DNA of 64,000 nucleotides, taken from the NCBI RefSeq assembly GCF_013031245.1, contig NZ_WPZL01000001.1, forward strand, positions 310,001 to 374,000, read 5' to 3'. Positions 1 through 64,000 of this stretch are shown piece by piece. The position numbers and the translations under genes were made by a program. Under the pieces are notes generated by a model, which saw only the letters and a program-made list of their open reading frames with translations, did no database searches and had not been told where the DNA came from. How positions within the stretch are numbered: position 1 is the stretch's first letter; each line of letters opens with the position of its first letter. Source of the stretch: Ruegeria lacuscaerulensis (GTDB lineage: Bacteria > Pseudomonadota > Alphaproteobacteria > Rhodobacterales > Rhodobacteraceae).

Positions 1-92
1 TTGATCATATTGTCTGAATCTCGCCATCCATCTTGGGGGTTTGTTAAGGATTGTCAGGCCAGACTGGGCGTGTAACCAATCTGGGGCATCTC

Positions 93-683
93 ATGCATGG
101 TCTGATCAATCGGGCGATACAGTCCTTTGTATGCGCGACTTACGGGCAATCGTGCTGGCTACGTGTGACCGAGGCGGCCGATCTGGGCTTTGCCGAGTTT
201 GAAGCCATGCTTGTCTATGATGATGACGTGACTGTCCGCGTCATGGATGCGCTTTGCGCTGATCTGAACAGGCCACGCGCAGAAATCCTTGAAGATCTGG
301 GAACTTATCTGGTTTCACACCCCAATATGGAGGACTTGCGCAGGCTGCTGCGGTTCGGCGGCGTTACATATGTGGAATTCCTTCATTCTCTGGACGATTT
401 GTCCGACCGGGTTCGGCTGGCAGTGTCCGATCTCAGCCTGCCCGAATTGGAACTCAGAGAAGTGAATCCAATGGAATATCAACTGTGTTGCCACCCGGGT
501 TTGCCGGGCTTTTCCAGTGTCATGGTGGGCGTTTTGCGTGCCATGGCCGACGATTACGGAGCTTTGGCCATGCTATCCCATGATGGGCAGGAGGGTGAGG
601 CAGACGTTATCTCAATAGTCCTTGTAGAAAGCGCATTTGCAGAAGGGCGCCATTTTGACCTGGGGCGCGCAAGTTATGATTGA
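93..683 (+). CDS. H-NOX (heme NO-binding) domain protein, degenerate heme pocket
   Basis: A 196-residue protein of the H-NOX/HNOB family, which normally binds heme and senses nitric oxide or oxygen. The family start MHGLIN is at the ATG at 93; reading from the TTG at 51 would add 14 residues atypical of the family, so 93 is preferred. The protein overlaps the next gene, a GGDEF diguanylate cyclase, by 8 bases, the usual genetic arrangement of an H-NOX sensor with its effector. Odd points: aligning the F-L-x-x-L-D-x-L-H helix, the proximal heme-ligating His is replaced by Ser104 (FLHSLDDLSDR, residues 96-106; the only nearby His is His98), and the Y-x-S-x-R motif that holds the heme propionates reads Y129-Q-L-C-C133. 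Family assignment is firm; heme binding is doubtful. Confidence 0.88.
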   Translation: MHGLINRAIQSFVCATYGQSCWLRVTEAADLGFAEFEAMLVYDDDVTVRVMDALCADLNRPRAEILEDLGTYLVSHPNMEDLRRLLRFGGVTYVEFLHSLDDLSDRVRLAVSDLSLPELELREVNPMEYQLCCHPGLPGFSSVMVGVLRAMADDYGALAMLSHDGQEGEADVISIVLVESAFAEGRHFDLGRASYD

Positions 684-1698
684 TACGGAAAACCTAGCGA
701 CTCTTCTGGATACGCTTTGCCCAATGTTCGTGCTGGTGGACGATGGGGGCAGGATAATTCGTGTCGGCCCAACATTGCAAAAATTACGACCTGATCAGCC
801 GATGGCCGGCAAGAATTTTCTGGATGTCTTTGAGTTGGTTCGTCCCCGTGCCGTGACCACAATTTCTGCGCTAATGACGCTGGCGGGGGCAAAAGTGCAT
901 CTGAAACTCCACGATACACCGCGCACCGCGCTCAAAGGGTTGATCGCCCCGCTGCCCCACGGAAAGGGTGCGGTTATCAATCTGTCCTTCGGAATTTCGA
1001 TATTGGATGCCGTAGGCGATTATGCTCTGACCAGCGCAGATTTCTCCGGCACCGATCTGGCGGTTGAGCTGCTGTATCTGGTTGAAGCCAAATCCGCCGC
1101 GATGGAAGCCTCGCGGTCGCTGAACCTGCGCTTGCAGGGGGCAATGCTGGCAGCTGAAGAGCAAGCATTTACCGACATGCTAACCGGAGTGAAGAACCGG
1201 CGCGCGATGGACGTCTTTCTGGGGCATCTGATATCCGGGAACTCGCCCTTTGCACTGATGCACCTGGACCTGGATTTCTTCAAATCCGTCAATGACAGGT
1301 TTGGACATGCCGCAGGGGATTACGTGCTGCAGCAAGCTGCCCGGATTATGGTGGAGGAAACCCGTAACGACGACACAGTTGCCCGCATTGGAGGGGATGA
1401 GTTTGTAATTATTTTCAAGGGGTTGGCAGACGAAATTATTATATCGGCAATTGCCGGGCGCCTAATTGACAGGTTGCAGATCCCCATGGTGTTCGAAAAC
1501 AATACCTGCCGAATTTCCGCAAGCATCGGAACCGCCTTGTCCACTCAGTTTACACCGCCGAAAGCTGCAGAAGTCCTCCATGCTGCTGACCTCGCCCTGT
1601 ATGAGGCAAAAAGGAATGGCAGGTCTCGCCATTGCCTTTATTCAACGCTTGTAGATCTTCAGAGAACGAACGCGGCAACCGATACGCCCTCGGAATAG
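676..1698 (+). CDS. Diguanylate cyclase, HNOBA-type N-terminus plus GGDEF
   Basis: A 340-residue protein predicted to make the second messenger cyclic di-GMP. The N-terminal 120 or so residues resemble the PAS-like HNOB-associated region found in partners of H-NOX proteins, followed by a helical linker (about 130-165) and a GGDEF domain. The domain has DMLTGVKNRR (168-176), the metal-binding LDLDFFKSVND, an intact GGDEF at 239-243, and an RxxD allosteric inhibitory site (R230-N-D-D233) five residues ahead of it, so an active, product-inhibited enzyme is expected. The start at 676 (ATGATTGAT) overlaps the end of the H-NOX gene, indicating translational coupling; an upstream in-frame start at 637 would lie deeper inside the H-NOX gene and is less likely. 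Confidence 0.92.
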   Translation: MIDTENLATLLDTLCPMFVLVDDGGRIIRVGPTLQKLRPDQPMAGKNFLDVFELVRPRAVTTISALMTLAGAKVHLKLHDTPRTALKGLIAPLPHGKGAVINLSFGISILDAVGDYALTSADFSGTDLAVELLYLVEAKSAAMEASRSLNLRLQGAMLAAEEQAFTDMLTGVKNRRAMDVFLGHLISGNSPFALMHLDLDFFKSVNDRFGHAAGDYVLQQAARIMVEETRNDDTVARIGGDEFVIIFKGLADEIIISAIAGRLIDRLQIPMVFENNTCRISASIGTALSTQFTPPKAAEVLHAADLALYEAKRNGRSRHCLYSTLVDLQRTNAATDTPSE

Positions 1699-1820
1699 AG
1701 AGTTGCCGGACTAACGAATGTCTGCAGCTGCAACACTTACGCAGCAGAACTAACGAGGGTTCGAAAGGCGCGCCTCTCGTCTGGTTTAGAAAACGCCAGA
1801 AGCTCAATATCTGAGTCAGG

Positions 1821-2519
1821 TTACGCCCCTTTGATGGCCCCAGTCAGTATCGCGGCAATATGCCGTTTAATTTGAGGCAACTCTCCAACAACGGGCATGA
1901 CTTTTCCCTTAAAGGCCGCCTCGTCCAGTGCTTGCGGAACGTCATCAAGAACATGACCACCGGTACAGGCAAAAAAAGGCAGGCAGAGGGCCTGTTCCGA
2001 AAGGCCCGAGGCAGCTTCGGCGATGGAAGGGTGTTCTTCTACAAATCCAAGCTGAATTGATCTGAACGGTAGATGTTTCCCCAACTCGGCGGCAAAACTC
2101 TTTACCACTGCAGAAGGATTGCGACTACGACCTGAGCCGTGGGCCGCCAGAATCAAATCCGTGGCGTTTGCGGCCCAATGGTTTTCTGCCAAAGCATCCC
2201 GCAGCGCGTCGGCCACCAAGGCAGGCAACTCGACGTCCACTCCAAGTGGATCGAGGATTCGAAGTTGCCGGTCGCCGAGGCGCTTGGGCAAAGCGCTGGA
2301 AACAAACCAGCCTTTTGCCATGAATAACGGATAAATCACTGCAGTGTCAGGCATTTCCGCCAGCCTGCCCTCAAGGGCGCCTGGGGCAGCGAGTGTGGCC
2401 GAGTGGACAGTGACACCATCGCACAGCGTGTCCACATCGGCCGCATAGGCTGCAAGCGCCGCTTCGGCCGGGCTTGGGTCCGAAGGCTGACCATGGGCGA
2501 CAATGAGGGCTTGGTGCAT
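1821..2519 (-). CDS. CbiX/SirB-like chelatase family protein (two half-domains)
   Basis: A 232-residue cytosolic protein of the CbiX/sirohydrochlorin chelatase superfamily. It contains two copies of the family signature: LIVAHG near the N-terminus (His9) and LILAAHGSGRSRN in the second half (His127), the latter followed by GFVEEHPSI (159-166), so it is a fused two-half protein rather than the short homodimeric form. Family members insert Co, Ni or Fe into tetrapyrroles. No cobalamin or siroheme genes lie nearby, so the metal and substrate are not indicated. The start was set at the ATG at 2519, which begins the family fold; a longer in-frame extension overlaps the neighbouring transporter gene and looks non-coding. 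It may be an uncharacterised paralogue rather than a true chelatase. Confidence 0.8.
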   Translation of the reverse strand: MHQALIVAHGQPSDPSPAEAALAAYAADVDTLCDGVTVHSATLAAPGALEGRLAEMPDTAVIYPLFMAKGWFVSSALPKRLGDRQLRILDPLGVDVELPALVADALRDALAENHWAANATDLILAAHGSGRSRNPSAVVKSFAAELGKHLPFRSIQLGFVEEHPSIAEAASGLSEQALCLPFFACTGGHVLDDVPQALDEAAFKGKVMPVVGELPQIKRHIAAILTGAIKGA

Positions 2520-2590
2520 TGAAATAGTCCTGTTTGGTTGCCCGATAGGTGTTTCCTGATGCGCCAATGTCAATCCATGATTTGGCGATG

Positions 2591-3523
2591 TCAGCCCAAT
2601 AGGGTCAGCCAAAGCCAGACCGTCAGAATGGATGCTGCCGTCCCAAGCAGTACAGAAGAGGCCGCGACCCGTTTGGCCCGGCCATACATGTTTGCAAAGA
2701 TATAGGCGTTGAAACCCGGAGCCATCGCCGCGTTCAGAACGCCCGAACGGAACAAATCCTGCGGCAGCCCGACCGTAGTTCCGAACAGCCACACTAGGCT
2801 GGGGTGCAGCAACAGAGATACCCCACAGACGAACGCGATGGCACGCAGATCACCTTCGGGTTTGTATTTGACCAGCACGCCGCCCAGCGCAAACAGGGCT
2901 CCGGGCAGAGCCGCGCGAGTTACCAGGCTAAGGGCTTCGTCCACAACGGCCGGAATTCCAATCCCGGATAAGTTTACGATGAATCCCAATGCTATGCCAA
3001 GGATCAGGGCGTTGCGGAACATCGCGGACAACACGGACCGAACCATGTGGGTGCCGCCATTGCCGCGATTTCGGATCACCTCCATCACGGTGATGCCAAC
3101 GCCGTAGCAAAAGGGGGAATGAAAGGCGATGATCGCGTAGTTTCCGGTGAGGTTCTCTGGTCCATAGGCGCGCTCGGTGATGGGCAGACCCAACAGAACC
3201 GAGTTGGAAAACAGACAGCAAAACCCGATGGCGACGCAATCTTCCCAGTCGCGGCCAAAGATAAAACGCGCGCCGAACAATCCGACAGTAAAGCACAGCG
3301 CGGCGGCGGTGTAGAAGCTGGCCAGCAACCGGGGATCAAAGCTGGCGCTCAGGTCCAGGTGCGAGATGGCCAGAAACAACAGACAGGGGATCGCGAACCC
3401 TTGGGTGAATTTCATCAGCCCATCGACATGGAGCTCTTTGAAATACCCCAGGCGGGTCGAGGCGTAGCCCGCTCCGATCACAAGAAAAACCGGAAGAATG
3501 ACGTTGATCAGGCTTTGCAGCAT
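2591..3523 (-). CDS. AEC-family (auxin efflux carrier-like) permease
   Basis: A 310-residue integral membrane protein with about ten hydrophobic helices spread over the whole length, matching the auxin efflux carrier (AEC) family, whose bacterial members move small organic anions such as malate or malonate. It begins MLQSLINVILPVF, with the first membrane segment at the very N-terminus as is typical. It lies 62 bases after the metallo-hydrolase gene on the same strand and 71 bases before the CbiX-like gene. There is no local clue to the substrate. Confidence 0.85.
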   Translation of the reverse strand: MLQSLINVILPVFLVIGAGYASTRLGYFKELHVDGLMKFTQGFAIPCLLFLAISHLDLSASFDPRLLASFYTAAALCFTVGLFGARFIFGRDWEDCVAIGFCCLFSNSVLLGLPITERAYGPENLTGNYAIIAFHSPFCYGVGITVMEVIRNRGNGGTHMVRSVLSAMFRNALILGIALGFIVNLSGIGIPAVVDEALSLVTRAALPGALFALGGVLVKYKPEGDLRAIAFVCGVSLLLHPSLVWLFGTTVGLPQDLFRSGVLNAAMAPGFNAYIFANMYGRAKRVAASSVLLGTAASILTVWLWLTLLG

Positions 3524-3585
3524 TTTACCGCCCCGCTGGCGTTGCCGACATGGGCAGCGATATCGCGGACCGAAGGGGCAGCGTC

Positions 3586-4383
3586 CTACAGGGCCTGATG
3601 GATCACCATGCCGTCATACGCAGGGGTGATGTAGTCGGCGGTCTCAGCCTCGACCGTCGCGTAGTCGAGATCGATATGCATGTTGGTCAGAACTGCGCGT
3701 TTCGGTTGCAGTTGCTCGATCCATCCCAGTGTCTTTTCCAGATGGGCGTGGGTGGGATGCGGAGACCGGCGCAGGGCGTCAATGACAAGACAGTCCAGTC
3801 CCTCCATCAGTGACCAGGCATCGTCATAGATTTCGGCGACATCCGGCAGGTAGACCAGATTGCCCATCTTGAAGCCCAGCGAGTCGATCGAGCCGTGGTT
3901 GACCTTGAAAGGATGAAACGGGATCGGGCCACCCGGGCCGTTAATCTCAAACGGCCCGTCCAGGGTTTTCAGGTCAAGGATCGGCGGATAAGGCGAGTTT
4001 TCCGGTTGAACGAATGCATATCCAAACCGGCCCAGAAGATCGTTTTGCGTGTCGCCATCGGCCCAGACAGGCACTCTTTCACGCATGTTGAACACGATCA
4101 TGCGCAGGTCGTCGATACCGTGCACATGGTCGGCGTGCGAATGAGTATAGACGACGCCATCCAGCCGCCCGGTTCCGCTGTCCAGCAGTTGGCTGCGCAT
4201 GTCGGGCGTGGTGTCGATCAGAACCGAGGTCGTGCCGTCTGGCCCGTCGCGCTCCACCAGCATGGAACAGCGGCGGCGAATGTTCCTGGGGTTTTGCGGA
4301 TCGCACTCGCCCCAATGCCCGCCCAGCCGGGGCACCCCACCTGAAGAGCCGCAACCGAGGATGGTGCAACGCAATTCGGTCAT
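3586..4383 (-). CDS. MBL-fold metal-dependent hydrolase (PhnP-like)
   Basis: A 265-residue metallo-beta-lactamase-fold hydrolase. The di-metal motif HSHADHVHG is present and is followed by further His and Asp ligands (a PDVAEIYDD segment, NMHIDLDYA near the C-terminus). The opening TILGCGSSGGVPRLGG is characteristic of the PhnP-like group, phosphodiesterases acting on cyclic phosphates, but no phosphonate genes are nearby and this homologue is usually found, as here, after tatD in alphaproteobacteria. The ATG at 4383 overlaps the tatD stop by four bases (ATGA), which supports the start and translational coupling. The exact substrate is unknown. Confidence 0.88.
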   Translation of the reverse strand: MTELRCTILGCGSSGGVPRLGGHWGECDPQNPRNIRRRCSMLVERDGPDGTTSVLIDTTPDMRSQLLDSGTGRLDGVVYTHSHADHVHGIDDLRMIVFNMRERVPVWADGDTQNDLLGRFGYAFVQPENSPYPPILDLKTLDGPFEINGPGGPIPFHPFKVNHGSIDSLGFKMGNLVYLPDVAEIYDDAWSLMEGLDCLVIDALRRSPHPTHAHLEKTLGWIEQLQPKRAVLTNMHIDLDYATVEAETADYITPAYDGMVIHQAL

Positions 4384-5186
4384 GCCGCCGCCTTATAGGT
4401 CGCGGCTTTGGTGAACAGTCGGTCGAAATTGGCCTGTGTCTGCGCAGCAAAATCGGCGTAGTTCATACCAAAAACCTCGGCCCCTTTTCGGGCGGTGTGG
4501 GCGGTGTAAGCTGGCTCGTTGCGCTTTCCACGATACGGTGGCGGCGCCAGGTAAGGCGCGTCAGTTTCCACCAGAACGCGATCGACAGAGGCGCTGGCGA
4601 AAATATCGCGCAATTCCTGGCTTTTGGGGAAGGCGGCGATACCAGACATGGACAGGTAAAAGCCCAGATCCAATGCAGCTTTGGCCAGATTGGCGGAGGA
4701 AGAAAAGCAGTGCATCACGCAGGAATAGGGCGCGTTGCGATGTTCTTCGGCCAGAATTCGCGCCATGTCGTCATCTGCGGCGCGGGCGTGGATAATTAGC
4801 GGCAGCCCGGTTCGCTGGGCGGCTTCGATATGAACACGCAGAGATTGCTTCTGCACCTCGGCGCTGTCTGCGGTGTAATGATAGTCCAGCCCGCTTTCGC
4901 CGATGCCCACAAATTTGGGGTGTTGGGACAATCCCACCAGTTCGTCGACCGTCGCCATCGGCTCTTCGGCGGCACTCATAGGATGGGTGCCAGCGGCATA
5001 AAACACGGGCGCATGCGCTTCGGCTATGGCGCGGACAGTGGGTTCGTTGCGCAGGCGTGTGCAGATCGTGACCATGCGGGTCACACCGGCGTCGGCGGCG
5101 CGCGTGACGATTTGATCAAGCTGGCCATCGAAATCGGGGAAGTCCAGATGGCAATGGCTGTCGGTAATCTGAGGGGTATCGCTCAT
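4380..5186 (-). CDS. tatD: TatD-family metal-dependent deoxyribonuclease
   Basis: A 268-residue TIM-barrel hydrolase of the TatD/YcfH family, which acts as a metal-dependent 3'-5' exonuclease. Metal-ligand motifs are all visible: DSHCHLDF at the N-terminus, GESGLDYHY mid-protein, HAR, MHCFS and ETDAPYLAPPPYRG. It sits between holB and the MBL hydrolase with four-base overlaps on both sides, in the conserved tmk-holB-tatD string, so it is co-transcribed with DNA replication genes. The start MSDTPQITDSHCH places the first metal motif in its usual position. Confidence 0.93.
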   Translation of the reverse strand: MSDTPQITDSHCHLDFPDFDGQLDQIVTRAADAGVTRMVTICTRLRNEPTVRAIAEAHAPVFYAAGTHPMSAAEEPMATVDELVGLSQHPKFVGIGESGLDYHYTADSAEVQKQSLRVHIEAAQRTGLPLIIHARAADDDMARILAEEHRNAPYSCVMHCFSSSANLAKAALDLGFYLSMSGIAAFPKSQELRDIFASASVDRVLVETDAPYLAPPPYRGKRNEPAYTAHTARKGAEVFGMNYADFAAQTQANFDRLFTKAATYKAAA

Positions 5187-6304
5187 CTGCTCTGACCGGC
5201 GGTTTCCTGTATCTTGAACACCGTATCTAGGACCAGAGCGGCAGGGTCAAGGTTCACCGCCTGCCCGTGACGCGCGCGGGCGGTGATTGTCGCCGCGACC
5301 TCGGCCCATCGGCGGGCCTGATGCGTTGACGTGGACAACCGAGAAAGCGTTTCCGCCTCGTTCGGCGCGGCCTCGGGCGTCGGAGGAGCGCCGGTTGCGC
5401 CTGTGAGCGCGAGTCGGGACAGGGCGATTTCGATCAGAGTTAGCAGCAGTTCGAACCGCTCTGCCGCGCCGCGCTGGGCGGCGGCCTCGGCCAAGGCCAA
5501 TGCCCGCTGGCGATCCATCCGGGGCAGGGTCCCCAGAATAGCGATCAGTTCAGCGTAAATCTCAAGGCCGCCCAAATTGATCAACCGCACCGCGTCGCCC
5601 ACAGAGCCAGTAGCCAATGCGGCCAGGTGTTCTGTCTGTGCGGGCAATTCTGCCCCGGTCTGCGTCAGGGCCGCTTGCATATCCTCTGAAGCCAGCGGAG
5701 ACAGGCGCAGGGTGCGGCAGCGGGACCGAATGGTAGGCAGCAAGCGCGACGGCTGGTGCGAGACCAGCAGCAATGTGGTGCGGGCCGGGGGCTCTTCCAG
5801 CATTTTCAGCAGGGCATTCGCCGCACTGACGTTCATCTCATCCGCCGAGTCCACAATTACAACCCGGCGCCCGCCGTCGGCTGAGGACAGTCCGAAAAAT
5901 TTTCCGAGTTTGCGGATGTCATCCACGACGATCTCATTCCGCAACCGCCCCTGATCGTTCATCGATCGGGTGATGGCGGCAAGACCGGGCTCAGCCCCAG
6001 CCAGAATACGGTGGGCGACGGAGTGATCCGGGTCGATCTCCAGCGTTTCGGGCGGCGGGGGCGGTCCGAACAGTCCGTCATCTTCTGCCGGAGGCGTCGC
6101 CAGCAGGAACCGGGCGATCCGCCAGGCCAGCGTGGCTTTGCCCACCCCTTGCGGACCGGTCAGCAGCCAGCCGTGGTGCAGGCGTTCCGAGTTAAACGCG
6201 CTCAGAAACGCCTGCTCAGCCGTGTTTTGCCCAAACAGTTGTTGGGTCTCACGCGGGTGAGGGGCACCGGGTGCCTGATCCGGGGTCGGGGTGTCGTCGC
6301 TCAT
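5183..6304 (-). CDS. holB: DNA polymerase III delta prime subunit
   Basis: A 373-residue AAA+ clamp-loader subunit that opens and loads the sliding clamp during replication. The P-loop GPQGVGKATLA lies near residue 50, VVIVDSADEMN corresponds to Walker B, and the SRC motif (SRCRTLRL) that supplies an arginine finger is intact. It lacks the zinc-binding cysteines found in the enterobacterial protein, as seen in alphaproteobacterial homologues. The order tmk-holB-tatD with 4-8 base junctions is a conserved replication operon. The start at 6304 lies 7 bases after the tmk stop. Confidence 0.93.
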   Translation of the reverse strand: MSDDTPTPDQAPGAPHPRETQQLFGQNTAEQAFLSAFNSERLHHGWLLTGPQGVGKATLAWRIARFLLATPPAEDDGLFGPPPPPETLEIDPDHSVAHRILAGAEPGLAAITRSMNDQGRLRNEIVVDDIRKLGKFFGLSSADGGRRVVIVDSADEMNVSAANALLKMLEEPPARTTLLLVSHQPSRLLPTIRSRCRTLRLSPLASEDMQAALTQTGAELPAQTEHLAALATGSVGDAVRLINLGGLEIYAELIAILGTLPRMDRQRALALAEAAAQRGAAERFELLLTLIEIALSRLALTGATGAPPTPEAAPNEAETLSRLSTSTHQARRWAEVAATITARARHGQAVNLDPAALVLDTVFKIQETAGQSR

Positions 6305-6311
6305 AAATCGT

Positions 6312-6938
6312 CTATCGCATGGCTCGCAGGACGATATCTGTCACATCCTGTGCGACGCTGTCCATGTCCCGGTTGCCGTCGACCACACGAAAACGGCCAG
6401 CGAATTCTTTTGCCAGTGCCAGAAAACCTGCGCGCATCTTTTGTTGCAGGTCGAGTCCAAAGTCCTCGAACCGCTCCTCAGCTCCCTGTCTTCCCTTTGC
6501 CCGCGACAGGCCGGTTTGAGGGTCCATGTCGATCAAGAGGGTCAGGTCGGGCTCGCGTCCGATCATCAGGCTGTGCAGCTCATCAACCAACCCGCGCAGA
6601 TCGCCGCGCGACAGGCCCTGATACATGCGGGTACTGTCCGCAAAGCGATCGCAGATCACCACTTTGCCGGCTGCCAGTGCCGGTTCGATTGTCCGCTCCA
6701 GATGATCGCGTCTGGCGGCGGTGAACAGCAGAATCTCCGTCTCAGCCGACCAGCGGTCAGGGTCGCCTTCCAGAACCAGACTGCGGATTTCCTCGGCACC
6801 GGTGGAGCCGCCGGGTTCCCGCGTCAGAACCACCTCGTGGCCCAGTTTGCGCAACCGATCGGCCAACATGCGCGCCTGCGAAGACTTGCCGGACCCGTCG
6901 ATACCTTCGAATGTCAGAAACAACCCGGATTTCGTCAC
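6312..6938 (-). CDS. tmk: Thymidylate kinase
   Basis: A 208-residue dTMP kinase producing dTDP for DNA synthesis. It has the P-loop FEGIDGSGKSSQ at the N-terminus, the DRF nucleotide motif (CDRFADSTRMYQG) and a LID segment with arginines (SRAKGRQGAEERFED). The ATG at 6938 overlaps the dacC stop by four bases, confirming both the start and membership of the same transcription unit as dacC and holB. Length is normal for the family. Confidence 0.96.
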   Translation of the reverse strand: MTKSGLFLTFEGIDGSGKSSQARMLADRLRKLGHEVVLTREPGGSTGAEEIRSLVLEGDPDRWSAETEILLFTAARRDHLERTIEPALAAGKVVICDRFADSTRMYQGLSRGDLRGLVDELHSLMIGREPDLTLLIDMDPQTGLSRAKGRQGAEERFEDFGLDLQQKMRAGFLALAKEFAGRFRVVDGNRDMDSVAQDVTDIVLRAMR

Positions 6939-8101
6939 ATTGCATCCAATGGATTGCCGATCACGTCGGTCAGGACGATGCCGCCCACAGTCATCATGCG
7001 TACCACAAACCCTCCGGTCGCAACGTTCTGGGCCGCCACCAACGGGCGCCGGATCTCCGGCAGACCTTCGGGCTTGATGACCAGCTCGGCCAGTTTCTGC
7101 CCCTTACTGATCGGAGCGTTGATGGGGCCGTCATAGACAACCTCGGCCTGGATGTTCTTGTCACCCAGCACAGGAAAAAGCAGGGTCAGATCCTCTTCGG
7201 GAATAAGGCCCACGGATTTGTTGGCCCCCATCCAGACTTTGGCCTCGGCTATCGGTGTTTCGGCGTCGGCAACTGTCCTCTCGACAAAATTTCGAAACGA
7301 CCAGTTAACCACGGACTCAGCCTCCTCTGCGCGGCGGGCGGTGCTGTCGAGGCCGCTGAGCACAAAGATCACCCGGCGATCACCCTGCTTGGCCGATCCG
7401 ACAAGACCATACCCTGCCTCCTGCGTGTGACCTGTTTTCAGGCCGTCGGCACCGATTCCCAGTTTCAACAGAGGGTTTCGGTTTCGCTTGTTTGACGGCG
7501 CGCGACCATCGAACTCAAACTCTTCCTCGGCGAACAGGGGGTAATATTCCGGGAAATCGCTGATCAGCCGGTTCGCGAGAACGGCAAGATCATGAACAGA
7601 CATCATGTGTCCCGCAGCAGGCCAGCCGTTCGAATTGGCAAAGTTCGAATTGTCCATCCCCATCTGCTTGGCGCGCTGCGTCATATAGCGGGCGAATCCA
7701 GCCTCCGTCCCGTCGGGACTAAGCGCTTCGGCGATTACAACGCAGGCGTCGTTGCCGGACAGGACGATGATTCCGCGCAACAAATCCTCGACCCGGACGC
7801 GGTCCTGCGTGTTCAGGAACATGGTCGATCCGCCATAGCTCATGGCGTGTTCGGAAACCGGCAGTGTTTCGTCCAGCGTCAGACGTCCATCTCGCAATGC
7901 TTCGAACGCGACATAAAGCGTCATCAACTTGGACATCGATGCGGGTGGAAGCGGTTGATCGGCCTCTTTGGACAACAAAACCGTGCCGGTCGTCTGATCC
8001 ATAACATATGCCGCTCGGGCAGTTGTATCAAAGGCATGTGCGGGCAGGGCAAATAGCGCCAGCACGAGGGTCAAAACGGATGATCGCAGTGAGGACAGCA
8101 C
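6935..8101 (-). CDS. dacC: D-alanyl-D-alanine carboxypeptidase (penicillin-binding protein 5/6 type)
   Basis: A 388-residue serine DD-carboxypeptidase that trims the terminal D-Ala from peptidoglycan peptides in the periplasm. A GTG start at 8101 is chosen because it has a strong AAGGAGG site just upstream and begins directly with a signal peptide (SSLRSSVLTLVLALFALPAHA). Catalytic motifs are complete: Ser55-M-S-Lys58, SGN at 115-117 and KTG at 222-224. A C-terminal PBP5-associated domain follows. A longer in-frame reading to 8179 would overlap the preceding gene's coding end and displace the signal peptide. Co-oriented with the SPOR lipoprotein upstream and tmk downstream. Confidence 0.94.
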   Translation of the reverse strand: MLSSLRSSVLTLVLALFALPAHAFDTTARAAYVMDQTTGTVLLSKEADQPLPPASMSKLMTLYVAFEALRDGRLTLDETLPVSEHAMSYGGSTMFLNTQDRVRVEDLLRGIIVLSGNDACVVIAEALSPDGTEAGFARYMTQRAKQMGMDNSNFANSNGWPAAGHMMSVHDLAVLANRLISDFPEYYPLFAEEEFEFDGRAPSNKRNRNPLLKLGIGADGLKTGHTQEAGYGLVGSAKQGDRRVIFVLSGLDSTARRAEEAESVVNWSFRNFVERTVADAETPIAEAKVWMGANKSVGLIPEEDLTLLFPVLGDKNIQAEVVYDGPINAPISKGQKLAELVIKPEGLPEIRRPLVAAQNVATGGFVVRMMTVGGIVLTDVIGNPLDAM

Positions 8102-8117
8102 GGGGGCCTCCTTTGTT

Positions 8118-9452
8118 TCAGTTTTTGACAGAGTACGCGTCCGTAAAACCCAGGTCTTTGACGTCGCTCTGCATCGCATTTCTTTCAGCGCGGGTGGAGG
8201 CGGGTCCGACCAGCACGCGCCAGACCGTTTTGTCGTCGGACTTCAACTCGCGCGCGTCTGCAGGTAGCCCGTTCCGTTTTATTTTCGCTGCCGCACTTTT
8301 GGCATTCGCTTCGACGGTGAAAGTTCCGACCTGCACAAAAGGCTTGCTGATCGACCTGGTCGAAGCTGTCTTACTGGCACTGGCAGTACTGGCTGCAGTT
8401 GGTTCAGCCACCTCTATGGCCGCCGCAGCACCCGCAATCGGATCCAGCGGAGTTTCAACTATTTCGTCCGACGACTTCTTTTGCCACCATTTTCGTTTCT
8501 TTGGCTCTTCCGCAGGCGGTGTGACCGTAGGATCGGACAGGGCCGGTTCCGGTGCCGCCTGTGTCGCAGATTCGGCAACCTCTTCGGTCGCTTCGACCGT
8601 CGCCTCAGCCGCTGCATCGGTTGCAGCTGTAGCGGCTCCGGCTGCACCTTCTGCGGCAACAGTCTCTTTCTTTTGCCACCACTTCCGTTTCTTGGGTTTT
8701 TCCGGTGCGACCTCAGCCGCGGTTTCGACAACTTCTTCGGTTGCTTCGACCGTTGCCTCAGCGGCAGAGTCGGTTGCTGCAGCTGCGGCGCCGACCGCGC
8801 CAGCCGCCGCAACGGGTTCTTTCTTTTGCCACCATTTCCGTTTGGCGGGCTTTTCCTGGTCTGCCGATGCCGTTTCGACTGCCTCGTCCTTCGGCTTGGC
8901 ATCTTCCACTGCCGGAGCCTCGTCTTTGTTTGCAGTTTCGGTTTCCAGGGCTTCTTCGGGTACGGCTTCTTCTATTTCCACCGGTTTACGTCGCAAGGCC
9001 ACGACCTGAACTTTCGTGGGCGACCCCGCGAGTATTCCCAGTTTTTCAGCGGCCTCCGACGATAACTGCAAGGCCGGTCCGGGCAGGTTTCTCTCCCGCC
9101 GGAACAGCGCTCCAGTAACAGACTTATCGTTTGTTGGGTTTTTGATGACCACACGTTCCGGCTGTGAAACGTCCGGATGCGCGACCCAGATACCGCCCAG
9201 CGAAGGACGACCATCCCAAAGCCCGGCCTCGGTTACTTCAAAAACCTCCGGCGCTTCTACGGAGTTCCGAGAATTGCTTGCAACATCGGGGAAGAGTTCA
9301 ATCCCACCGTCGTTCTGAGTGTCGTTACTCTGGGCTTTTTCGGAGACGCCATCCGGCGACAAAGTCTCATCACAACTGGCCAGTACTGCCAGGGCCAAGG
9401 CCAGCACCGCCAACGATCGCGGTTTTACGCGTGTCTCAATCGCTCGCTTCAT
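8118..9452 (-). CDS. SPOR-domain lipoprotein with basic-aromatic repeats
   Basis: A 444-residue envelope protein. The N-terminus carries a lipoprotein signal with lipobox LAS-Cys27, so it should be lipid-anchored. The C-terminal 75 or so residues form a SPOR domain (KPFVQVGTFTVEANAKSAAAKI... WRVLVGP), which binds denuded glycan strands at septal peptidoglycan. The middle is low-complexity Ala/Glu/Val sequence punctuated by three copies of KRKWWQKK. It is 16 bases upstream of dacC, so a cell-wall role at division or in glycan remodelling is plausible. The repeats are unusual and described separately. Family calls such as septal lipoprotein RlpA do not fit because there is no double-psi barrel. 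Confidence 0.85.
   Translation of the reverse strand: MKRAIETRVKPRSLAVLALALAVLASCDETLSPDGVSEKAQSNDTQNDGGIELFPDVASNSRNSVEAPEVFEVTEAGLWDGRPSLGGIWVAHPDVSQPERVVIKNPTNDKSVTGALFRRERNLPGPALQLSSEAAEKLGILAGSPTKVQVVALRRKPVEIEEAVPEEALETETANKDEAPAVEDAKPKDEAVETASADQEKPAKRKWWQKKEPVAAAGAVGAAAAATDSAAEATVEATEEVVETAAEVAPEKPKKRKWWQKKETVAAEGAAGAATAATDAAAEATVEATEEVAESATQAAPEPALSDPTVTPPAEEPKKRKWWQKKSSDEIVETPLDPIAGAAAAIEVAEPTAASTASASKTASTRSISKPFVQVGTFTVEANAKSAAAKIKRNGLPADARELKSDDKTVWRVLVGPASTRAERNAMQSDVKDLGFTDAYSVKN
8478..8850 (-). repeat. In-frame coding repeats specifying KRKWWQKK
   Basis: Within the SPOR lipoprotein gene the segment encoding KRKWWQKK occurs three times; on the plus strand the matching TTGCCACCA(T/C) starts fall at 8481, 8673 and 8826. 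The linkers are 64 and 51 codons and are themselves similar, sharing the runs AAEATVEATEEV. Each unit therefore combines an acidic Ala-rich linker with a strongly basic double-Trp patch. Confidence 0.85.
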
Positions 9453-9652
9453 TTTTTATCCCTTGCCTGAAGGGGTCTCGTTTCCTGAACCCCGCCGCCG
9501 AGCGCCGGTTCTGTATTGCCGGCCTGTTACGGTCTTCGTGCAAAGCATAACGTGGCGAGGGTTTCATGGGAAGACCACTGCACGCGCTTAGGCGAGAATT
9601 CCCTATTTGCTCTTGCCACCGTTTACAGTTCGCCTTAGACCCTGCTCCACGT

Positions 9653-9742
9653 GGGGAGGTGGCAGAGTGGTCGAATGCGGCGGTCTTGAAAACCGTTGAA
9701 CGTGAGAGCGTTCCCAGGGTTCGAATCCCTGTCTCCCCGCCA
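9653..9742 (+). tRNA. tRNA-Ser (UGA anticodon)
   Basis: A 90-base class II tRNA. The acceptor strands GGGGAGG and TCTCCCC pair (last pair G-U), the anticodon loop CTTGAAA presents TGA, a long variable arm is present (GTTGAACGTGAGAGCGTTC) and the T arm is CAGGGTTCGAATCCCTG. The 3' CCA is encoded. It lies beside the integrated element that starts about 170-370 bases downstream, although no second copy of its 3' end was seen at the far side. Confidence 0.96.
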
Positions 9743-9910
9743 CTCATACCTGTCTCACTTCAGTTGTGTTTTCTGGCCCGGAATTGTGCCGCAATTCCCG
9801 CGCGTTGGCGCATGCGCTTTCAATCAGAGACGGAGCAGACTGTACATTCAGAGGACAACTCAGGCGCCAGTCTCAGTGTCGCATTTTGGCGGGGTCGCTT
9901 TGGGCCAGAT

Positions 9911-10101
9911 TTCCCTGATACCCGGCAATTTACAGGGAATTTCTGCAAAACAAGTCTGGAACCCGAGATTTCAGATGTCACAACTCTATTTTTTCCAATA
10001 GCTTATGATGCAAATTCCCTAAAAAGTGGAACAGGGAATTTTCTCGCAAGAACAGGGAATTGTTCCGCCGGATCAGGGAGGGCGAACCCTGCATCAGGGA
10101 A
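9911..10101 (+). repeat. Cluster of CAGGGAA(TT) motifs beside the recombinase gene
   Basis: Seven copies of CAGGGAA-like sequence lie within 191 bases between the tRNA and the recombinase 3' end: inverted at 9911-9917, direct at 9933, inverted (AATTCCCT) at 10013, direct at 10032, 10052, 10073 (CAGGGAG) and 10095. The longest shared form is (A)ACAGGGAATT. The stretch 9743-10116 has no convincing gene. The clustering resembles binding sites for a recombinase or accessory protein, but this is inference. Confidence 0.6.
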
Positions 10102-10116
10102 GCATGACTGGAGCTA

Positions 10117-11796
10117 TCAGAAGCCGAACAGGCGCTCCTGTTCAGCCCAGTCAAGTGGGTGGGTCACGCTGACCAGACGCTTGAGTGTGAGTTCGGGCGG
10201 CTGAGCGCCGTCGAGAATCGCTGCCTGAATCTTCGGGGAGAGAAAGGCGAGCTGAGCACGGGTGCGGATGAAGGCGCCGGGGACGCTTTCGCGGCGTGCG
10301 ATCTCCATCAGTTGAACTCCGGCTTTCAGATCTCGGGCCCAGCCATGGGCGCGGATCAGCATGGACCGGAGGTGGGGATCAGGTTGGGGTGCCATATCTC
10401 CGGCGATGACCTTGGCCTCAACGCCGCGGCGGCGCAGATCGAAAGATGCGGTGACGTCGGTGAGATCCGGGTGCAGATGGTCCGCAGCAATGCCAAGTGC
10501 GCCTGCCAGAGTTTTGGGGTTCAATTCGAGGTCGATCTGACCTCGTGCAATTTTGCCTTTGGCCAGAAGAGCAGCGCCGACCTGACCGGCTTGGCGTTGA
10601 AGCCGGGTTGCTAAATCCGCGACCGAAGTCTGAACCGCCTCCGCTGACCCGGCCTCTGGCTGCGCCAGAACTCGATGCGTGATTGCGGCGTCTTGCAGAT
10701 GTCTGACGATGACATCAATGACCGCGTTTTCCAGTGCCGGGCCGGGCAGTCGCCAGCCGGAGATATCCTTGCCGCCCGAGATCAGTCGATTGGAGACATA
10801 ATAGCGCAACCGACGGCCTTTGCGCGTGGTGTGGGTCGGCGTCAACCGATCACCAGTTTCGTCCTGCAGCAGACCGGTGAGCCAGGCCCCGGGGTCAGTG
10901 GAGTGTTGGCGCTCATTGGGTGTGGGGTCTGCACGGGATCGCCGCGACGCTTGGCGCATTTTCTCCTGTACCCGGTCCCAGATGTCCTGGTCGATGATCG
11001 CCGGATGTTGTCCGTCCCAGATCTTGTCCTTGTGGCGGATTTTGCCTAGATAGACCGGGTTGCGCAACAGGTAATAGATCTGGCCGCGTGACAGCGGACA
11101 ATCCCCCTTCACGCTTCCATCCGCCCGAACAACCCGTTTTGATCGGAGGCCTTCTGCTGTTGCCCGTTCTTCTACTTTGCGCAGGCAACCCAGCTCGTCA
11201 TAAAGCCCAAAGAGATGCCGGACCGTTCTGGCCTCATCTTCATTCACCACCAGCGTTCTTGCTTTAGGATCGGGGTGGCGATCATAGCCCAGGGGAAGGT
11301 TGCCGCCCATCCAAAGTCCTTTTTTCTTAGACGCCGCGATTTTGTCGCGAATACGTTCGGCGGTGACTTCCCGTTCAAACTGAGCAAAGGACAACAGCAC
11401 GTTAAGGGTTAATCGACCCATGGTTGAAGAAGTATTGAAGGCCTGTGTGACGGACACAAAAGAAGAGTTCGCCTGTTCCAGCCGTTCGACGAGCTTGGAG
11501 AAGTCGGCAAGCGATCGGGTCAACCGGTCGATTTTGTAGACCACGACCATGTCGATGCGTCCGGCATCGATCTCTTCAAGCAGGCGTTGCAGGGCGGGGC
11601 GTTCGAGCGTACCGCCCGACAGGCCACCGTCATCGTAGCGGACTGGCAATGGGGCCCAACCTTCATGTCGCTGGCTGGCGATATAGGCCGCGCAGGCTTC
11701 GTATTGCGCATCCAGTGAATTGAAGTCCTGGTCCAGTCCATCTTCTGAGGACTTGCGTGTGTAGATCGCGCATCTGATTTTGCGGCGCGGGTTCAT
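10117..11796 (-). CDS. Large serine recombinase
   Basis: A 559-residue serine site-specific recombinase, the likely integrase of this element. The catalytic domain begins with YTRKSSEDG (nucleophile Ser16) and continues with DDGGLSGGTLERPALQRLLE and VVYKIDRLTRS; a recombinase domain follows (about 170-280, NPVYLGKIRHKDKIWDG). In the region where large serine recombinases carry a zinc ribbon, the sequence LTGLLQDETGDRLTPTHTTRKG keeps the fold pattern but has no cysteines. The ATG at 11796 overlaps the DUF2924 stop by four bases; a longer reading to 11949 would run into that gene. It forms an operon with the DUF2924 and DUF3489 genes, a trio often seen together in alphaproteobacterial islands. 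Confidence 0.92.
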   Translation of the reverse strand: MNPRRKIRCAIYTRKSSEDGLDQDFNSLDAQYEACAAYIASQRHEGWAPLPVRYDDGGLSGGTLERPALQRLLEEIDAGRIDMVVVYKIDRLTRSLADFSKLVERLEQANSSFVSVTQAFNTSSTMGRLTLNVLLSFAQFEREVTAERIRDKIAASKKKGLWMGGNLPLGYDRHPDPKARTLVVNEDEARTVRHLFGLYDELGCLRKVEERATAEGLRSKRVVRADGSVKGDCPLSRGQIYYLLRNPVYLGKIRHKDKIWDGQHPAIIDQDIWDRVQEKMRQASRRSRADPTPNERQHSTDPGAWLTGLLQDETGDRLTPTHTTRKGRRLRYYVSNRLISGGKDISGWRLPGPALENAVIDVIVRHLQDAAITHRVLAQPEAGSAEAVQTSVADLATRLQRQAGQVGAALLAKGKIARGQIDLELNPKTLAGALGIAADHLHPDLTDVTASFDLRRRGVEAKVIAGDMAPQPDPHLRSMLIRAHGWARDLKAGVQLMEIARRESVPGAFIRTRAQLAFLSPKIQAAILDGAQPPELTLKRLVSVTHPLDWAEQERLFGF

Positions 11797-12209
11797 TTGG
11801 TCGCCTTGCCGGTGAGCCCAAAGAAACGCGGCCCTGACCAATGCGCGCCGGTATTCTCTCGGGCGATGGCGGAGAGCGAGCGATAGGACCGACCGTTCCA
11901 AGTGAAGCCGTACTCTGTAACGTCGACTACATGGGTCACGCCATTCCACTCGCGCAGCATGCGCCCGCCGGGTTTTAGGCCAGGGCAGGCTGGCCGGGGT
12001 TTTTTCTCGGAACCCTTTTCCAGCGTGGCTTTGACATGCCGAGGTAGCCCGCCATGACAGCGGGACTGCATCTCAAAGGCAATGAAACGGCGCAGGAAGG
12101 GTTGGCTGAGCATGGCGGGGGCGGGTTGATCAAACAGTTTCTGCCAAAGCGTGACCAGATCCGATCGACCGATGGCGGCGAGATCGGCAATTTCGCTAAC
12201 CTTCGTCAC
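11793..12209 (-). CDS. DUF2924 protein, recombinase partner
   Basis: A 138-residue protein recognised as the DUF2924 family: N-terminal helical region containing the DLVTLWQKLFDQPAPAMLSQPFLRRF stretch (split here as LVTLWQKLFDQPAP and FLRRFIAFEMQ), then a basic, proline-rich centre (PRPACPGLKPGGRMLREWNG) and a small beta domain (THVVDVTEYGFTWNGRSYRSLSAIAREN). The last part resembles small DNA-binding beta folds. It overlaps the genes on both sides by four bases, so it is translated with the recombinase and may act as its accessory or directionality factor; no biochemical role is known to me. Confidence 0.8.
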   Translation of the reverse strand: MTKVSEIADLAAIGRSDLVTLWQKLFDQPAPAMLSQPFLRRFIAFEMQSRCHGGLPRHVKATLEKGSEKKPRPACPGLKPGGRMLREWNGVTHVVDVTEYGFTWNGRSYRSLSAIARENTGAHWSGPRFFGLTGKATK

Positions 12210-12436
12210 GACGCTTCTCCTGTTCCCGCCGTCAGGTGATAGGTGGTCGAGCCATCTGGTTTGTTGGATGCCCGCCTTTTAATTGTGACGCCTTTTTTCC
12301 GCAGACCGCTAATAGTTGCTCGGACCGAGTGAGGCCGCCACCCCGTTGCTTTGCAGAGCGCCTCAAGGCTGGCGCCGCTCGGGCGACGCAACAAAGCTTG
12401 CACCTTGTCAATTTTGGTTTGCTTCCGCTCGGACAC
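12206..12436 (-). CDS. DUF3489 winged-helix-like protein
   Basis: A 76-residue basic protein of the DUF3489 family. The segment KIDKVQALLRRPSGASLEALCKATGWRP followed by HSVRATISGLRKKG fits a helix-turn-helix DNA-binding fold. It is the first gene of the three-gene recombinase operon and its stop overlaps the DUF2924 start by four bases. A regulatory or accessory role in element excision or integration is inferred from context only. Confidence 0.8.
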   Translation of the reverse strand: MSERKQTKIDKVQALLRRPSGASLEALCKATGWRPHSVRATISGLRKKGVTIKRRASNKPDGSTTYHLTAGTGEAS

Positions 12437-12886
12437 GAACTGTCTCCTCTGATCTTGGGTCAGCGAGATGCCGAACCCCGGTACTGAGGAGCGCCCGAAT
12501 GGCTCGGGCGTGGGTTCAGTGATGCGTGGTTCACAGCAACAGTCCAGCTCTTTCTGAAACGATTACTGGAGGCGTGTATTTTGAAGTGCGTTGCTGCCGT
12601 ACCCCCGATTATTCGTCAACAATCTTAATTGGTTACTTTTAGTTTGGGGGGGTTGCGTCTCGTAATGATGGCACCTACATTCAACCCAATCGCTCGGACT
12701 ATCAGGGCGGGAAACTGCTCCCGCAGGCAGCACTCATTGGAAACACAGGTTTCCGCAGAGAGCATTCAAAGGAGCAACGTCTCGGATCGCTTTGGTCCGG
12801 GGAGTTGCGATTTGTGCTCTCTCCGATTTTCCAACGCGATCCCTCCATCTCGACGTCCTCGCGGCGTCACGCAAAAGGAGGCGGTT
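12437..12886. promoter_or_regulatory. Divergent promoter region of the integrated element
   Basis: A 450-base gap between the leftward recombinase operon and the rightward methyltransferase operon. It should carry both promoters. A perfect 7-base-pair hairpin (CGCCCGA-ATGGC-TCGGGCG) lies at 12492-12510 and an AAAAGGAGG ribosome site at the right end serves the methyltransferase gene. An open frame from 12629 into that gene exists but has no family features. No clear -35/-10 was identified. Confidence 0.45.
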
Positions 12887-14281
12887 ATGCCTGCCAAGAA
12901 AACACAAAGTGACGTTCAGGCGTCCTACACGCCGATCTGGATGGCGGACAAAGTCATCCAATCCCAGGTCAGCCAGATCAAGCCTTACGCCAATAACAAC
13001 CGCGTACATGCGGCCAAGAACATCGACAAACTGAAGGCTTCGGTGGCCCAGTTTGGCTTTGTCACTCCGATCCTTGTGGATGCTGCGGGCTGCATCATCG
13101 CGGGTCATGGCCGCTATGAGGCCGCTAAAGCCCTGGGGTTGAAATCTGTGCCGACGGTTGTCGCGGATCACTTGTCTGACGCTGAAGTACGCGCCCTGCG
13201 CATCGCGGATAACAAGCTGGCCGAATTGTCAGACTGGAACGAAGCGGCGCTCCAAATTGAGTTTGCCGAACTGATGGATCTCAGCCTTGATGGCGAGCTG
13301 GACTTCGATCTGGATATCACCGGGTTCGAAACGCCGGAGATTGACATCATCATCGATGGCGCGGATGAGGCCGCAAAGACTGAAGCGGAATCTGTTGAGA
13401 CGCCGAACCCTGCGGTACCTGTCATCACGCAGCCGGGCGAACTTTGGGTTCTTGGAGACCACCGCATCTTCTGTGGGGATTCCTTGCAAGCCCAGAGCTA
13501 CGACACCTTGCTGGATGGCGAGACCCCGCAGATGGTGTTCACTGATCCTCCTTACAATGTGCCGGTCAATGGGCATGTCCGTTGCGGCACCGGCGGCGAT
13601 CATCGCGAATTTGCCATGGCGTCGGGAGAAATGTCGGACAGCGAGTTCCGCAACTTTCTCACAGACGTGATTGCTCGTTTGCTCGTCATTCTGCCCGACG
13701 GAGGCATTGCGATGATCTGCATGGACTGGCGTCACATTGAAGAGTTAATTGCGGCGGGCAAGGCAGGTGGATTGGACCTCATCAATCTCTGCGTCTGGAA
13801 TAAGACCAACGGCGGGATGGGCAGCCTTTATCGGTCCAAGCACGAGCTGGTTTGTATCTTCAAGAAACCGGGGGCTTCGCATACCAACAATGTCGAATTG
13901 GGCAAACACGGGCGCAACCGGACCAATGTCTGGGATTACGCCGGTGTGAATAGTTTTGGGGCAGGGCGCGAGGCGGATCTCGCTGATCATCCGACGGTGA
14001 AGCCAACGGCCCTGGTGGCAGATGCCATCATGGATGTGAGCCATCGCGGCGACGTCGTGCTAGATGCCTTTGGCGGGTCCGGCGCGACCTTGCTGGCAGC
14101 TGAGAAAACCGGGCGCCGGGCGCGGCTCATTGAGCTCGACCCGGCCTATGTCGATGTCGCCATCCGCCGCTGGCAGGAGATGACTGGTGAGAGCGCCGTG
14201 CATTCGGTGTCAGGTCAGACGTTCGATGCGCTTTCTGCGGCCAGCGACACCACTTCAGAGCAGGAGGTGGGTCATGTCTGA
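12887..14281 (+). CDS. ParB-domain / DNA methyltransferase fusion
   Basis: A 464-residue protein. The N-terminal 110 or so residues are a ParB/Srx-type domain (QIKPYANNNRVHAAKNIDKL, IIAGHGRYEAAKALG, LRIADNKLAELSDWN). The remainder is an N6-adenine or N4-cytosine DNA methyltransferase with catalytic DPPY at 220-223 and the AdoMet-binding DAFGGSG at 393-399; catalytic motif before AdoMet motif indicates the beta class. The ATG at 12887 follows an AAAAGGAGG site. No restriction endonuclease is next to it, so it is an orphan, phage-type modification enzyme. It overlaps the DUF5681 start by eight bases and is presumably co-transcribed with the terminase. Confidence 0.9.
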   Translation: MPAKKTQSDVQASYTPIWMADKVIQSQVSQIKPYANNNRVHAAKNIDKLKASVAQFGFVTPILVDAAGCIIAGHGRYEAAKALGLKSVPTVVADHLSDAEVRALRIADNKLAELSDWNEAALQIEFAELMDLSLDGELDFDLDITGFETPEIDIIIDGADEAAKTEAESVETPNPAVPVITQPGELWVLGDHRIFCGDSLQAQSYDTLLDGETPQMVFTDPPYNVPVNGHVRCGTGGDHREFAMASGEMSDSEFRNFLTDVIARLLVILPDGGIAMICMDWRHIEELIAAGKAGGLDLINLCVWNKTNGGMGSLYRSKHELVCIFKKPGASHTNNVELGKHGRNRTNVWDYAGVNSFGAGREADLADHPTVKPTALVADAIMDVSHRGDVVLDAFGGSGATLLAAEKTGRRARLIELDPAYVDVAIRRWQEMTGESAVHSVSGQTFDALSAASDTTSEQEVGHV

Positions 14282-14721
14282 CGATACGAAGGAGTATGCG
14301 GTTGGCTACGGCAAACCGCCCAAAGCAACCCAATTCAAGAAAGGCCGATCCGGCAATCCGAAAGGGCGGCCGAAAGCCTCGAAGAATGTTGGGTCGATGC
14401 TTGAGGAGGTGTTCTTTCGGAAAATCCCGATCACCGAGAATGGATCACGCCGCGAGGTCACGATGCTGGAGGCAATCCTGCGCCAGCTGGTGAATGGGGC
14501 AGTTAAAGGCGAGATGCGTTCGATTGACCGGGTTCTGAAACTGTTGCCCACGGTTCAGGAGGCGCGCCGCAGAGTTGGCGGGTGGCGAAGGTGCAACCGA
14601 GACCGACCCCGGTTCAGACATGGCCGCCCTGGAAGTGCTGGCGGATATGTTTGGTAACGATCCGGATCAACTCTTTGCAAGCATCCAGGGAGGCATCGAC
14701 GATGAATGCCCTGAATTCTGA
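14274..14721 (+). pseudogene. DUF5681 gene with a frameshift
   Basis: The N-terminal 95 residues match the DUF5681 family (GYGKPPKATQFKKGRSGNPKGRPKASKN, then a helical part with RSIDRVLKLLPTVQEARR). At about 14565-14575 (GCGCGCCGCAGAG) the frame breaks: the annotated frame continues as an Arg/Trp-rich tail ending at 14657, while the next frame continues as AELAGGEGATETDPGSDM... and ends DDECPEF at 14719-14721, a sensible acidic C-terminus that overlaps the terminase start by 20 bases like a coupled gene. A one-base loss or two-base gain restores it. It could be an inactivated gene, a sequencing error or, less likely, programmed slippage. DUF5681 genes sit before terminases in phage-like islands and could act like a small terminase subunit. 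Confidence 0.75.
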
Positions 14722-16192
14722 TGATCGCAAAAGGCTGGCAGAGGCTGCGATGCGTGAAAACCTCTACGCATTCCTTGCGGGCAGTTTTGGTATCTTGTGT
14801 CCGGGCGAAAAGCTTGCCCGGGCTCCCTACCTGGAGGCCATGTGTTACGCCCTTCAACGCGTGGCCTCCGGTGAGTGCCAACGGTTGATGATCTCGATTG
14901 CCCCGCGCCATCTGAAATCGATCTGTGGATCTGTTTTGTTGCCAGCCTTTGAGCTTGGACGCGATCCGACAAAGAAAGTGGTAGTTGTCAGTTACGGCAA
15001 AGATCTGGCGCGCGAACATGCCGAACAGTTTCGACGGCTGGTGACCAGCCCGTATTATCAGCGCCTGTTTCCAAAGATGAAGGTCGATCCCAAACACAAC
15101 CGGTTCGAACATATGAAAACCACCAAAGGAGGCGGGCGCAAATCGGTCTCTCTTGGCGGTGGTATCACCGGCTTTGGTGCAAACCTCATTATCATCGACG
15201 ATCTGGGTAAACCTTCAGAAATGCGCCACGATACGTACCGCCAGGAGTTGCGTGATTTTTTCGACCAGACCCTGTTCTCGCGGCTGAACGACAAGCGCAC
15301 CGATCGTATTGTCTCGATTCAGCAGCGTCTGCACCCGGATGACTTCTCCGCCTATCTCTTGGAAAAGGACACATTTGATCATCTGTGCCTGCCGTCGATC
15401 GCGGAGATCCCGGAAGAGATCCCGCTCTACAACAACCGGGTCCTGAAGCGTCAGCCAGGAGACTTGTTGAACCCAGAGCGGGAACCGCAGGAGGTTCTTG
15501 AGCGGATCAAGGCCGACATAGGCAATTTTGCCTTCCAGGCGCAGTATCAACAAAACCCCACGGACGGAGAAAACGAGTTTCTCTCCATGTCCGACTTGCA
15601 TCTGGTGGAAACCTTGCCGGACGAAAGCGTGTTCGTCCGGCGGGTCCAGAGCTGGGATACGGCAGCGAAGGATGGTCCACGCTGTGACTTCACAGTGGGG
15701 CTGACCTTTGGATGGCATGCGTATGAAGAGAGATGGTATTTGCTCGACGTCTTTCGTGCTCGAACGAACTACACTCAGGTGCGGAACACTGTTCTTCGAT
15801 TGCGCAAACAATGGCGCGCGGACCGGGTCTTGATTGAATCCTCTGCGATGGGTATCCACCTGCTTGATGAGTTGAAACGCACCGCAGCAGGCGTCTTCAT
15901 GCCCGTCAATGTGGTCAGCAGCAAGCTGGATCGCTTCATCCCACAGACCGACTGGATCAAATCTGGCGAGTTAGTCATCCCCACGAACAAGCCCTGGTTT
16001 GATGAGTTCCGCAGGGAACTGCTGGCGTTTCCGGATGCTCTCAAAGATGATCAGGTGGATGCCTTGACCCAGTTCGCCGAATACATGCGTCGAAGCCAAG
16101 GGACATATCTCGATACAGATCCTTACACTGGCCGGCGCCAAGGAAACTATCGACCCGAACGACCAAGAAGGGAAGATCGCATGCGGTTCTGA
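14702..16192 (+). CDS. Phage terminase large subunit
   Basis: A 496-residue packaging ATPase/nuclease. The ATPase part has an adenine-side region, a variant Walker A (IAPRHLKSI, lacking the usual Gly before Lys), a strand-loop VVVVSYGKDLAREHAEQFRR, and Walker B LIIIDDLGKP. The C-terminal half has RNase H-like nuclease features (QSWDTAAKDG, LIESSAMGIHLLDEL, DDQVDALTQF with acidic residues at expected places). The start at 14702 (MNALNSDDRKRL) is chosen because earlier in-frame codons lie within the DUF5681 gene. No portal, protease or capsid genes follow; the operon ends here. Confidence 0.9.
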   Translation: MNALNSDDRKRLAEAAMRENLYAFLAGSFGILCPGEKLARAPYLEAMCYALQRVASGECQRLMISIAPRHLKSICGSVLLPAFELGRDPTKKVVVVSYGKDLAREHAEQFRRLVTSPYYQRLFPKMKVDPKHNRFEHMKTTKGGGRKSVSLGGGITGFGANLIIIDDLGKPSEMRHDTYRQELRDFFDQTLFSRLNDKRTDRIVSIQQRLHPDDFSAYLLEKDTFDHLCLPSIAEIPEEIPLYNNRVLKRQPGDLLNPEREPQEVLERIKADIGNFAFQAQYQQNPTDGENEFLSMSDLHLVETLPDESVFVRRVQSWDTAAKDGPRCDFTVGLTFGWHAYEERWYLLDVFRARTNYTQVRNTVLRLRKQWRADRVLIESSAMGIHLLDELKRTAAGVFMPVNVVSSKLDRFIPQTDWIKSGELVIPTNKPWFDEFRRELLAFPDALKDDQVDALTQFAEYMRRSQGTYLDTDPYTGRRQGNYRPERPRREDRMRF

Positions 16193-16856
16193 CACCACGC
16201 GAGGGCGCTTCCAGCGACCTGGGGTTGTATATCAAATCTTCGACCTCGAACGCCTGCGATGAAGCGCGAAGCTGCCGTTAGGGCTAACTGCAGCGAATGT
16301 CTGCGCTGAGTCCAACCTGTGAATTCGATTATCGTGCTGCGCGCGCTCGCAGCACGACTAATGCCGCAATTGCACAATATCACGCGCTGCCACCCAGCGG
16401 GAAAACTGATCATTCAGGCACACCGCAGCAAATCTGAAACCCCGAGTTTGCTCAGCGCGCCCTTGCCTTGCTATGCCGCGCAGAACAGGAATTGGGGCAA
16501 AGCTCGGAAACCAACCGCTGATTTGGATAGCCTTCGAATACCGCCCGCATATTCAATGCAACAGTGGTCGTGCAATTTTCGGCGGCCTCGATTTCCCTTA
16601 CCTTGATACATCTTGGTTTAGAATTTCGCTTGGCTCACAAAATACAGTCTTTCGTTCAAAAGAGATGAGTTGCTCCAAAAATCGATCGTCTGAACCTCAC
16701 CCAATTGCCGTCCCGATTCTGGACAACGCCCAACTACAAAGAACTCTCGAACGTAAACTCGCAAGAGTCGAATGGGGGGATCACCAATCGGAATGCCTTG
16801 TAAGGCCAACCGCGATGATAGCGTCCAGACACGTTATGAAAAGCGAGGCGCAGTCG
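16193..16856. other. Gene-free right flank of the element
   Basis: A 664-base stretch between the terminase and the next chromosomal gene. No convincing coding region was seen. It contains the perfect inverted repeat at 16332-16357 and, at 16483-16494, AGAACAGGAATTG, one base shorter than the AGAACAGGGAATTG at 10049-10061 near the recombinase. The right end of the element and the promoter of the catabolic operon probably lie here. Confidence 0.5.
16332..16357. repeat. Perfect 10-bp inverted repeat
   Basis: TCGTGCTGCG and CGCAGCACGA are exact inverted copies separated by CGCGCT. There is no T run on either side, so it is not an obvious intrinsic terminator; it might act as a transcript-end hairpin for the terminase operon or as a protein-binding site at the element border. 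Confidence 0.6.
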
Positions 16857-17762
16857 ATGAAATTTGGTTTTGTAGGATTGGGGCAGATGGGGGCGCCAAT
16901 GGCGATTAACCTGGCCCACGAACACGATGTGTTGGTCTATGACCAAAACACAAGTGCAGTTGCCAACGTTGAGCAAAGTGGCGCCAAAGGTGCGGAAGAG
17001 CCCAACCAATTTGCTGATGTCGATGTCCTGATCACATGTCTCCCTGCTGCAAAAATCGTCGATAGTGCGCTGTTCGGTTCCAAGGCAGGATTAGTGCAAC
17101 ACCTGAAAGCGGGCGCGCTCGTTGTTGACACCAGCACCATTGAATATGGCGCCACGCTGGAAATGAGAAACCGCTTACAGGCTGCAGAATTGCGATTTTT
17201 GGATGCACCAGTTTCCGGCATGCAAAAGCGAGCCGAAGACGGCTCGCTGACCATGATGGTTGGTGGTGACGCAAACGATCTGGCAGAGGTTCAGGGCGCT
17301 CTCTCCACGATGGCATCCAAAATTTTGCATATGGGCGATGTGGGTGCGGGGCAGCTGACCAAGCTGATCAACCAGTTGTTGTTTGATATCAATGCGGCGG
17401 CCCTCGCTGAGATTCTGCCTCTGTCGGTCAAATTGGGGATTGATCCTGAACAGGTCGCAGAAGTGGTGAATTCCGGAACCGGCCGCAGCTATGCCTCGGA
17501 GTTTTTCGTTCCAAATATCCTGCAAGGTGATTTCAGCAACGGTTACCCCATGCAGGCCGCCTACAAAGACCTGATCAGCGGCGCAGAAATTTCCGCGCGC
17601 CACAACATCCCCACACCGGTTTTGGCAGCAGCGACGGCAACCTATCAGCAGGCCCTGTTGGAAGGCCACGGTGACAAGGACAAAGGCGGCATGATCCTAG
17701 TGTTTGAGCGTTTGCTTGGTACGGATTTTCGCGCGACCACTCTCAAAGAGGACAAGTTATGA
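16857..17762 (+). CDS. NAD(P)-dependent beta-hydroxyacid dehydrogenase (3-hydroxyisobutyrate dehydrogenase family)
   Basis: A 301-residue cytosolic oxidoreductase of the 3-hydroxyisobutyrate dehydrogenase/6-phosphogluconate-like family. It has the Rossmann motif GFVGLGQMGAPMA (residues 4-16), the substrate-binding DAPVSGMQKRAEDGSLTMMVGG and the catalytic-lysine segment GQLTKLINQ. The ATG at 16857 has a GAGG nine bases upstream; an ATG at 16836 would add seven residues ahead of the Rossmann strand. The stop overlaps the dehydratase start by four bases (ATGA). First gene of a rightward five-gene catabolic operon; likely oxidises a hydroxy acid such as a tartronate-semialdehyde-type or sugar-acid intermediate, not determinable from sequence. 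Confidence 0.88.
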   Translation: MKFGFVGLGQMGAPMAINLAHEHDVLVYDQNTSAVANVEQSGAKGAEEPNQFADVDVLITCLPAAKIVDSALFGSKAGLVQHLKAGALVVDTSTIEYGATLEMRNRLQAAELRFLDAPVSGMQKRAEDGSLTMMVGGDANDLAEVQGALSTMASKILHMGDVGAGQLTKLINQLLFDINAAALAEILPLSVKLGIDPEQVAEVVNSGTGRSYASEFFVPNILQGDFSNGYPMQAAYKDLISGAEISARHNIPTPVLAAATATYQQALLEGHGDKDKGGMILVFERLLGTDFRATTLKEDKL

Positions 17763-19462
17763 ACGAAGAACACGGCATTCGCGGCGGATTGACCAATTAC
17801 GGCGACAAGGATTTTGCTGAATACCTGCGCTCGTCCTTTGCGCGGTCGATGGGCCTGTCAAAGGAAATGTTACGCAAACCAATTGTCGGCATTGCCGAAA
17901 CAGGTTCAGGTTTTAACAATTGTCACCGCACAATGCCCGAGCTGGTCGCAGCCGTGTCGCGGGGCGTTTTGGCGGCCGGTGCGTTGCCAAGACCATTTCC
18001 CACAACGTCCCTTGGTGAAGTTTTCCTAAACCCCACCAGCATGGTCTATCGTAACTTGATGTCCATGGACACCGAGGAAATGGTGCGCGCGCAGCCGATG
18101 GATGCGGTCGTGCTCATTGGTGGCTGCGATAAAACCGTACCCGCGCAATTGATGGGCGCCGCATCGGCCAACATTCCAGCGGTGCAATTGGTCACTGGGC
18201 CAATGATGACAGGTCGGCACAAGGGCGAGCGGCTGGGCGCATGCACTGATTGCCGCCGGTTTTGGGGCAAATACCGCGCGGGCGAGGTCGAGCGTGAAGA
18301 AATTGACGTTGTTGAAGGGCGTTTGGCCACGACTGCAGGCACTTGCGCGGTCATGGGTACGGCCAGCACGATGGCCTGTATTGCAGAAACGCTCGGCATG
18401 TCGTTGCCCGGAAGCGCGGCGATCCCGGCAGTGCATTCGGATCGATTGGTGGCGGCTGAATTCAGCGGAAAAACAGCGGTCGATTTGATTGCCAATCCGC
18501 GACTGCCCAGCGATATCATCACAGTGCATTCGGTCGAGAACGCCTTTCGGGTTTTGATGGCTGTCAGTGGCTCGACCAATGCTATTGTGCATCTGACAGC
18601 GGTGGCCGGCCGGTTGGGCATTCGTATTCCGAACGCGCGTCTGAACCAGATTTCAGACGAAACCCCGGTGCTGGTAGACCTGAAACCTGTGGGCGACGGC
18701 TATATGGAAGACTTCTTTGCAGCCGGAGGGGTGGGCGCAATACTGCGTGAAATCCGCCATCTGCTGCATCTTGATACGATTGGTGTGACCGGTCAGGTTC
18801 TGGGGGATCGACTGGAACCGGAAATGGAATGGGTCGATCGCCGGGTGATCCGCGAATTTGACAAACCTGTCTCGGATCAAGGCGGGCTGATCGCGCTCAA
18901 AGGCAATATCGCGCCGGATGGCGCCATTTTCAAACGCGCGGCGGCAACACCAGCTCTATTCGAAACCGAAGGTCGCGCCATCGTTTTCGAGGGTCTGGAA
19001 GATCTTGCGAAGTGCGTTGATGACCCTGACCTTGATATCGAAGCAGGTGACATCATGGTGCTGAAGGGCGCTGGTCCGATCGCCGCAGGAATGCCCGAGG
19101 CGGGCTATCTGCCGATTCCGAAAAAATTGGCGCGGGCTGGTGTAAAAGACATGGTGCGCATTTCGGACGCGCGCATGTCGGGCACCGCCTTTGGCACCAT
19201 CGTTCTGCATATTTCTCCCGAAGCAGGCGCAGGTGGGCCATTGGCGGCTGTTCGAAACGGCGATCGCATCCGCCTGTCGGTGAAAGACAAATCCATTGAC
19301 CTGTTGGTGTCAGATCAGGAAATCGCCAAGCGGCTTGGTGAATTTGCCCCCGTCGCAGGGCACAAGCGCGGCTACCGTGCGCTTTATGAACAGACGGTCC
19401 TTCAGGCCCCTGATGGGTGTGATTTTGATTTCCTCACGCAATCCGGCAAATCTGACAAATAG
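17759..19462 (+). CDS. IlvD/Edd-family dehydratase, probably a sugar-acid dehydratase
   Basis: A 567-residue iron-sulfur dehydratase. Cluster-ligand cysteines are seen in GSGFNNCHRTMPEL, GGCDKTVPAQ and TAGTCAVMGTA, and the catalytic serine region is ISDARMSGTAFG. The family includes dihydroxyacid dehydratase of branched-chain amino acid synthesis and dehydratases of aldonic acids (arabinonate, xylonate, gluconate). Its place in an operon with hydroxyacid, alcohol and aldehyde dehydrogenases and opposite a TRAP importer favours the sugar-acid role. Translationally coupled to the preceding gene. Confidence 0.88.
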   Translation: MNEEHGIRGGLTNYGDKDFAEYLRSSFARSMGLSKEMLRKPIVGIAETGSGFNNCHRTMPELVAAVSRGVLAAGALPRPFPTTSLGEVFLNPTSMVYRNLMSMDTEEMVRAQPMDAVVLIGGCDKTVPAQLMGAASANIPAVQLVTGPMMTGRHKGERLGACTDCRRFWGKYRAGEVEREEIDVVEGRLATTAGTCAVMGTASTMACIAETLGMSLPGSAAIPAVHSDRLVAAEFSGKTAVDLIANPRLPSDIITVHSVENAFRVLMAVSGSTNAIVHLTAVAGRLGIRIPNARLNQISDETPVLVDLKPVGDGYMEDFFAAGGVGAILREIRHLLHLDTIGVTGQVLGDRLEPEMEWVDRRVIREFDKPVSDQGGLIALKGNIAPDGAIFKRAAATPALFETEGRAIVFEGLEDLAKCVDDPDLDIEAGDIMVLKGAGPIAAGMPEAGYLPIPKKLARAGVKDMVRISDARMSGTAFGTIVLHISPEAGAGGPLAAVRNGDRIRLSVKDKSIDLLVSDQEIAKRLGEFAPVAGHKRGYRALYEQTVLQAPDGCDFDFLTQSGKSDK

Positions 19463-19471
19463 GGTAATTCT

Positions 19472-20812
19472 ATGAACCTCTTCAAGAAATTACAGGAACG
19501 CGCGGCTGCCGGGAACCCAATTCGGGTTGGCATGATCGGGGCTGGGAAATTCGGCACCATGTTTTTGGCGCAGGCCGTGCGCATCCCTGCCATCCACATA
19601 GTAGGTGTGGTTGACCTGAATCCGGGAAACGCAAAATCCAACATGAAGTTGGTCGGCTGGTCGGATGAAGCGCACAGTGCGGCAAGCCTTGATGACGCTG
19701 CGATCACGGGAAAAACTTGTGTGGACGATGACTGGCAGGCGTTGATTGCACATCCGGCAGTCGACATTGTGATCGAGGCGACAGGTAATCCGCTGGCTGC
19801 TGTGACGCATTGTCTGGCGGCATTCGCGCATGGCAAGAACGTGATCAACGTGACCGTCGAAGCGGATGCGTTCTGCGGTCCCGGTCTAGCCCAGAAAGCG
19901 GCCGAGGCAGGCGTTATTTATTCCATGGCCTATGGCGACCAGCCTGCATTGGCCAGTGATCTGGTCGATTGGGCGCGCACCTGTGGCTTTAGCGTGGTGG
20001 CAGCCGGTCGCGGCCACAAATGGTTGCCGCATTTCCGCCAGTCCACACCTGATACGGTTTGGGATCACTGGGGCTTGACCCGTGAACAGGCCGAACGTGG
20101 ACGTCTGAACCCCAAAATGTTCAACGCCTTTCTTGACGGCTCGAAACCAGCCATCGAGTCTGCGGCTATCGCCAACGCCACTGGGCTGGAAGCACCCGAG
20201 TACGGGTTAGCCTTCCCCTCTGGCGGGATTGACGACATCCCCACCCTGATGCGTCCAAAATCAGAAGGTGGGCAGTTGGAGCGCAAAGGGCTGGTCGACG
20301 TGGTCTCTTGTCTGACCCGCGAGGGCGAACAGATTCCCTATGACATCCGCAAGGGCGTCTGGGTCGTGTTCGAGGCTGACACGGAATATCTGAAAAACTG
20401 TTTCGAGGAATACAAGGTCGTGACCGATCCTTCGGGCAAATACATGACGCTTTACAAACGGTGGCATATGATCGGGCTGGAACTTGCTGTGTCGGTTGCG
20501 TCGGTGGCGCTGAGGGCGGAGGCGACCGGCGCTGCGATCTGCTTTAACGCCGATTGTGCCGCCATTGCGAAACGTGATCTGGACCTGGGCGAGATGCTGG
20601 ATGGCGAAGGCGGCTATACGGTTTCGGGCGGACTGTGTCCCGCCGTTTCCTCGGTTCGACAAGGCAACGTGCCGTTGGGACTGGCCCACAACGTGCCGCT
20701 GATCCGAGCCGTTAAAAAAGGTGCAGCGATCACCTGGGATGACATCAAAATCGACAGAACCACGGACGCCTATAAACTGCGCACCGGTATGGAAGAACAA
20801 CTGTTGAAATGA
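19472..20812 (+). CDS. NAD(P)-binding oxidoreductase with C-terminal SAF domain
   Basis: A 446-residue protein. The N-terminus is a Rossmann fold (VGMIGAGKFGTMF, then VVDLNPGNAKS and IEATGNPLAAV), similar to homoserine dehydrogenase-like enzymes; the middle carries a substrate domain and the last 70 or so residues a SAF domain (GLAHNVPLIRAVKKGAAITWDDI). Such proteins are often mis-labelled as flagellar FlgA because of the SAF domain. They occur in polyol and sugar-acid gene clusters, but I know of no firm substrate for this subgroup. It starts nine bases after the dehydratase stop. Confidence 0.78.
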   Translation: MNLFKKLQERAAAGNPIRVGMIGAGKFGTMFLAQAVRIPAIHIVGVVDLNPGNAKSNMKLVGWSDEAHSAASLDDAAITGKTCVDDDWQALIAHPAVDIVIEATGNPLAAVTHCLAAFAHGKNVINVTVEADAFCGPGLAQKAAEAGVIYSMAYGDQPALASDLVDWARTCGFSVVAAGRGHKWLPHFRQSTPDTVWDHWGLTREQAERGRLNPKMFNAFLDGSKPAIESAAIANATGLEAPEYGLAFPSGGIDDIPTLMRPKSEGGQLERKGLVDVVSCLTREGEQIPYDIRKGVWVVFEADTEYLKNCFEEYKVVTDPSGKYMTLYKRWHMIGLELAVSVASVALRAEATGAAICFNADCAAIAKRDLDLGEMLDGEGGYTVSGGLCPAVSSVRQGNVPLGLAHNVPLIRAVKKGAAITWDDIKIDRTTDAYKLRTGMEEQLLK

Positions 20813-20854
20813 GCAAGGCGCATACAGCGATCATCATGATCGGGAGAAACCATC

Positions 20855-22492
20855 ATGGCCAGTAACGCAGATACGTTTGATTACGTGGTTGTCGGCGGCG
20901 GTACTGCGGGGTCGATCGTGGTGAACCGTTTGAGTGCGGATGGTGCTTCGGTTTGTCTGCTTGAGGCAGGTCCCAAGGACCGACATCCGTTCATCCATAT
21001 CCCTGCCGGGTACATCAAGAACATTTATTCGCCCAAATTGACGTGGAACTTTAAGTCCAAACCGAACCCGGCAACCGCAAACCGTAGCTTCCCCTTGCCG
21101 CAGGGCCGCGTGCTCGGCGGTTCGAGTTCGATTAACGGGTTGAACTATGTGCGCGGTCAAAGCGCGGATTATGACAACTGGGCGCAGATGGGCAACACTG
21201 GCTGGAGCTACAGCGAGGTACTCCCATATTTCAAACGCTCAGAGCGGAGAATGGGACCGGGCGATGACTCTGTACGTGGGCGCGACGGTGAGTTGCCGAT
21301 CACCGATCTGGATCTGATCCATCCGGTCTGTGAGGCGTTCATTGAAGGTGCCGCACAAATGGGCATCCCGCGCAATCCTGACTACAACAGTGGCGATCAG
21401 GCCGGGACCGGGTATTTTCAACGCACCGTCCACAAAGGTTATCGCTATAGCGCGGCCAAGGCGTTCCTGCGGCCGGCCAGCAAGCGGCCCAATGTCGATA
21501 TTCGTACCAATGCGCAGGCGGCAGCGATCCTGTTTGACGGGACCCGTGCCAGTGGCGTTCGGTATCTTCGTGGAGGGCGCGAGGGCAATGCCTCTGAGGT
21601 CCACGCCCGTCGCGAGGTCATTTTGTGTGCGGGGGCGCTGAACACGCCAAAACTTCTGCAATTGTCAGGCATTGGCCCGGCTGAGGTTCTCGGCGATCTG
21701 GGCATTAAGGTGCGGGTCGATCTGCGTGGAGTTGGCAATAACCTGCGCGATCACTACGGCGTGCGTATGGTGTCGCACCTGAAGGACATCAAAACCTTTA
21801 ATTCAATGGCACAGGGCGTCCCGTTGGGCTTTGAGATCGTGAAATGGCTTTTGGGTCGTCCCAGCCTGCTATCAGTCAGCCCGTCGCTAACACACCTGTT
21901 CTGGAAATCCTCGGACGCGTTGGAAACTCCGGATCTTGAGTATGTGATGACGCCGGCCAGCTTCCGCGAAGGCACTGTTGGCCTTTTGGACAATGTGCCA
22001 GGTATGACTGTTGGCGTCTGGCAAATGCGCCCTGAAAGCCATGGATATGTACGCCCGGTGTCTCGCAATCCGTTTGTTCCGCCAGAGATCAATCCGAATT
22101 ACCTGTCTGATCCGCGCGATCAGCAGGTGCTGCTGCGATCAATCCAGCTGGCGCGCGCGCTGATGACCACGGCCCCACTGCAGCCATATCTGACCGGGAA
22201 AACCAACCCCGATCAAAACCTGCAAGGCGATGATGAGCTGCTTGACTGGGCTCGGCGCGAGGGCATCACGGTTTACCACATGATTGGAACCGCGCGGATG
22301 GGGCCGGAGGGTGATTCAGGTGCGGTCGTCGATAGCCAGCTTCGGGTGCGCGGTCTGCAGGGTCTACGCGTCGCGGATGCCTCGGTCATGCCTGTCATGC
22401 CGTCGGGCAACACCAATGCGCCTGTGATGATGGTCGCGGAAAAGGCCGCTGACATGATCCTTGGCAAAACACTTACACCCGCGGACCTCTGA
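20855..22492 (+). CDS. GMC-family FAD-dependent alcohol oxidoreductase
   Basis: A 545-residue flavoprotein of the glucose-methanol-choline family, like choline or alcohol dehydrogenases. The FAD-binding DYVVVGGGTAGSIVVNRL is at residues 8-25, the GMC signature GRVLGGSSSINGLNYVRGQ follows near 88, and the C-terminal substrate/flavin domain has the active-site His in VYHMIGTARMGP and the Asn in MPSGNTNAPVMM. It probably oxidises a primary alcohol to an aldehyde that the next gene product then oxidises. A GGGAGAAA ribosome site precedes the ATG at 20855. Confidence 0.92.
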   Translation: MASNADTFDYVVVGGGTAGSIVVNRLSADGASVCLLEAGPKDRHPFIHIPAGYIKNIYSPKLTWNFKSKPNPATANRSFPLPQGRVLGGSSSINGLNYVRGQSADYDNWAQMGNTGWSYSEVLPYFKRSERRMGPGDDSVRGRDGELPITDLDLIHPVCEAFIEGAAQMGIPRNPDYNSGDQAGTGYFQRTVHKGYRYSAAKAFLRPASKRPNVDIRTNAQAAAILFDGTRASGVRYLRGGREGNASEVHARREVILCAGALNTPKLLQLSGIGPAEVLGDLGIKVRVDLRGVGNNLRDHYGVRMVSHLKDIKTFNSMAQGVPLGFEIVKWLLGRPSLLSVSPSLTHLFWKSSDALETPDLEYVMTPASFREGTVGLLDNVPGMTVGVWQMRPESHGYVRPVSRNPFVPPEINPNYLSDPRDQQVLLRSIQLARALMTTAPLQPYLTGKTNPDQNLQGDDELLDWARREGITVYHMIGTARMGPEGDSGAVVDSQLRVRGLQGLRVADASVMPVMPSGNTNAPVMMVAEKAADMILGKTLTPADL

Positions 22493-22516
22493 CGGGGTTT
22501 CGACAGGAGAAAACAC

Positions 22517-23995
22517 ATGAAAACCTACCAGATGTATATCGACGGCGCGTGGACTGATGCCGTCAGTAAAGAGACATTCGAAAGTAAGAACCCCTACACG
22601 GGTGCGCCCTGGGCCATAATCCCTCGCGGGCAGCAAGAGGATGCAGATAGCGCTGTTGCTGCGGCCACGCGTGCTTTTCGCTCGGACGATTGGGCCGGCA
22701 TGACGGCCACCAACCGTGGACATCTGTTGCGCAAGCTGGGTGATCTGATTGCTGACAACGCCGAGGCGCTGGCCTGTACCGAAGTACAGGACAACGGCAA
22801 GCTGTTCAACGAGATGTTCTTTCAACTGAAATACGTGCCCGAGTGGTTCTATTACTACGCGGGTCTAGCCGACAAAATTGAAGGCAGCGTAATCCCGATT
22901 GATAAGCCCGAAATGCTGAACTTTACCCGCTTTGAACCGCTTGGTGTCTGCGTTGGCATCACGGCGTGGAACTCGCCTTTGCTGCTTTTGGCCTACAAAT
23001 TGGCTCCGGCATTGGCTGCTGGTAACACGTTTATCGTGAAGCCGTCAGAGTTCACCTCGGCCTCGACATTGGAGCTGGCGAGGATCGTCGATCAGGTTGG
23101 CCTACCCAAAGGTGTGTTCAACGTGGTGACGGGATTTGGCGCGGAAGTCGGTGCTAGTCTTGTCGAGCATGAAGATGTGGCCAAAGTGGCCTTTACCGGC
23201 TCTGAACAAACCGGACGGCATATCGCAGAGGCCGCCGCGCGGACGTTCAAAAAGGTTACGTTGGAATTGGGCGGAAAATCCCCCAACATCGTTTTTGCGG
23301 ATGCCGAGATGGACAACGCAGTGAACGGCGTAATTTCGGGCATTTTCGCCGCCTCGGGCCAAACCTGCATCGCTGGGTCGCGTTTGCTGGTCGAACGCAG
23401 TGTCCATGACGAGTTCCTCGAAAAATTGCTAAAGCTTGCCAGAACCGCACGGATCGGTGATCCGATGGACACAGACACTCAAGTGGGTCCGGTCACAACC
23501 GAGCAACAGCTGGAAAAGGTTCTGGGCTACATCGACGTCGCCAAGGGAGAAGGCGTCGAGACCCTGATGGGCGGCGGTAGACCCGACCAGCCAGAACTGG
23601 GCAATGGCTGGTTTATAGAGCCCACCATCTTTGGTGGCGTGCGCAACGATATGCGCATTGCACAGGAAGAGGTGTTTGGTCCGGTCCTGTCTGTCATTCC
23701 CTTTGACAGCGCTGATGAAGCGCTGAGCATCGCAAATGACAGCAAATATGGCCTTGCTGCAGGGGTGTGGACGCAGGACATTCGCAAGATCAAATACTTC
23801 TCGGAACGACTTCAGGCGGGGACAGTCTGGGCGAATACGTACCGGGTGATCAGTTACATGGCTCCGTTGGGCGGCTACAAGAGTTCAGGACTGGGTCGCG
23901 AGAACGGTCAGAACGCAATTTATCAGTATCTACAGACGAAGAGTGTGATGATTTCAACGGCGTCTGAGGTCGCCAATCCATTCATCATGCGGTGA
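22517..23995 (+). CDS. NAD(P)-dependent aldehyde dehydrogenase
   Basis: A 492-residue aldehyde dehydrogenase of the large superfamily, with the nucleotide-binding GSEQTGRHIAE, catalytic glutamate in TLELGGKSPN and nucleophilic cysteine in SGQTCIAGSRLL. It follows the GMC oxidoreductase by 24 bases, and together they would convert an alcohol to its carboxylic acid. Last gene of the rightward operon; the convergent SDR pseudogene ends 16 bases beyond. Confidence 0.93.
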   Translation: MKTYQMYIDGAWTDAVSKETFESKNPYTGAPWAIIPRGQQEDADSAVAAATRAFRSDDWAGMTATNRGHLLRKLGDLIADNAEALACTEVQDNGKLFNEMFFQLKYVPEWFYYYAGLADKIEGSVIPIDKPEMLNFTRFEPLGVCVGITAWNSPLLLLAYKLAPALAAGNTFIVKPSEFTSASTLELARIVDQVGLPKGVFNVVTGFGAEVGASLVEHEDVAKVAFTGSEQTGRHIAEAAARTFKKVTLELGGKSPNIVFADAEMDNAVNGVISGIFAASGQTCIAGSRLLVERSVHDEFLEKLLKLARTARIGDPMDTDTQVGPVTTEQQLEKVLGYIDVAKGEGVETLMGGGRPDQPELGNGWFIEPTIFGGVRNDMRIAQEEVFGPVLSVIPFDSADEALSIANDSKYGLAAGVWTQDIRKIKYFSERLQAGTVWANTYRVISYMAPLGGYKSSGLGRENGQNAIYQYLQTKSVMISTASEVANPFIMR

Positions 23996-24011
23996 TCTGT
24001 GGGGCCCCGGG

Positions 24012-24797
24012 TCAGTCGCCTTTTAACGGTTGATCCAAAGCATCAGACTGGCGTAACGCGGGCAGGCCGACCCCCGTACTGTCAAAACCGCCATCAACCG
24101 CAATGACTTGACCAGTGACATAGCTGGCTTTGTCGGAGCATAAGAAACTGATAACCTGTGCAATTTCATCCTCTGAGCCATAGCGGTTCAGAGGAATGGC
24201 GTCGTGATAAGCGTTAGTGATATCCTAGCTGTGGACTGCCATCGCGAGTTTGGTACGAACTGGTCCGGGGCAGACACAATTTGCCCGAATGCCGTACTCG
24301 CCCAGTTCAGCAGCCTGCTGTTTGGTCAGGTGAATAACCGCAGCCTTTGACGTACCATAGGCCACGCGCAGCGTGGACGCGCGCAAGCCCGAAATTGATG
24401 CGATATTCACCAATACACCCCGTGTTTCCTTCAGCGCCGGAATGCTGGCCTGTGAAACAAGAAAAACACCATCAAGGTTTGTTTCCATAACCGTCCGCCA
24501 TCGTTGAAAATCTGTCGCCTCAATCGGGCCAAAATCCGCAACTCCGGCATTGTTAACCACTGCATCGATTTTGCCAAATGCCTCTTGCACCGCCGCGATC
24601 GTTGAATTGACCTGATCGGGTTTTGACACGTCACAGACGTAAGGTCGGGCTGCGTCAAGCGTGTGACTGGCCTCCATAAGTGCTTCGCCATCACGGTCGA
24701 TCATTGCGACGCCCCAGCCGTCTTCAAGAAGAAGCCGCGTTGTGGCAAGTCCGATACCACGCGCTGCACCTGTTACCAGCGCTTTTTTTTTCGCCAA
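24012..24797 (-). pseudogene. SDR oxidoreductase interrupted by an in-frame amber codon
   Basis: The first 190 codons encode a classical short-chain dehydrogenase: GAARGIGLAT cofactor motif, NNAGV, and catalytic Ser (NIASISG) with YGTSK. A TAG at 24225-24227 stops translation just after MAVHS, but the same frame then continues without further stops through DITNAYHDAIPLNRYGSEDE, the family motif ISFLCSDKASYVTGQ and VIAVDGGFDSTG to a TGA at 24012-24014. The missing C-terminal 70 residues hold a core strand and helix, so the truncated enzyme should not fold properly. The amber is one base from CAG. It lies downstream of the TRAP permease on the same strand and was presumably part of the same pathway. 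Confidence 0.88.
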
Positions 24798-24886
24798 AAT
24801 CGGTTCCCCCAGCCAGCTCCGGCTCGCTTTAACATCCCGCAGAACTGCTTTGCTATTTGGTTGTTTATTTTTTTACGAAAAACATC

Positions 24887-26353
24887 TTAGTTGAGCAATG
24901 TCCTTGGCAACCACAACGCTATTTCCGGGAACAGAATAACCAGAACCAAACCGAACAGCTGTAAAAGCACAAACGGAATGATGCCGCGATAGATCTGCTG
25001 GATGCGTACCTGTGGGGGCGCGACAGCCTTGAGGTAGAAGAGCGCGAAGCCAAAGGGGGGCGTTAAGAACGAGGTTTGCAGGTTGATCGCAATCAGGACT
25101 GCAAACCAATAAACGACATCAATTCGTGCGACGTGATCGCCGAAGTCCAATTGCGCAATGATTGGTGCGAACACGGGCAGAATTATCAGGGTGATCTCGA
25201 TCCAGTCAAAGAAGAACCCCAACACAAACACCAGACCAAGCAGCAGGAACAACAGACCCCATGGGCCGAGACCCATCGCTTCGACAGTGCTGATTACCAG
25301 TTCATCGCCGCCTAGCGCGCGGAAAATGTAGCTAAAGAAAGTCGCTCCAACAAACAGGCCAAAGATCATCGCGTTGGTTTGTGCAGTACTGTCGACCACA
25401 CCGGACACCGTGCGACCAAACTGCGTCAGTTTCTTCCACGGGCCCGAGGCAACAAAATTGGCTGAGTGCGGGGCTGCACCCGATTCCTCAAGCACGAATT
25501 CCTTTACCCCCATCGAGGGTAGGATCACCAAATTGAAAAACCCCAGTACGACGGCGCCAAGTGCACCGACCCCGGCTGCCTCTGTCGGTGTTGCCACACC
25601 GCCAAGAATCGAGCCAAGCACCATGCCGATCAGGATTACAGGTGGCACAAAACTACGCAGAATCATAACCGCCACACCACTGCGGGTTTGCGGGCCCAGA
25701 GCATCAGAAATTGGAGGAGCCAAAGACGGGTTAAGCTTACAGCGAATAACGATATAAGCCATGTAAAGCGTTGCCAGAATAAGGCCCGGAAAGATCGCTG
25801 CCACAAACAAGTTGCCCACCGAGCGCGACAGCAAATCTGCCATGATCACCAGCATGATGGATGGCGGAATTAGGATGCCCAACGTCCCGGATGCCGCTAT
25901 TGTGCCTGTTGCAAGAGCATGATCGTATTTGCGTTCGACCATGATCGGCAGAGCCAGCAGGCTCATCATGATGACGGACGCGCCAATTATACCGGTGGTG
26001 GCCGCCAGAATTGTGCCCATGATGGTCACAGACAACGCAAGACCGCCTGGGACACGACGCATCAGAACTTGAAGGCAGTTCAGCAAGTCGCGCGCAACTC
26101 CGGATTTCTCTAGCATCGTGCCCATGAACACAAACATCGGAATCGCTGTCAGGATCAGGTTTTCCATGACACCACCAAAAATCCGCGACGGCAGAGTAGA
26201 GAACTGAATGAAGGCAAGCTCATCTGCGGCTATTCCAATCAAACCAAAGCCCAGGCCTACACCGCCCAATACCCAAGCGACTGGAAAGCCACTGAACAGC
26301 AGGAATGCGAGAACGATAAACATCAACAGGGGAAGGAGTTCGACAATGCCCAT
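24887..26353 (-). CDS. dctM: TRAP transporter large permease (DctM type)
   Basis: A 488-residue membrane protein with many hydrophobic helices, the large subunit of a tripartite sodium-driven TRAP importer. Typical sequences include VAWVLGGVGLGFGL at the N-terminus, PMFVFMGTMLEKSG and GTLGILIPPSIMLVI. At 488 residues it is longer than the usual 425-430, with a hydrophilic insert near the middle (VLEESGAAPHSANF... RTVSG), as in the extended DctM subgroup. Its ATG overlaps the small-permease stop by one base (TGATG). Confidence 0.92.
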   Translation of the reverse strand: MGIVELLPLLMFIVLAFLLFSGFPVAWVLGGVGLGFGLIGIAADELAFIQFSTLPSRIFGGVMENLILTAIPMFVFMGTMLEKSGVARDLLNCLQVLMRRVPGGLALSVTIMGTILAATTGIIGASVIMMSLLALPIMVERKYDHALATGTIAASGTLGILIPPSIMLVIMADLLSRSVGNLFVAAIFPGLILATLYMAYIVIRCKLNPSLAPPISDALGPQTRSGVAVMILRSFVPPVILIGMVLGSILGGVATPTEAAGVGALGAVVLGFFNLVILPSMGVKEFVLEESGAAPHSANFVASGPWKKLTQFGRTVSGVVDSTAQTNAMIFGLFVGATFFSYIFRALGGDELVISTVEAMGLGPWGLLFLLLGLVFVLGFFFDWIEITLIILPVFAPIIAQLDFGDHVARIDVVYWFAVLIAINLQTSFLTPPFGFALFYLKAVAPPQVRIQQIYRGIIPFVLLQLFGLVLVILFPEIALWLPRTLLN

Positions 26354-26928
26354 CAGTGGCCACCCCCGATTGTCGTTGCTTTCAAGTCGTCCGGAAGCCG
26401 TCCGGTCAATCCTGCCATTGATTTGATGAGTTGGGATATCCCGGCCAGTCCGATCAAAACGAAAAGGATGATCAACCCGCTTTTAAGAATCCAGAGATCC
26501 GTCAAGCCGGTCTGGGATTTTGAAATCTCGCCCGAGGTATAGGATCGGACGACATAGGGCCAGGACAGCCATGCACCCAGAAAAGAATAGGGAATCAACG
26601 CCAGCAGAATGCCAGCGATTTCAACGATATACTTTGCCCGTTCCGACAGGTTCTCGCGGATCAGATCGATGCGCACGTGGGATTGTTTTGTGTATGCGTA
26701 ACCCACCACCAGAACGATCAGGAAACTGTGCAGCCAATACTCGGACTCCTGCAACATGGTTGAGGTCAATCCAAATACCTTGGGCACCCCTAAATACCTG
26801 GTGAACACATCGTAGGTCACAACGAGGACAAGTAGTGCAGCGCACCAGGATCCGACCTTGGCCATCAGCCAAAGAAAACGGTCGATCGCTCGGCTAATCC
26901 TTAAAACCAGGTCCATCCACTTTTCCAC
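26353..26928 (-). CDS. dctQ: TRAP transporter small permease (DctQ type)
   Basis: A 191-residue protein with four predicted membrane helices, the small membrane subunit of the TRAP importer. Typical DctQ features are an N-terminal amphipathic stretch, ALLVLVVTYDVFTRYLG and the middle HVRIDLIRENLSERAKYIVEI. It lies between the binding protein and large permease, with a one-base overlap with the latter. Confidence 0.9.
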   Translation of the reverse strand: MEKWMDLVLRISRAIDRFLWLMAKVGSWCAALLVLVVTYDVFTRYLGVPKVFGLTSTMLQESEYWLHSFLIVLVVGYAYTKQSHVRIDLIRENLSERAKYIVEIAGILLALIPYSFLGAWLSWPYVVRSYTSGEISKSQTGLTDLWILKSGLIILFVLIGLAGISQLIKSMAGLTGRLPDDLKATTIGGGH

Positions 26929-27000
26929 TTTGTAACTTGATTATTTGTACGTTTAGACCCGGCCGAATCCCGACCAGGCCCCAAGTGCAAGTCGGCTGAG

Positions 27001-28041
27001 TTAGTCGAGGTAAGCCAGATTTTTCCAAACAGCGTATTCCGCACGAAATGCCTGGAGGTTCTCCCAAACTCTGGCAAAGTCGGGGTTTTCCGCAGCCATC
27101 TCAACGGCAATCCCATCCCATTCAGCTTCAAGCGTGTCTAGGAATTCATCGGGCCAACGGTGGGTCGTAACACCTTCGGCACGCATTTCAAGGAGCGCCT
27201 TGCCCTGAATGGCTTCACCCTCTGCCAGCTGCGTTGCCACAGTCGCACGACACGCTGTCGTAATGACCGCACGTTGCTGATCGCTCATACCATCCCAGAC
27301 ATCCTTGTTCACAAGGAGTTCCTGAATGGTCGACTGCTGGTGCCAACCAGGGAAATAGTTATGCTTGGCCAGATTGTAGAACCCAAGATTCTGGTCGATT
27401 GCCGGCATCGAGAATTCGGTTGCATCGATGGTGCCGCGCTCGAGCGCCGGATAGATGTCGCCGCCAGCCAGAAGCTGGGTATCAACACCCATTTTCTGCA
27501 TTACCAGAGCGCCAAGACCGTAAAAGCGCATTTTCAGCCCAGCAAGGTCTTCTGCCGAGTTAATCTCTTCTTTGAACCAGCCAGAGGTTTCCGGCGAGAC
27601 GATGCCGCAAACCTGTGCGTGGATGCCGACGGGATGATAGATTTCGTTCATCAGCTTTTCGCCGTCGCCGTTCCACATCCACGCTAGGTATTCACCCGGG
27701 CCGGGGCCAAAAGGCACGGCAGCAAACAGGTTCAGGGCAGAGTTCTTGGCGCCCCAGTAACCCGAGGTCGACCAACCTGCATCAACCGCTCCGGTGGAGA
27801 CATTGTCGTAAATTTCCAGCGCGGGAATAAGAGCATTCGGATCATAGAATTTGACCTCAATGTCACCGCCAGAGATCAGATTTACAGTGTCAGCAAATCG
27901 CACACCGGCCGTTCCCAATTGGGTCAGCGAACCGGCGAATGTTGACGGCATGTTGATCTTGATCTCTTCGGCAGATGCCGGTGCGGCTACAACGCCTGCC
28001 AGCATTGCGGCGGCGGTGATCGCCCTGGATGTTATTTTCAT
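27001..28041 (-). CDS. dctP: TRAP transporter substrate-binding protein (TakP-like DctP family)
   Basis: A 346-residue periplasmic binding protein with a Sec signal peptide (cleavage after PASAEE region, about residue 24). The body resembles the subgroup of DctP proteins that bind alpha-keto and hydroxy acids: LISGGDIEVKFYDPNALIPALEIYD, STGAVDAGWSTSGYWGAK and FAAVPFGPGPGEYLAW. It is the first gene of the TRAP operon and the LysR gene lies upstream on the same strand. An organic-acid substrate is likely, fitting the dehydratase and dehydrogenase operon that faces it. Confidence 0.9.
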   Translation of the reverse strand: MKITSRAITAAAMLAGVVAAPASAEEIKINMPSTFAGSLTQLGTAGVRFADTVNLISGGDIEVKFYDPNALIPALEIYDNVSTGAVDAGWSTSGYWGAKNSALNLFAAVPFGPGPGEYLAWMWNGDGEKLMNEIYHPVGIHAQVCGIVSPETSGWFKEEINSAEDLAGLKMRFYGLGALVMQKMGVDTQLLAGGDIYPALERGTIDATEFSMPAIDQNLGFYNLAKHNYFPGWHQQSTIQELLVNKDVWDGMSDQQRAVITTACRATVATQLAEGEAIQGKALLEMRAEGVTTHRWPDEFLDTLEAEWDGIAVEMAAENPDFARVWENLQAFRAEYAVWKNLAYLD

Positions 28042-28251
28042 GGTTATCCTCCCATAGAATTGCTTTTGTTGTGTACTCTATGGGTAACGCCTGGATCACT
28101 GCTTTCAGGAGTCTCGAATTCCGAATGGGGGTATCACCGTTCGGGATGGCTATTCGCAGATGCAATTAAAAATCCCGCCAGAACAATGTATGCCGGGAAT
28201 GTTGTGATGCCTCGGCTTGACACCTGCCCGGATAGAAACAAAAACGTTTTG

Positions 28252-29151
28252 CTATTTGTCAGCCAAATTTTGGGAGATCAAATGTTCCACCAAAGCACGA
28301 ACAGGGCGTGACACTGCATTCAGATCTTTCACGGCGAGTTTAAGTGTCCGAACGGCCCAATCCTCGCCAATTTTCTGCATTCGCAATTGAGCGCTATCTA
28401 GATAGGGCTCAACCGCGCCGAGTGGAAGCACCGCAACTCCCAGACCCGCCTCGACCATCCGGCGCACGCCATCAAAGCTAAGGGTTTCGACGCGTGTTTT
28501 GAGTGTCAGCCCCTGTTCGGCGGCACGCTCCTCCAGAAACGCCTGCAGTGAACTGCCAGTCTGCAGGCCCACCATATCAAGCTTGGCAAACTCAGCGAAC
28601 TTCACCGGATGGTCGGGTCGGTAAGGATGATCCTTCCCCATGACGACCACCAATGTGTCACGACGATATGTGAGTACCTCCAATTCCGGTTCTTCGACCA
28701 ACCCTGAAAAGATCCCCAGATCTGCCAAACCATCGCGTACGGCGGTAAGTATTTCGTCAGAGGTTCGCTCACTCAAGTCAATCCGAACATCAGGATAATC
28801 CTCAACAAAACCGGCCAGATCCTCGGGGAGAAACTGCGTAATCGCCGATGTATTCGCCGCGATTCGAACCGACCCTTTTGCTCCTGATGCGAAATCAAGC
28901 ATCTGGGCTTCCATACGTTCTACCAAACTGAGCACGTTCGAGGAATGCCGGGCGAGTTCATGGCCTGCCGGAGTCAGCTCTACTCCTCGCGTTTGTCGAT
29001 AAAATAACGGTGTTCCGATCTTATCTTCCAAATCCGAAATGCGTTTGCTGATGGCGGACGCTGCGACGTTTTCTGCTTCGGAGGCCTGCGCAATGCTGCC
29101 TGCTCTGGCGACGGTCAGAAACATCTTTAGCGTTATCAGGTTAAACGACAT
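28252..29151 (-). CDS. LysR-family transcriptional regulator
   Basis: A 299-residue LysR regulator with an N-terminal winged helix (LKMFLTVARAGSIAQASEAENVAASAISKRISDLEDKIG) and a periplasmic-binding-like effector domain. It is immediately upstream of the TRAP operon and is the obvious local candidate to control it. The start at 29151 (MSFNLITLKMF) matches the family's usual N-terminus; an in-frame ATG at 29175 would add eight residues and cannot be excluded because neither has a strong ribosome site. Confidence 0.9.
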   Translation of the reverse strand: MSFNLITLKMFLTVARAGSIAQASEAENVAASAISKRISDLEDKIGTPLFYRQTRGVELTPAGHELARHSSNVLSLVERMEAQMLDFASGAKGSVRIAANTSAITQFLPEDLAGFVEDYPDVRIDLSERTSDEILTAVRDGLADLGIFSGLVEEPELEVLTYRRDTLVVVMGKDHPYRPDHPVKFAEFAKLDMVGLQTGSSLQAFLEERAAEQGLTLKTRVETLSFDGVRRMVEAGLGVAVLPLGAVEPYLDSAQLRMQKIGEDWAVRTLKLAVKDLNAVSRPVRALVEHLISQNLADK

Positions 29152-29328
29152 GGATTTCCCTAACATTTGCGACATCTGGGAATGGTTGAGTCATTCCACG
29201 CAGCGAAGCTGGCGACCTGACTTCATCCTACACTTGTTTGGATATTTGTGCTCAAAAAAGCCTCGGGGCTTGCTTCAGATATACCCGATACATTTGAACT
29301 GCACTTAATAGATGGGACGCGTTCGCCA

Positions 29329-30207
29329 CTATGAGACCGCGCTCGGCTCGCCAGTCGCCGACGCAATCTCAACGATGCTCAGACCGACATCCGTTATTCT
29401 TGACGGATAGTAGCTGGGCAGGCGTTCCTCATGCGCGGCGATGACCCGCTTGCGATCACCTCCCACTGCTTTCATCATCCGATCCATCGTCATCAGAATG
29501 TTGGTTTGTGATCCACTCGCAAATCCAACGGGAGTGTAGTGAGGGTCGTCTGGGTCGCCACCTGTGAGGTTTTCGTCCCGGTACACCAAATCGCCAGCCA
29601 GGACATAACTGTCAGAGCTTTCACGCAAGCCATCGTTGCGAACCACCACATACTGCGAACCCGGCGTGTGGGATTCCTTGGACAATATGACATCAATTCC
29701 CGGCAACAGGTCTTCGTGATCGCCGGACAGGCTCACGAGTCGTCCCTGTTCAGCCAAAGCAACACATCGCAGGATATCTGCCGGATCCGTGGCCACCATC
29801 AGCCAGCGGAATTTCCGGGAAAGCGACATGATCTGGACCCATTTGGACAATTCGCGTTCCTGAATATAGAATTTCGCATTGGGGAAAAACTGAATGCCGC
29901 CCATATGGTCGAAATGTGCATGAGTTATGATGACATCGGTTATGTCTTCCGGTGTCATATCCACTTCGGCCAGCACGTCCGCCGGGCTGCACCAGTTGAT
30001 CACGCCGAACCGGTCTGACAGTGTTTTCCCATATGCCGCATAGTCATGGCCACAATCGACAAGGATGTTGTGCCCGTTGCCCCTGATCAGGACATACCCA
30101 TAAGGTAGCTTACAGGTTCCTTGATTGTGTGCGCCATAGACGAGTCCACTCAACGGGAATTCTTCAACAAAGGCATATTCCAGCACATGAATTGAATATT
30201 TTCTCAT
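29329..30207 (-). CDS. Metallo-beta-lactamase-fold lactonase-like hydrolase
   Basis: A 292-residue zinc hydrolase of the AttM/AiiB-like N-acylhomoserine-lactonase group. The dinuclear zinc motif HAHFDHMGG is present, followed by the later ligand positions in HTPGSQ, LAGDLVY and AAHEERLPSYY. Being the last gene of an operon encoding a sugar-type ABC importer, with a four-base overlap to the gene before it, it more probably opens a sugar or other lactone brought in by the importer than quenches quorum signals; this is inference. Confidence 0.85.
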   Translation of the reverse strand: MRKYSIHVLEYAFVEEFPLSGLVYGAHNQGTCKLPYGYVLIRGNGHNILVDCGHDYAAYGKTLSDRFGVINWCSPADVLAEVDMTPEDITDVIITHAHFDHMGGIQFFPNAKFYIQERELSKWVQIMSLSRKFRWLMVATDPADILRCVALAEQGRLVSLSGDHEDLLPGIDVILSKESHTPGSQYVVVRNDGLRESSDSYVLAGDLVYRDENLTGGDPDDPHYTPVGFASGSQTNILMTMDRMMKAVGGDRKRVIAAHEERLPSYYPSRITDVGLSIVEIASATGEPSAVS

Positions 30208-30671
30208 GAGATAACTCCCGGTCTGGTTTTTAAGTTGAGGTCAGCGTCGGGAATTGCACAGCACGCACAGGTTAAGTCCACCATCGACAGACCTGGGGTT
30301 GTGGACGCCGCGAACCGCAGTTCCCGAATGGCTGCCGCAAGCGCGTTTTTACAACTTTCAGCACCAGACAACAGGTCATCTGAAAGAGCGTCCATTGAGG
30401 TTTTCAATAGGGCGACTGCCCGGTCGATATGCGACAAAGCATGCTGATCTGAACTATTCGCATCGCCAAGGGATGCCCGTTGTGATTTGATTTGATCGAA
30501 AGTTACCTGGCAGGCCACTCTCAATGGTTGGAGAGGGAGATTGCCTTTCATAACTGAAGACCTCGCCAGAAGCAGGCCACCAATCTGGGTTGCCAGATGC
30601 CGGCATTCTTCAAAGCACCTGTCATATCGATTCAGATGATCTAGTTCGGTTTCAAAAAGCGATTTTTTCAT
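30204..30671 (-). CDS. Uncharacterised helical, Cys-containing protein
   Basis: A 155-residue soluble protein that I do not recognise. It is predicted to be mostly helical and has paired cysteines near the start (YDRCFEECRH) and a CACC cluster near the end (LTCACCAIPDADLN), suggesting a metal or disulfide site. The ATG at 30671 lies 11 bases after the permease stop and its own stop overlaps the lactonase start by four bases, so it is a genuine member of the ABC operon. A helper for the lactonase or an unusual four-helix enzyme are both possible. Confidence 0.6.
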   Translation of the reverse strand: MKKSLFETELDHLNRYDRCFEECRHLATQIGGLLLARSSVMKGNLPLQPLRVACQVTFDQIKSQRASLGDANSSDQHALSHIDRAVALLKTSMDALSDDLLSGAESCKNALAAAIRELRFAASTTPGLSMVDLTCACCAIPDADLNLKTRPGVIS

Positions 30672-30682
30672 AGTACCCCATG

Positions 30683-31654
30683 TCAGCGTGTGTCTTTTCG
30701 CCGTGCATAGATCGCGACGGCGCAAATCACGACGACACCCTTCATGATCATCTGAAAGTGAATTGGAATGCCGAGATGCAGGATGAAATTGGATAGAAGC
30801 ACCAGAACCGCGGCGCCAAGAAGGGCCCCAATGGTGCCACCCACACCGCCGGTCAGGGCGACACCGCCAAGCACAGCCGCGACGATGGAATCCAGCTCAT
30901 ATCCTTTGCCGACCCAGTTATCGACCTGGTTCAGATATCCTGCCAGAACCATGCCCGCGATACCTGCAAACATGGAAGAAGCCACATAGCAACTGATCGT
31001 GATCCGGTCGGTTTTGATCCCGACCAGACGGGCCGCTTGTTCGTTCGATCCCACCAGGTAAACCTGGCGCCCGGCGATGACACGCTGCAGAACAAAGGCC
31101 GAAGCAATACCCATACCCAACAACAACACGGTGTTAACCGGTACGAAGTCCAAGATCATACCCCGACCAAGGTCACGGATGAATTGAGGTGTTTCGCCCA
31201 AGGGTGCACCCCGGGTCATCGCAGACCGGATGCCTTGAACGACAATCAGCATCGCCAGCGTACACAGAAAGGGTTCAATGTTGCGTTTGGTGATCAGCAA
31301 TCCATTGATCAGTCCGATACCCCCCGACACGACGATGACGGTTGGCACCACCAGAAGCAGCGCTGATGGGTCAGAGCCAAAGGATGCTGAAATGACTGCG
31401 GCGGTGGCCATCACGGTCGCCACTGAAAGGTCCAATCCGCGTACCAGAATAACCAGGGCCTGGCCCATGGCCACGACGCCCAATGGGCCCAGCTGCACCA
31501 GCATGTTTTGAATGCTGCGGGCCGTAAACATGGCAGGTGCCAGAGCCGCAACAATCAACAACAAACCCGCCACGACACCGGTGACAATGAGTTTTGCAGG
31601 GATGTTGCCCGCTGGGCTTAGCTTAGAAGAGATTTGCGTTTGATTGGCCATCAT
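30683..31654 (-). CDS. Ribose-type ABC transporter permease (second)
   Basis: A 323-residue integral membrane permease of the RbsC/branched sugar family, with eight or more hydrophobic segments and the family segment ILVRGLDLSVATVMATAAV. The start codons ATGATG at 31654/31651 overlap the stop of the preceding permease gene. Two different permease genes in the operon indicate a heterodimeric channel rather than the usual homodimer. Confidence 0.9.
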   Translation of the reverse strand: MMANQTQISSKLSPAGNIPAKLIVTGVVAGLLLIVAALAPAMFTARSIQNMLVQLGPLGVVAMGQALVILVRGLDLSVATVMATAAVISASFGSDPSALLLVVPTVIVVSGGIGLINGLLITKRNIEPFLCTLAMLIVVQGIRSAMTRGAPLGETPQFIRDLGRGMILDFVPVNTVLLLGMGIASAFVLQRVIAGRQVYLVGSNEQAARLVGIKTDRITISCYVASSMFAGIAGMVLAGYLNQVDNWVGKGYELDSIVAAVLGGVALTGGVGGTIGALLGAAVLVLLSNFILHLGIPIHFQMIMKGVVVICAVAIYARRKDTR

Positions 31655-32622
31655 GCACGCTTTCTATGCGAAAATGTTGAGACGGCGACCAGAATAATAA
31701 CCCCCTGAATGACCCATTGGTAGAAGGTCGAAACCTGAAGGAAATTCAGCAAACTGTTCAGGAGGGCCATAAAGAACACCGCGAGCAATGTGCCGCCGAC
31801 CCCACCGGATCCACCTGCCAGCAATGTGCCGCCAAGAACGACCGGCGCTATGGATGTCAGCTCGTATCCCTGACCCATAATCGGGCTGCCGCTTCCAAGC
31901 AGACCAACCATGTAGATACCAGCAAAGCCCGCGCACCCCGCCGAGAACACAAATGCAATGCAGACAATGTATGTGGTGTTGATCCCCATGATCCGGGCTG
32001 CATGTTCATCGCCACCCACCGCATAGATACGGGCGCCGATGGGAAACTTGCGCAAGACCAGCAGAGTTACCGCAAATAGCGCAAGCGCTAGCCATGTGCC
32101 GTTTGGAATACCCAGCGTGTCCTCAAAAGCGAGGTTTTCCAACTGGTACGGCCCAAGTTTCGGTACCGGGGCGATCAGCAGAGCGCATCCCTGAATGATG
32201 GCCGAGGTTCCGAGTGTACAGATTATGGGGTGAACCTTGAGCTGCGTAACGATCAACCCGTTGATCAGCCCAACCGACATGCAGATCACCATTACGACCG
32301 GGATGACCCACCAGAGCTGCGTCGCGTCCTGTTCGGCCAAAACCGCCGTCAGCACCCCCGAGAGGCTGATCACAGAGCCAATTGAAAGGTCAATTGCGGC
32401 AGTCAACACAACAACGGTCTGCCCGATACCGATCAGCAGCGGCACAACCGCGGCGCGCGCCACGTTGAGCATGTTTGACGTGCTGGCGAAACGTTCAGTA
32501 TAAACTGCACCTAGCCCGATCAATGCAAGGATCAGAGCCAGCAGCCCAACATGAACCAGATTGATCCGGGATCGGCGCCAAAGCGGTTTATCGTCGAATG
32601 GAATGGTTTGGTTTGTGTTCAT
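31651..32622 (-). CDS. Ribose-type ABC transporter permease (first)
   Basis: A 323-residue RbsC-like permease with the conserved VVLTAAIDLSIGSVISLSGVLTAVLAE-type segment (read as AAIDLSIGSVISLSGV) and multiple membrane helices. It lies nine bases after the ATPase gene and overlaps the second permease gene by four bases. Same length as its partner but clearly divergent in sequence, consistent with an old duplication. Confidence 0.9.
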   Translation of the reverse strand: MNTNQTIPFDDKPLWRRSRINLVHVGLLALILALIGLGAVYTERFASTSNMLNVARAAVVPLLIGIGQTVVVLTAAIDLSIGSVISLSGVLTAVLAEQDATQLWWVIPVVMVICMSVGLINGLIVTQLKVHPIICTLGTSAIIQGCALLIAPVPKLGPYQLENLAFEDTLGIPNGTWLALALFAVTLLVLRKFPIGARIYAVGGDEHAARIMGINTTYIVCIAFVFSAGCAGFAGIYMVGLLGSGSPIMGQGYELTSIAPVVLGGTLLAGGSGGVGGTLLAVFFMALLNSLLNFLQVSTFYQWVIQGVIILVAVSTFSHRKRA

Positions 32623-32631
32623 GTCATGTCC

Positions 32632-34122
32632 TCAGGCGCCAGTTGACGTTGCCAGATGGACAATTGCTTCTTCCGCAATGTCGTCACCCTGTAGTTCACC
32701 TGAAACCTGTCCTTCTCTCATCACGATCACGCGGTCACTCATGCCGACGATTTCCTGCATTTCAGAACTGATCAGCAATATGCTCACACCGTTCTGCGCA
32801 CATTCTCGGATTAGCCGGTAAATTTCGGATTTTGCGCCGATATCGACCCCGCGTGTCGGCTCATCCAGGATCAAAATCTTTTCGCTGATGTGGCGCCAGC
32901 GGGCGATCAACACTTTCTGCTGATTGCCGCCCGACAGGTTGCCAACGCGGGTGGCAGGTTGGGCACCCGCAATGGACAGCGCATCGATTTCAGATGTCGC
33001 AAGCGCCGTTTCGGCCCTAAGGTTGATTACATTCGACGAAGACAGTGATTTCAGCCGTGGCGCGCTGATGTTGGCCGCCACGCTGAGGTTCAGCATCAAT
33101 CCCTGCCGCTTGCGGTCTTCAGTTAAAAAGCCGACACCTTCAGAGATCGATTTGGCTGGCGTGGGATCAAAGGGATGCCCATTAATTTCTATCGAGCCGG
33201 CGGCCGGTTTGCCCAGACCGAAAATCATTTCCGCGAGCTCGCTGCGTCCGGATCCGACCATGCCAGCGATCCCGAGAATCTCTCCGGCATTGAGTTGCAA
33301 ATCCACCGATTTGACCATGCGCCGGTCCGAAAGACCGTCAATTTTCAAAACAATCCGGTCGGCAGTATTTGACTGTTTGGCGGGGTAGAGATCGGAAATC
33401 TCGCGCCCGACCATCATCGACACCAACCCGTCATGGGTCACGTCTGCAATCCCTTTGTGCCCGACAAACTGCCCATCCTTGAGCACGGTCACCTCGTCCG
33501 CAATCTCGAAAATCTCATCCAGACGGTGCGAGATATAAACAATCGCAACACCCTGTTTACGGAGTTGCGCCAGCCTGTCAAACAGCAGATCAACCTCTTG
33601 TCCGGAGATCACCGCGGTGGGCTCGTCCAGAAACAGCACCTTGACCTTGCCGATCAGCGCACGCGCGATCTCGACCATTTGCTGGTCGGCCACAGTCAGA
33701 TCCCTGACCTTCTGATTAACGTCGATATGTGTGCCGAGATCGGACAAGATCGCAGCGCTGTGCCGACGCATCTGGCGCGCGTCCACCATGCCCAGCCGGG
33801 TTCGCGGCTCTTCTCCCAGAAAGATATTTTCTGCCACGGTCATATCGGGAAACAGGATCAACTCCTGATGCACCACATGTATCCCTGCTTCCCGGGCCAC
33901 GCGGGCGGAATTCATTTCTTTGGGAACGCCATCCATATGCACGGTGCCAGAGTCGGGCTGAACCGCGCCGGACAACACACCTACCAATGTAGATTTCCCG
34001 GCTCCATTTTCGCCCACCAGGGCGTGAATGGAGCCGGCAGCAATCTCTATCCCGACATCATCAAGAGATTTGACGCCGGGATAGGATTTACAGATTCTTT
34101 CGCAAGAAAGAACTGAGGTCAT
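32632..34122 (-). CDS. Sugar ABC transporter ATP-binding protein (RbsA/MglA type)
   Basis: A 496-residue protein made of two fused ABC ATPase halves, the normal form in monosaccharide importers. The first half has Walker A GENGAGKSTL and VLFLDEPTAVISG; the second has the degenerate P-loop GMVGSGRSEL, signature LSGGNQQKV and ILDEPTRGVDIGAK. Its ATG overlaps the binding-protein stop by four bases. Confidence 0.93.
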   Translation of the reverse strand: MTSVLSCERICKSYPGVKSLDDVGIEIAAGSIHALVGENGAGKSTLVGVLSGAVQPDSGTVHMDGVPKEMNSARVAREAGIHVVHQELILFPDMTVAENIFLGEEPRTRLGMVDARQMRRHSAAILSDLGTHIDVNQKVRDLTVADQQMVEIARALIGKVKVLFLDEPTAVISGQEVDLLFDRLAQLRKQGVAIVYISHRLDEIFEIADEVTVLKDGQFVGHKGIADVTHDGLVSMMVGREISDLYPAKQSNTADRIVLKIDGLSDRRMVKSVDLQLNAGEILGIAGMVGSGRSELAEMIFGLGKPAAGSIEINGHPFDPTPAKSISEGVGFLTEDRKRQGLMLNLSVAANISAPRLKSLSSSNVINLRAETALATSEIDALSIAGAQPATRVGNLSGGNQQKVLIARWRHISEKILILDEPTRGVDIGAKSEIYRLIRECAQNGVSILLISSEMQEIVGMSDRVIVMREGQVSGELQGDDIAEEAIVHLATSTGA

Positions 34123-35306
34123 AGTTTGGAGGCATCGAAGGTTGCAGGGTCATAATCCGGCCCAAGCCCACCAGACAAAAGGAAGTCGTTGGGTTTGTCG
34201 TCCCGGATGTAATCATCTGCCCATTGATCGGCATGAACCGACGTTGTTTCGTCCCCTTTGGTCAACGTCATCATGTTGTTGATCGAATGGATCTTGGCGA
34301 CCGGAAGACCCTGAAGCGTGTTCAATGCGATCTGCACCGCTTCCCCACCCATCGCAGGCGGATAGTCGAAGTTGAACAGCGGGAACCCGTGCTCAATCGC
34401 AAGCTTCATTGGCCCGTTATAGTCGGTTGAGGTGTGTGCCGGGATCTCTCCCTGGCCATAACCCGCATCAAGGAATGCCTCGATAGAACCTGACACCTGT
34501 CCGCCGAACTGCCCAAACACGCCGTCGATCTGATCACCGTATTTCTGGATCATTGCGGCCATGACTGTCTTGCCCTTGGCCGAGCTGAAATCGCTGTAGA
34601 CGCGATCCAACACAGTGATCCCCGGATATTGGTCAAAGATCTGCATGGCTGGTATGACACGATTGGTGTCAGGGCTGGCTCCGGCTGCGCCTGAAAGGAT
34701 GATGACATTGCCTTGATAGTCGAGCTTTTCCACCAGCCATTGCGCCATCATCCGCCCGATCGGGGCGTCGGCTGCGGTGGCAAACGAAACGTAATTGCCC
34801 GAGGTCACCGACCGGTCGGTCATAACAACCGGAATGCCCCGGCGCATAGCGCGTGACACAACCGGATCAAGCGCGTCAGAGGTGTTGGCGGACACGATTA
34901 ACAGGTCCACACCCTGTGAAATCAGATCTTCGACGTCTGACACCTGCTTGGCGTCATTGTGGTTTGCATCCGTTACGATGAAATCGCTGACCAGATCCTT
35001 GTTCCGGGCAACTGCGGCCTGCATTGAATGCAGCATCACAACGCGCCATGTATCCCCCAAACCAGCATTCGAAAACCCGATCTTGTATGGTCCATCCTTT
35101 TTGTATTGCGTTGTGTCGGTGAATTCGATGTCGTTTGGCGACCACAGGTTCGGTCTGGGAATCCCGCCATAGCCGGTTTTTGCGCAACTGGCCTCTGAGT
35201 CGGCCATAACGGCTCCTCCACCGGCGGCGGTCGCAATAAGCGCTCCGACACCTGTAGCGGCCGTACTCTTGAAGAAATCTCGCCTGCTTTGACGTGTGGT
35301 TGACAT
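34119..35306 (-). CDS. Sugar-type periplasmic binding protein with Tat signal
   Basis: A 395-residue solute-binding protein of the ribose/galactose (periplasmic binding protein type 1) class: YKIGFSNAGLGDTWRVVMLHSM, the hinge LLIVSANTSDALDPVVSRAMRRGIPVVMTDR and GVFGQFGGQVSGSIEAFLDAGYG. The N-terminus SRRDFFKSTAATGVGALIA is a twin-arginine signal, so it is exported folded. It begins the six-gene operon; a palindromic operator lies about 225 bases upstream. The ligand is probably a sugar or sugar derivative. Confidence 0.92.
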   Translation of the reverse strand: MSTTRQSRRDFFKSTAATGVGALIATAAGGGAVMADSEASCAKTGYGGIPRPNLWSPNDIEFTDTTQYKKDGPYKIGFSNAGLGDTWRVVMLHSMQAAVARNKDLVSDFIVTDANHNDAKQVSDVEDLISQGVDLLIVSANTSDALDPVVSRAMRRGIPVVMTDRSVTSGNYVSFATAADAPIGRMMAQWLVEKLDYQGNVIILSGAAGASPDTNRVIPAMQIFDQYPGITVLDRVYSDFSSAKGKTVMAAMIQKYGDQIDGVFGQFGGQVSGSIEAFLDAGYGQGEIPAHTSTDYNGPMKLAIEHGFPLFNFDYPPAMGGEAVQIALNTLQGLPVAKIHSINNMMTLTKGDETTSVHADQWADDYIRDDKPNDFLLSGGLGPDYDPATFDASKL

Positions 35307-35843
35307 ATCAGTCCTCCCCTAGGTTCGAATCTGATTTGATCTTATCCACGCACCCCAAACTCCGAAGCGCCGAATGGTTATGCTTGGCATCTCGGATCGC
35401 GATGGCTGTTACAAAAGCTGCTGGTCTTGCGAATACAGCAATATACGCTGTCATCTCTGCAGTCGTGCCAACGTCTATTGGCCCCAAAACAAGGGGTAGC
35501 GCAAATGTGTTTCCAGTCGCCGGAAATTGATTGTCCGACCGGACAAAGTGAGAAACATTTCTTCGCAAAAAGCGAACAGTTGCCATTAGATCGCTTGCAG
35601 CGGATTGGTACTTTGTCCGCTCCTCGATAGTCGATCCTGGTTGCAGCTAAAGGGCTGTTCGAGTTTTGCGCTTCAGATTGGCTTTCAATGACCGCTCTGG
35701 CGACATCGGCTGCAATGCAGCGATGAGCGTGCCGCACCTGCAAGCGAATGCTGCGTCAGCAAACACACAAAAGCGCAACGGCGGCAAAGTCCGCGTAGCC
35801 GCCATTCGCCGCGGCAGGGTCGAATGACGGCTTTGGTGCGAAG
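35307..35843. promoter_or_regulatory. Upstream region of the ABC importer operon
   Basis: A 537-base region with no convincing gene. It carries the palindrome at 35531-35546, a second half-site TTGTCCG at 35613-35619, and towards the right a GC-rich segment (35750-35830) that can pair with itself around CGGCGGCAAAGTCCGCGTAGCCGCC and probably serves as the transcript end of mdeB. Open frames on both strands here have no family features. Confidence 0.5.
35531..35546. promoter_or_regulatory. Palindromic operator TTGTCCG-AC-CGGACAA
   Basis: A perfect 7+7 inverted repeat with a two-base centre, of the TTGTC...GACAA kind recognised by GntR/FadR-type repressors. A second copy of the left arm lies 82 bases further on. 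It is the only strong palindrome upstream of the ABC importer operon. No GntR gene is present in the window, so the cognate regulator must be elsewhere. Confidence 0.6.
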
Positions 35844-38240
35844 TTAGTTGTCGGCCGAGCGCGCCAAGCTACCGGGGCTCACATGCTTCCCAACCGTCAA
35901 TCCGTTTACCATTTTGACAATAGCATCGGCGTCGATGCCGTGATGGCGGTAGAGGTCGCCAATCGTGCCGGTTTGGCCGAAATGTTCGACACCCATCGGG
36001 ATGGTCTGATGGCCAACAACAGAGCCAAGCCAGGACAGCGTCGCCGGGTGACCATCTATGACGGTGATGACACTGCAATGGGGCGGAAGATCACCCATCA
36101 GGGTCCCGATGTGAGACTGCGCAGACTTATTCCCGCGAGACCGGGCACGTTGGGCTGCGGTCCAGCCTGCGTTGAGCCGATCGGCCGAGGTCACGGCCAG
36201 CACACCGACGTCCTTGCGCCCCTCTCCGATCATCCCGGCCGCTTCGATCGCCTCGGGGGCGACGGCGCCCTGATAGGCGATGACGATCTCGCAGTTCGGT
36301 CCGGGTTTACGCAACCAATAAGCCCCGTCAATGGCCCCTTGTTTGAACGCGTTGTCATGACGCTTGCCGGGTTGCTCGATCGGATTGGTGGTCAGGCGCA
36401 GATACACTGAACCTCCTGTTTCGTCGCGCAACCATGTGCGCTCGCATGGATCGCCCTCTCCATCGCGTTGGAGATAGTCGAAGGCCCATTTCATGATCAC
36501 CGCAAGCTCATCTGCAAAGGCAGGCTCGAACGAGGCAAGCCCGTCCTGGCTCATCCCGATCAGAGGCGAGCCGACCGATTGGTGTGCTCCGCCTTCCGGG
36601 GCCAGCGTGACGCCAGAGGGGGTGCCCACCAGAATGAATCGGGCGTCCTGGTAGCAAGCGTAGTTTAGCGCATCGAGGCCGCGCGCCACGAAGGGATCAT
36701 AGACGGTGCCGATGGGGATAAGCCGCTTGCCGAAGATCGAATGCGACAGGCCAGCGGCGCCCAGAAGCAGCATCAGGTTCATTTCGGCGATGCCCAGCTC
36801 GATATGCTGTCCTTCCGGCGTGAATTCCCATTTGGCAGTCGACGGAATGCGGTGTTCGATAAAGACGTCGGCCTGTTCGGAACGGGCGAAAAGCTTGCGC
36901 CGGTTCACCCAAGGACCAAGGTTGGTGGTCCCCGTTACATCAGGGGACGCGGTGACAATCCGGGCAGCCAGATCACTGTCCCCTTTAGAGAGATCGTCGA
37001 GGATCTTGCCAAAGGCCATCTGGGTCGAGGTCTCACGGGAGGTATCAATGTCGATGTCGGGCACGGCAAGCTTGTCATCGTTGTACCGCCGGATGCCTTT
37101 GGCAAAAAAGGGAACCTTAGACAGGAAATCACGCAGTGCGGCGGGGTATTCGACCGTGGCCAGAGGTTCCCACTCATCGCCCGTTGCAACGCCCATGTGC
37201 TGTTGCCAGGCAGCGAACTGCGTGTTGTTCATCAGCCCCCCATGATTGTCCTTGTGGCCTGCAATGGGCGTACCCCAGCCTTTCACCGTATAGGCCAGGA
37301 AGCAGGTGGGTCGGTCGTGATCGATGGCGTCGAAGGTTTCCGCCATGGTCTGGACGCAGTTACCGCCGAGGTTTTCCATCAGGGCTGCCAGTTCGTCGTC
37401 GCTGTGTCTGTCGATTAGGGCAGAGACATCACCCTGGTCTCCAAGATCATCCATTAACCTCTTGCGCCAGACTGCTCCGCCCATAAACGTAAGTGCCGAG
37501 TATTCCTGATTTGGGCAGGCGTCGATCCAGTCGCGCAGTTTGTGTCCGCCCGGCTTCTCAAAGGCCGCGCGCTGCAATGCGCCGTGCTTCACCCGCACCA
37601 CGTCCCATCCGAAAGCATCGAAAATCATTTCGATTCGTTCAAACAGCCCCTCGCGCACGATCCCGTCCAGCGACTGCCGGTTGTAGTCGATGATCCACCA
37701 CGTGTTGCGCAGGTCGTTTTTCCAGCCTTCCTGCAGGGCCTCGTAGATGTTGCCCTCATCCAGTTCGGCATCGCCCACCAGCGCAACCATGCGCCCCATC
37801 GGGGCATCGCTTCCCCAGCTTTTGGCCTTGATGTAATCTTGGATGATCGAGGCGAACGACGTAATCGCGACACCAAGGCCCACCGAGCCGGTGGAGAAAT
37901 CCACGTCGTCGATATCTTTGGTCCGGCTGGGATAGGACTGCACCCCGCCAAAGCCTCGGAAGTTCTCCATCTTTTCGCGTGTCTGGTTGCCCATCAGGTA
38001 TTGCATCGCGTGAAAGATCGGTGATGCATGAGGCTTGACGGCCACACGGTCCTCAGGCTTCAGGGCCGAGAAATACAGCGCCGTCATGATTGACACCATT
38101 GAAGCCGACGAAGCCTGATGCCCACCGATCTTGATCCCGTCCACCTTGGGCCGAACATGATTGGCGTGGTGAATCATCCAGTGTGACAGCCACAAAAGCC
38201 GTTGCTCGATGGTCTTAAGGTGGGCAATATCGGTGGGCAT
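35844..38240 (-). CDS. mdeB: MdeB, E1-type alpha-ketobutyrate dehydrogenase component
   Basis: A 798-residue thiamine-diphosphate enzyme of the homodimeric pyruvate dehydrogenase E1 (AceE)/transketolase family. The ThDP-Mg motif GDAELDEGNIYEALQEGW followed by WWIIDYNRQ is intact. It is about 90 residues shorter than AceE. The ATG at 38240 has AAGGAG eight bases upstream; an in-frame extension to 38294 overlaps mdeA. In Pseudomonas putida the same three genes, mdeR-mdeA-mdeB, degrade methionine, and MdeB handles the 2-oxobutyrate made by MdeA. There is no E2 or E3 gene nearby, so it probably borrows them from the main complex. Confidence 0.88.
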   Translation of the reverse strand: MPTDIAHLKTIEQRLLWLSHWMIHHANHVRPKVDGIKIGGHQASSASMVSIMTALYFSALKPEDRVAVKPHASPIFHAMQYLMGNQTREKMENFRGFGGVQSYPSRTKDIDDVDFSTGSVGLGVAITSFASIIQDYIKAKSWGSDAPMGRMVALVGDAELDEGNIYEALQEGWKNDLRNTWWIIDYNRQSLDGIVREGLFERIEMIFDAFGWDVVRVKHGALQRAAFEKPGGHKLRDWIDACPNQEYSALTFMGGAVWRKRLMDDLGDQGDVSALIDRHSDDELAALMENLGGNCVQTMAETFDAIDHDRPTCFLAYTVKGWGTPIAGHKDNHGGLMNNTQFAAWQQHMGVATGDEWEPLATVEYPAALRDFLSKVPFFAKGIRRYNDDKLAVPDIDIDTSRETSTQMAFGKILDDLSKGDSDLAARIVTASPDVTGTTNLGPWVNRRKLFARSEQADVFIEHRIPSTAKWEFTPEGQHIELGIAEMNLMLLLGAAGLSHSIFGKRLIPIGTVYDPFVARGLDALNYACYQDARFILVGTPSGVTLAPEGGAHQSVGSPLIGMSQDGLASFEPAFADELAVIMKWAFDYLQRDGEGDPCERTWLRDETGGSVYLRLTTNPIEQPGKRHDNAFKQGAIDGAYWLRKPGPNCEIVIAYQGAVAPEAIEAAGMIGEGRKDVGVLAVTSADRLNAGWTAAQRARSRGNKSAQSHIGTLMGDLPPHCSVITVIDGHPATLSWLGSVVGHQTIPMGVEHFGQTGTIGDLYRHHGIDADAIVKMVNGLTVGKHVSPGSLARSADN

Positions 38241-38250
38241 GAGAGGCTCC

Positions 38251-39453
38251 TTACTCGGCGGCGTTATGCATAGGTTGAGGCAGTGCTTGATCAAGGTCGG
38301 CTATGATGTCATCGACATCCTCCAACCCAACCGACAAGCGGATCAGCCCGTCGGTGATGTCATGTTCGGCGCGTTCTTCGGGCGTATAGGTCGAATGGGT
38401 CATCGAGGCCGGATGCTGGACCAGCGTTTCGGCATCGCCCAAGGACACGGCTCGCTGGATCATATTCAGGTTGTTCATGAACCGAACACCACCTGCCATG
38501 CCACCGTCGACTTCGAAGGCGATCATCGCGCCGGACTTGGACATCTGGCGCGTCGAAAGTTCGTGTTGGGCAAAACTTTCCAGCCCGGGAAAGTGTACGG
38601 CCCGGACTGACGGGTGTTCCTGAAGATGGTCGGCCACAATTCGAGCCGAAGCGCAATGACGCTCCATACGCAGGGCCAGAGTTTTCAACCCGCGCAGGAT
38701 CAGCATCGCATTGAACGGCGCCATGACCGCGCCGGTCATGTCCTTCATGCCAACAAGCCGGATCTCGGCGATCTGTTCTGCCGCTCCGACAACCAAGCCG
38801 GCAACCACGTCGCCATGTCCACCGAGATACTTGGTCGCGGAATGCAGCACGATGTCGGCACCCAGTTCAATGGGTCGTGTCAGGAAGGGCGTGGCATAGG
38901 TATTGTCGACGACCACCTGCGCCCCGGCTTCATGCGCGATCTTGGCGGTGGCGGCAATGTCCACCAATCTCATATTCGGGTTGGCCGGGGTTTCGAAATA
39001 GACGACCCGGGTCCGCTCCGAGATCACCGCGCGCAGGTTCTCCGGGTCAGTCATATCTACATGGGTGATTGTCACCCCCCATTTCGCCAGCCCATGTTGC
39101 ATGAAGGCGAAGGTGCAGCCGTAAAGCGTCTTGTCCACGATCACCTCGTCGCCGGGTGACAGTAGAGTCCACAGCACCGCAGTGATCGCCCCCATACCTG
39201 ACGACAAGGCCAACCCGGCTTCAGCCCCTTCAAGCGTGGAGATGCGCTGTTCCAGCAGGTCACAGGTCGGGTTTGAGATGCGGCTGTAAATATGCCCCTG
39301 ACGTTCACCGGCGAACATCTCGCCCCCGGCCTCTGTTGTCTCAAACGCAAAGGTCGATGTCAGATGTAGGGGCGGTGTTAGCGCGCCTTCGTTCTGCTGA
39401 GGATCATAGGCGTGGTGGATGGCGCGGGTGGCGAAGCCTTTGGATGAATTCAT
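38251..39453 (-). CDS. mdeA: L-methionine gamma-lyase
   Basis: A 400-residue PLP enzyme splitting methionine into methanethiol, ammonia and 2-oxobutyrate. PLP lysine is Lys208 in SATKYLGGHGD, phosphate contacts are in YSRISNPT, and YGCTFAF at 111-117 has the Cys113 that distinguishes methionine gamma-lyases from cystathionine enzymes, which have Gly there. The ATG at 39453 follows GAGAGGTTGCC. It is ten bases upstream of mdeB and divergent from the Lrp-type regulator. In marine Roseobacters the methanethiol link to sulfur-compound metabolism is relevant, but no DMSP genes are seen here. Confidence 0.92.
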   Translation of the reverse strand: MNSSKGFATRAIHHAYDPQQNEGALTPPLHLTSTFAFETTEAGGEMFAGERQGHIYSRISNPTCDLLEQRISTLEGAEAGLALSSGMGAITAVLWTLLSPGDEVIVDKTLYGCTFAFMQHGLAKWGVTITHVDMTDPENLRAVISERTRVVYFETPANPNMRLVDIAATAKIAHEAGAQVVVDNTYATPFLTRPIELGADIVLHSATKYLGGHGDVVAGLVVGAAEQIAEIRLVGMKDMTGAVMAPFNAMLILRGLKTLALRMERHCASARIVADHLQEHPSVRAVHFPGLESFAQHELSTRQMSKSGAMIAFEVDGGMAGGVRFMNNLNMIQRAVSLGDAETLVQHPASMTHSTYTPEERAEHDITDGLIRLSVGLEDVDDIIADLDQALPQPMHNAAE

Positions 39454-39567
39454 GGCAACCTCTCTCATGTTGTTTGAGGCAGGATGCGATGTATTGGCAG
39501 GGGGGAGATTGCGAATTATGCTGCGTATTAAATGAATTTTAGCATTATCTGCCAACAAGGGGGCGAA

Positions 39568-40026
39568 GTGGACGCCAAAGACCGACAGATCATACGCGCC
39601 CTGCAGGCAAATGGGCGCATGACTAATCAGGACCTCGCCGCCGAAGTCAACCTGTCGCCGTCGCCCTGCCTGCGCCGTTTGCGCAACCTCGAAGACAGCG
39701 GCACGCTCCGGGGTTACAGTGCCGAGGTGGACGCGAAGGCCTATGGTCTGCCGATCACGGTCTTCGTGCGTGTCCGGCTGGAACGGCACAATGAAGACGA
39801 TGTCCGGCGATTCGAGAGCCGCATTCATGCGATTGATGAAGTGCTTGAGTGCCATGTCCTTACCGGTGCTTCAGATTATCAGTTGCGTGTGGTGGTGCCC
39901 GGGCTGGATGCCTATGAGGATTTCATCCGCCATCGCATTCATCCCATCGGAGGTATTGCCTCAATCGATACCAGTTTCGTTTATTCTACCGTGAAGAAAA
40001 CCAACGTGTTTCCAGCAATCGACTGA
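39568..40026 (+). CDS. mdeR: Lrp/AsnC-family regulator of methionine degradation
   Basis: A 152-residue Lrp-type regulator: N-terminal helix-turn-helix (IIRALQANGRMTNQDLAAEVNLSPSPCLRRLRNLE) and a C-terminal RAM ligand-sensing domain (ECHVLTGASDYQLRVVV). Divergent from mdeA, the arrangement of mdeR/mdeA in P. putida, so it should activate mdeAB in response to methionine or a related amino acid. The GTG at 39568 behind AAGGGGG gives the standard family N-terminus (VDAKDRQIIRAL); the ATG at 39532 would add twelve residues. Confidence 0.88.
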   Translation: MDAKDRQIIRALQANGRMTNQDLAAEVNLSPSPCLRRLRNLEDSGTLRGYSAEVDAKAYGLPITVFVRVRLERHNEDDVRRFESRIHAIDEVLECHVLTGASDYQLRVVVPGLDAYEDFIRHRIHPIGGIASIDTSFVYSTVKKTNVFPAID

Positions 40027-40139
40027 CCGCCCCCGTAGCGGAGGCCCTAGCCGCGCCCAGTAAGTCGCTACCTATGGCCGTCACAAAAGTCTGCGACAAC
40101 TTCATCATTGAGCACAGCACTAGAAGAGGGCGCGCCAAT

Positions 40140-43100
40140 TTAGAATTCCAGTTCGACGAGCAGGTCTTTGGCGTCGATCTGGCCTCCGGGCTGGACGTGG
40201 ACGGCTTTGACCGTGGCGTCGCGTTCGGCGTGGATGCCGGTTTCCATTTTCATCGCTTCGATGGTCAGCAGCAGATCGCCCTCGTGCACCTCCTGACCAG
40301 TGGTCACGGCAACGGTGGCAACAACCCCGGGCATGGGCGCACCGATGTGATTGGAGTTGCCGATCTCGGCCTTTGGTCGTTGCGCGGTCGACGCCTTGAC
40401 CAGACGGTTGGGCACGCGGATCACACGGGGTTGGCCGTTGAGTTCAAAGAAGACGCGAACTTCGCCGTTTTCGTCGGTCTCACCGATGGCCTGACATCGG
40501 ATTTCCAGCGTCTTGCCCGGATCGATTTCGGCGGTGATCTCTTCTCCCGGCTCCATGCCGTAGAAAAAGGTGCGCGTCGGCAGGGTGCGAACGGGACCGT
40601 AGGTGCGGTGGCGGCCCATGTAATCCAGGAACACCTTGGGGTACATCAGATAGCCGTTCAGGTCCTCGTCATCGACCTCTTTGCCCTCAAGCTGTTTGGA
40701 CAGATCGGCGCGGGCAGCTTCCAGATCAACCGCTTCGACATATTTGCCGGGGCGTTCGGTGTTGGGGGCTTCGTCCTTGAGCACCTTTTGGATGATCGCG
40801 TCAGGGAAACCGCCCGGAGGCTGGCCCAGATTGCCGCGCATCATGTCGATAACGGAATCGGGGAAGGCCACGTCTGTGCCCGGGTTTTCCACATCATCGC
40901 GGGTCAGGTTCTGGCTGACCATCATCAGCGCCATGTCACCGACCACTTTCGACGACGGTGTCACCTTGACGATGTCACCGAACATCTGGTTCACATCGGC
41001 GTACATCTGCGCGACCTCGTGCCAGCGCTCTTCCAGCCCCAGAGAACGCGCCTGCGCCTTGAGGTTGGTGAACTGGCCACCGGGCATCTCGTGCAGATAG
41101 ACCTCGGAGGCCGGGGCCTGCAGACTGGATTCAAAGGCCGCATATTGGCCGCGGACCGCCTCGAAGTAATCGCTGATCTCGCGGATCGCTTTGATGTCCA
41201 GCCCGGTATCGCGCTCGGTGTGGCGCAGCGCCTCGACCACGGTGCCCAGCGTTGCCTGAGACGTGTTGCCCGAGAAGCTGTCCATGGCGCAATCCACCGC
41301 GTCTACACCGGCCTCGGAGGCGGCAAGAATGGTGGCGCTGGCAATACCCGCAGTATCGTGGGTGTGGAAGTGGATCGGTAACCCAACCTCTTCTTTCAAC
41401 GCACGGATCAGGATTCGGGCCGAGGCCGGTTTCAGCAGGCCCGCCATGTCCTTCAGGCCCAGCACATGCGCGCCCGCGTCACGCAATTCCTTGGCCATGC
41501 CGACATAGTATTTCAGGTCATATTTGGCGCGATCCGGATCGAGGATATCGCCGGTATAGCAGACGGTGCCTTCGCAGATCTTGCCGTTTTCAACAACTGC
41601 ATCCATCGCGACGCGCATATTCTCGACCCAGTTCAACGAGTCGAACACGCGGAACACGTCGATATTCTGCGATGCCTGCCGCACGAACTCCTGCACCACA
41701 TTGTCGGGATAATTGGTGTAGCCAACCCCGTTCGCGCCACGCAGCAGCATCTGGGTCATCAGGTTCGGCATCGTTTCGCGCAGGTCGCGCAGGCGCTGCC
41801 ACGGGCATTCCTGCAGGAATCGATAGGCCACATCAAAGGTGGCGCCCCCCCAACATTCAACGCTGAACAACTGCGGCAGGTTGGCCGCATAGCTCGGTGC
41901 CACCTTGATCATGTCGATCGAGCGCATTCGGGTCGCCAGCAGCGACTGGTGCCCGTCGCGCATGGTGGTGTCGGTGATCAGCAGCTGACGTTGGGCTTTC
42001 ATCCAGTCGGCTACGGCCTGCGGACCCTTTTGCTCCAGCAGGTTGCGGGTGCCCATTTGCGGCTCAGCCTTGGGCGCGGGGGGCTTGGCCTCTTTCAGGT
42101 CGGCGCGCGGCTCGGGGCGATCCTTGGTTTCGGGGTGACCGTTGACAGAGATATCTGCAATGTAGGTCAAAACCTTGGTGCCCCGGTCGCGGCGTTTCTT
42201 GAACTGGAACAGGTCCGGCGTGTCGTCAATGAACTTGGTGGTGTATTCATTCGACAGGAATATCGGGTGCTTTAGCAGGTTTTCTACAAAGGCGATATTG
42301 GTTGACACGCCACGCACACGGAATTCACGCAGCGCACGGTCCATCCGGGCAATCGCCTTCTCGGGCGTTGGGGCCCAGGCAGTGACCTTGGTCAGCAGCG
42401 AGTCATAAAACCGCGTAATCACCCCGCCCGCATAGGCGGTGCCGCCATCCAGACGGATGCCCATGCCCGTGGCCGAGCGATAGGCGGTGATGCGGCCATA
42501 GTCGGGGATGAAGTTGTTCAGCGGGTCCTCGGTCGTCACGCGGGTCTGCAGTGCGTGGCCGTTTAGGCGGATATCATCCTGGCTGGCTTTGCCGGTAGCC
42601 TCGGCCAGCGTCTTGCCCTCGGCGATCAGGATCTGAGCCTGAACGATGTCGATGCCGGTGACTTCTTCGGTGACGGTGTGTTCCACCTGCACGCGCGGGT
42701 TGACCTCGATGAAGTAGAACTTACCGGTGTTCATATCCATCAGGAACTCGACCGTGCCCGCGCATTCGTAGTTCACATGGGCGCAGATACGACGACCCAG
42801 TTCACAAATCTCGGCGCGCTGCTCTTCCGTCAGATACGGGGCAGGGGCGCGTTCCACGACCTTCTGATTGCGACGCTGGACCGAGCAGTCGCGCTCATAC
42901 AGGTGATAAATCTCACCATGCTTGTCGCCGAGGATCTGAACCTCAACGTGACGGGCGCGGGTGATCATCTTTTCCAGATAACCCTCGCCATTGCCAAAGG
43001 CCGCCTCGGCTTCGCGGCGGCCTTCCAGAACTTTCTCTTCCAGTTCATCCTCGGACAGGATCGGACGCATACCGCGCCCGCCGCCGCCCCAACTGGCTTT

Positions 43101-43580
43101 CAGCATCAGCGGATAGCCAATTTCGGCGGCCTCTTTCTTGATCGCCGCCATGTCATCGCCCAGAACCTCGGTCGCCGGGATAACTGGAACGTCCGCCGCA
43201 ATCGCCACTTTCCGAGCGCTGGCCTTGTCCCCCAACGCGCGCATGGTCTCGGCCTTGGGTCCGATGAAGGTGATGCCGTTCTGAACGCAGGCATCGACAA
43301 AGTCCGGGTTTTCGGACAGCAACCCGTAACCGGGGTGGATCGCGTCGGCACCACATTCCTTGGCCACGCGGATGATCTCGTCAATCGACAGGTAGGCGGC
43401 AACCGCCCCCATTCCCTCGCCAATGCGATACGCCTCATCCGCCTTGAAGCGATGCAAGCCCAGCTTGTCTTCCTCGGCAAATACAGCAACGGTCTGTTTG
43501 CCCATCTCATTGGCTGCGCGCATCACGCGTATGGCAATCTCGCCGCGATTGGCGATCAGGATCTTGTTAAAGTCAGTCAT
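40140..43580 (-). CDS. pyc: Pyruvate carboxylase
   Basis: A 1146-residue, full-length single-chain pyruvate carboxylase that makes oxaloacetate from pyruvate, bicarbonate and ATP. Order of domains: biotin carboxylase (about 1-460, with ATP-grasp ASWGGGGRGMRPI and VEHTVTEEVTG), carboxyltransferase TIM barrel (about 530-1000, TTMRDGHQSLLATRMR, FHTHDTAGI), and C-terminal biotinyl domain with the biotin lysine Lys1111 in EAMKMET. No truncation or frameshift. It is an anaplerotic enzyme, expected in Roseobacters that lack phosphoenolpyruvate-type uptake. Confidence 0.97.
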   Translation of the reverse strand: MTDFNKILIANRGEIAIRVMRAANEMGKQTVAVFAEEDKLGLHRFKADEAYRIGEGMGAVAAYLSIDEIIRVAKECGADAIHPGYGLLSENPDFVDACVQNGITFIGPKAETMRALGDKASARKVAIAADVPVIPATEVLGDDMAAIKKEAAEIGYPLMLKASWGGGGRGMRPILSEDELEEKVLEGRREAEAAFGNGEGYLEKMITRARHVEVQILGDKHGEIYHLYERDCSVQRRNQKVVERAPAPYLTEEQRAEICELGRRICAHVNYECAGTVEFLMDMNTGKFYFIEVNPRVQVEHTVTEEVTGIDIVQAQILIAEGKTLAEATGKASQDDIRLNGHALQTRVTTEDPLNNFIPDYGRITAYRSATGMGIRLDGGTAYAGGVITRFYDSLLTKVTAWAPTPEKAIARMDRALREFRVRGVSTNIAFVENLLKHPIFLSNEYTTKFIDDTPDLFQFKKRRDRGTKVLTYIADISVNGHPETKDRPEPRADLKEAKPPAPKAEPQMGTRNLLEQKGPQAVADWMKAQRQLLITDTTMRDGHQSLLATRMRSIDMIKVAPSYAANLPQLFSVECWGGATFDVAYRFLQECPWQRLRDLRETMPNLMTQMLLRGANGVGYTNYPDNVVQEFVRQASQNIDVFRVFDSLNWVENMRVAMDAVVENGKICEGTVCYTGDILDPDRAKYDLKYYVGMAKELRDAGAHVLGLKDMAGLLKPASARILIRALKEEVGLPIHFHTHDTAGIASATILAASEAGVDAVDCAMDSFSGNTSQATLGTVVEALRHTERDTGLDIKAIREISDYFEAVRGQYAAFESSLQAPASEVYLHEMPGGQFTNLKAQARSLGLEERWHEVAQMYADVNQMFGDIVKVTPSSKVVGDMALMMVSQNLTRDDVENPGTDVAFPDSVIDMMRGNLGQPPGGFPDAIIQKVLKDEAPNTERPGKYVEAVDLEAARADLSKQLEGKEVDDEDLNGYLMYPKVFLDYMGRHRTYGPVRTLPTRTFFYGMEPGEEITAEIDPGKTLEIRCQAIGETDENGEVRVFFELNGQPRVIRVPNRLVKASTAQRPKAEIGNSNHIGAPMPGVVATVAVTTGQEVHEGDLLLTIEAMKMETGIHAERDATVKAVHVQPGGQIDAKDLLVELEF

Positions 43581-43621
43581 GGCAGGTCCCGGTCATTTAG
43601 GTGTGGCATCCAATAAGCGGA

Positions 43622-44200
43622 TCAGCAGGGTGGGTGCGAGGCGTATTGCAAACAGGCGGACCCTGTTGACAATCCCCCGGATTGCTTTCGCGACAGGCGG
43701 AATCGCCTGAATTCCATCGCTTTGCCATGGGCGAATGAGAAGCGTTTGAAAGGCGCGGAGGTTTCCTCGAAACTGGCATCAAGCAGTAGAAGAATGGAGA
43801 CGGTGTTGTGCGCCAAACAACAGGCTTCTACGTGTTGTACGCCCATTGGCAACTGTTCCAGAAAACAACGCACAGCCCATCTGCCTATGCCTTTACCTTG
43901 CATATCGCGGCGCAGCCAGAAAGACAGTTCGGTTCCTAGGCTGACAATGCCGATCACCTCGTCACCGATGCAAATTGCGCGAGCGATTACATCCGCATCG
44001 GCTAGAAAGCGGGTATATTCCTGTAGCGAGGTATGATCGATGGGTATCGGCAAAGCCGCGAGCCACTGCAGCAGACCTCGATCTCGGAGTGCATTGCGAA
44101 TGGCCGTTGCATCCGAGCGCCGGTAGGGGCGCAAAAATGCCTTGCCGACACAGGTATCAGGGGCGCTGGAAGAGCCTTTTCTGGTCATGGGCAAGATCAT
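43622..44200 (-). CDS. GNAT-family N-acetyltransferase
   Basis: A 192-residue acetyltransferase. The family core is visible: FLRPYRRSDATAIRNAL at the N-terminus, IGIVSLGTELSFWLRRDMQGKGIGRWAV with the acetyl-CoA pyrophosphate motif (MQGKGIGRWA), and a variable C-terminus. The ATG at 44200 overlaps the stop of the small upstream gene by four bases (ATGA), which decides the start; an in-frame ATG at 44239 is less likely. Substrate unknown. Confidence 0.8.
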   Translation of the reverse strand: MILPMTRKGSSSAPDTCVGKAFLRPYRRSDATAIRNALRDRGLLQWLAALPIPIDHTSLQEYTRFLADADVIARAICIGDEVIGIVSLGTELSFWLRRDMQGKGIGRWAVRCFLEQLPMGVQHVEACCLAHNTVSILLLLDASFEETSAPFKRFSFAHGKAMEFRRFRLSRKQSGGLSTGSACLQYASHPPC

Positions 44201-44457
44201 AGGTGATGCCCTGCGTTGGGTCGCGTGTCGATCGGGCATCCATCGGGGGACGCAACAAAGAAGGTAGAGGCCGTCAGCGTGCCGCTGTTATCGATCAGCG
44301 CCAGTTTGAACGCGGATTCCGGATCAAACAAGCACGCGAAATCGGAACCGTCGAAATCCAGACGTTTCGCCGCGAAAAGGTCAAAGGCCGTTGTGCGGAA
44401 GTCTACTGGCCGGTTTTCACCCCGAACGCGGAAAATGTGGTGTACGGCATTGGCCAT
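44197..44457 (-). CDS. Small uncharacterised protein between rpoN and the acetyltransferase
   Basis: An 86-residue soluble protein that I do not recognise, with a balanced composition (RVRGENRPVDFRTTAFDLFAAKRLDFDGSDF, split by charged residues) and a likely beta-rich core (FKLALIDNSGTLTASTFFVA). It is preceded by GGGAAAG and its stop overlaps the acetyltransferase start by four bases, the main evidence for it being real. It starts 75 bases after the rpoN stop on the same strand. Confidence 0.5.
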   Translation of the reverse strand: MANAVHHIFRVRGENRPVDFRTTAFDLFAAKRLDFDGSDFACLFDPESAFKLALIDNSGTLTASTFFVASPDGCPIDTRPNAGHHL

Positions 44458-44532
44458 TCTGGTCTTTCCCTGGTTTGCCTCATCGGTGATCGATACGCTG
44501 GTGTATCTGTTTTCTCGGTATCTGTGGGTGTT

Positions 44533-45852
44533 TCAGTCGGGCGAACGCTGCTGCAAGAGAAGCATCGACAGTTCTGCGTGTTTTCGGCGCAAAGCCGGCG
44601 CACTCAATCCGATCGACTGGCGATATTTGGTGACAGTTCGTCTGGAAAGGTCCAATCCGGCCTCGCTCAGAATTCGGAAAATCTCAGTATCGCTGAGAGG
44701 AGCGCGCTTGTCTTCGCGCGCAATTGCCTTTCGGATTATCTGAAGCGCAACATGCTTTGTTCGGGGTTGCCCGCGATACATGACCGGTGCGCAAAACAGG
44801 GATCTCAACGCAATGTTCCCTTGTGGACATTGTAGCATGAGCCCGGTCAGGATGCGGCTTACCGTTGCTTCGCTGACACCTATATCATCCGCTACTTCGC
44901 TCATGCGCATTGGGCGCAGGGCGGCGTATCCTTTGGTCGGGAAATCTCGCTGCCGCACAAAAATTGCCTTGATTACGGCCAAAGTGGTCGAGCTTCGCAG
45001 GTCGAGGGCAGCCTTGAACGATTTTGCGGAATTCACCAGCTCGCCCAGCTGTGATGAATGGGAAAGGTCATCGCCGCTCTGCGACATTGGCGACAGGGTG
45101 AGGCGAACTCTGGGAAAGCTGGACCTGTTGAGCTCAATTAACAGTTCGCGGTCAACGATAGTTAGGATGGCGTCACAGTCCCGCAAAAGTGCTTCATCAT
45201 ATTGAAACCTCGTTCCGGGCTTTGGGTCCATCCGCCGGATGTGTTGCAAGCAGCGTGCCACATCGCGTGGGTCCGCATGCAAGCGTTTTGCCAACTTTTG
45301 GAGGTCAAACTCCAAAAGGTCATCTAAATGCGTGATCAACTGATCCATCAGATCATCCAGCAGTCCGCGATCGATCGCCTGAAGCCTCAGGCAGTCGCGC
45401 AAATCCCGCGCAAACAAGCCAGCCGGCTCGAGGGTTTGAAGATGGTGCAATACGCGCTCACATTGCGCCTCGTCATATCCGGCATTGCGAGCAACCGCTT
45501 TGACGGGTTTTCCCAGCCAGCCGCTTGGTTCGATTTCCGCCAGTAACGCCAGCGCGATTTCCACTTCTGCCTTTGAGCTCAAGATAAGCGGGAGTTGCTC
45601 GGACACATGATGATAAAGGCTTACGCGGGTATCACATGACACCTCGGGGCCTTCCTGGAAATCGCACGGCGGGCAAAAGGTTCCAAGGTCATGGGTCGCC
45701 CGATCGGCGGAGACAAACGGGTTGCTATCAATCATCTCTGACAAGTGATCAAGCATATCCGCCTTGGACATGCGCATCACGTCGAAGGCCTGAATCATTG
45801 ACCGGTTCAACGCGCGTGTCTGACTTGGTTTTGGCGTAAGGATCAATCCCAT
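44533..45852 (-). CDS. rpoN: RNA polymerase sigma-54 factor
   Basis: A 439-residue sigma-54. The core-binding region, the helix-turn-helix (MRMSEVADDIGVSEATVSRILTG) and the RpoN box (SRRTVTKYRQ, family consensus ARRTVAKYRE) are clear. Region I at the N-terminus (LTPKPSQTRALNRSMIQAFDVMRMS) is poorer in glutamine than usual, suggesting a divergent paralogue; Rhodobacterales often have several rpoN genes dedicated to separate activators. It lacks the standard rpoN neighbours (hpf, ptsN, lptB). With a sigma-54 promoter and a sigma-54 activator in the same 15 kb it may be the dedicated sigma factor of the monooxygenase operon. Confidence 0.92.
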   Translation of the reverse strand: MGLILTPKPSQTRALNRSMIQAFDVMRMSKADMLDHLSEMIDSNPFVSADRATHDLGTFCPPCDFQEGPEVSCDTRVSLYHHVSEQLPLILSSKAEVEIALALLAEIEPSGWLGKPVKAVARNAGYDEAQCERVLHHLQTLEPAGLFARDLRDCLRLQAIDRGLLDDLMDQLITHLDDLLEFDLQKLAKRLHADPRDVARCLQHIRRMDPKPGTRFQYDEALLRDCDAILTIVDRELLIELNRSSFPRVRLTLSPMSQSGDDLSHSSQLGELVNSAKSFKAALDLRSSTTLAVIKAIFVRQRDFPTKGYAALRPMRMSEVADDIGVSEATVSRILTGLMLQCPQGNIALRSLFCAPVMYRGQPRTKHVALQIIRKAIAREDKRAPLSDTEIFRILSEAGLDLSRRTVTKYRQSIGLSAPALRRKHAELSMLLLQQRSPD

Positions 45853-45989
45853 TGGTCCGTCCTTCGCAACGTTCCTTCTGATTGTTGCAGACGCGGATCA
45901 GGCGACATCAAACGCGGCCAGGCAATAGTGTCTTGTCGCACGAGCGATCGTTGATACATTGGCGTCGGCAAAGAAAGAAAACCACCGTC

Positions 45990-46943
45990 ATGCAGATTGA
46001 CACTAGACAAGACAAACCGATTTCTTTCGAACGGAGTTATCCTGGCATCTCGCCGCAACTTATGGCCCGAACCCGCCAATTGTGGTCGGCGAAAGGTTTG
46101 GATCTCGACGAAATCTGGAACAAAACGATCGTTCGGTTTCGCGGTTTCCAAAGCGGCAGAAACTGGGTGCATGACGGTGATAGCGGACCGATCGACAACT
46201 TTTTTATGTTCGACCAGGCGGTAATGTGGGTTGCGTCTTTGCACGCAAGTGCCACTGCAGCTGAGAACGTTGCGGAGACCGGGCTCAGCGCGCCGCAGTG
46301 GGCGGCGCTGCGTGCGTTGACGTTTCGAATGATCGAGCAGTTGGACGCGATCCGGCTGCTGTTTCTGACCGATCTTCCGACGCCTTCGATGCAAATCGCC
46401 CGCTCTCTTTCCGAGGACGTGGACATGGCATTGGCCTTTGTGTCCCGGCCCAAGCTTGCGAAGCGGTTTGTCGAGTGTGGAACAATAGAAGAAGCCAACG
46501 AATTCTGGCGGCGTCATATCGCCGGCGGCCGCGCCTATAAGGCCGTGAGTGAACAGCTCTATCGGGCTGGATTGGAACTGAACCAGAGCGAAGAATACTG
46601 TAACTGGCGCCGTCAAGTTCAAACGATCCTGAGCGCAGCCGTGCATACATCGTATCGTTCGCCCGCAGCGTACCGAGAACCGACTGCGCCCGGACGGTTT
46701 AGCGAAACCGGAGATTGCCTTTATTTCGTGACGCTTCGTTTGCAAGAGATGTGTGCCTATTCTCATGGTCTTTGCGCAGAGTTTTCCGAGGATCTGTCGA
46801 CTATCAGTAGGAAGGGCCCGAATGACGCTGAAGACGGTTTGCAAAGACTGACGCCTGCGATCTCACAGATCACGATGGATCAGTTGCGGTGGACCTTGGA
46901 TTCCGGATCCACCGACCTAATGTCTGCCGACCTCGGGTGTTAG
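45990..46943 (+). CDS. Uncharacterised helical protein
   Basis: A 317-residue protein without a family I recognise with confidence. It appears almost entirely alpha-helical and the middle (LDAIRLLFLTDLPTPSMQIARSL, EDVDMALAF, FWRRHIAGGRAYKAV) loosely recalls helical DUF5677-like proteins. The ATG at 45990 is preferred; the open frame extends upstream to 45882 but that part is Arg/His-rich and atypical. It is divergent from rpoN and converges on a small gene, whose stop it overlaps by four bases. Confidence 0.6.
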   Translation: MQIDTRQDKPISFERSYPGISPQLMARTRQLWSAKGLDLDEIWNKTIVRFRGFQSGRNWVHDGDSGPIDNFFMFDQAVMWVASLHASATAAENVAETGLSAPQWAALRALTFRMIEQLDAIRLLFLTDLPTPSMQIARSLSEDVDMALAFVSRPKLAKRFVECGTIEEANEFWRRHIAGGRAYKAVSEQLYRAGLELNQSEEYCNWRRQVQTILSAAVHTSYRSPAAYREPTAPGRFSETGDCLYFVTLRLQEMCAYSHGLCAEFSEDLSTISRKGPNDAEDGLQRLTPAISQITMDQLRWTLDSGSTDLMSADLGC

Positions 46944-47119
46944 TGTTTGATTTCTTCCTGCGGCCCGATCTGGTTCTTTGCGATCCATTGAGCCGCCATG
47001 ACCAACGCCCCCATGGCAAAGTCTTTGCCATGCTCGTCGATCATTTCTTCGGCGATTTTGGATAGCTGCGCAAAGTAGCGATCTTTGCTCTGTTCTTCGG
47101 GTGTGAGTTTGTTGTCCAT
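46940..47119 (-). CDS. 59-residue small conserved-looking protein
   Basis: A short gene reading MDNKLTPEEQSKDRYFAQLS then about 39 more residues, with a strongly amphipathic helical pattern (KIAEEMIDEHGKDFAMGALV, MAAQWIAKNQ). An AAGGGGATG-type ribosome site lies eight bases before the ATG at 47119. It is 30 bases downstream of the WD40 gene on the same strand and probably its operon partner. Function unknown. Confidence 0.6.
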   Translation of the reverse strand: MDNKLTPEEQSKDRYFAQLSKIAEEMIDEHGKDFAMGALVMAAQWIAKNQIGPQEEIKH

Positions 47120-47149
47120 CGTACATCCCCTTTTCTTTGCTTGGTGGAA

Positions 47150-48280
47150 CTATTTGAACATCTGCGCAGGAAACGTGACCATCGCGGCCTTGCCCGAGGC
47201 GAACCCGATGGCGAGGTGCTCTCCGGTTTTTGACCAGCTCAGACTGTTGACTGATGTGTCGCGCTCATGATGAAGCATCATGTCCTGTGACGTGCCGATA
47301 CGCGCCAGCGTCACCAGTCCGCTGGCATAGCCGGTGGCGACGATGTTTCGCTCGGGGTGTGCTGCGATCGAATTCAGCACGACAAATCCGGGTTTGCCGG
47401 TCGTAAGCGGAGTGCCGGGTTTGTCATCGACCGGCAGATCGCTCATGTCCCATCCTGCCAACCGGTAGGCACCCGAAGTCACCAAAGCATTGCCGGCTTC
47501 GCTGAATGCGACGTCGCGGACCGGGTTTGGATAGCCCTCGACGCACTGAACCGAGCGCTGAGCAATGTCTATGATGTAGAACCTGTTTTCTGCCGAAGCG
47601 CAGACCAGGTGGTGGCCGGATTTCTGCCAGACGAGGCCTGTTATGTCGCCAGGACAGGAAATGACAGTTGGTGTGTCGTTGGGGGCGGTGAGCGGAACGA
47701 TGCTCAGAGCGCCCGCCCCCCAAGCGGCGGTCGTCCGGCCATCTGCCGCCACGGTCAGACACGAAATCGGGTGGTCAAGCTTGAACTCGGCCTGCACGAC
47801 CATTTCAGCCGGGTCGACAAGTTCGAGTACATTTCCTCGTGCAATCGCCAGCAGGTCGCCGAGCTGACTGGCAGAAATTGCTGTAACCGGCTTTGGCTGT
47901 GGTTGCAGCTTACGCACGATCTGGCCGCCCGCCGTGATCTGCTGGACGGCTCCGTCCATATCAATGGCAGCAAAGCCCTGTGTCCCAAACCGAACGACAG
48001 GCAGATCGGTTCGTACAGCGATGTCGGGGGTTAAAAGTGGCGCGACCGGATTCTCGCGCGGGCGTATAGTCGTGCGACCAGTGTCCAACTCCAGACGCGT
48101 GCGGACTTTTGGACTTTCTGCATCTTTTGTCGATGCCAGCGCGACCTTGCCCGCCGAGTGTATGAAGATCGCCGCGGTATCATCGTTATTGAATGCGATT
48201 TGAGTGACTTCGCCATTGAGTGTCCATTCTCTTGCCAAAAGGCTAAAAAGAGATAATCCGGAAGCGCTATTTTCAGCCAT
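47150..48280 (-). CDS. WD40/beta-propeller repeat protein
   Basis: A 376-residue protein built from WD40-like repeats; recurring strands such as VTQIAFNNDDTAAIFIHSAGKVALA, ISCLTVAADGRTTAAWGAGALSI, ITGLVWQKSGHHLVCASAENRFYIID and VNSLSWSKTGEHLAIGFASGKAAM (each a separate blade) suggest a seven-bladed propeller. No signal peptide, so cytosolic; likely a scaffold or sensor. The ATG at 48280 overlaps the stop of the upstream coiled-coil gene (TGATG), so the two are coupled. Intracellular WD40 proteins are uncommon in this group. Confidence 0.82.
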   Translation of the reverse strand: MAENSASGLSLFSLLAREWTLNGEVTQIAFNNDDTAAIFIHSAGKVALASTKDAESPKVRTRLELDTGRTTIRPRENPVAPLLTPDIAVRTDLPVVRFGTQGFAAIDMDGAVQQITAGGQIVRKLQPQPKPVTAISASQLGDLLAIARGNVLELVDPAEMVVQAEFKLDHPISCLTVAADGRTTAAWGAGALSIVPLTAPNDTPTVISCPGDITGLVWQKSGHHLVCASAENRFYIIDIAQRSVQCVEGYPNPVRDVAFSEAGNALVTSGAYRLAGWDMSDLPVDDKPGTPLTTGKPGFVVLNSIAAHPERNIVATGYASGLVTLARIGTSQDMMLHHERDTSVNSLSWSKTGEHLAIGFASGKAAMVTFPAQMFK

Positions 48281-48561
48281 CAACTTTCCTCCAGTTTCGC
48301 CAATGATTCGAGTTTTTCGTCTATACCGGCAACGTCTCTTTCAAGAGAAGCTATTCGTCTCTGACTGTTTTCCAATTCGAATTCGAATTGAGAATTGGTG
48401 CTTTCCATTTCAATGGAATCTGGATTCTTCGCCAAAAGAATTTCGACCCCGGATCTGCGCTGAAGAAGCCGCAAGAACCTTGTGTTTTCTTGGGAAAGTT
48501 GACTGACGATATGTGTTCTCTTCCGAAAGAGTTCGGCGGTTTTTTCTGATTGACCGGACAT
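48280..48561 (-). CDS. Small coiled-coil protein
   Basis: A 93-residue protein. The C-terminal half (FEFELENSQRRIASLERDVA, GIDEKLESLAKLEES) is a clear heptad coiled coil and the N-terminal part is basic and helical. Start at 48561 is MSGQSEKTAEL. It is the first gene of the leftward unit with the WD40 and 59-residue genes and is divergent from the 90-residue gene. It could be a dimerising partner of the WD40 protein. Confidence 0.62.
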   Translation of the reverse strand: MSGQSEKTAELFRKRTHIVSQLSQENTRFLRLLQRRSGVEILLAKNPDSIEMESTNSQFEFELENSQRRIASLERDVAGIDEKLESLAKLEES

Positions 48562-48624
48562 CTAATTACCTTCTATCGCTTGTTCGTTCAGAATCGAATT
48601 ATGAAAAACAGAAGGCAAAATGAA

Positions 48625-48897
48625 ATGGGAGAAATTGCAACAAAGAAGTTCTTTGAGACCTTGAACGCAGTTAGTTTGGATATCTTGGGGCCGGAAAGCG
48701 CTATTGTTGATGCAACGCGCAGGGCGCTGAATGATCCCGCGCCGGAAAACCTTGTTATGGTGCAAGAGGCACTTATGGATGCCAGTGAAGACCAAAGAGA
48801 GGCCATTATGCGCAAGGTGCATTCGCAATTGCGAAACAATATCGAGGCGATTTGGGATCAGTTGCCTTATGCAAATATAGCAGCTCGTCCAAATTGA
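48625..48897 (+). CDS. Uncharacterised 90-residue acidic helical protein
   Basis: Reads MGEIATKKFFETLNAVSLDI and continues with a helical acidic body (DASEDQREAIMRKVHSQLR) ending YANIAARPN. Not recognised. An AGAAGG site lies nine bases before the ATG at 48625; a further in-frame ATG at 48601 has no ribosome site. It is divergent from the coiled-coil gene and precedes the regulatory region of the monooxygenase operon. Confidence 0.58.
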   Translation: MGEIATKKFFETLNAVSLDILGPESAIVDATRRALNDPAPENLVMVQEALMDASEDQREAIMRKVHSQLRNNIEAIWDQLPYANIAARPN

Positions 48898-49370
48898 TGG
48901 ACTTATGCTAAACGCATACACTTTCCGGGTGCTCATTTTTGATAACGCACGTTCCATGCAATACCTGTCTGATCGCATACGGCATACCGTACATGGGTTC
49001 GTTTGAGGCCCATTGTGAAAGCACTTGGGGAGCTCGTTTTCCTATCGGCTGAGTTTTTGTCCCAATCGATTTTCGTCGATCAAATTACCATCAATACCAT
49101 GCGTGACAAAGATCAAATCTTGACATTACGCATCATAGATTCATCTTTTTTTTGCGAATTATGAAAAACCAGTTTCGTATCGTTACACATGTAAAATCGG
49201 ATGGTTTCATAACTTTACAGTTCAGAAAAACGAAAAGATCTCGGTGCGCATAATGCGAATCATTTTGCGCTCAAAAACTGTGCATCTCAATCCGGTGCAA
49301 ACAGCTACTGCCCAACATGCCGACTTTTGTCCTGATCCAACCCCAGTCGGGTATGTCGAACACATTCCCA

Positions 49371-49419
49371 AAGTGTAAACATGGCGTAACAAGTGTAACG
49401 AGCGTAAAGAACCTTTACG
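49371..49419 (+). promoter_or_regulatory. Candidate activator-binding sites (enhancer) for the sigma-54 promoter
   Basis: AAGTGTAA occurs at 49371-49378 and again at 49391-49398, exactly 20 bases apart (two helical turns), and is followed by the perfect inverted repeat CGTAAAG-AAC-CTTTACG at 49403-49419. The group lies about 155-200 bases before the -24 element, the usual distance for binding of an NtrC-class activator. The activator is presumably the AcoR-type protein encoded at 59837-61861. Confidence 0.5.
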
Positions 49420-49572
49420 ACTTTGATACATATTGGATTTGAGAAGAAATCGCCCTGACATTGGCGGAATGAAAAACCAATAAGGAAATCCAAATTTATT
49501 TCTGTTTAATTTTAACGAGTTAATTGAAACTTTCGTCAAAATTTCAATAATTGCAACGCCCCGTGCCCGATT

Positions 49573-49588
49573 TGGCACGGCGCTTGCA
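49573..49588 (+). promoter_or_regulatory. Sigma-54 (-24/-12) promoter
   Basis: TGGCACGGCGCTTGCA matches the consensus TGGCAC-N5-TTGC(A/T) at every defined base, with GG and GC exactly 10 bases apart. Transcription should start near 49599-49601 and read into the monooxygenase operon. Confidence 0.85.
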
Positions 49589-49800
49589 TGTACTCCCTTA
49601 TAACGCCGCGTTTCCGAAATTTGGAAACCACCAAGAACGAAGGAACAGAGAGGTTCCATTTGCAATACCGATGCCAGTTCGCCCGAGCAACGTACGGCAG
49701 CAAGCAAATGGTCATACTACCTAAAACCTTTGCCGTGATCCGACTGGCCGGGTCTTTCAAGCGCATTTCGATGTGCTTGCGGAACCTGGGCCTATCAACT

Positions 49801-49840
49801 GGCAGCAAGCTGCTGCCTCCAACCGACCGTGCAAACGGTC
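49801..49840 (+). promoter_or_regulatory. Two hairpins in the mimA leader just before the ribosome site
   Basis: GGCAGCA-AGC-TGCTGCC (49801-49817) forms a perfect 7-pair stem and GACCGT-GCAA-ACGGTC (49825-49840) a perfect 6-pair stem with a GNRA tetraloop. The ribosome site AAGGAGG follows at 49848-49854. They may stabilise the message or present the ribosome site. Confidence 0.5.
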
Positions 49841-49862
49841 AGAGCTGAAGGAGGCTCATGGC

Positions 49863-51527
49863 ATGGCGATTACGCTAAATAAGATTACCTCCCAACGGGG
49901 GATTTCGGTGGGGGAAGCCACCAAGAAAATCTCTGATTTGGGCTGGAATCCAACATACGTTCAGGAAGCGAATACCTTTCCGACCGACTACAAGATAACC
50001 AAAGCCCCGCGCGACCCGATGAAGCAGGTCCTACGCTCCTACTTCCCGATGGAAGAGGAAAAGGACAACCGTGTATACGGTGCCTTGGATGCGGCACTGC
50101 GGGGCGACATGTTCCGTAATGTCGAGCCGCGCTGGATTGAATGGATGAAGCTGTTTCTGGCCATCATCCCTTTCCCGGAAATCTCGGCGGCGCGCTCTAT
50201 GGCTATGGTTGCCCGTCTTGCGCCGGGTGAAGACCTGCGTACCGGCTTTACCATGCAGATGGTCGATGAATTCCGTCACTCCACAATTCAGATGAACCTG
50301 AAGAAGTGGTACATGGAAAACTACATCGACCCGGCCGGGTTCGACATTACCGAAGAAGCATTCGGTAAGTGCTATGCGACGACCATTGGCCGCCAGTTCG
50401 GTGAAGGATTCATCACTGGCGATACAATGACCGCCGCGTGTATGTATCTGACGGTTGTTGCCGAGACGGCGTTCACCAACACATTGTTCGTTGCGATGCC
50501 GTCAGAGGCAGCACGAAATGGGGACTACGCTCTGCCGACCGTGTTCCTGTCGGTGCAGTCGGACGAAAGCCGCCACATCGGTAACGGCCACTCGCTGCTT
50601 ATGGCTGCGCTGAAAGAGCCCGATAACCACCAGTTGCTGGAACGCGACCTGCGTTACGCCTTCTGGCAGAACCACGCCATCGTCGATGCGGCCATTGGTA
50701 CGTTCATCGAATACGGCACCACCAACCGTGACAAGGAGAAAGAATCCTACGCGGAAATGTGGCACCGGTGGATCTTTGAAGACTACTACCGCACCTACAT
50801 GCTGCCGCTCGAAAAGTATGGCGTCAAAGTTCATCACGACGATGTGCAAGAGGCCTGGAAGCGGATCACTGAGAAGAACTATGTCCACAAGGTCGCCCAG
50901 TTCTTTGCAGTCGGCTGGCCGGTGAACTTCTGGCGGATTGAAGCTCAGACCGAGAAAGACTTTGAATGGTTTGAGCACAAGTATCCGGGTTGGTACGCCG
51001 AATTTGGCGATTTCTGGAAGTGGTATGCGAAGCTCAGCGTTCCCGGTCAGAAGGTGATCACCTTCAACGAAGAGGTCGGCTATGTCTATCCGCATCGTTG
51101 CTGGTCTTGCCTGGTGCCATGTCTGATCCGTGAGGACATCGTTGTTGATGAGATTGACGGCGAACTGCACACCTTTGCGCATGAGCTTGATCGCTGGACC
51201 GCCGTAGAAGCGTTCTCGGATGAATACCAGGGCCGTCCGACACCGGCCATGGGCAAGTTCTCGGGCAAGCGTGAATGGGAAACCGTCTATGACGGCTGGG
51301 ATCTGGCTGACGCCATTCAGGATCTCAACTTTGTCCGCGAAGACGGCAAAACCCTGGTGCCGCAGCCGCATCTGCGCTTCGACAACAAGGACATGTGGAC
51401 GCTTGACGATGTGCGCGGCAACACGCTGGGCTCGCCGCTCAAAGCTCTGCGTGGAATGTCCGCGTCCGAACGCGAAGCGCATCTGGCGGACTACCGCGCC
51501 GGCTTCACGATCACACCGTTCAATTAA
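49863..51527 (+). CDS. mimA: Diiron monooxygenase hydroxylase alpha subunit (MimA/propane monooxygenase type)
   Basis: A 554-residue hydroxylase large subunit of the soluble diiron monooxygenases, closest in features to the group 6 enzymes that oxidise propane, acetone or phenol. All six iron ligands are present: Glu106, Glu136-x-x-His139, Glu201 and Glu235-x-x-His238, with the same intervals (30, 3, 62, 34, 3) as in soluble methane monooxygenase. The ATG at 49863 is eight bases after AAGGAGG; another ATG at 49858 is nearer but opens a six-codon frame only. First gene of the sigma-54-driven operon; the alpha subunit carries the active site and substrate pocket. Confidence 0.95.
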
Positions 51528-51612
51528 ACGCAACTACCGCGGGGGCCAAACGGCCCCTGCATCCCGCAATTCGAAGCCGCAAAGAGGTTTCGAACCACAG
51601 GAGACACGAGAA

Positions 51613-52671
51613 ATGAGTGACGTATACAACGTCCGACTTGAGCCGGTTGGCGTGGAGTTTGAGGTCGAAGAAGAGGAAACCATCCTCGACGCCGCATTCC
51701 GCCAGGGCATCGCGCTGCCGCACGGTTGCAAGGAAGGACAGTGTTCAGCCTGCAAATGTGTTCAACTGGATGGTGAGACCGAAATGTTGAAGTATTCAAC
51801 CTTCGCTCTCAATGATTTCGAAAAGGACGGCGGTCATATCCTTATGTGCCGGGCGCTGGCTTACAGCGATGTCGAAATCGAACTCCTGAACTTTGATGAA
51901 GAGGTTTTGTCGAAATCCATTCCGGTCAAAGAATTTGATGGCCGCATTGTCGATTTCCAAAAGCTAACCCACGACATTCGCGGTGTGGATATTGAAATTG
52001 ATGCACCGCTTAAATTTTGGGCGGGGCAATATGTCGACATCACGGTCACCACCGAAAAAGGGGAGGAGATTACACGTTCGTTCTCCATGGCAAATACGCC
52101 GAGCGAAGCCCAAAAACTCTCCTTCATCATCAAAAAGTACCCGGACGGAAGATTCTCAAACGAACTCGACGCCGGGGGGATCAAAAAAGGCGCAACGGTC
52201 AAAATCAGCGGGCCCTACGGAATGTGCTTCCGGCGAGAAGACCGAGAAGGACCAGTAATTCTGGTGGGTGCCGGATCCGGAATGTCGCCCGTCTGGTCGA
52301 TCCTGAATGACCAGATCGGTAGTGGAGAAGATCGTCCGATCTACTTCTTCTACGGTGCGCGAACACAAGATGACCTGTTCAAGCTGGGCGAAATCTCTGA
52401 CCTGACAGGCTCCAACGGCAATGTCCGGTTCATTCCGGTCCTGAGCCACGCAGATGAAGACACATCCTGGGACGGAGAACGCGGTTTTGTACATGAGGCC
52501 GTCGACCGGTTCCTGAAGGAACTGGATGCGGACGGCGAGGGCGATGTCTATGCCTGTGGACCGCCCCCAATGATCGACGCGCTGACGCCCGTTCTGTTCA
52601 TGAACGACTTCGATGCAGATCGGATTTTCTACGACAAGTTCACACCGACTTCTGGTTCATCGGCTCACTGA
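51613..52671 (+). CDS. mimB: Diiron monooxygenase reductase (FAD, 2Fe-2S)
   Basis: A 352-residue electron-transfer protein passing electrons from NADH to the hydroxylase. The N-terminal plant-type ferredoxin has the cluster cysteines Cys39, Cys44, Cys47 and Cys79; then a flavin domain (ITRSFSMANTPSE) and an NAD domain (LVGAGSGMSPVWSIL, VYACGPPPM). The ATG at 51613 follows AGGAGACACGAGAA; a longer in-frame reading lies inside mimA and is rejected. A small hairpin (51542-51557) separates it from mimA. Confidence 0.95.
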   Translation: MSDVYNVRLEPVGVEFEVEEEETILDAAFRQGIALPHGCKEGQCSACKCVQLDGETEMLKYSTFALNDFEKDGGHILMCRALAYSDVEIELLNFDEEVLSKSIPVKEFDGRIVDFQKLTHDIRGVDIEIDAPLKFWAGQYVDITVTTEKGEEITRSFSMANTPSEAQKLSFIIKKYPDGRFSNELDAGGIKKGATVKISGPYGMCFRREDREGPVILVGAGSGMSPVWSILNDQIGSGEDRPIYFFYGARTQDDLFKLGEISDLTGSNGNVRFIPVLSHADEDTSWDGERGFVHEAVDRFLKELDADGEGDVYACGPPPMIDALTPVLFMNDFDADRIFYDKFTPTSGSSAH

Positions 52672-52722
52672 TGCTGGGCTGATCACTAGTCATGTGAATG
52701 AAACCAACCAAGGGAGGCTACA

Positions 52723-53787
52723 ATGGTAGCTACATCAAGTTCTGTCGGTTCTGGGGCCGCAGGTGCCGCAACATTCGTCGGATCCACAAGCCGCAAATAC
52801 AACTACTTTGAACCCCGGGGAAAACGGGCTACCCACTACGAAGACGTTACCGTCGACGTTCAACCTGATCCCGAACGCTATCTGATCCAGAACTGGATCA
52901 TCGAGTTTGAGGGCGGCAAAGGTGGGGGTGCTTACCAAAAGGACAACACCGCGGCTCTGAGCTCCAACTGGCATGCGTTCCGTGCGCCGGATCAGGAATG
53001 GGAGCGGACCCATTATCAACGGCAGTCCAAAATCTGTTCGATGGTAAAAGCGGTCATCGACAATGCCCGCAAGGCAGGCGCCCATACCGCCTTCGACAAG
53101 ACCTGGGAACGAATTCTACAGACCCATCTGGGTGCGTGGAAACACGCCGAGTTTGGTCTTGGCACGTCGTTGATGCAGGCGCAGCGCTATGGCTACACGC
53201 AGATGATCAACAACGCGACGCTGACCAATTCGTCCTACAAGATGCGCTTGTGTCAGGACATCACGCTGTACCTGGCCGAGATCGGAATGGACATCGACGG
53301 TTGGAATGACGAACTGGGCAAAAAAGCGTGGTTGGAAGACCAGATCTGGCAGCCTTGCCGCGAAGCCATCGAAACGATCATGGGGTCCGAGGATTATCTT
53401 GAGCAGTACTTTGCGATCAACCTGATCTTTGAACCGCTGGTTGGCGAACTCGTACGGTCCGGTTTCTTCATGCAAGCTGCCGCCGCAAACAACGACTTCA
53501 TTACACCGCCGGTTATCTCGGCCGCCGAAGCGGACTATGAGAGGAACCTCGCGAACGCAATTGATCTGGTCTACTTGCTGGCCAATGACGAAGAACATTC
53601 TGCCCATAACAAGGCGTTGTTCCAGTCTTGGATCAAGAAGCATGGTGATCTTGCTGACAAAGCTGCCAAGGCGCTGCAGCCGATCTGGTCGCAGCCTCAT
53701 TCCAAGCCGGTTTCATTCGAAGACGTCAAAGCTGTTTCCCATGAGCGGGTCAGCCAGATCCTCACCGAACTCGGCCTGAGCCGCTAA
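52723..53787 (+). CDS. mimC: Diiron monooxygenase hydroxylase beta subunit
   Basis: A 354-residue small hydroxylase subunit, homologous in fold to the alpha subunit but without iron ligands; it packs against alpha to form the hydroxylase. Recognisable by the KYNYFEPRGKRATHYEDVTVD N-terminal region (shown in part), LIFEPLVGELVRSGF and LLANDEEHSAHNKAL. The ATG at 52723 follows AAGGGAGG. Order alpha-reductase-beta-coupling is the arrangement of mim and propane monooxygenase operons. Confidence 0.93.
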   Translation: MVATSSSVGSGAAGAATFVGSTSRKYNYFEPRGKRATHYEDVTVDVQPDPERYLIQNWIIEFEGGKGGGAYQKDNTAALSSNWHAFRAPDQEWERTHYQRQSKICSMVKAVIDNARKAGAHTAFDKTWERILQTHLGAWKHAEFGLGTSLMQAQRYGYTQMINNATLTNSSYKMRLCQDITLYLAEIGMDIDGWNDELGKKAWLEDQIWQPCREAIETIMGSEDYLEQYFAINLIFEPLVGELVRSGFFMQAAAANNDFITPPVISAAEADYERNLANAIDLVYLLANDEEHSAHNKALFQSWIKKHGDLADKAAKALQPIWSQPHSKPVSFEDVKAVSHERVSQILTELGLSR

Positions 53788-53805
53788 TCAACAGGAGTTA
53801 AGCCA

Positions 53806-54177
53806 ATGTCAAACGTAGCACGCGACGCATCGCAAGGTAACATATTCAAATCCATGAAGGATATTGAATTCAAGCAGACCATCTCGGACCAATGCGGCGT
53901 GACGATGAATGACTCGGTCGAGGCGCGCGCCATCGCTGAGTACATGAACGAAGATCCCAACGTCACGGTCACCCACAATCCGGCAACGATCCGGGTAGAT
54001 GGCCGTGGAAAACTGATCTTCAAGATGGACGAAATCAGCGAGTTCCTGGGCCGGGAAATGACCGCTGAAATCTTCGAGGTGAACACGTCCACGCACTACG
54101 GACGTATGGTGCGCGTCGATGATAACACCGTCGTTCTGTTCGGAAACATGGACGACGTTTTTGAGTACATCGAATAA
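53806..54177 (+). CDS. mimD: Monooxygenase coupling (effector) protein, MmoB/DmpM family
   Basis: A 123-residue cofactor-free regulatory protein that binds the hydroxylase and controls oxygen activation and substrate access. Family features are the central VTVTHNPATIRVDGRGKLIF (residues 46-65) and the following MDEISEFLGREMTAEIFEV. It has an AGGAGT ribosome site and starts 18 bases after the beta subunit stop. A strong hairpin follows directly after it. Confidence 0.93.
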   Translation: MSNVARDASQGNIFKSMKDIEFKQTISDQCGVTMNDSVEARAIAEYMNEDPNVTVTHNPATIRVDGRGKLIFKMDEISEFLGREMTAEIFEVNTSTHYGRMVRVDDNTVVLFGNMDDVFEYIE

Positions 54178-54186
54178 CCGGACCGA

Positions 54187-54219
54187 GGTTCAGGCCCGTG
54201 CAAGGCTCGGGCCTGAACC
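54187..54219 (+). terminator. Strong intra-operon hairpin after the coupling-protein gene
   Basis: GGTTCAGGCCCG and CGGGCCTGAACC are exact 12-base inverted copies around a nine-base loop. No T run follows (CCTCTAG), so it is not a standard terminator; it is better placed as a partial terminator or message-stabilising end that keeps the four enzyme genes more abundant than those downstream. Confidence 0.6.
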
Positions 54220-54265
54220 CCTCTAGATCGTGATCTGAACTTTCGGAATACCCCAGGAGGAACAA

Positions 54266-55291
54266 ATGTTTAAAACCAAGGATGGCAAAGAGATTTTTGT
54301 GGTTGACGGTCACACCCATTTTTGGGACGGCAGTCCGGAAAATCAAAGCAATGTTCACGGCAAACAGTTTATCGACTGTTTCTATGCCTATCACACCAAC
54401 CTAAGCCCGCCAGAGCAGCTTTGGGAAAAGGGACGCTTCGAGAAATACTCGGAAGATGACGTGTATCGCGATCTCTTCGTGGACGGACCTGATGATGTCG
54501 CCATCATCCAGTCGACATACCTGCGGGACTTCTACAAAAACGGATTTTCCAGCATCGAGCGCAGCACATCAATGGCAGCGCGCCACCCGGAACGCTTTAT
54601 CGTGAACGGATCGTTCGATCCGCGCGATGGCGAGAAGGCACTGGAATACATCCACTACATGAAAGAGAATTTCGACATTCAGGGCGTGAAAATGTACACA
54701 GCCGAATGGAATGGTGAAAGCAAAGGTTGGGCGCTGAACGATCCCGCAGCCTACAAGTGCTTCGAGCTCTGCGACAAGCTGGGTATCAAGAACATTCACG
54801 TCCACAAGGGCCCTACCATCATACCGCTCAGCAAGGATGCGTTTGATGTCCATGACGTTGACCACGCAGCAACCGATTTCCAGAATCTGAACTGGATCAT
54901 CGAGCATTGCGGTCTGCCTCGCCTGGATGATTTCTGCTGGATCGCGACTCAGGAAACTAATGTTTACGGCGGTTTGGCGGTTGCGCTTCCCTTTATCTTC
55001 TCGCGCCCGCGCTACTTTGGTGAGGTTATCGCCGAGCTGTTGTGGTGGGTCGGAGAGGACAAGCTTCTGTTCGGTTCGGACTATGCAATCTGGACCCCGC
55101 AGTGGCTGGTTGAGCAGTTCTGGGACTATCAGATTCCGGAAGACATTTCCGCCGAACGTGGCGGTGTGCAACTGACAGATGAGATCAAGGAGAAGATCCT
55201 CGGTCTGAACGCGGCGAAGCTTTACAACATCGATGTTGAGGCAAAGAAAAAGCAACTCAGCGCCGCCCCTGTCCAGATAGCAGCGGAATGA
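54266..55291 (+). CDS. Amidohydrolase-family protein of monooxygenase operons
   Basis: A 341-residue TIM-barrel metal-dependent hydrolase of the amidohydrolase-2 group. Metal ligands are visible: His16 and His18 in VDGHTHFWD, NIHVHKGP, WIIEHCG and the Asp in LFGSDYAIW. Homologues occupy this position after the coupling-protein gene in mycobacterial mim and in propane monooxygenase operons. Its reaction is not established to my knowledge; a role in enzyme maturation or in processing a product is possible. AGGAGG precedes the ATG at 54266. Confidence 0.87.
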   Translation: MFKTKDGKEIFVVDGHTHFWDGSPENQSNVHGKQFIDCFYAYHTNLSPPEQLWEKGRFEKYSEDDVYRDLFVDGPDDVAIIQSTYLRDFYKNGFSSIERSTSMAARHPERFIVNGSFDPRDGEKALEYIHYMKENFDIQGVKMYTAEWNGESKGWALNDPAAYKCFELCDKLGIKNIHVHKGPTIIPLSKDAFDVHDVDHAATDFQNLNWIIEHCGLPRLDDFCWIATQETNVYGGLAVALPFIFSRPRYFGEVIAELLWWVGEDKLLFGSDYAIWTPQWLVEQFWDYQIPEDISAERGGVQLTDEIKEKILGLNAAKLYNIDVEAKKKQLSAAPVQIAAE

Positions 55292-55295
55292 TCCG

Positions 55296-56099
55296 ATGAC
55301 TTTGGAGATGCTTAAAGACGAACTGGAACTCGAAATCTGGCAGCAGCTGGATCTTGTGACTGACCCAGAGTTGGACGAGCCCATCACAGAGATGGGATTT
55401 GTGGAACTCGTTGAAGTCGATTTGGATTCAAAAGTGGTGGAAGTTGAGTTTAGGCTTCCGACTTATTGGTGTTCTCCAAATTTTGCCTTTCTCATGGCGT
55501 TCGACATTCGCCATGAGATTGGCAGGCTGAAATGGGTTCAGGGTGTCAAAGTCACCTTGAACGACCACTGTTTCGCTGACCGTGTCAACGAAGGCGTCAA
55601 CGGTGAAAAAGACTTCAACGAAGTATTCCGGGAGTATTGCAACGGCGAAGAGTTGAGCGCCGTTCGAAACAAGTTTCTGGAAAAGGCTTTCATCCGCCGT
55701 CAAGAGACGGTCTTGCTCGCCTTGGAAGAGCGTGGCTTTTCCAGTGAAAAGATTGTCGAAATGACGTTGGAGAAGTTGGATTCGATCCGCTTCGACAGCG
55801 GTGAAGAAGAAAAGCAGAAACCGCGATATCGTTCGTTGTTGGTGTCCAGGGGACTGGCCAAGACAGCAAGCGATCGGGCTTTTGTGACCTGGGATGGTGA
55901 GCGGCTGACATCCAGCGGCCTGCGGGAATACCTCGGCAAGCTGCGTGGCGTTCGGATCAACATGGAGTTCAACGGCGCATTGTGCCGTGGGCTGCAATCC
56001 ACCCGGTACAAGGAAGTTGAGATTGGCGAAGATGGACCAACACTGGTCGACTTCATCCATAACCGGGTTCCACCGAGAAGGGCCGAAACGCACAGCTAA
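55296..56099 (+). CDS. DUF59 (MIP18-type) metal-cluster assembly-like protein
   Basis: A 267-residue protein. Residues 10-100 form a DUF59 domain (LVTDPELDEPITEMGFVELV, with Cys59 in the LPTYWCSPNF segment where the family has its conserved cysteine), as in PaaD and SufT, which help build iron or iron-sulfur proteins. The remaining 165 residues are not recognised and end in basic sequence. It starts four bases after the amidohydrolase stop, so it is coupled. A role in loading iron into the hydroxylase or the cluster into the reductase is a reasonable inference. Confidence 0.82.
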   Translation: MTLEMLKDELELEIWQQLDLVTDPELDEPITEMGFVELVEVDLDSKVVEVEFRLPTYWCSPNFAFLMAFDIRHEIGRLKWVQGVKVTLNDHCFADRVNEGVNGEKDFNEVFREYCNGEELSAVRNKFLEKAFIRRQETVLLALEERGFSSEKIVEMTLEKLDSIRFDSGEEEKQKPRYRSLLVSRGLAKTASDRAFVTWDGERLTSSGLREYLGKLRGVRINMEFNGALCRGLQSTRYKEVEIGEDGPTLVDFIHNRVPPRRAETHS

Positions 56100-56170
56100 G
56101 AGTACACCGCATCTCGCAACCGAATACAGCAAACAAGTCATCGACACGCGAGCGATGGCAAGGAGAAGTT

Positions 56171-57808
56171 ATGGCTAAACTACTGATACACAACGGAACT
56201 GCCCGGCAAGCTTTGGCCAAAGGTGTTTCGAAACTGGCCGCGGCGGTAGAGCCGACGTTGGGACCCAAAGGTCTGAATGCAATGATTGACCGACCAGTTG
56301 GTACGCCGCTGGTCACACGCGATGGGGTTTCGATTGCGTCGGAAATCGAACTGTCTGATCGGTTCGAAAACATGGGCGCACAAGTGGTGCGGGAAGTTTC
56401 GATGCAGACGAATGAAGTTGCAGGCGACGGCACCACAACGGCGATCGTTCTGGCCAATGCACTGATCCAGAAAGGGGTCGAAATTACAGCCAGCGGTGTC
56501 AAGCCGGTCGACCTATGCAAAGGCATCGATCTGGCCGTTGAAAAGATCATAGACGGTCTCGATCAATCGTCCCGGTCTTGTGACGACAACCCGGCCTATC
56601 TCGAAGCTGTAGCGCGGGTGTCGGCGACTGACCCCGAGCTCGGCTCACTGGTTGCCGAAGCGTTCAAGCGCGTCGGCAAAGAGGGTGTCATAACTGCAGA
56701 TTTCGCCGTTACTATCGACACGACGCTCGAGGTTGTCGAAGGCATGTCCTTTGATCGCGGATACATTTCGCATCATATGGTGACGGATCAGGACAACATG
56801 GAGGCGGTGCTCGACAACCCTCTGATCCTGATGACGGATCACAAGATCCTGCGTCCAGAAATACTGGATAACGCGCGCGCAATTTCAGATCAGCAAAACC
56901 GCCCGCTATTGATTTTGGCGGAAGAAATTGCACCAGAAGTCGTAATTGCGCTGATGGACGGGGGCGGTGCAGGCAAATACCTGATTGTCCACCCTCCTGA
57001 ATACGGCCACTGGCGCGCCGCCATGATGGATGATCTGGCGATCATGACCGGTGGCGAAGTTCTGGCGCGTGATCTTGGAAAGAAAATCGAAAACGTTACG
57101 CTGACCCAACTGGGGGGCGCTCAGAAGGTCAAAGTCAGCTCGTCGATGACCAGCGTATTGCGGGGCGAGGGCGACCCGGCAGCGATCCGTGCCAGACGGG
57201 CCCAGGTTCAGCGTCAACATGATGTTGCACCACCGAACATCGAGCAGGACAAGTTACGCGAAAGGGTTTCAAAGCTATCCGGTGGGACGGCGGTTATCTA
57301 TGCGGGCGGATTTACCCCGGTCGAACAGAAACGCAAGATTCAGCTGATCGAAGACTCGCTAAGCGCAGTTCGCGCTGCTTCTGAGGATGGCGTTGTCGCT
57401 GGGGGTGGTACAGCGCTGGCACAAATTGGTGCGGTTCTGGATGACATCGTTTCGGCAAACGAAGGCGACGTCAAAAAAGGGGTGGAACTTGTTCGTTCTG
57501 TCTTGACCCAGCCGGTGCAAAGGATTGCCAGCAATGCGGGTGCAGACCCAGTTGCGGTTGTAGCTTCGGTCACGTCAGCTCAGCAGGGCCATGGCTACGA
57601 TGCCTCAGCCGGTGAGTTCCGTGATATGTACGACGCCGGTATTATCGATCCGGTGCGCGTGACCGCGAGCGCATTGGTGAATGCGACGTCTGTCGCGACC
57701 CTCATCCTGACAACCGAAACTCTGGTCGGTGATCTTTCCGAAGGAGAGGCCGATCCAACCGAAGGTCCCGCCCTCGGCGGTGGTGCCGAGTTGTTGGGCC
57801 GTCCGTAA
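56171..57808 (+). CDS. mimG: Dedicated GroEL-like chaperonin (MimG type)
   Basis: A 545-residue group I chaperonin homologue. It retains GPKGLNAMID, the nucleotide motif GDGTTTAIVLA, and GVVAGGGTAL, but the N-terminus (MAKLLIHNGTARQALAKGV) and C-terminus (no GGM repeats) differ from housekeeping GroEL, and no groES is present. Mycobacterial MimABCD is known to need such a partner, MimG, for folding of the hydroxylase in other hosts, so the same job is expected here. Confidence 0.92.
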   Translation: MAKLLIHNGTARQALAKGVSKLAAAVEPTLGPKGLNAMIDRPVGTPLVTRDGVSIASEIELSDRFENMGAQVVREVSMQTNEVAGDGTTTAIVLANALIQKGVEITASGVKPVDLCKGIDLAVEKIIDGLDQSSRSCDDNPAYLEAVARVSATDPELGSLVAEAFKRVGKEGVITADFAVTIDTTLEVVEGMSFDRGYISHHMVTDQDNMEAVLDNPLILMTDHKILRPEILDNARAISDQQNRPLLILAEEIAPEVVIALMDGGGAGKYLIVHPPEYGHWRAAMMDDLAIMTGGEVLARDLGKKIENVTLTQLGGAQKVKVSSSMTSVLRGEGDPAAIRARRAQVQRQHDVAPPNIEQDKLRERVSKLSGGTAVIYAGGFTPVEQKRKIQLIEDSLSAVRAASEDGVVAGGGTALAQIGAVLDDIVSANEGDVKKGVELVRSVLTQPVQRIASNAGADPVAVVASVTSAQQGHGYDASAGEFRDMYDAGIIDPVRVTASALVNATSVATLILTTETLVGDLSEGEADPTEGPALGGGAELLGRP

Positions 57809-57865
57809 CTAAAATCCGGCGCCGGCAGGAAAATAGCCGGCTCCAATCTATGAAAGGGATCAAAA

Positions 57866-58909
57866 ATGAAAGCGGCACGGTTATACGAATACGATCCGGA
57901 AATGAACGTTCAGCTGAAGATCGAAGAGGTTTCGGCACCAACGATCAATTCCCCGGATGAAGTGATTGTCAAAGTTGGCGCGGCAGGGCTGTGCCGCACT
58001 GATTTGCACATCATCGAAGGTGTTTGGAAAGACATCATGGATGTCGAAGGTAATCTGCTGCCTTACGTCATGGGCCATGAAAATGCGGGTTGGGTAGAAG
58101 ACGTAGGTAGCAATGTTACGTCTGTAAAACCTGGTGACGCCGTGATTTGTCATCCGCATCGTAGTTGTGGGATCTGTCTCAATTGCCGTTATGGTCATGA
58201 CATGTACTGCGACCACGGATTGTTTCCCGGTCTTGGACTAGATGGCGGCTTTGCCGAATACTTCATTACGAACGAAAGTTCGCTGATCAAATTGAACACC
58301 AATGTGACACCGCTGGAAGTAGCCCCGATGGCGGATGCAGGGATTACGGCATATCGCGCAGCCAAGCGAGCGGCGGGTTTGGTGTACCCAGGTGCATATG
58401 TCACTGTGTTGGGTGTCGGCGGTTTGGGCCATATTGCCATTCAGTGCCTGAAAAATCTGTGTGGTGCTAGGATAATTGCGGTTGATCGTGAGCCCGGTGC
58501 TCAGGCTTTGGCCAAAGATCTGGGGGCGGACATTGTATTGGACGGCGGCCCTGATCTGATCGAGCAAGTGATGGAAGCAACCGGTGGTGGCAGCCACGTC
58601 GTCATCGACTTTGTTGGCGAGCTTGGTGTCGAAAACATCTGTTGGAAACTTCTGCGCCAAGGTGGCGAATTGGTTGTGGTTGGATACGGCGGCACGATCG
58701 AAGTTCCGACAGTCGACTTGGTGGTTAATGAAATCAAGATCGGCGGCAGCTTGGTCGGTGACTATACAGAGCTTGTTGAACTCATGGAGTTGAATGCTGA
58801 TGGATTGGTGAAAATGCATCAGACGGAATACTCGCTGACCAACATTAATCAGGCAATCGACGACTTCAAAAATCGCCGGTTCACGGGGCGCGGGGTTATC
58901 GTTCCCTGA
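57866..58909 (+). CDS. adh: Zinc-dependent alcohol dehydrogenase
   Basis: A 347-residue medium-chain, NAD(P)-dependent alcohol dehydrogenase. The catalytic zinc ligands Cys43 and His71-Glu72 and the structural zinc cysteines Cys101, Cys104, Cys107 and Cys115 are present, with the Rossmann motif VLGVGGLGHIAIQ. It lies 57 bases after the chaperonin with an intervening small GCCGGC hairpin (57821-57841). It would oxidise the alcohol formed by the monooxygenase, for example 2-propanol to acetone or a primary alcohol to an aldehyde. Confidence 0.93.
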   Translation: MKAARLYEYDPEMNVQLKIEEVSAPTINSPDEVIVKVGAAGLCRTDLHIIEGVWKDIMDVEGNLLPYVMGHENAGWVEDVGSNVTSVKPGDAVICHPHRSCGICLNCRYGHDMYCDHGLFPGLGLDGGFAEYFITNESSLIKLNTNVTPLEVAPMADAGITAYRAAKRAAGLVYPGAYVTVLGVGGLGHIAIQCLKNLCGARIIAVDREPGAQALAKDLGADIVLDGGPDLIEQVMEATGGGSHVVIDFVGELGVENICWKLLRQGGELVVVGYGGTIEVPTVDLVVNEIKIGGSLVGDYTELVELMELNADGLVKMHQTEYSLTNINQAIDDFKNRRFTGRGVIVP

Positions 58910-59038
58910 CCATAACTTTCACGAGCGCGAACGCCTGTAGCTCGCTCTCGTGCCTGAAATCAAACCACCAAAACAATGGGTATCCTGTGCACCTCTGGGC
59001 ACGGGCTTCAGAATACGTATCTGCTAATGGAGGAAAAC

Positions 59039-59743
59039 ATGCAGAAACTGATTGCAGAATGCCTGGGGACTTTCACCCTAGTGTTCATGGGCTGTGCAAC
59101 TATTATTTTCATGGTTCATGAAGTTGGACTGTTGGGTGTGGCCGCAGCGTTTGGTCTGACCGTCATCGGTATTGCTTATGCGATTGGACATATTTCCGGA
59201 GCGCACCTTAACCCGGCCGTAAGCCTTGGCGCCGTCATCGCGGGCCGACTGTCACCATCCGAATTTGCCGGATACGTCATCGCACAGTGCCTTGGAGCGA
59301 TCGCGGCAGCAGCTCTGCTGTATGTGTTGGTTCAAAGCAAGCAAGGTGGGTATGATACCGCGGCGAATGGTTTCGCCCAAAACGGCTGGAAAGACTACAG
59401 CGTTGTCGGCGCATTTCTGTTCGAATTCATAGCGACCGCACTGTTTCTGATCGTTATTCTTGGAAGCACGGAAGAAGGCGGTGCGGGTGCAAACGCAGGA
59501 CTGGCCATTGGCTTCACGCTGGTTGTCATTCACTTGGCAGGCATCGTCGTTTCTGGTTCTTCCGTAAACCCTGCAAGGTCGCTTGGCCCGGCATTGTTCG
59601 CCGGTCCCGAAGCGATTGGACAGCTTTGGCTTTATATTCTGGCACCTTGCCTTGGTGCTGCTCTGGGTGGGGTGGTGCATCGCAAGTTTCTGTCTAACGA
59701 GGCTCGTGGCAACCGTAAACTCGGGGACGCAAAACCAGCGTGA
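59039..59743 (+). CDS. Aquaporin (AqpZ-like)
   Basis: A 234-residue channel with six membrane helices and two NPA boxes (58-60 and 177-179, the second followed by Arg180). The predicted aromatic/arginine filter is Phe38, His165, Ser174 and Arg180, the water-type filter rather than that of glycerol facilitators. The ATG at 59039 follows ATGGAGG; earlier in-frame codons are not part of the fold. It lies 130 bases after adh, beyond a hairpin at 58920-58952, and is the last gene of the monooxygenase operon. Aquaporins are not a usual part of such operons. Confidence 0.92.
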   Translation: MQKLIAECLGTFTLVFMGCATIIFMVHEVGLLGVAAAFGLTVIGIAYAIGHISGAHLNPAVSLGAVIAGRLSPSEFAGYVIAQCLGAIAAAALLYVLVQSKQGGYDTAANGFAQNGWKDYSVVGAFLFEFIATALFLIVILGSTEEGGAGANAGLAIGFTLVVIHLAGIVVSGSSVNPARSLGPALFAGPEAIGQLWLYILAPCLGAALGGVVHRKFLSNEARGNRKLGDAKPA

Positions 59744-59800
59744 CTATACTGACATTAGGACCCGCGTTCGTTTCTCCCCCCGAACTTCATGCGTCCTTAT

Positions 59801-59836
59801 AAAAACGGCGGCGGAAACCATTCCGTCGCCGTTTTC
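59801..59836. terminator. Bidirectional intrinsic terminator
   Basis: AAAACGGCGGCGGAA at 59802-59816 pairs with TTCCGTCGCCGTTTT at 59821-59835 (15 pairs, one G-U) around ACCA. With A and T runs on both sides it can end both the monooxygenase operon and the convergent regulator transcript. Confidence 0.88.
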
Positions 59837-61861
59837 TTATTTCCCGCGATCAAGCCCGTATAGTCGGATTTTTCGATACAAAGTTGGTCGCGATATGCCC
59901 AGTGTCAGTGCAACTTTTGTCAGATTGCCGTTTTCCTGTTTGATCGCGCGTTGAATTGCTCTGGATTCGATGCTGTCCAGTCCCAGATCCGTGCTTGGTA
60001 CATCGGGGGAAGTTCCGAACAAAAAGTCATTGGCGTCGGGTTCTGTGATTTCCCTGGGAAGGTCCTTGACGGTGACAGGTCCATTTCGATGCAGCAAACA
60101 GAGCCTTTCTATCGTGTTACGCAACTCTCGCACATTTCCCGGCCAGTGGTATGTGCGAAGCATTGCAATTGCCTCGTTATCGAAGTTCAAGCGCTCTCGC
60201 TCGAGTTTTTCAGACAGAACCCTGTTGAAATGTTCAATCAACAAGTCCACGTCGCAGCCACGCTCGCGAAGGGGCGGAACGTCAATAATTATTGTGCCAA
60301 TTCGGTAAAAAAGGTCCCTGCGAAAGCGGCCGGTTTCGATATCCTGTCGCAGATTTCGGTTCGTCATGGCGACGAGTTGAACGTCTATCGGGCGTCTTTT
60401 GTCACAACCAATTCGATAGACTGCGCGTTGCTCCAAAGTCCGCAACAAATAGGTCTGCAATTCCGGTGGCATATCGCCAATTTCGTCGAGACAAAGAACG
60501 CCGCCATTTGCCTGTTCAAATTTACCGGGTTTGCCCTCGCGTAGTGCACCGGTAAAAGCACCCGCAACGTGACCGAAAAGCTCTCCGCCGATCAATTCTC
60601 CAGAGATTGCCGCACAGTTTACGGCGACATAAGGTGCTTTTTCCTTTGAGTGATTATAATGGATAAGCCGGGCAAAGAGTTCTTTTCCGACACCGGTTTC
60701 CCCCTGAACCAAAACGGCCACTTTGGCCTTTGCTGCTCTGCGGGCGAATTCGATTGCTTCCAGCATTTTGGGGCAATCGCCCAAAATCGTAATGGTGTCT
60801 TCCTCTACGCCATCTCGTGGTTTGATCGTAATACCGCGAGGTCTCGCTGGGGTTTGGAGCTGTTCCTTACCTGGCAAGACCAAGGCGGCGCCCTTTACCT
60901 CACCGCCCAATTTAAGCAGATCAATTTTTGAGTTTACGAAGTTGGGCGACAATGCCGCGGCCAAATCTCCGTCGGTCATGCTTGGTTTCCAGGAAAGCAA
61001 GTGCTTGCCTATGGAAAAGTCATTGGACTCTTGGCCGGTCGCTTGATCAATGTTCTTGTTGAATACGATACGGCCCGAAGAATTCAGTAGCACAACAGCA
61101 TCTTCGTGGTTGTGAGATTTCGGCAAGTCAATGAAGGCTTCAAGCAGGCTTGTGCGCTCTTCGCGCTGCTGTTCTGCGAGCGCGATTTCGATTTCCCTCG
61201 CAGCAGCGACAACAAGTGCCATGTTGTGCGGTCGGAAGATGTCGGGCGGCCCGGAAAGGTCGACCACTCCAACGATCTGGCGATCCAACGGGTCGAAAAT
61301 AGGAACCCCTGCACATGTCCAGGATTTGATGCCTTGGCAGAAATGCTCTGATGCGTGGACGAACGTCGGCAATCCGGTGCGCAACGCCGTTCCTATTCCA
61401 TTGGTGCCAATTACCTGTTCATCCCAGACACCACCAATTTCCAATTGAATTTCGCGTCCGGTGTCCAGTGTCTGCGCATCGCCGATCGCATCAATTATCG
61501 TTCCGGACCTGTCCGTCAGGATCAGTATTGCGCCGGATTCGGTCAGGTGCGGGGCCAACCTTTCAAATGCAGCTCTTGTTGCGCGGCAAAGGGCGCTATT
61601 TTTGCGTCTGAGATCATGAACCGCTTCGTCGCCAATTTTTTGCGGAGTCGCGCCGGAAAGTGCGTTAATACCCAAGTCGGTACAACGCGCCCAGGATTGC
61701 AGAATTTCACGCCGCACATTCTGTTCGATTTCGTCCGTGGTATGGCCCAGTTCGATGAATTCTTCCCAGGCGCTCATCGTGGCTCTTTGCTTGCCCACGA
61801 TTGCAGAAACGTCGGATTGAGCAGAACTTGTTATTGGTGAGGTCGGTTTCTTGTTTGGCAT
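59837..61861 (-). CDS. Sigma-54-dependent transcriptional activator, AcoR family
   Basis: A 674-residue activator. An N-terminal GAF-type sensing region (about 90-230, with EIGGVWDEQVIGTNGIGTAL typical of AcoR proteins) is followed by the AAA+ domain with Walker A GETGVGKE (387-394), the sigma-54-contacting GAFTGA loop (434-439) and Walker B GGVLCLDEIGD, then a Fis-type helix-turn-helix (about 640-672, LTKVALTLGISRPTLYRKI). The intact GAFTGA shows that it works with sigma-54. AcoR-type proteins respond to acetoin and similar small ketones or alcohols, so a substrate or product of the pathway may be its effector. The ATG at 61861 is chosen; the upstream extension is Cys/Arg-rich and atypical. 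Confidence 0.93.
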   Translation of the reverse strand: MPNKKPTSPITSSAQSDVSAIVGKQRATMSAWEEFIELGHTTDEIEQNVRREILQSWARCTDLGINALSGATPQKIGDEAVHDLRRKNSALCRATRAAFERLAPHLTESGAILILTDRSGTIIDAIGDAQTLDTGREIQLEIGGVWDEQVIGTNGIGTALRTGLPTFVHASEHFCQGIKSWTCAGVPIFDPLDRQIVGVVDLSGPPDIFRPHNMALVVAAAREIEIALAEQQREERTSLLEAFIDLPKSHNHEDAVVLLNSSGRIVFNKNIDQATGQESNDFSIGKHLLSWKPSMTDGDLAAALSPNFVNSKIDLLKLGGEVKGAALVLPGKEQLQTPARPRGITIKPRDGVEEDTITILGDCPKMLEAIEFARRAAKAKVAVLVQGETGVGKELFARLIHYNHSKEKAPYVAVNCAAISGELIGGELFGHVAGAFTGALREGKPGKFEQANGGVLCLDEIGDMPPELQTYLLRTLEQRAVYRIGCDKRRPIDVQLVAMTNRNLRQDIETGRFRRDLFYRIGTIIIDVPPLRERGCDVDLLIEHFNRVLSEKLERERLNFDNEAIAMLRTYHWPGNVRELRNTIERLCLLHRNGPVTVKDLPREITEPDANDFLFGTSPDVPSTDLGLDSIESRAIQRAIKQENGNLTKVALTLGISRPTLYRKIRLYGLDRGK

Positions 61862-61931
61862 GGCTTTCTTTCGACGGATGCACAAACAGGACGAGTGGCG
61901 CATCCTTAACCGGCTGGATTTTTTCGAAACC

Positions 61932-62417
61932 TCAGAGCTTCAGACGTTTAGTTATCACCTCAGCAAATTTTTCTCTGATGTCGTCGTTTTCGATCACAAT
62001 CCCATTCAAATCTTCCAAGCGCTCCTCAATCTCCGGATCGACGGGAGAGACAAAGCCGTTTTGCTTCGTCGCGAGCGTGAAGTACTTAGTGCCGATTTGA
62101 TTGGTGCGTAGTTGGCCCAGAAATTCCATCTGCTTGCCAGAGTTTGCATCCATTATGAATACGCGGTCGTTCAAGCTGATCCGAACAACCGGATCGGGTT
62201 CCGCAGCGGTAGTCGCTCCACCAAGAATGTGGATGTTTTTTCCTTCGGGCTGAGGTTCTTGCTTTGCCTGCGCCATTCTGGCCCGGGACCGCGAAAACTC
62301 GCCATTGCTGATCTGATCCGCAAGTCTGTGTATGGTGGTTCTGTTGCCTTGAAGCAGTCGCTTTGCTTCCGCATCTTCGCGGCGGGGGCCTTCCTTTTTC
62401 GAAAAAATATCGACCAT
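61932..62417 (-). CDS. Uncharacterised protein upstream of the activator
   Basis: A 161-residue protein that I do not recognise. The N-terminal half is basic and helical (KRLLQGNRTTIHRLADQISN) with a Gln/Pro linker; the C-terminal half is likely beta/alpha (PVVRISLNDRVFIMDANSGK) and ends in an acidic-to-basic helix. It precedes the activator by 70 bases on the same strand and is probably co-transcribed with it. Confidence 0.62.
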   Translation of the reverse strand: MVDIFSKKEGPRREDAEAKRLLQGNRTTIHRLADQISNGEFSRSRARMAQAKQEPQPEGKNIHILGGATTAAEPDPVVRISLNDRVFIMDANSGKQMEFLGQLRTNQIGTKYFTLATKQNGFVSPVDPEIEERLEDLNGIVIENDDIREKFAEVITKRLKL

Positions 62418-62988
62418 GATCTCGCTCCAAGTCTTCCATGTGTCGGATCTTTAGAACACACCAGTCCGCTTTGCTGTTGAGGGCGCAAAGCGAACCCAAT
62501 CCGGAGAGATTTCGGTCCCGATATTCGGCGCGTCATTTTGTCCTGTTCGCTGTGTTCAGGCTAATGAAAATGGAGGGTTGAGTCTAGGAAATAGACCCTG
62601 AAACCCCAATAAATTAAGCGTTTTTCACGCGAATCAACCCTTTGGCGGTCCATTTTCCGTCTATTATATTTTAAGCGGAGTGCGCGGGCCGAAATTCGGG
62701 ATTGCAAGGGCAAATTCGGGTCGTGGAAGATGAAGACGGAGTTACGACAAATTTCTTTCTTTGACAAAAACCCACGTTCAGTCGCGGCCAAAATTTCGCG
62801 CACAATCAGTTCAACTGTAGCATCAATCTTTTCGGTCTAACCTGCGGCCGGAACCCGCGGAAAATAGGTCAAGCAAGCGGATTGCGATTGGGAATTTCCA
62901 AAAACCATTTGTTGCATCTGTTAGCAGTTTTGCAGCGCTGTCGGTCAGAGTTTCTTGCCTAACTTCCATCGGGTGACGCTTCAGCGAG

Positions 62989-63105
62989 ATGACACGAACA
63001 CGGATCGTTCCGAATGGTAAGCGCCGATCTTGGATGCTGAACCGGAGTTTTGTCGATGATCTTAGCGCAGCTGAAGACATCGAGTTGCAACAGGAAAACG
63101 ATTAA
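62989..63105 (+). CDS. Possible 38-residue small protein
   Basis: Reads MTRTRIVPNGKRRSWMLNRS and then an acidic tail (SAAEDIELQQEND). The ribosome site is weak (CAGCGAG). The main support is that a plus-strand intrinsic terminator follows 14 bases after the stop, although no other plus-strand gene lies in this interval. No homologue is known to me; it could be chance. Confidence 0.25.
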   Translation: MTRTRIVPNGKRRSWMLNRSFVDDLSAAEDIELQQEND

Positions 63106-63118
63106 TACGAAACAAAGG

Positions 63119-63162
63119 AATCTCGACCCAAGGATATTGGATCGAGATTGTTTTTGTTTTTT
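63119..63162 (+). terminator. Intrinsic terminator reading rightward
   Basis: AATCTCGA (63119-63126) pairs with TCGAGATT (63142-63149), with an inner CCAA/TTGG stem, followed by GTTTTTGTTTTTT. The T run is on the plus strand; on the minus strand, where the GMC gene ends just before it, the following sequence is only weakly T-rich, so it may serve both directions unequally. Confidence 0.75.
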
Positions 63163-63171
63163 AACAGATGT

Positions 63172-64000
63172 TTACAGGTTTCCCTGGGACATCTGCGAAG
63201 CAATGTGATCTGCTTGGCGAATTGCAAGTGCGACGATCGTGAGTGTCGGATTTTCGGCAGCTCCCGTCGTGAATTGCGAACCATCCGAGATGAACAAATT
63301 CGCGATATCATGGGTCTGACCCCATTTATTCACCACGCCATCTCGGGGGTTTTCCGACATTCGGTTTGTCCCCAGATTGTGCGTTGAGGGGTAGGGCGGT
63401 GTCGGGAATGTTCGGGTTGCCCCAACCGCGTCGTAAACCGCTGCGCCCTGCTTATAGGCATGGTTTCGCATCGCAATGTCGTTCGGATGGTCGTCGAAAT
63501 GGACATTGGCAACCGGCAACCCGAACTGGTCCTTTACGTCCATGTTCAGTGTCACGCGATTGGTTTCCTGCGGCATGTCCTCTCCGACGATCCACATTCC
63601 GGCCATGTTCTCATAACTGTCCAGTGCTGTCGTGAACTCGCGACCCCAACCGCCTGGATCAAGGAAGGCAGCCATGAATGGCAGACCCAATGCCAGTGTC
63701 TCCAACTCGTAGCCACCAACGAAGCCGCGAGACGGGTCGTGCCGTGACTCATCTTGGATAATCCCCGCCATCGTAGTGCCACGCCACATCCGGACCGGCT
63801 GATCAAAGACGGCGTAAACTGAACCGGTCATGTGCCGCATGTAGTTGCGTCCGACTTGGCCAGAGGAGTTCGCAAGCCCATCCGGGAACATTGAGGAGGC
63901 CGAATTCAGTAACAGCCTTGGCGATTCAAAAGAGTTGCCGGCGACACATACGAGCCTCGCTTTCTGCATTTGCAGATTTCCATCCGCATCAAAGTACTCG
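63172..64000 (-). CDS. GMC-family oxidoreductase, partial (start lies beyond the window)
   Basis: The C-terminal 275 or so residues of a flavin-dependent GMC oxidoreductase; the frame stays open to the window edge, where EYFDADGNLQMQKARLV precedes VAGNSFESPRLLLNS. Features include the active-site His in STHNLGTNRMSE, LFISDGSQFTTGAAENPTLTIVALAIRQAD with the conserved Asn, and a substrate domain. It belongs to the longer, gluconate/sorbose-dehydrogenase-like branch rather than the choline-dehydrogenase branch seen at 20855. Placed beside the monooxygenase regulon, it may oxidise an alcohol intermediate, but no shared promoter was seen. Confidence 0.88.
   Translation of the reverse strand, partial: EYFDADGNLQMQKARLVCVAGNSFESPRLLLNSASSMFPDGLANSSGQVGRNYMRHMTGSVYAVFDQPVRMWRGTTMAGIIQDESRHDPSRGFVGGYELETLALGLPFMAAFLDPGGWGREFTTALDSYENMAGMWIVGEDMPQETNRVTLNMDVKDQFGLPVANVHFDDHPNDIAMRNHAYKQGAAVYDAVGATRTFPTPPYPSTHNLGTNRMSENPRDGVVNKWGQTHDIANLFISDGSQFTTGAAENPTLTIVALAIRQADHIASQMSQGNL

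Follow-up and report, generated by a model that had tools for sequence, protein, structure and literature searches.

A widespread six-gene family of integrative elements with a virus-type packaging motor and no shell genes

Introduction

A stretch of 64,000 nucleotides of Ruegeria lacuscaerulensis DNA (hereafter, the window) holds at positions 10117-16192 six genes in two divergent operons, the genes overlapping or tightly spaced. The leftward operon encodes a serine recombinase, a DUF2924 protein and a DUF3489 protein, and the rightward operon a ParB-type DNA methyltransferase, a DUF5681 protein and a terminase large subunit (TerL). What would a packaging motor do in an element that has no shell to fill? 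Since a TerL gene serves as a sign of a virus, viral counts can include such elements. In the satellite literature drawn on here, P4, PICI, cf-PICI, PICMI and two Streptomyces satellites either use the terminase of their helper, with at most a small subunit of their own, or bring their own head genes. A motor-only element would test whether TerL is a movable component able to work on portals that are not its own, and elements of this kind would offer restriction and other defence genes a so far undescribed path from one bacterium to another.

Gene content and extent of the window copy

The features of the locus are as follows.

9653-9742, plus strand: tRNA-Ser(TGA), called by ARAGORN; the left attachment region, on the recombinase side, is formed by its 3' half
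9911-10101, no strand: CAGGGAA repeat array between the tRNA and the recombinase, with copies at 9911 (minus) and at 9933, 10032, 10053 and 10095 (plus)
10117-11799, minus strand: large serine recombinase (integrase; PF00239, PF07508, PHROG integrase, TP901-1 integrase in the PDB)
11793-12209, minus strand: DUF2924 protein (PF11149, 2e-38)
12206-12436, minus strand: DUF3489 small protein (PF11994, 1e-20)
12887-14281, plus strand: ParB-N / adenine-type DNA methyltransferase, intact (N6_N4_Mtase, 5e-29; ParB_N, 3e-8)
14274-14657, plus strand: DUF5681 gene in the small-terminase position (PF18932, 2e-24), frameshifted near 14562 in this copy
14702-16192, plus strand: TerL, with ATPase and RNase H-like nuclease, the last gene of the element (Terminase_6C, 2e-7; PHROG, 2e-96)
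16193-16315, plus strand: non-coding right tail common to other Ruegeria copies, beyond which the flanks diverge in most

The content, positions and order of the six genes are as the original prediction had them, with strong family matches for each, and its claim that capsid genes are lacking was borne out, since profile matches identified no capsid, portal or tail gene among the six. Its boundaries of 10117 and 16192 are right for the genes but too narrow for the element, which extends leftward to the 3' half of tRNA-Ser(TGA) and rightward through the common tail to about 16,315. Homology places the start of the recombinase at 11799 (not 11949), that of the methyltransferase at 12887 and that of TerL at 14702. 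No replication or capsid-remodelling gene was seen among the six, and TerL and DUF2924 each have a single match in the genome.

Recurrence of the gene set and placement of its TerL

The six-gene set, which was to be sought in other genomes, is complete at 29 of 46 loci of relatives (27 of 44 when duplicates are merged, L038 being the same as L184 and L040 the same as L175) and is found in many genera. All six genes also lie together at 24 of 80 IMG/VR loci, and the element recombinase accompanies TerL at 58 of them, which indicates the scale on which such elements may be miscounted as viruses; these 80 are the best matches to the TerL profile among at least 579 relatives, not a random sample. 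The recombinase is present at 13 of 20 class-wide loci. One or more of the six genes are missing from 17 of the 46 loci, from 56 of the best 80 of at least 579 IMG/VR relatives and from 12 of the 20, partly because contigs end. The integration and packaging modules recur in at least two main arrangements, with TerL closing the packaging module at almost every locus (exceptions are L233 and L265), and related TerLs reach beyond the Alphaproteobacteria (three genomes outside the class; Elusimicrobiales assembly L046). The open-licence PMC literature, a scope that leaves preprints aside, yielded no description of this widespread family, which is apparently undescribed.

We examined whether relatives stand at the edge of full prophages. 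In a quick, midpoint-rooted TerL tree of 113 rows, from which five long-branch rows were excluded, a branch with 99% SH-aLRT support separates all 74 element TerLs from all 13 phage TerLs; two of the excluded rows belong to elements, and both fell on the element side in an earlier tree. Where portal or capsid genes do adjoin a related TerL, as at some loci, that TerL lies outside the element group. Up to 6 kb past TerL at related loci, 126 of 155 eligible open reading frames were scanned, and the 25 most-matched PHROGs include no head or tail family (92 further PHROG families were matched beyond these). At the level of sequence, the evidence runs against the locus being a prophage edge.

The packaging module and its probable use

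TerL has Walker A/B and nuclease residues together with PHROG, NCBIfam and PDB matches, as expected of a terminase large subunit, and its two PDB relatives are one terminase large subunit and one DNA maturase B. Residues K72, D166-D167, D319, E379, D450 and D453 are invariant in 19 sequences and are assigned by motif to the Walker A/B elements and the RNase H-like nuclease, and a dN/dS of 0.03-0.09 indicates purifying selection. The same holds for the recombinase and for the methyltransferase (dN/dS 0.09-0.13), whose reading frame from 12887 has no internal stop and whose DPPY and FxGxG columns are invariant in 14 sequences, while constraint is weaker on DUF2924 (0.17-0.26) and DUF3489 (0.15-0.39). 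The DUF5681 gene, frameshifted near 14,562 in the window copy, has an intact frame in L033, L039 and L040. A structure predicted for it from 24 sequences (pLDDT 72.5) retrieved no terminase among its PDB rows, the best of which had a Z of 3.2, and its one match with E < 0.001 in a viral structure library is itself another DUF5681 protein; because no match resembles a terminase, the putative small-terminase role rests on gene position.

Eight copies from the genus resemble the window copy closely in the recombinase (90-93% identical) and the methyltransferase (81-89%), less so in DUF5681 (48-60%), and carry a TerL of another type that is only about 37% identical. Judged from these alignments, the DUF5681-TerL pair is swapped as a whole cassette on a constant backbone.

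Across the family, then, the unit consists of an integration and a packaging module without shell genes, and in many copies its recombinase end lies beside a tRNA. A virus-type packaging motor without shell genes suggests that the family rides in the shells of other viruses. We consider that these loci form one family of integrative elements, minimally about 6-6.5 kb long, which on balance are probably phage satellites that supply the motor themselves and take portal, capsid and tail from another phage. A circle would be integrated and excised by the serine recombinase, to which DUF2924 and DUF3489 perhaps give direction. When a helper phage infects or is induced, DUF5681, as small terminase, and TerL would recognise and cut the element's DNA, the TerL motor would pump element concatemers through the helper's portal into its capsids, and the methyltransferase would mark the element's own DNA. 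Exchange of the DUF5681-TerL cassette could open the way to new helpers, and in larger relatives a slot beside TerL would house anti-phage cargo. What counts against the satellite reading is that TerL must fit a foreign portal, that the six genes include none for replication or capsid remodelling, and that DUF5681 is broken in the window copy. PICMI, a satellite of 6.1 kb, enters full-size particles as an 8-mer (as described in the portion of PMC10803314 used here), and by analogy an element of such size could work.

Restriction or candidate defence genes occupy the slot beside TerL in 5 of 10 relatives, which were hand-picked for having open reading frames there, and this cargo also invites a different and rather unlikely explanation. 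The locus could be a defence element in which TerL and DUF5681 serve as decoys or sabotage the packaging of an invading phage, by blocking its portal or cutting its concatemers, while the methyltransferase guards self and the element spreads by some other route. Purifying selection in the absence of shell genes and the possession of a methyltransferase would both suit such a role. However, all columns of nuclease and motor type are kept, as is the DUF5681 partner, which packaging explains at least as well, and swaps move the entire DUF5681-TerL pair.

Returning to the satellite reading, a bolder form of it is possible, and we put it forward tentatively: that these are mobile packaging motors of single origin, with their own TerL and DUF5681 and without portal, capsid or replicase, which dock on the procapsids of unrelated helpers, retarget by cassette exchange and keep an anti-phage slot. 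Such elements would extend across the Alphaproteobacteria and beyond, and many short contigs of theirs would be filed as viruses.

Integration module and element ends

The window recombinase combines a resolvase domain bearing the catalytic serine motif with a recombinase domain, the makeup of a large serine recombinase (Resolvase, 2e-37; Recombinase, 1.5e-12; PHROG integrase, 3e-95; TP901-1 integrase in the PDB, 7e-29), and its YTRKS motif is invariant in 13 sequences. Its neighbour DUF2924 is a Pfam family that partly matches the RAMA DNA-binding domain (PMC11342252). A tRNA aimed at the recombinase lies within 600 bp of its 3' end at 38 of the 80 recombinase loci with room for one, as against 20 of 1600 random positions; the two loci entered twice in the 46-locus set are also counted twice here and in the tRNA-half rows below. 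CAGGGAA clusters (at least three in 250 bp) mark 32 of 40 family loci, mostly in minus-then-plus order at the recombinase end, yet just 11 of the best 80 of at least 579 IMG/VR relatives and 2 of 20 class-wide loci. The array perhaps provides arm sites for the recombinase, or iterons for packaging or replication.

The original prediction proposed to define the ends by comparison with empty sites, which succeeded for a relative and not for the window copy itself. A tRNA-Arg site is filled in genome G282 and empty in G268, and in G282 the flank that trails the tRNA in the empty site comes directly after TerL, as expected of an integrative element; G268 has another recombinase, about 50% identical, 2.8 kb beyond the tRNA. 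Searched for a second copy of the tRNA end on the right, the window gave only matches of 11-13 bases. A 62-bp copy of the left junction 81 kb away, behind an insertion-sequence fragment, was interpreted as a relic of another left end and rejected as this element's right end, and the TTYGAGCCC boundary of many Ruegeria copies was rejected as an attachment core, being a dispersed chromosomal repeat. Because the Ruegeria boundary coincides with this repeat, the window copy can be said to end on the right only somewhere within 16,193-16,472.

Of the 32 rows with the window arrangement, just 5 have a clear tRNA 3' half at the far end, by a pattern composed after examples had been inspected, and some far-end halves do not match the tRNA that borders the recombinase. 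A model in which one tRNA supplies both ends fails for L035, L064, L067 and L078, whose far end carries a tRNA-Met(CAT) half, and, on manual reading, for L074/L075, with a tRNA-Thr half.

It is improbable, in our estimation, that the six genes are the integration and transfer end of larger islands, with the metabolic genes from 16473 rightward in the same mobile unit. Such islands would fit the cargo beside TerL in relatives, and the tRNA-Ser query matched in 54 of 54 genus genomes searched, followed in the 11 compared by mostly different sequence (L153 and L156 have a gene block in common). Against this, right flanks differ between copies whose TerLs are 95-98% identical, and the positions where three near-identical copies part agree to within one or two bases. 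Moreover, the window cargo from 16473 onward recurs at 87% identity in genome G283 with no element gene in 13.8 kb, and in G282 TerL meets the empty-site flank directly.

Other carriers and origins

Given the ParB-N domain fused to the methyltransferase, TerL might instead be an intracellular motor that, for instance, moves, segregates or processes the excised circle with the ParB-type protein, without any virus particle. The lack of shell genes and of a known helper would agree with this, but TerL is of the packaging type, and we know of no TerL role outside packaging; we regard this idea, too, as improbable.

Gene transfer agents are common in Rhodobacterales, and that of Rhodobacter packages roughly 4 kb. 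It seems quite improbable that the element hitch-hikes in such an agent or in a capsid-bearing island elsewhere in its genome. An integrase-portal-capsid-terminase island does exist on contig 30, and a PF04860 portal search of the genome found one gene, in the capsid-bearing island with the integrase, apart from the element. Yet the element, from which the capsid, portal and tail cluster of gene transfer agents is absent, exceeds the Rhodobacter capacity, and related TerLs also occur outside the class.

A decayed prophage with its structural genes deleted is very improbable, since, despite the DUF5681 frameshift and the recombinase fragments that adjoin tRNA-Ser in other genomes, the same content recurs in many genera under purifying selection, its TerLs group apart from phages, and in one genome (G045) the whole 6.5-kb unit is duplicated, the two copies being 93.9% identical and differently flanked. 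The original view of the locus as satellite-like rather than decayed agrees with the family (gene set in many genera, TerL position, tree, purifying selection, a relative's empty site); the window copy itself looks partly decayed in its frameshifted DUF5681 gene.

Comparison with known satellites and phages

PICMI resembles the satellite proposed here in being integrative, about 6 kb long, without capsid or remodelling genes and in marine hosts, and its concatemers are packaged in full-size helper particles, as is proposed for the element. In the available portion of PMC10803314, PICMI lies next to fis in Vibrionaceae and has three core excision/replication proteins, and no terminase gene is named; the element instead has a serine recombinase, tRNA sites and its own TerL and DUF5681, with no replication gene seen, and so is not a PICMI. 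PICIs, including SaPIs, are likewise small chromosomal islands, and some SaPIs redirect packaging through their own small terminase (PMC10690885, in part). They are defined here, partly from that source and partly from general knowledge, by a primase/replication module and reliance on the helper's TerL, whereas the six genes include no primase or replication gene and do include a TerL. The cf-PICIs carry both terminase subunits, as the element would if DUF5681 is the small one, but also capsid, protease, portal and connector genes (PMC10690885, as far as drawn on), none of which the element has.

The catalytic and recombinase domains are common to TP901-1-type large serine integrases, and a DUF2924-recombinase pair is also reported from phage WO of Wolbachia (PMC10299305, in the part consulted); the element differs from both in its packaging companions, its tRNA targets and its lack of virion genes. 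Acetobacter phage phiAO1 was rejected as a candidate packaged element, since its annotation, which includes a baseplate gene, is that of a full phage. Finally, some phages have a ParB-type gene, a small protein and TerL in the same order, among them Faecalibacterium phage FP_Brigit, but this is a 61.7-kb phage whose TerL lies outside the element group and whose small terminase does not match DUF5681.

Gene set and arrangement

The six genes of the original prediction are present at 10117-16192 as two divergent, tight operons, the recombinase module and the packaging module, with a tRNA gene alongside:

tRNA-Ser(TGA): 378 bp separate the gene end from the 3' end of the recombinase
CAGGGAA repeat array: between tRNA-Ser(TGA) and the recombinase
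Serine recombinase, DUF2924, DUF3489 (within 10117-16192): leftward
ParB-type methyltransferase, DUF5681, terminase large subunit (TerL) (within 10117-16192): rightward

By homology, the recombinase starts at 11799, the methyltransferase at 12887 and TerL at 14702. The genome is of Roseobacteraceae type, the named-genome TerL matches at 95-98% identity are Ruegeria records, and TerL and DUF2924 each have one match in the window's own genome. CAGGGAA arrays were found in 32 of 40 family loci, as against 11 of 80 IMG/VR loci and 2 of 20 class-wide loci.

A search of other genomes recovered all six genes in 29 of 46 mapped loci around relatives (L060-L079, L168-L187 and six named-genome loci; 27 of 44 distinct loci, two having been entered twice). 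Among the best 80 IMG/VR loci of at least 579 relatives, ranked by TerL profile, the full set occurs in 24 and the recombinase together with TerL in 58; 74 of these 80 lie on contigs shorter than 12 kb. Of the 20 class-wide loci, which we chose among the better matches, 13 carry the recombinase and 8 the full set; the 7 without it comprise a portal-bearing prophage (L487), a locus with phage replication genes (L484) and five unassigned loci. TerL matches, not every one of which need be an element, occur in 44 of 385 genomes across the class (E<=1e-40) and in 17 of 398 across the phylum (E<=1e-100), of which three do not belong to the class.

Two arrangements predominate, and a few others occur. 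In that of the window, the recombinase module runs leftward and the packaging module rightward with TerL last; in the second, all genes are co-oriented in the order methyltransferase, DUF5681, TerL, a slot, DUF3489, DUF2924, recombinase. The co-occurrence of the modules in differing orders argues that they work together. Five relatives inside the element TerL group lie on contigs without a recombinase of this family: L219 with a RecE-type exonuclease, and L230, L258, L276 and, as judged by shared clusters, L268 with Erf-type annealing genes. The Sphingobium plasmid pTomTYG65a (L432) carries an orphan packaging module (methyltransferase, DUF5681, TerL at 46%); the 17 kb displayed contain neither an annotated recombinase nor structural genes.

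Selection and TerL phylogeny

A decayed prophage, one of the options originally raised, is disfavoured for the family by low dN/dS, invariant catalytic-type residues and TerLs that stand apart from those of phages; as judged from sequence, the family is not a dying prophage. For TerL, dN/dS was 0.03-0.09 in the window's type (dS was saturated in some pairs, which yielded no value) and 0.05-0.12 in a second type, in which one near-identical pair (dS 0.011) gave 0.47. Values were 0.10-0.16 for the recombinase, 0.17-0.26 for DUF2924, 0.15-0.39 for DUF3489 and, against the window, 0.09-0.13 for the methyltransferase; a pair of copies within one genome (G045) gave 0.27 for TerL, 0.16 for the recombinase and 0.09 for the methyltransferase. 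Catalytic-type columns were invariant in 19/19 TerLs, 14/14 methyltransferases and 13/13 recombinases. In a tree of 107 TerLs (70 with a recombinase in the locus, 14 labelled phage and 23 unclassified; IMG/VR ORFs below 380 aa excluded), a single change parts recombinase-locus from phage TerLs (support 92). In a second tree, with 20 class-wide rows added and the long-branch L074, L291, L055, L427 and L079 and nine near-copies removed, a branch with 99% SH-aLRT (midpoint root, quick search) has on one side 74 of 74 element rows, 23 unclassified rows and 0 of 13 phage rows, and prophage L487 falls outside this element side. Among 1,792 phage records with a TerL match, none reaches 60% identity, and the best-ranked one stands at 33.8%. 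The DUF5681 gene of the window copy is frameshifted, and this copy may therefore be decaying, unlike the family.

One phage record, Acetobacter phage phiAO1 (LC644971.1, L435; TerL 32% identical), carries genes for sulfurtransferase, peroxiredoxin, superoxide dismutase and catalase on the opposite strand.

Cassette exchange and cargo

Eight same-genus copies at the same tRNA are 90-93% identical to the window in the recombinase and 81-89% in the methyltransferase; their DUF5681 (48-60%) and TerL (~37%) are of another type. Genome G294 has both DUF5681-TerL types on one contig, 69 kb apart. Such exchange is what would be expected if the packaging pair must match a changing partner. The slot of the co-oriented arrangement can contain genes, and known or candidate defence genes were found there in 5 of 10 loci picked for having slot ORFs. 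These five have a type I restriction-modification system (L045), a type II pair (L046), a PD-Lambda-4 model covered jointly by two ORFs (L475), type IIG (L477) and PDC-S06 (L478). The slot of L228 contains a Tle1-like phospholipase, and L252 and L480 have other domains; slot ORFs had no match in L237 or, by Pfam only, in L469. The window copy has no defence-type cargo.

Proposed mechanism and known satellites

The best supported reading is an integrative element with its own terminase that relies on a helper phage to provide portal, head and tail. What the sequences show is the gene set, an intact motor, the tRNA-side location and, in relatives, that the element inserts and duplicates as one unit. 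The serine recombinase element would excise, its DNA would be packaged as concatemers, with DUF5681, from its position, as putative small terminase, and the helper would supply portal, head and tail. Predicted-structure and fold searches gave no structural support for this role of DUF5681, and three phages used for comparison have small terminases that match HTH domains or other families. According to the cited sources, the structural proteome of a Salmonella phage includes a DUF5681 protein (PMC8954984), DUF2924 partially matches the RAMA DNA-binding domain (PMC11342252) and adjoins a recombinase in Wolbachia phage WO (PMC10299305), and terminase genes are taken, in a review, to suggest mobilisation by phages (PMC11389934). 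The 6.1-kb PICMI is described as packaged as an 8-mer inside full-size particles (PMC10803314), and small size is therefore no obstacle.

The element would thus work like a satellite, a function predicted from its genes, yet it fits the definition of no tested satellite family. PICIs are described as borrowing TerL, whereas the element carries its own; cf-PICIs carry a head (both PMC10690885), which the element does not; and PICMIs have a different site and gene set (PMC10803314). We found no description of the family in open-licence PMC papers. Elsewhere in the window's own genome, contig 30 holds at 160000-178000 (L437) a one-strand island with genes for tyrosine integrase, portal, fused prohead protease-capsid, head completion, a gp17-type protein and TerL, which looks like a capsid-forming satellite or prophage head module.

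Insertion beside tRNA genes

A tRNA within 600 bp of the recombinase 3' end and pointing at it was present in 38 of the 80 locus rows that extend 500 bp or more past that end (29/37 in the Roseobacteraceae set, 4/32 in IMG/VR, 4/10 class-wide, plus the window), as against 20 of 1600 random positions. Ser is commonest, followed by Arg, Met, Ala, Val, Asp and Gln. The comparison with an empty site, as originally proposed, could be made for a relative: the flank directly after tRNA-Arg(ACG) in G268 equals the flank after the element in G282, and upstream DNA is alignable in both. Between element and flank, G282 has a tRNA-like 3' half (T-arm motif 34 bases past the TerL stop) that departs from the tRNA sequence at several positions; G268 has another recombinase, ~50% identical, 2.8 kb beyond the tRNA. 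This comparison is the best evidence of insertion. G045 carries two 6.5-kb copies, 93.9% identical, with sharp ends and different flanks; a gene panel recovers five of the six genes in them, all but DUF3489, and they have a short additional ORF.

The tRNA-Ser(TGA) site (window 9743 onward and L151-L167) is an insertion hotspot. The tRNA query matched in 54/54 genus genomes searched, and the genes past it mostly differ among 11 genomes compared, L153 and L156 having a common block. At L156, L162 and L164 the recombinase survives only as a C-terminal fragment, followed by an ~820-bp insertion sequence. On the window's own chromosome, past the window, 66261-67078 and 81640-82189 (window coordinates) hold a copy of this insertion sequence and a ~72%-alike relative, and 90538-90599 holds 62 bp left over from the left end of a second element.

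The end after TerL

Flank alignments indicate that the element ends near TerL. In four loci with TerLs 95-98% identical to the window's (L033, L040, L042, L044), DNA past TerL is common for ~120 bp and then differs, and the window and L044 have ~250 bp in common. L034 and L043, 99% identical past TerL, diverge 31 bp after the stop, and three near-identical copies diverge within 1-2 bases of one point. The window's metabolic genes from 16473 on are also in G283 (87% identical over 7.5 kb), and the 13.8 kb of G283 that was read yielded no element gene. The motif GACTGCTTYGAGCCCA (Ruegeria loci; window ~16300) is a dispersed intergenic repeat of the genus, within which the right flanks of several elements diverge; the Ruegeria divergence point is thus no clean attachment core.

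A clear tRNA 3' half within 260 bp past TerL was found in 5 of 32 window-arrangement rows (30 distinct loci) versus 41 of 4000 random windows, and some such halves come from a tRNA other than that at the recombinase end. In L035, L064, L067, L078, L074 and L075, a mismatched half of this kind, of Met(CAT) type or, by our reading, Thr, adjoins the end opposite the recombinase; in L074/L075 this half is included in the duplicated 6.5-kb unit.
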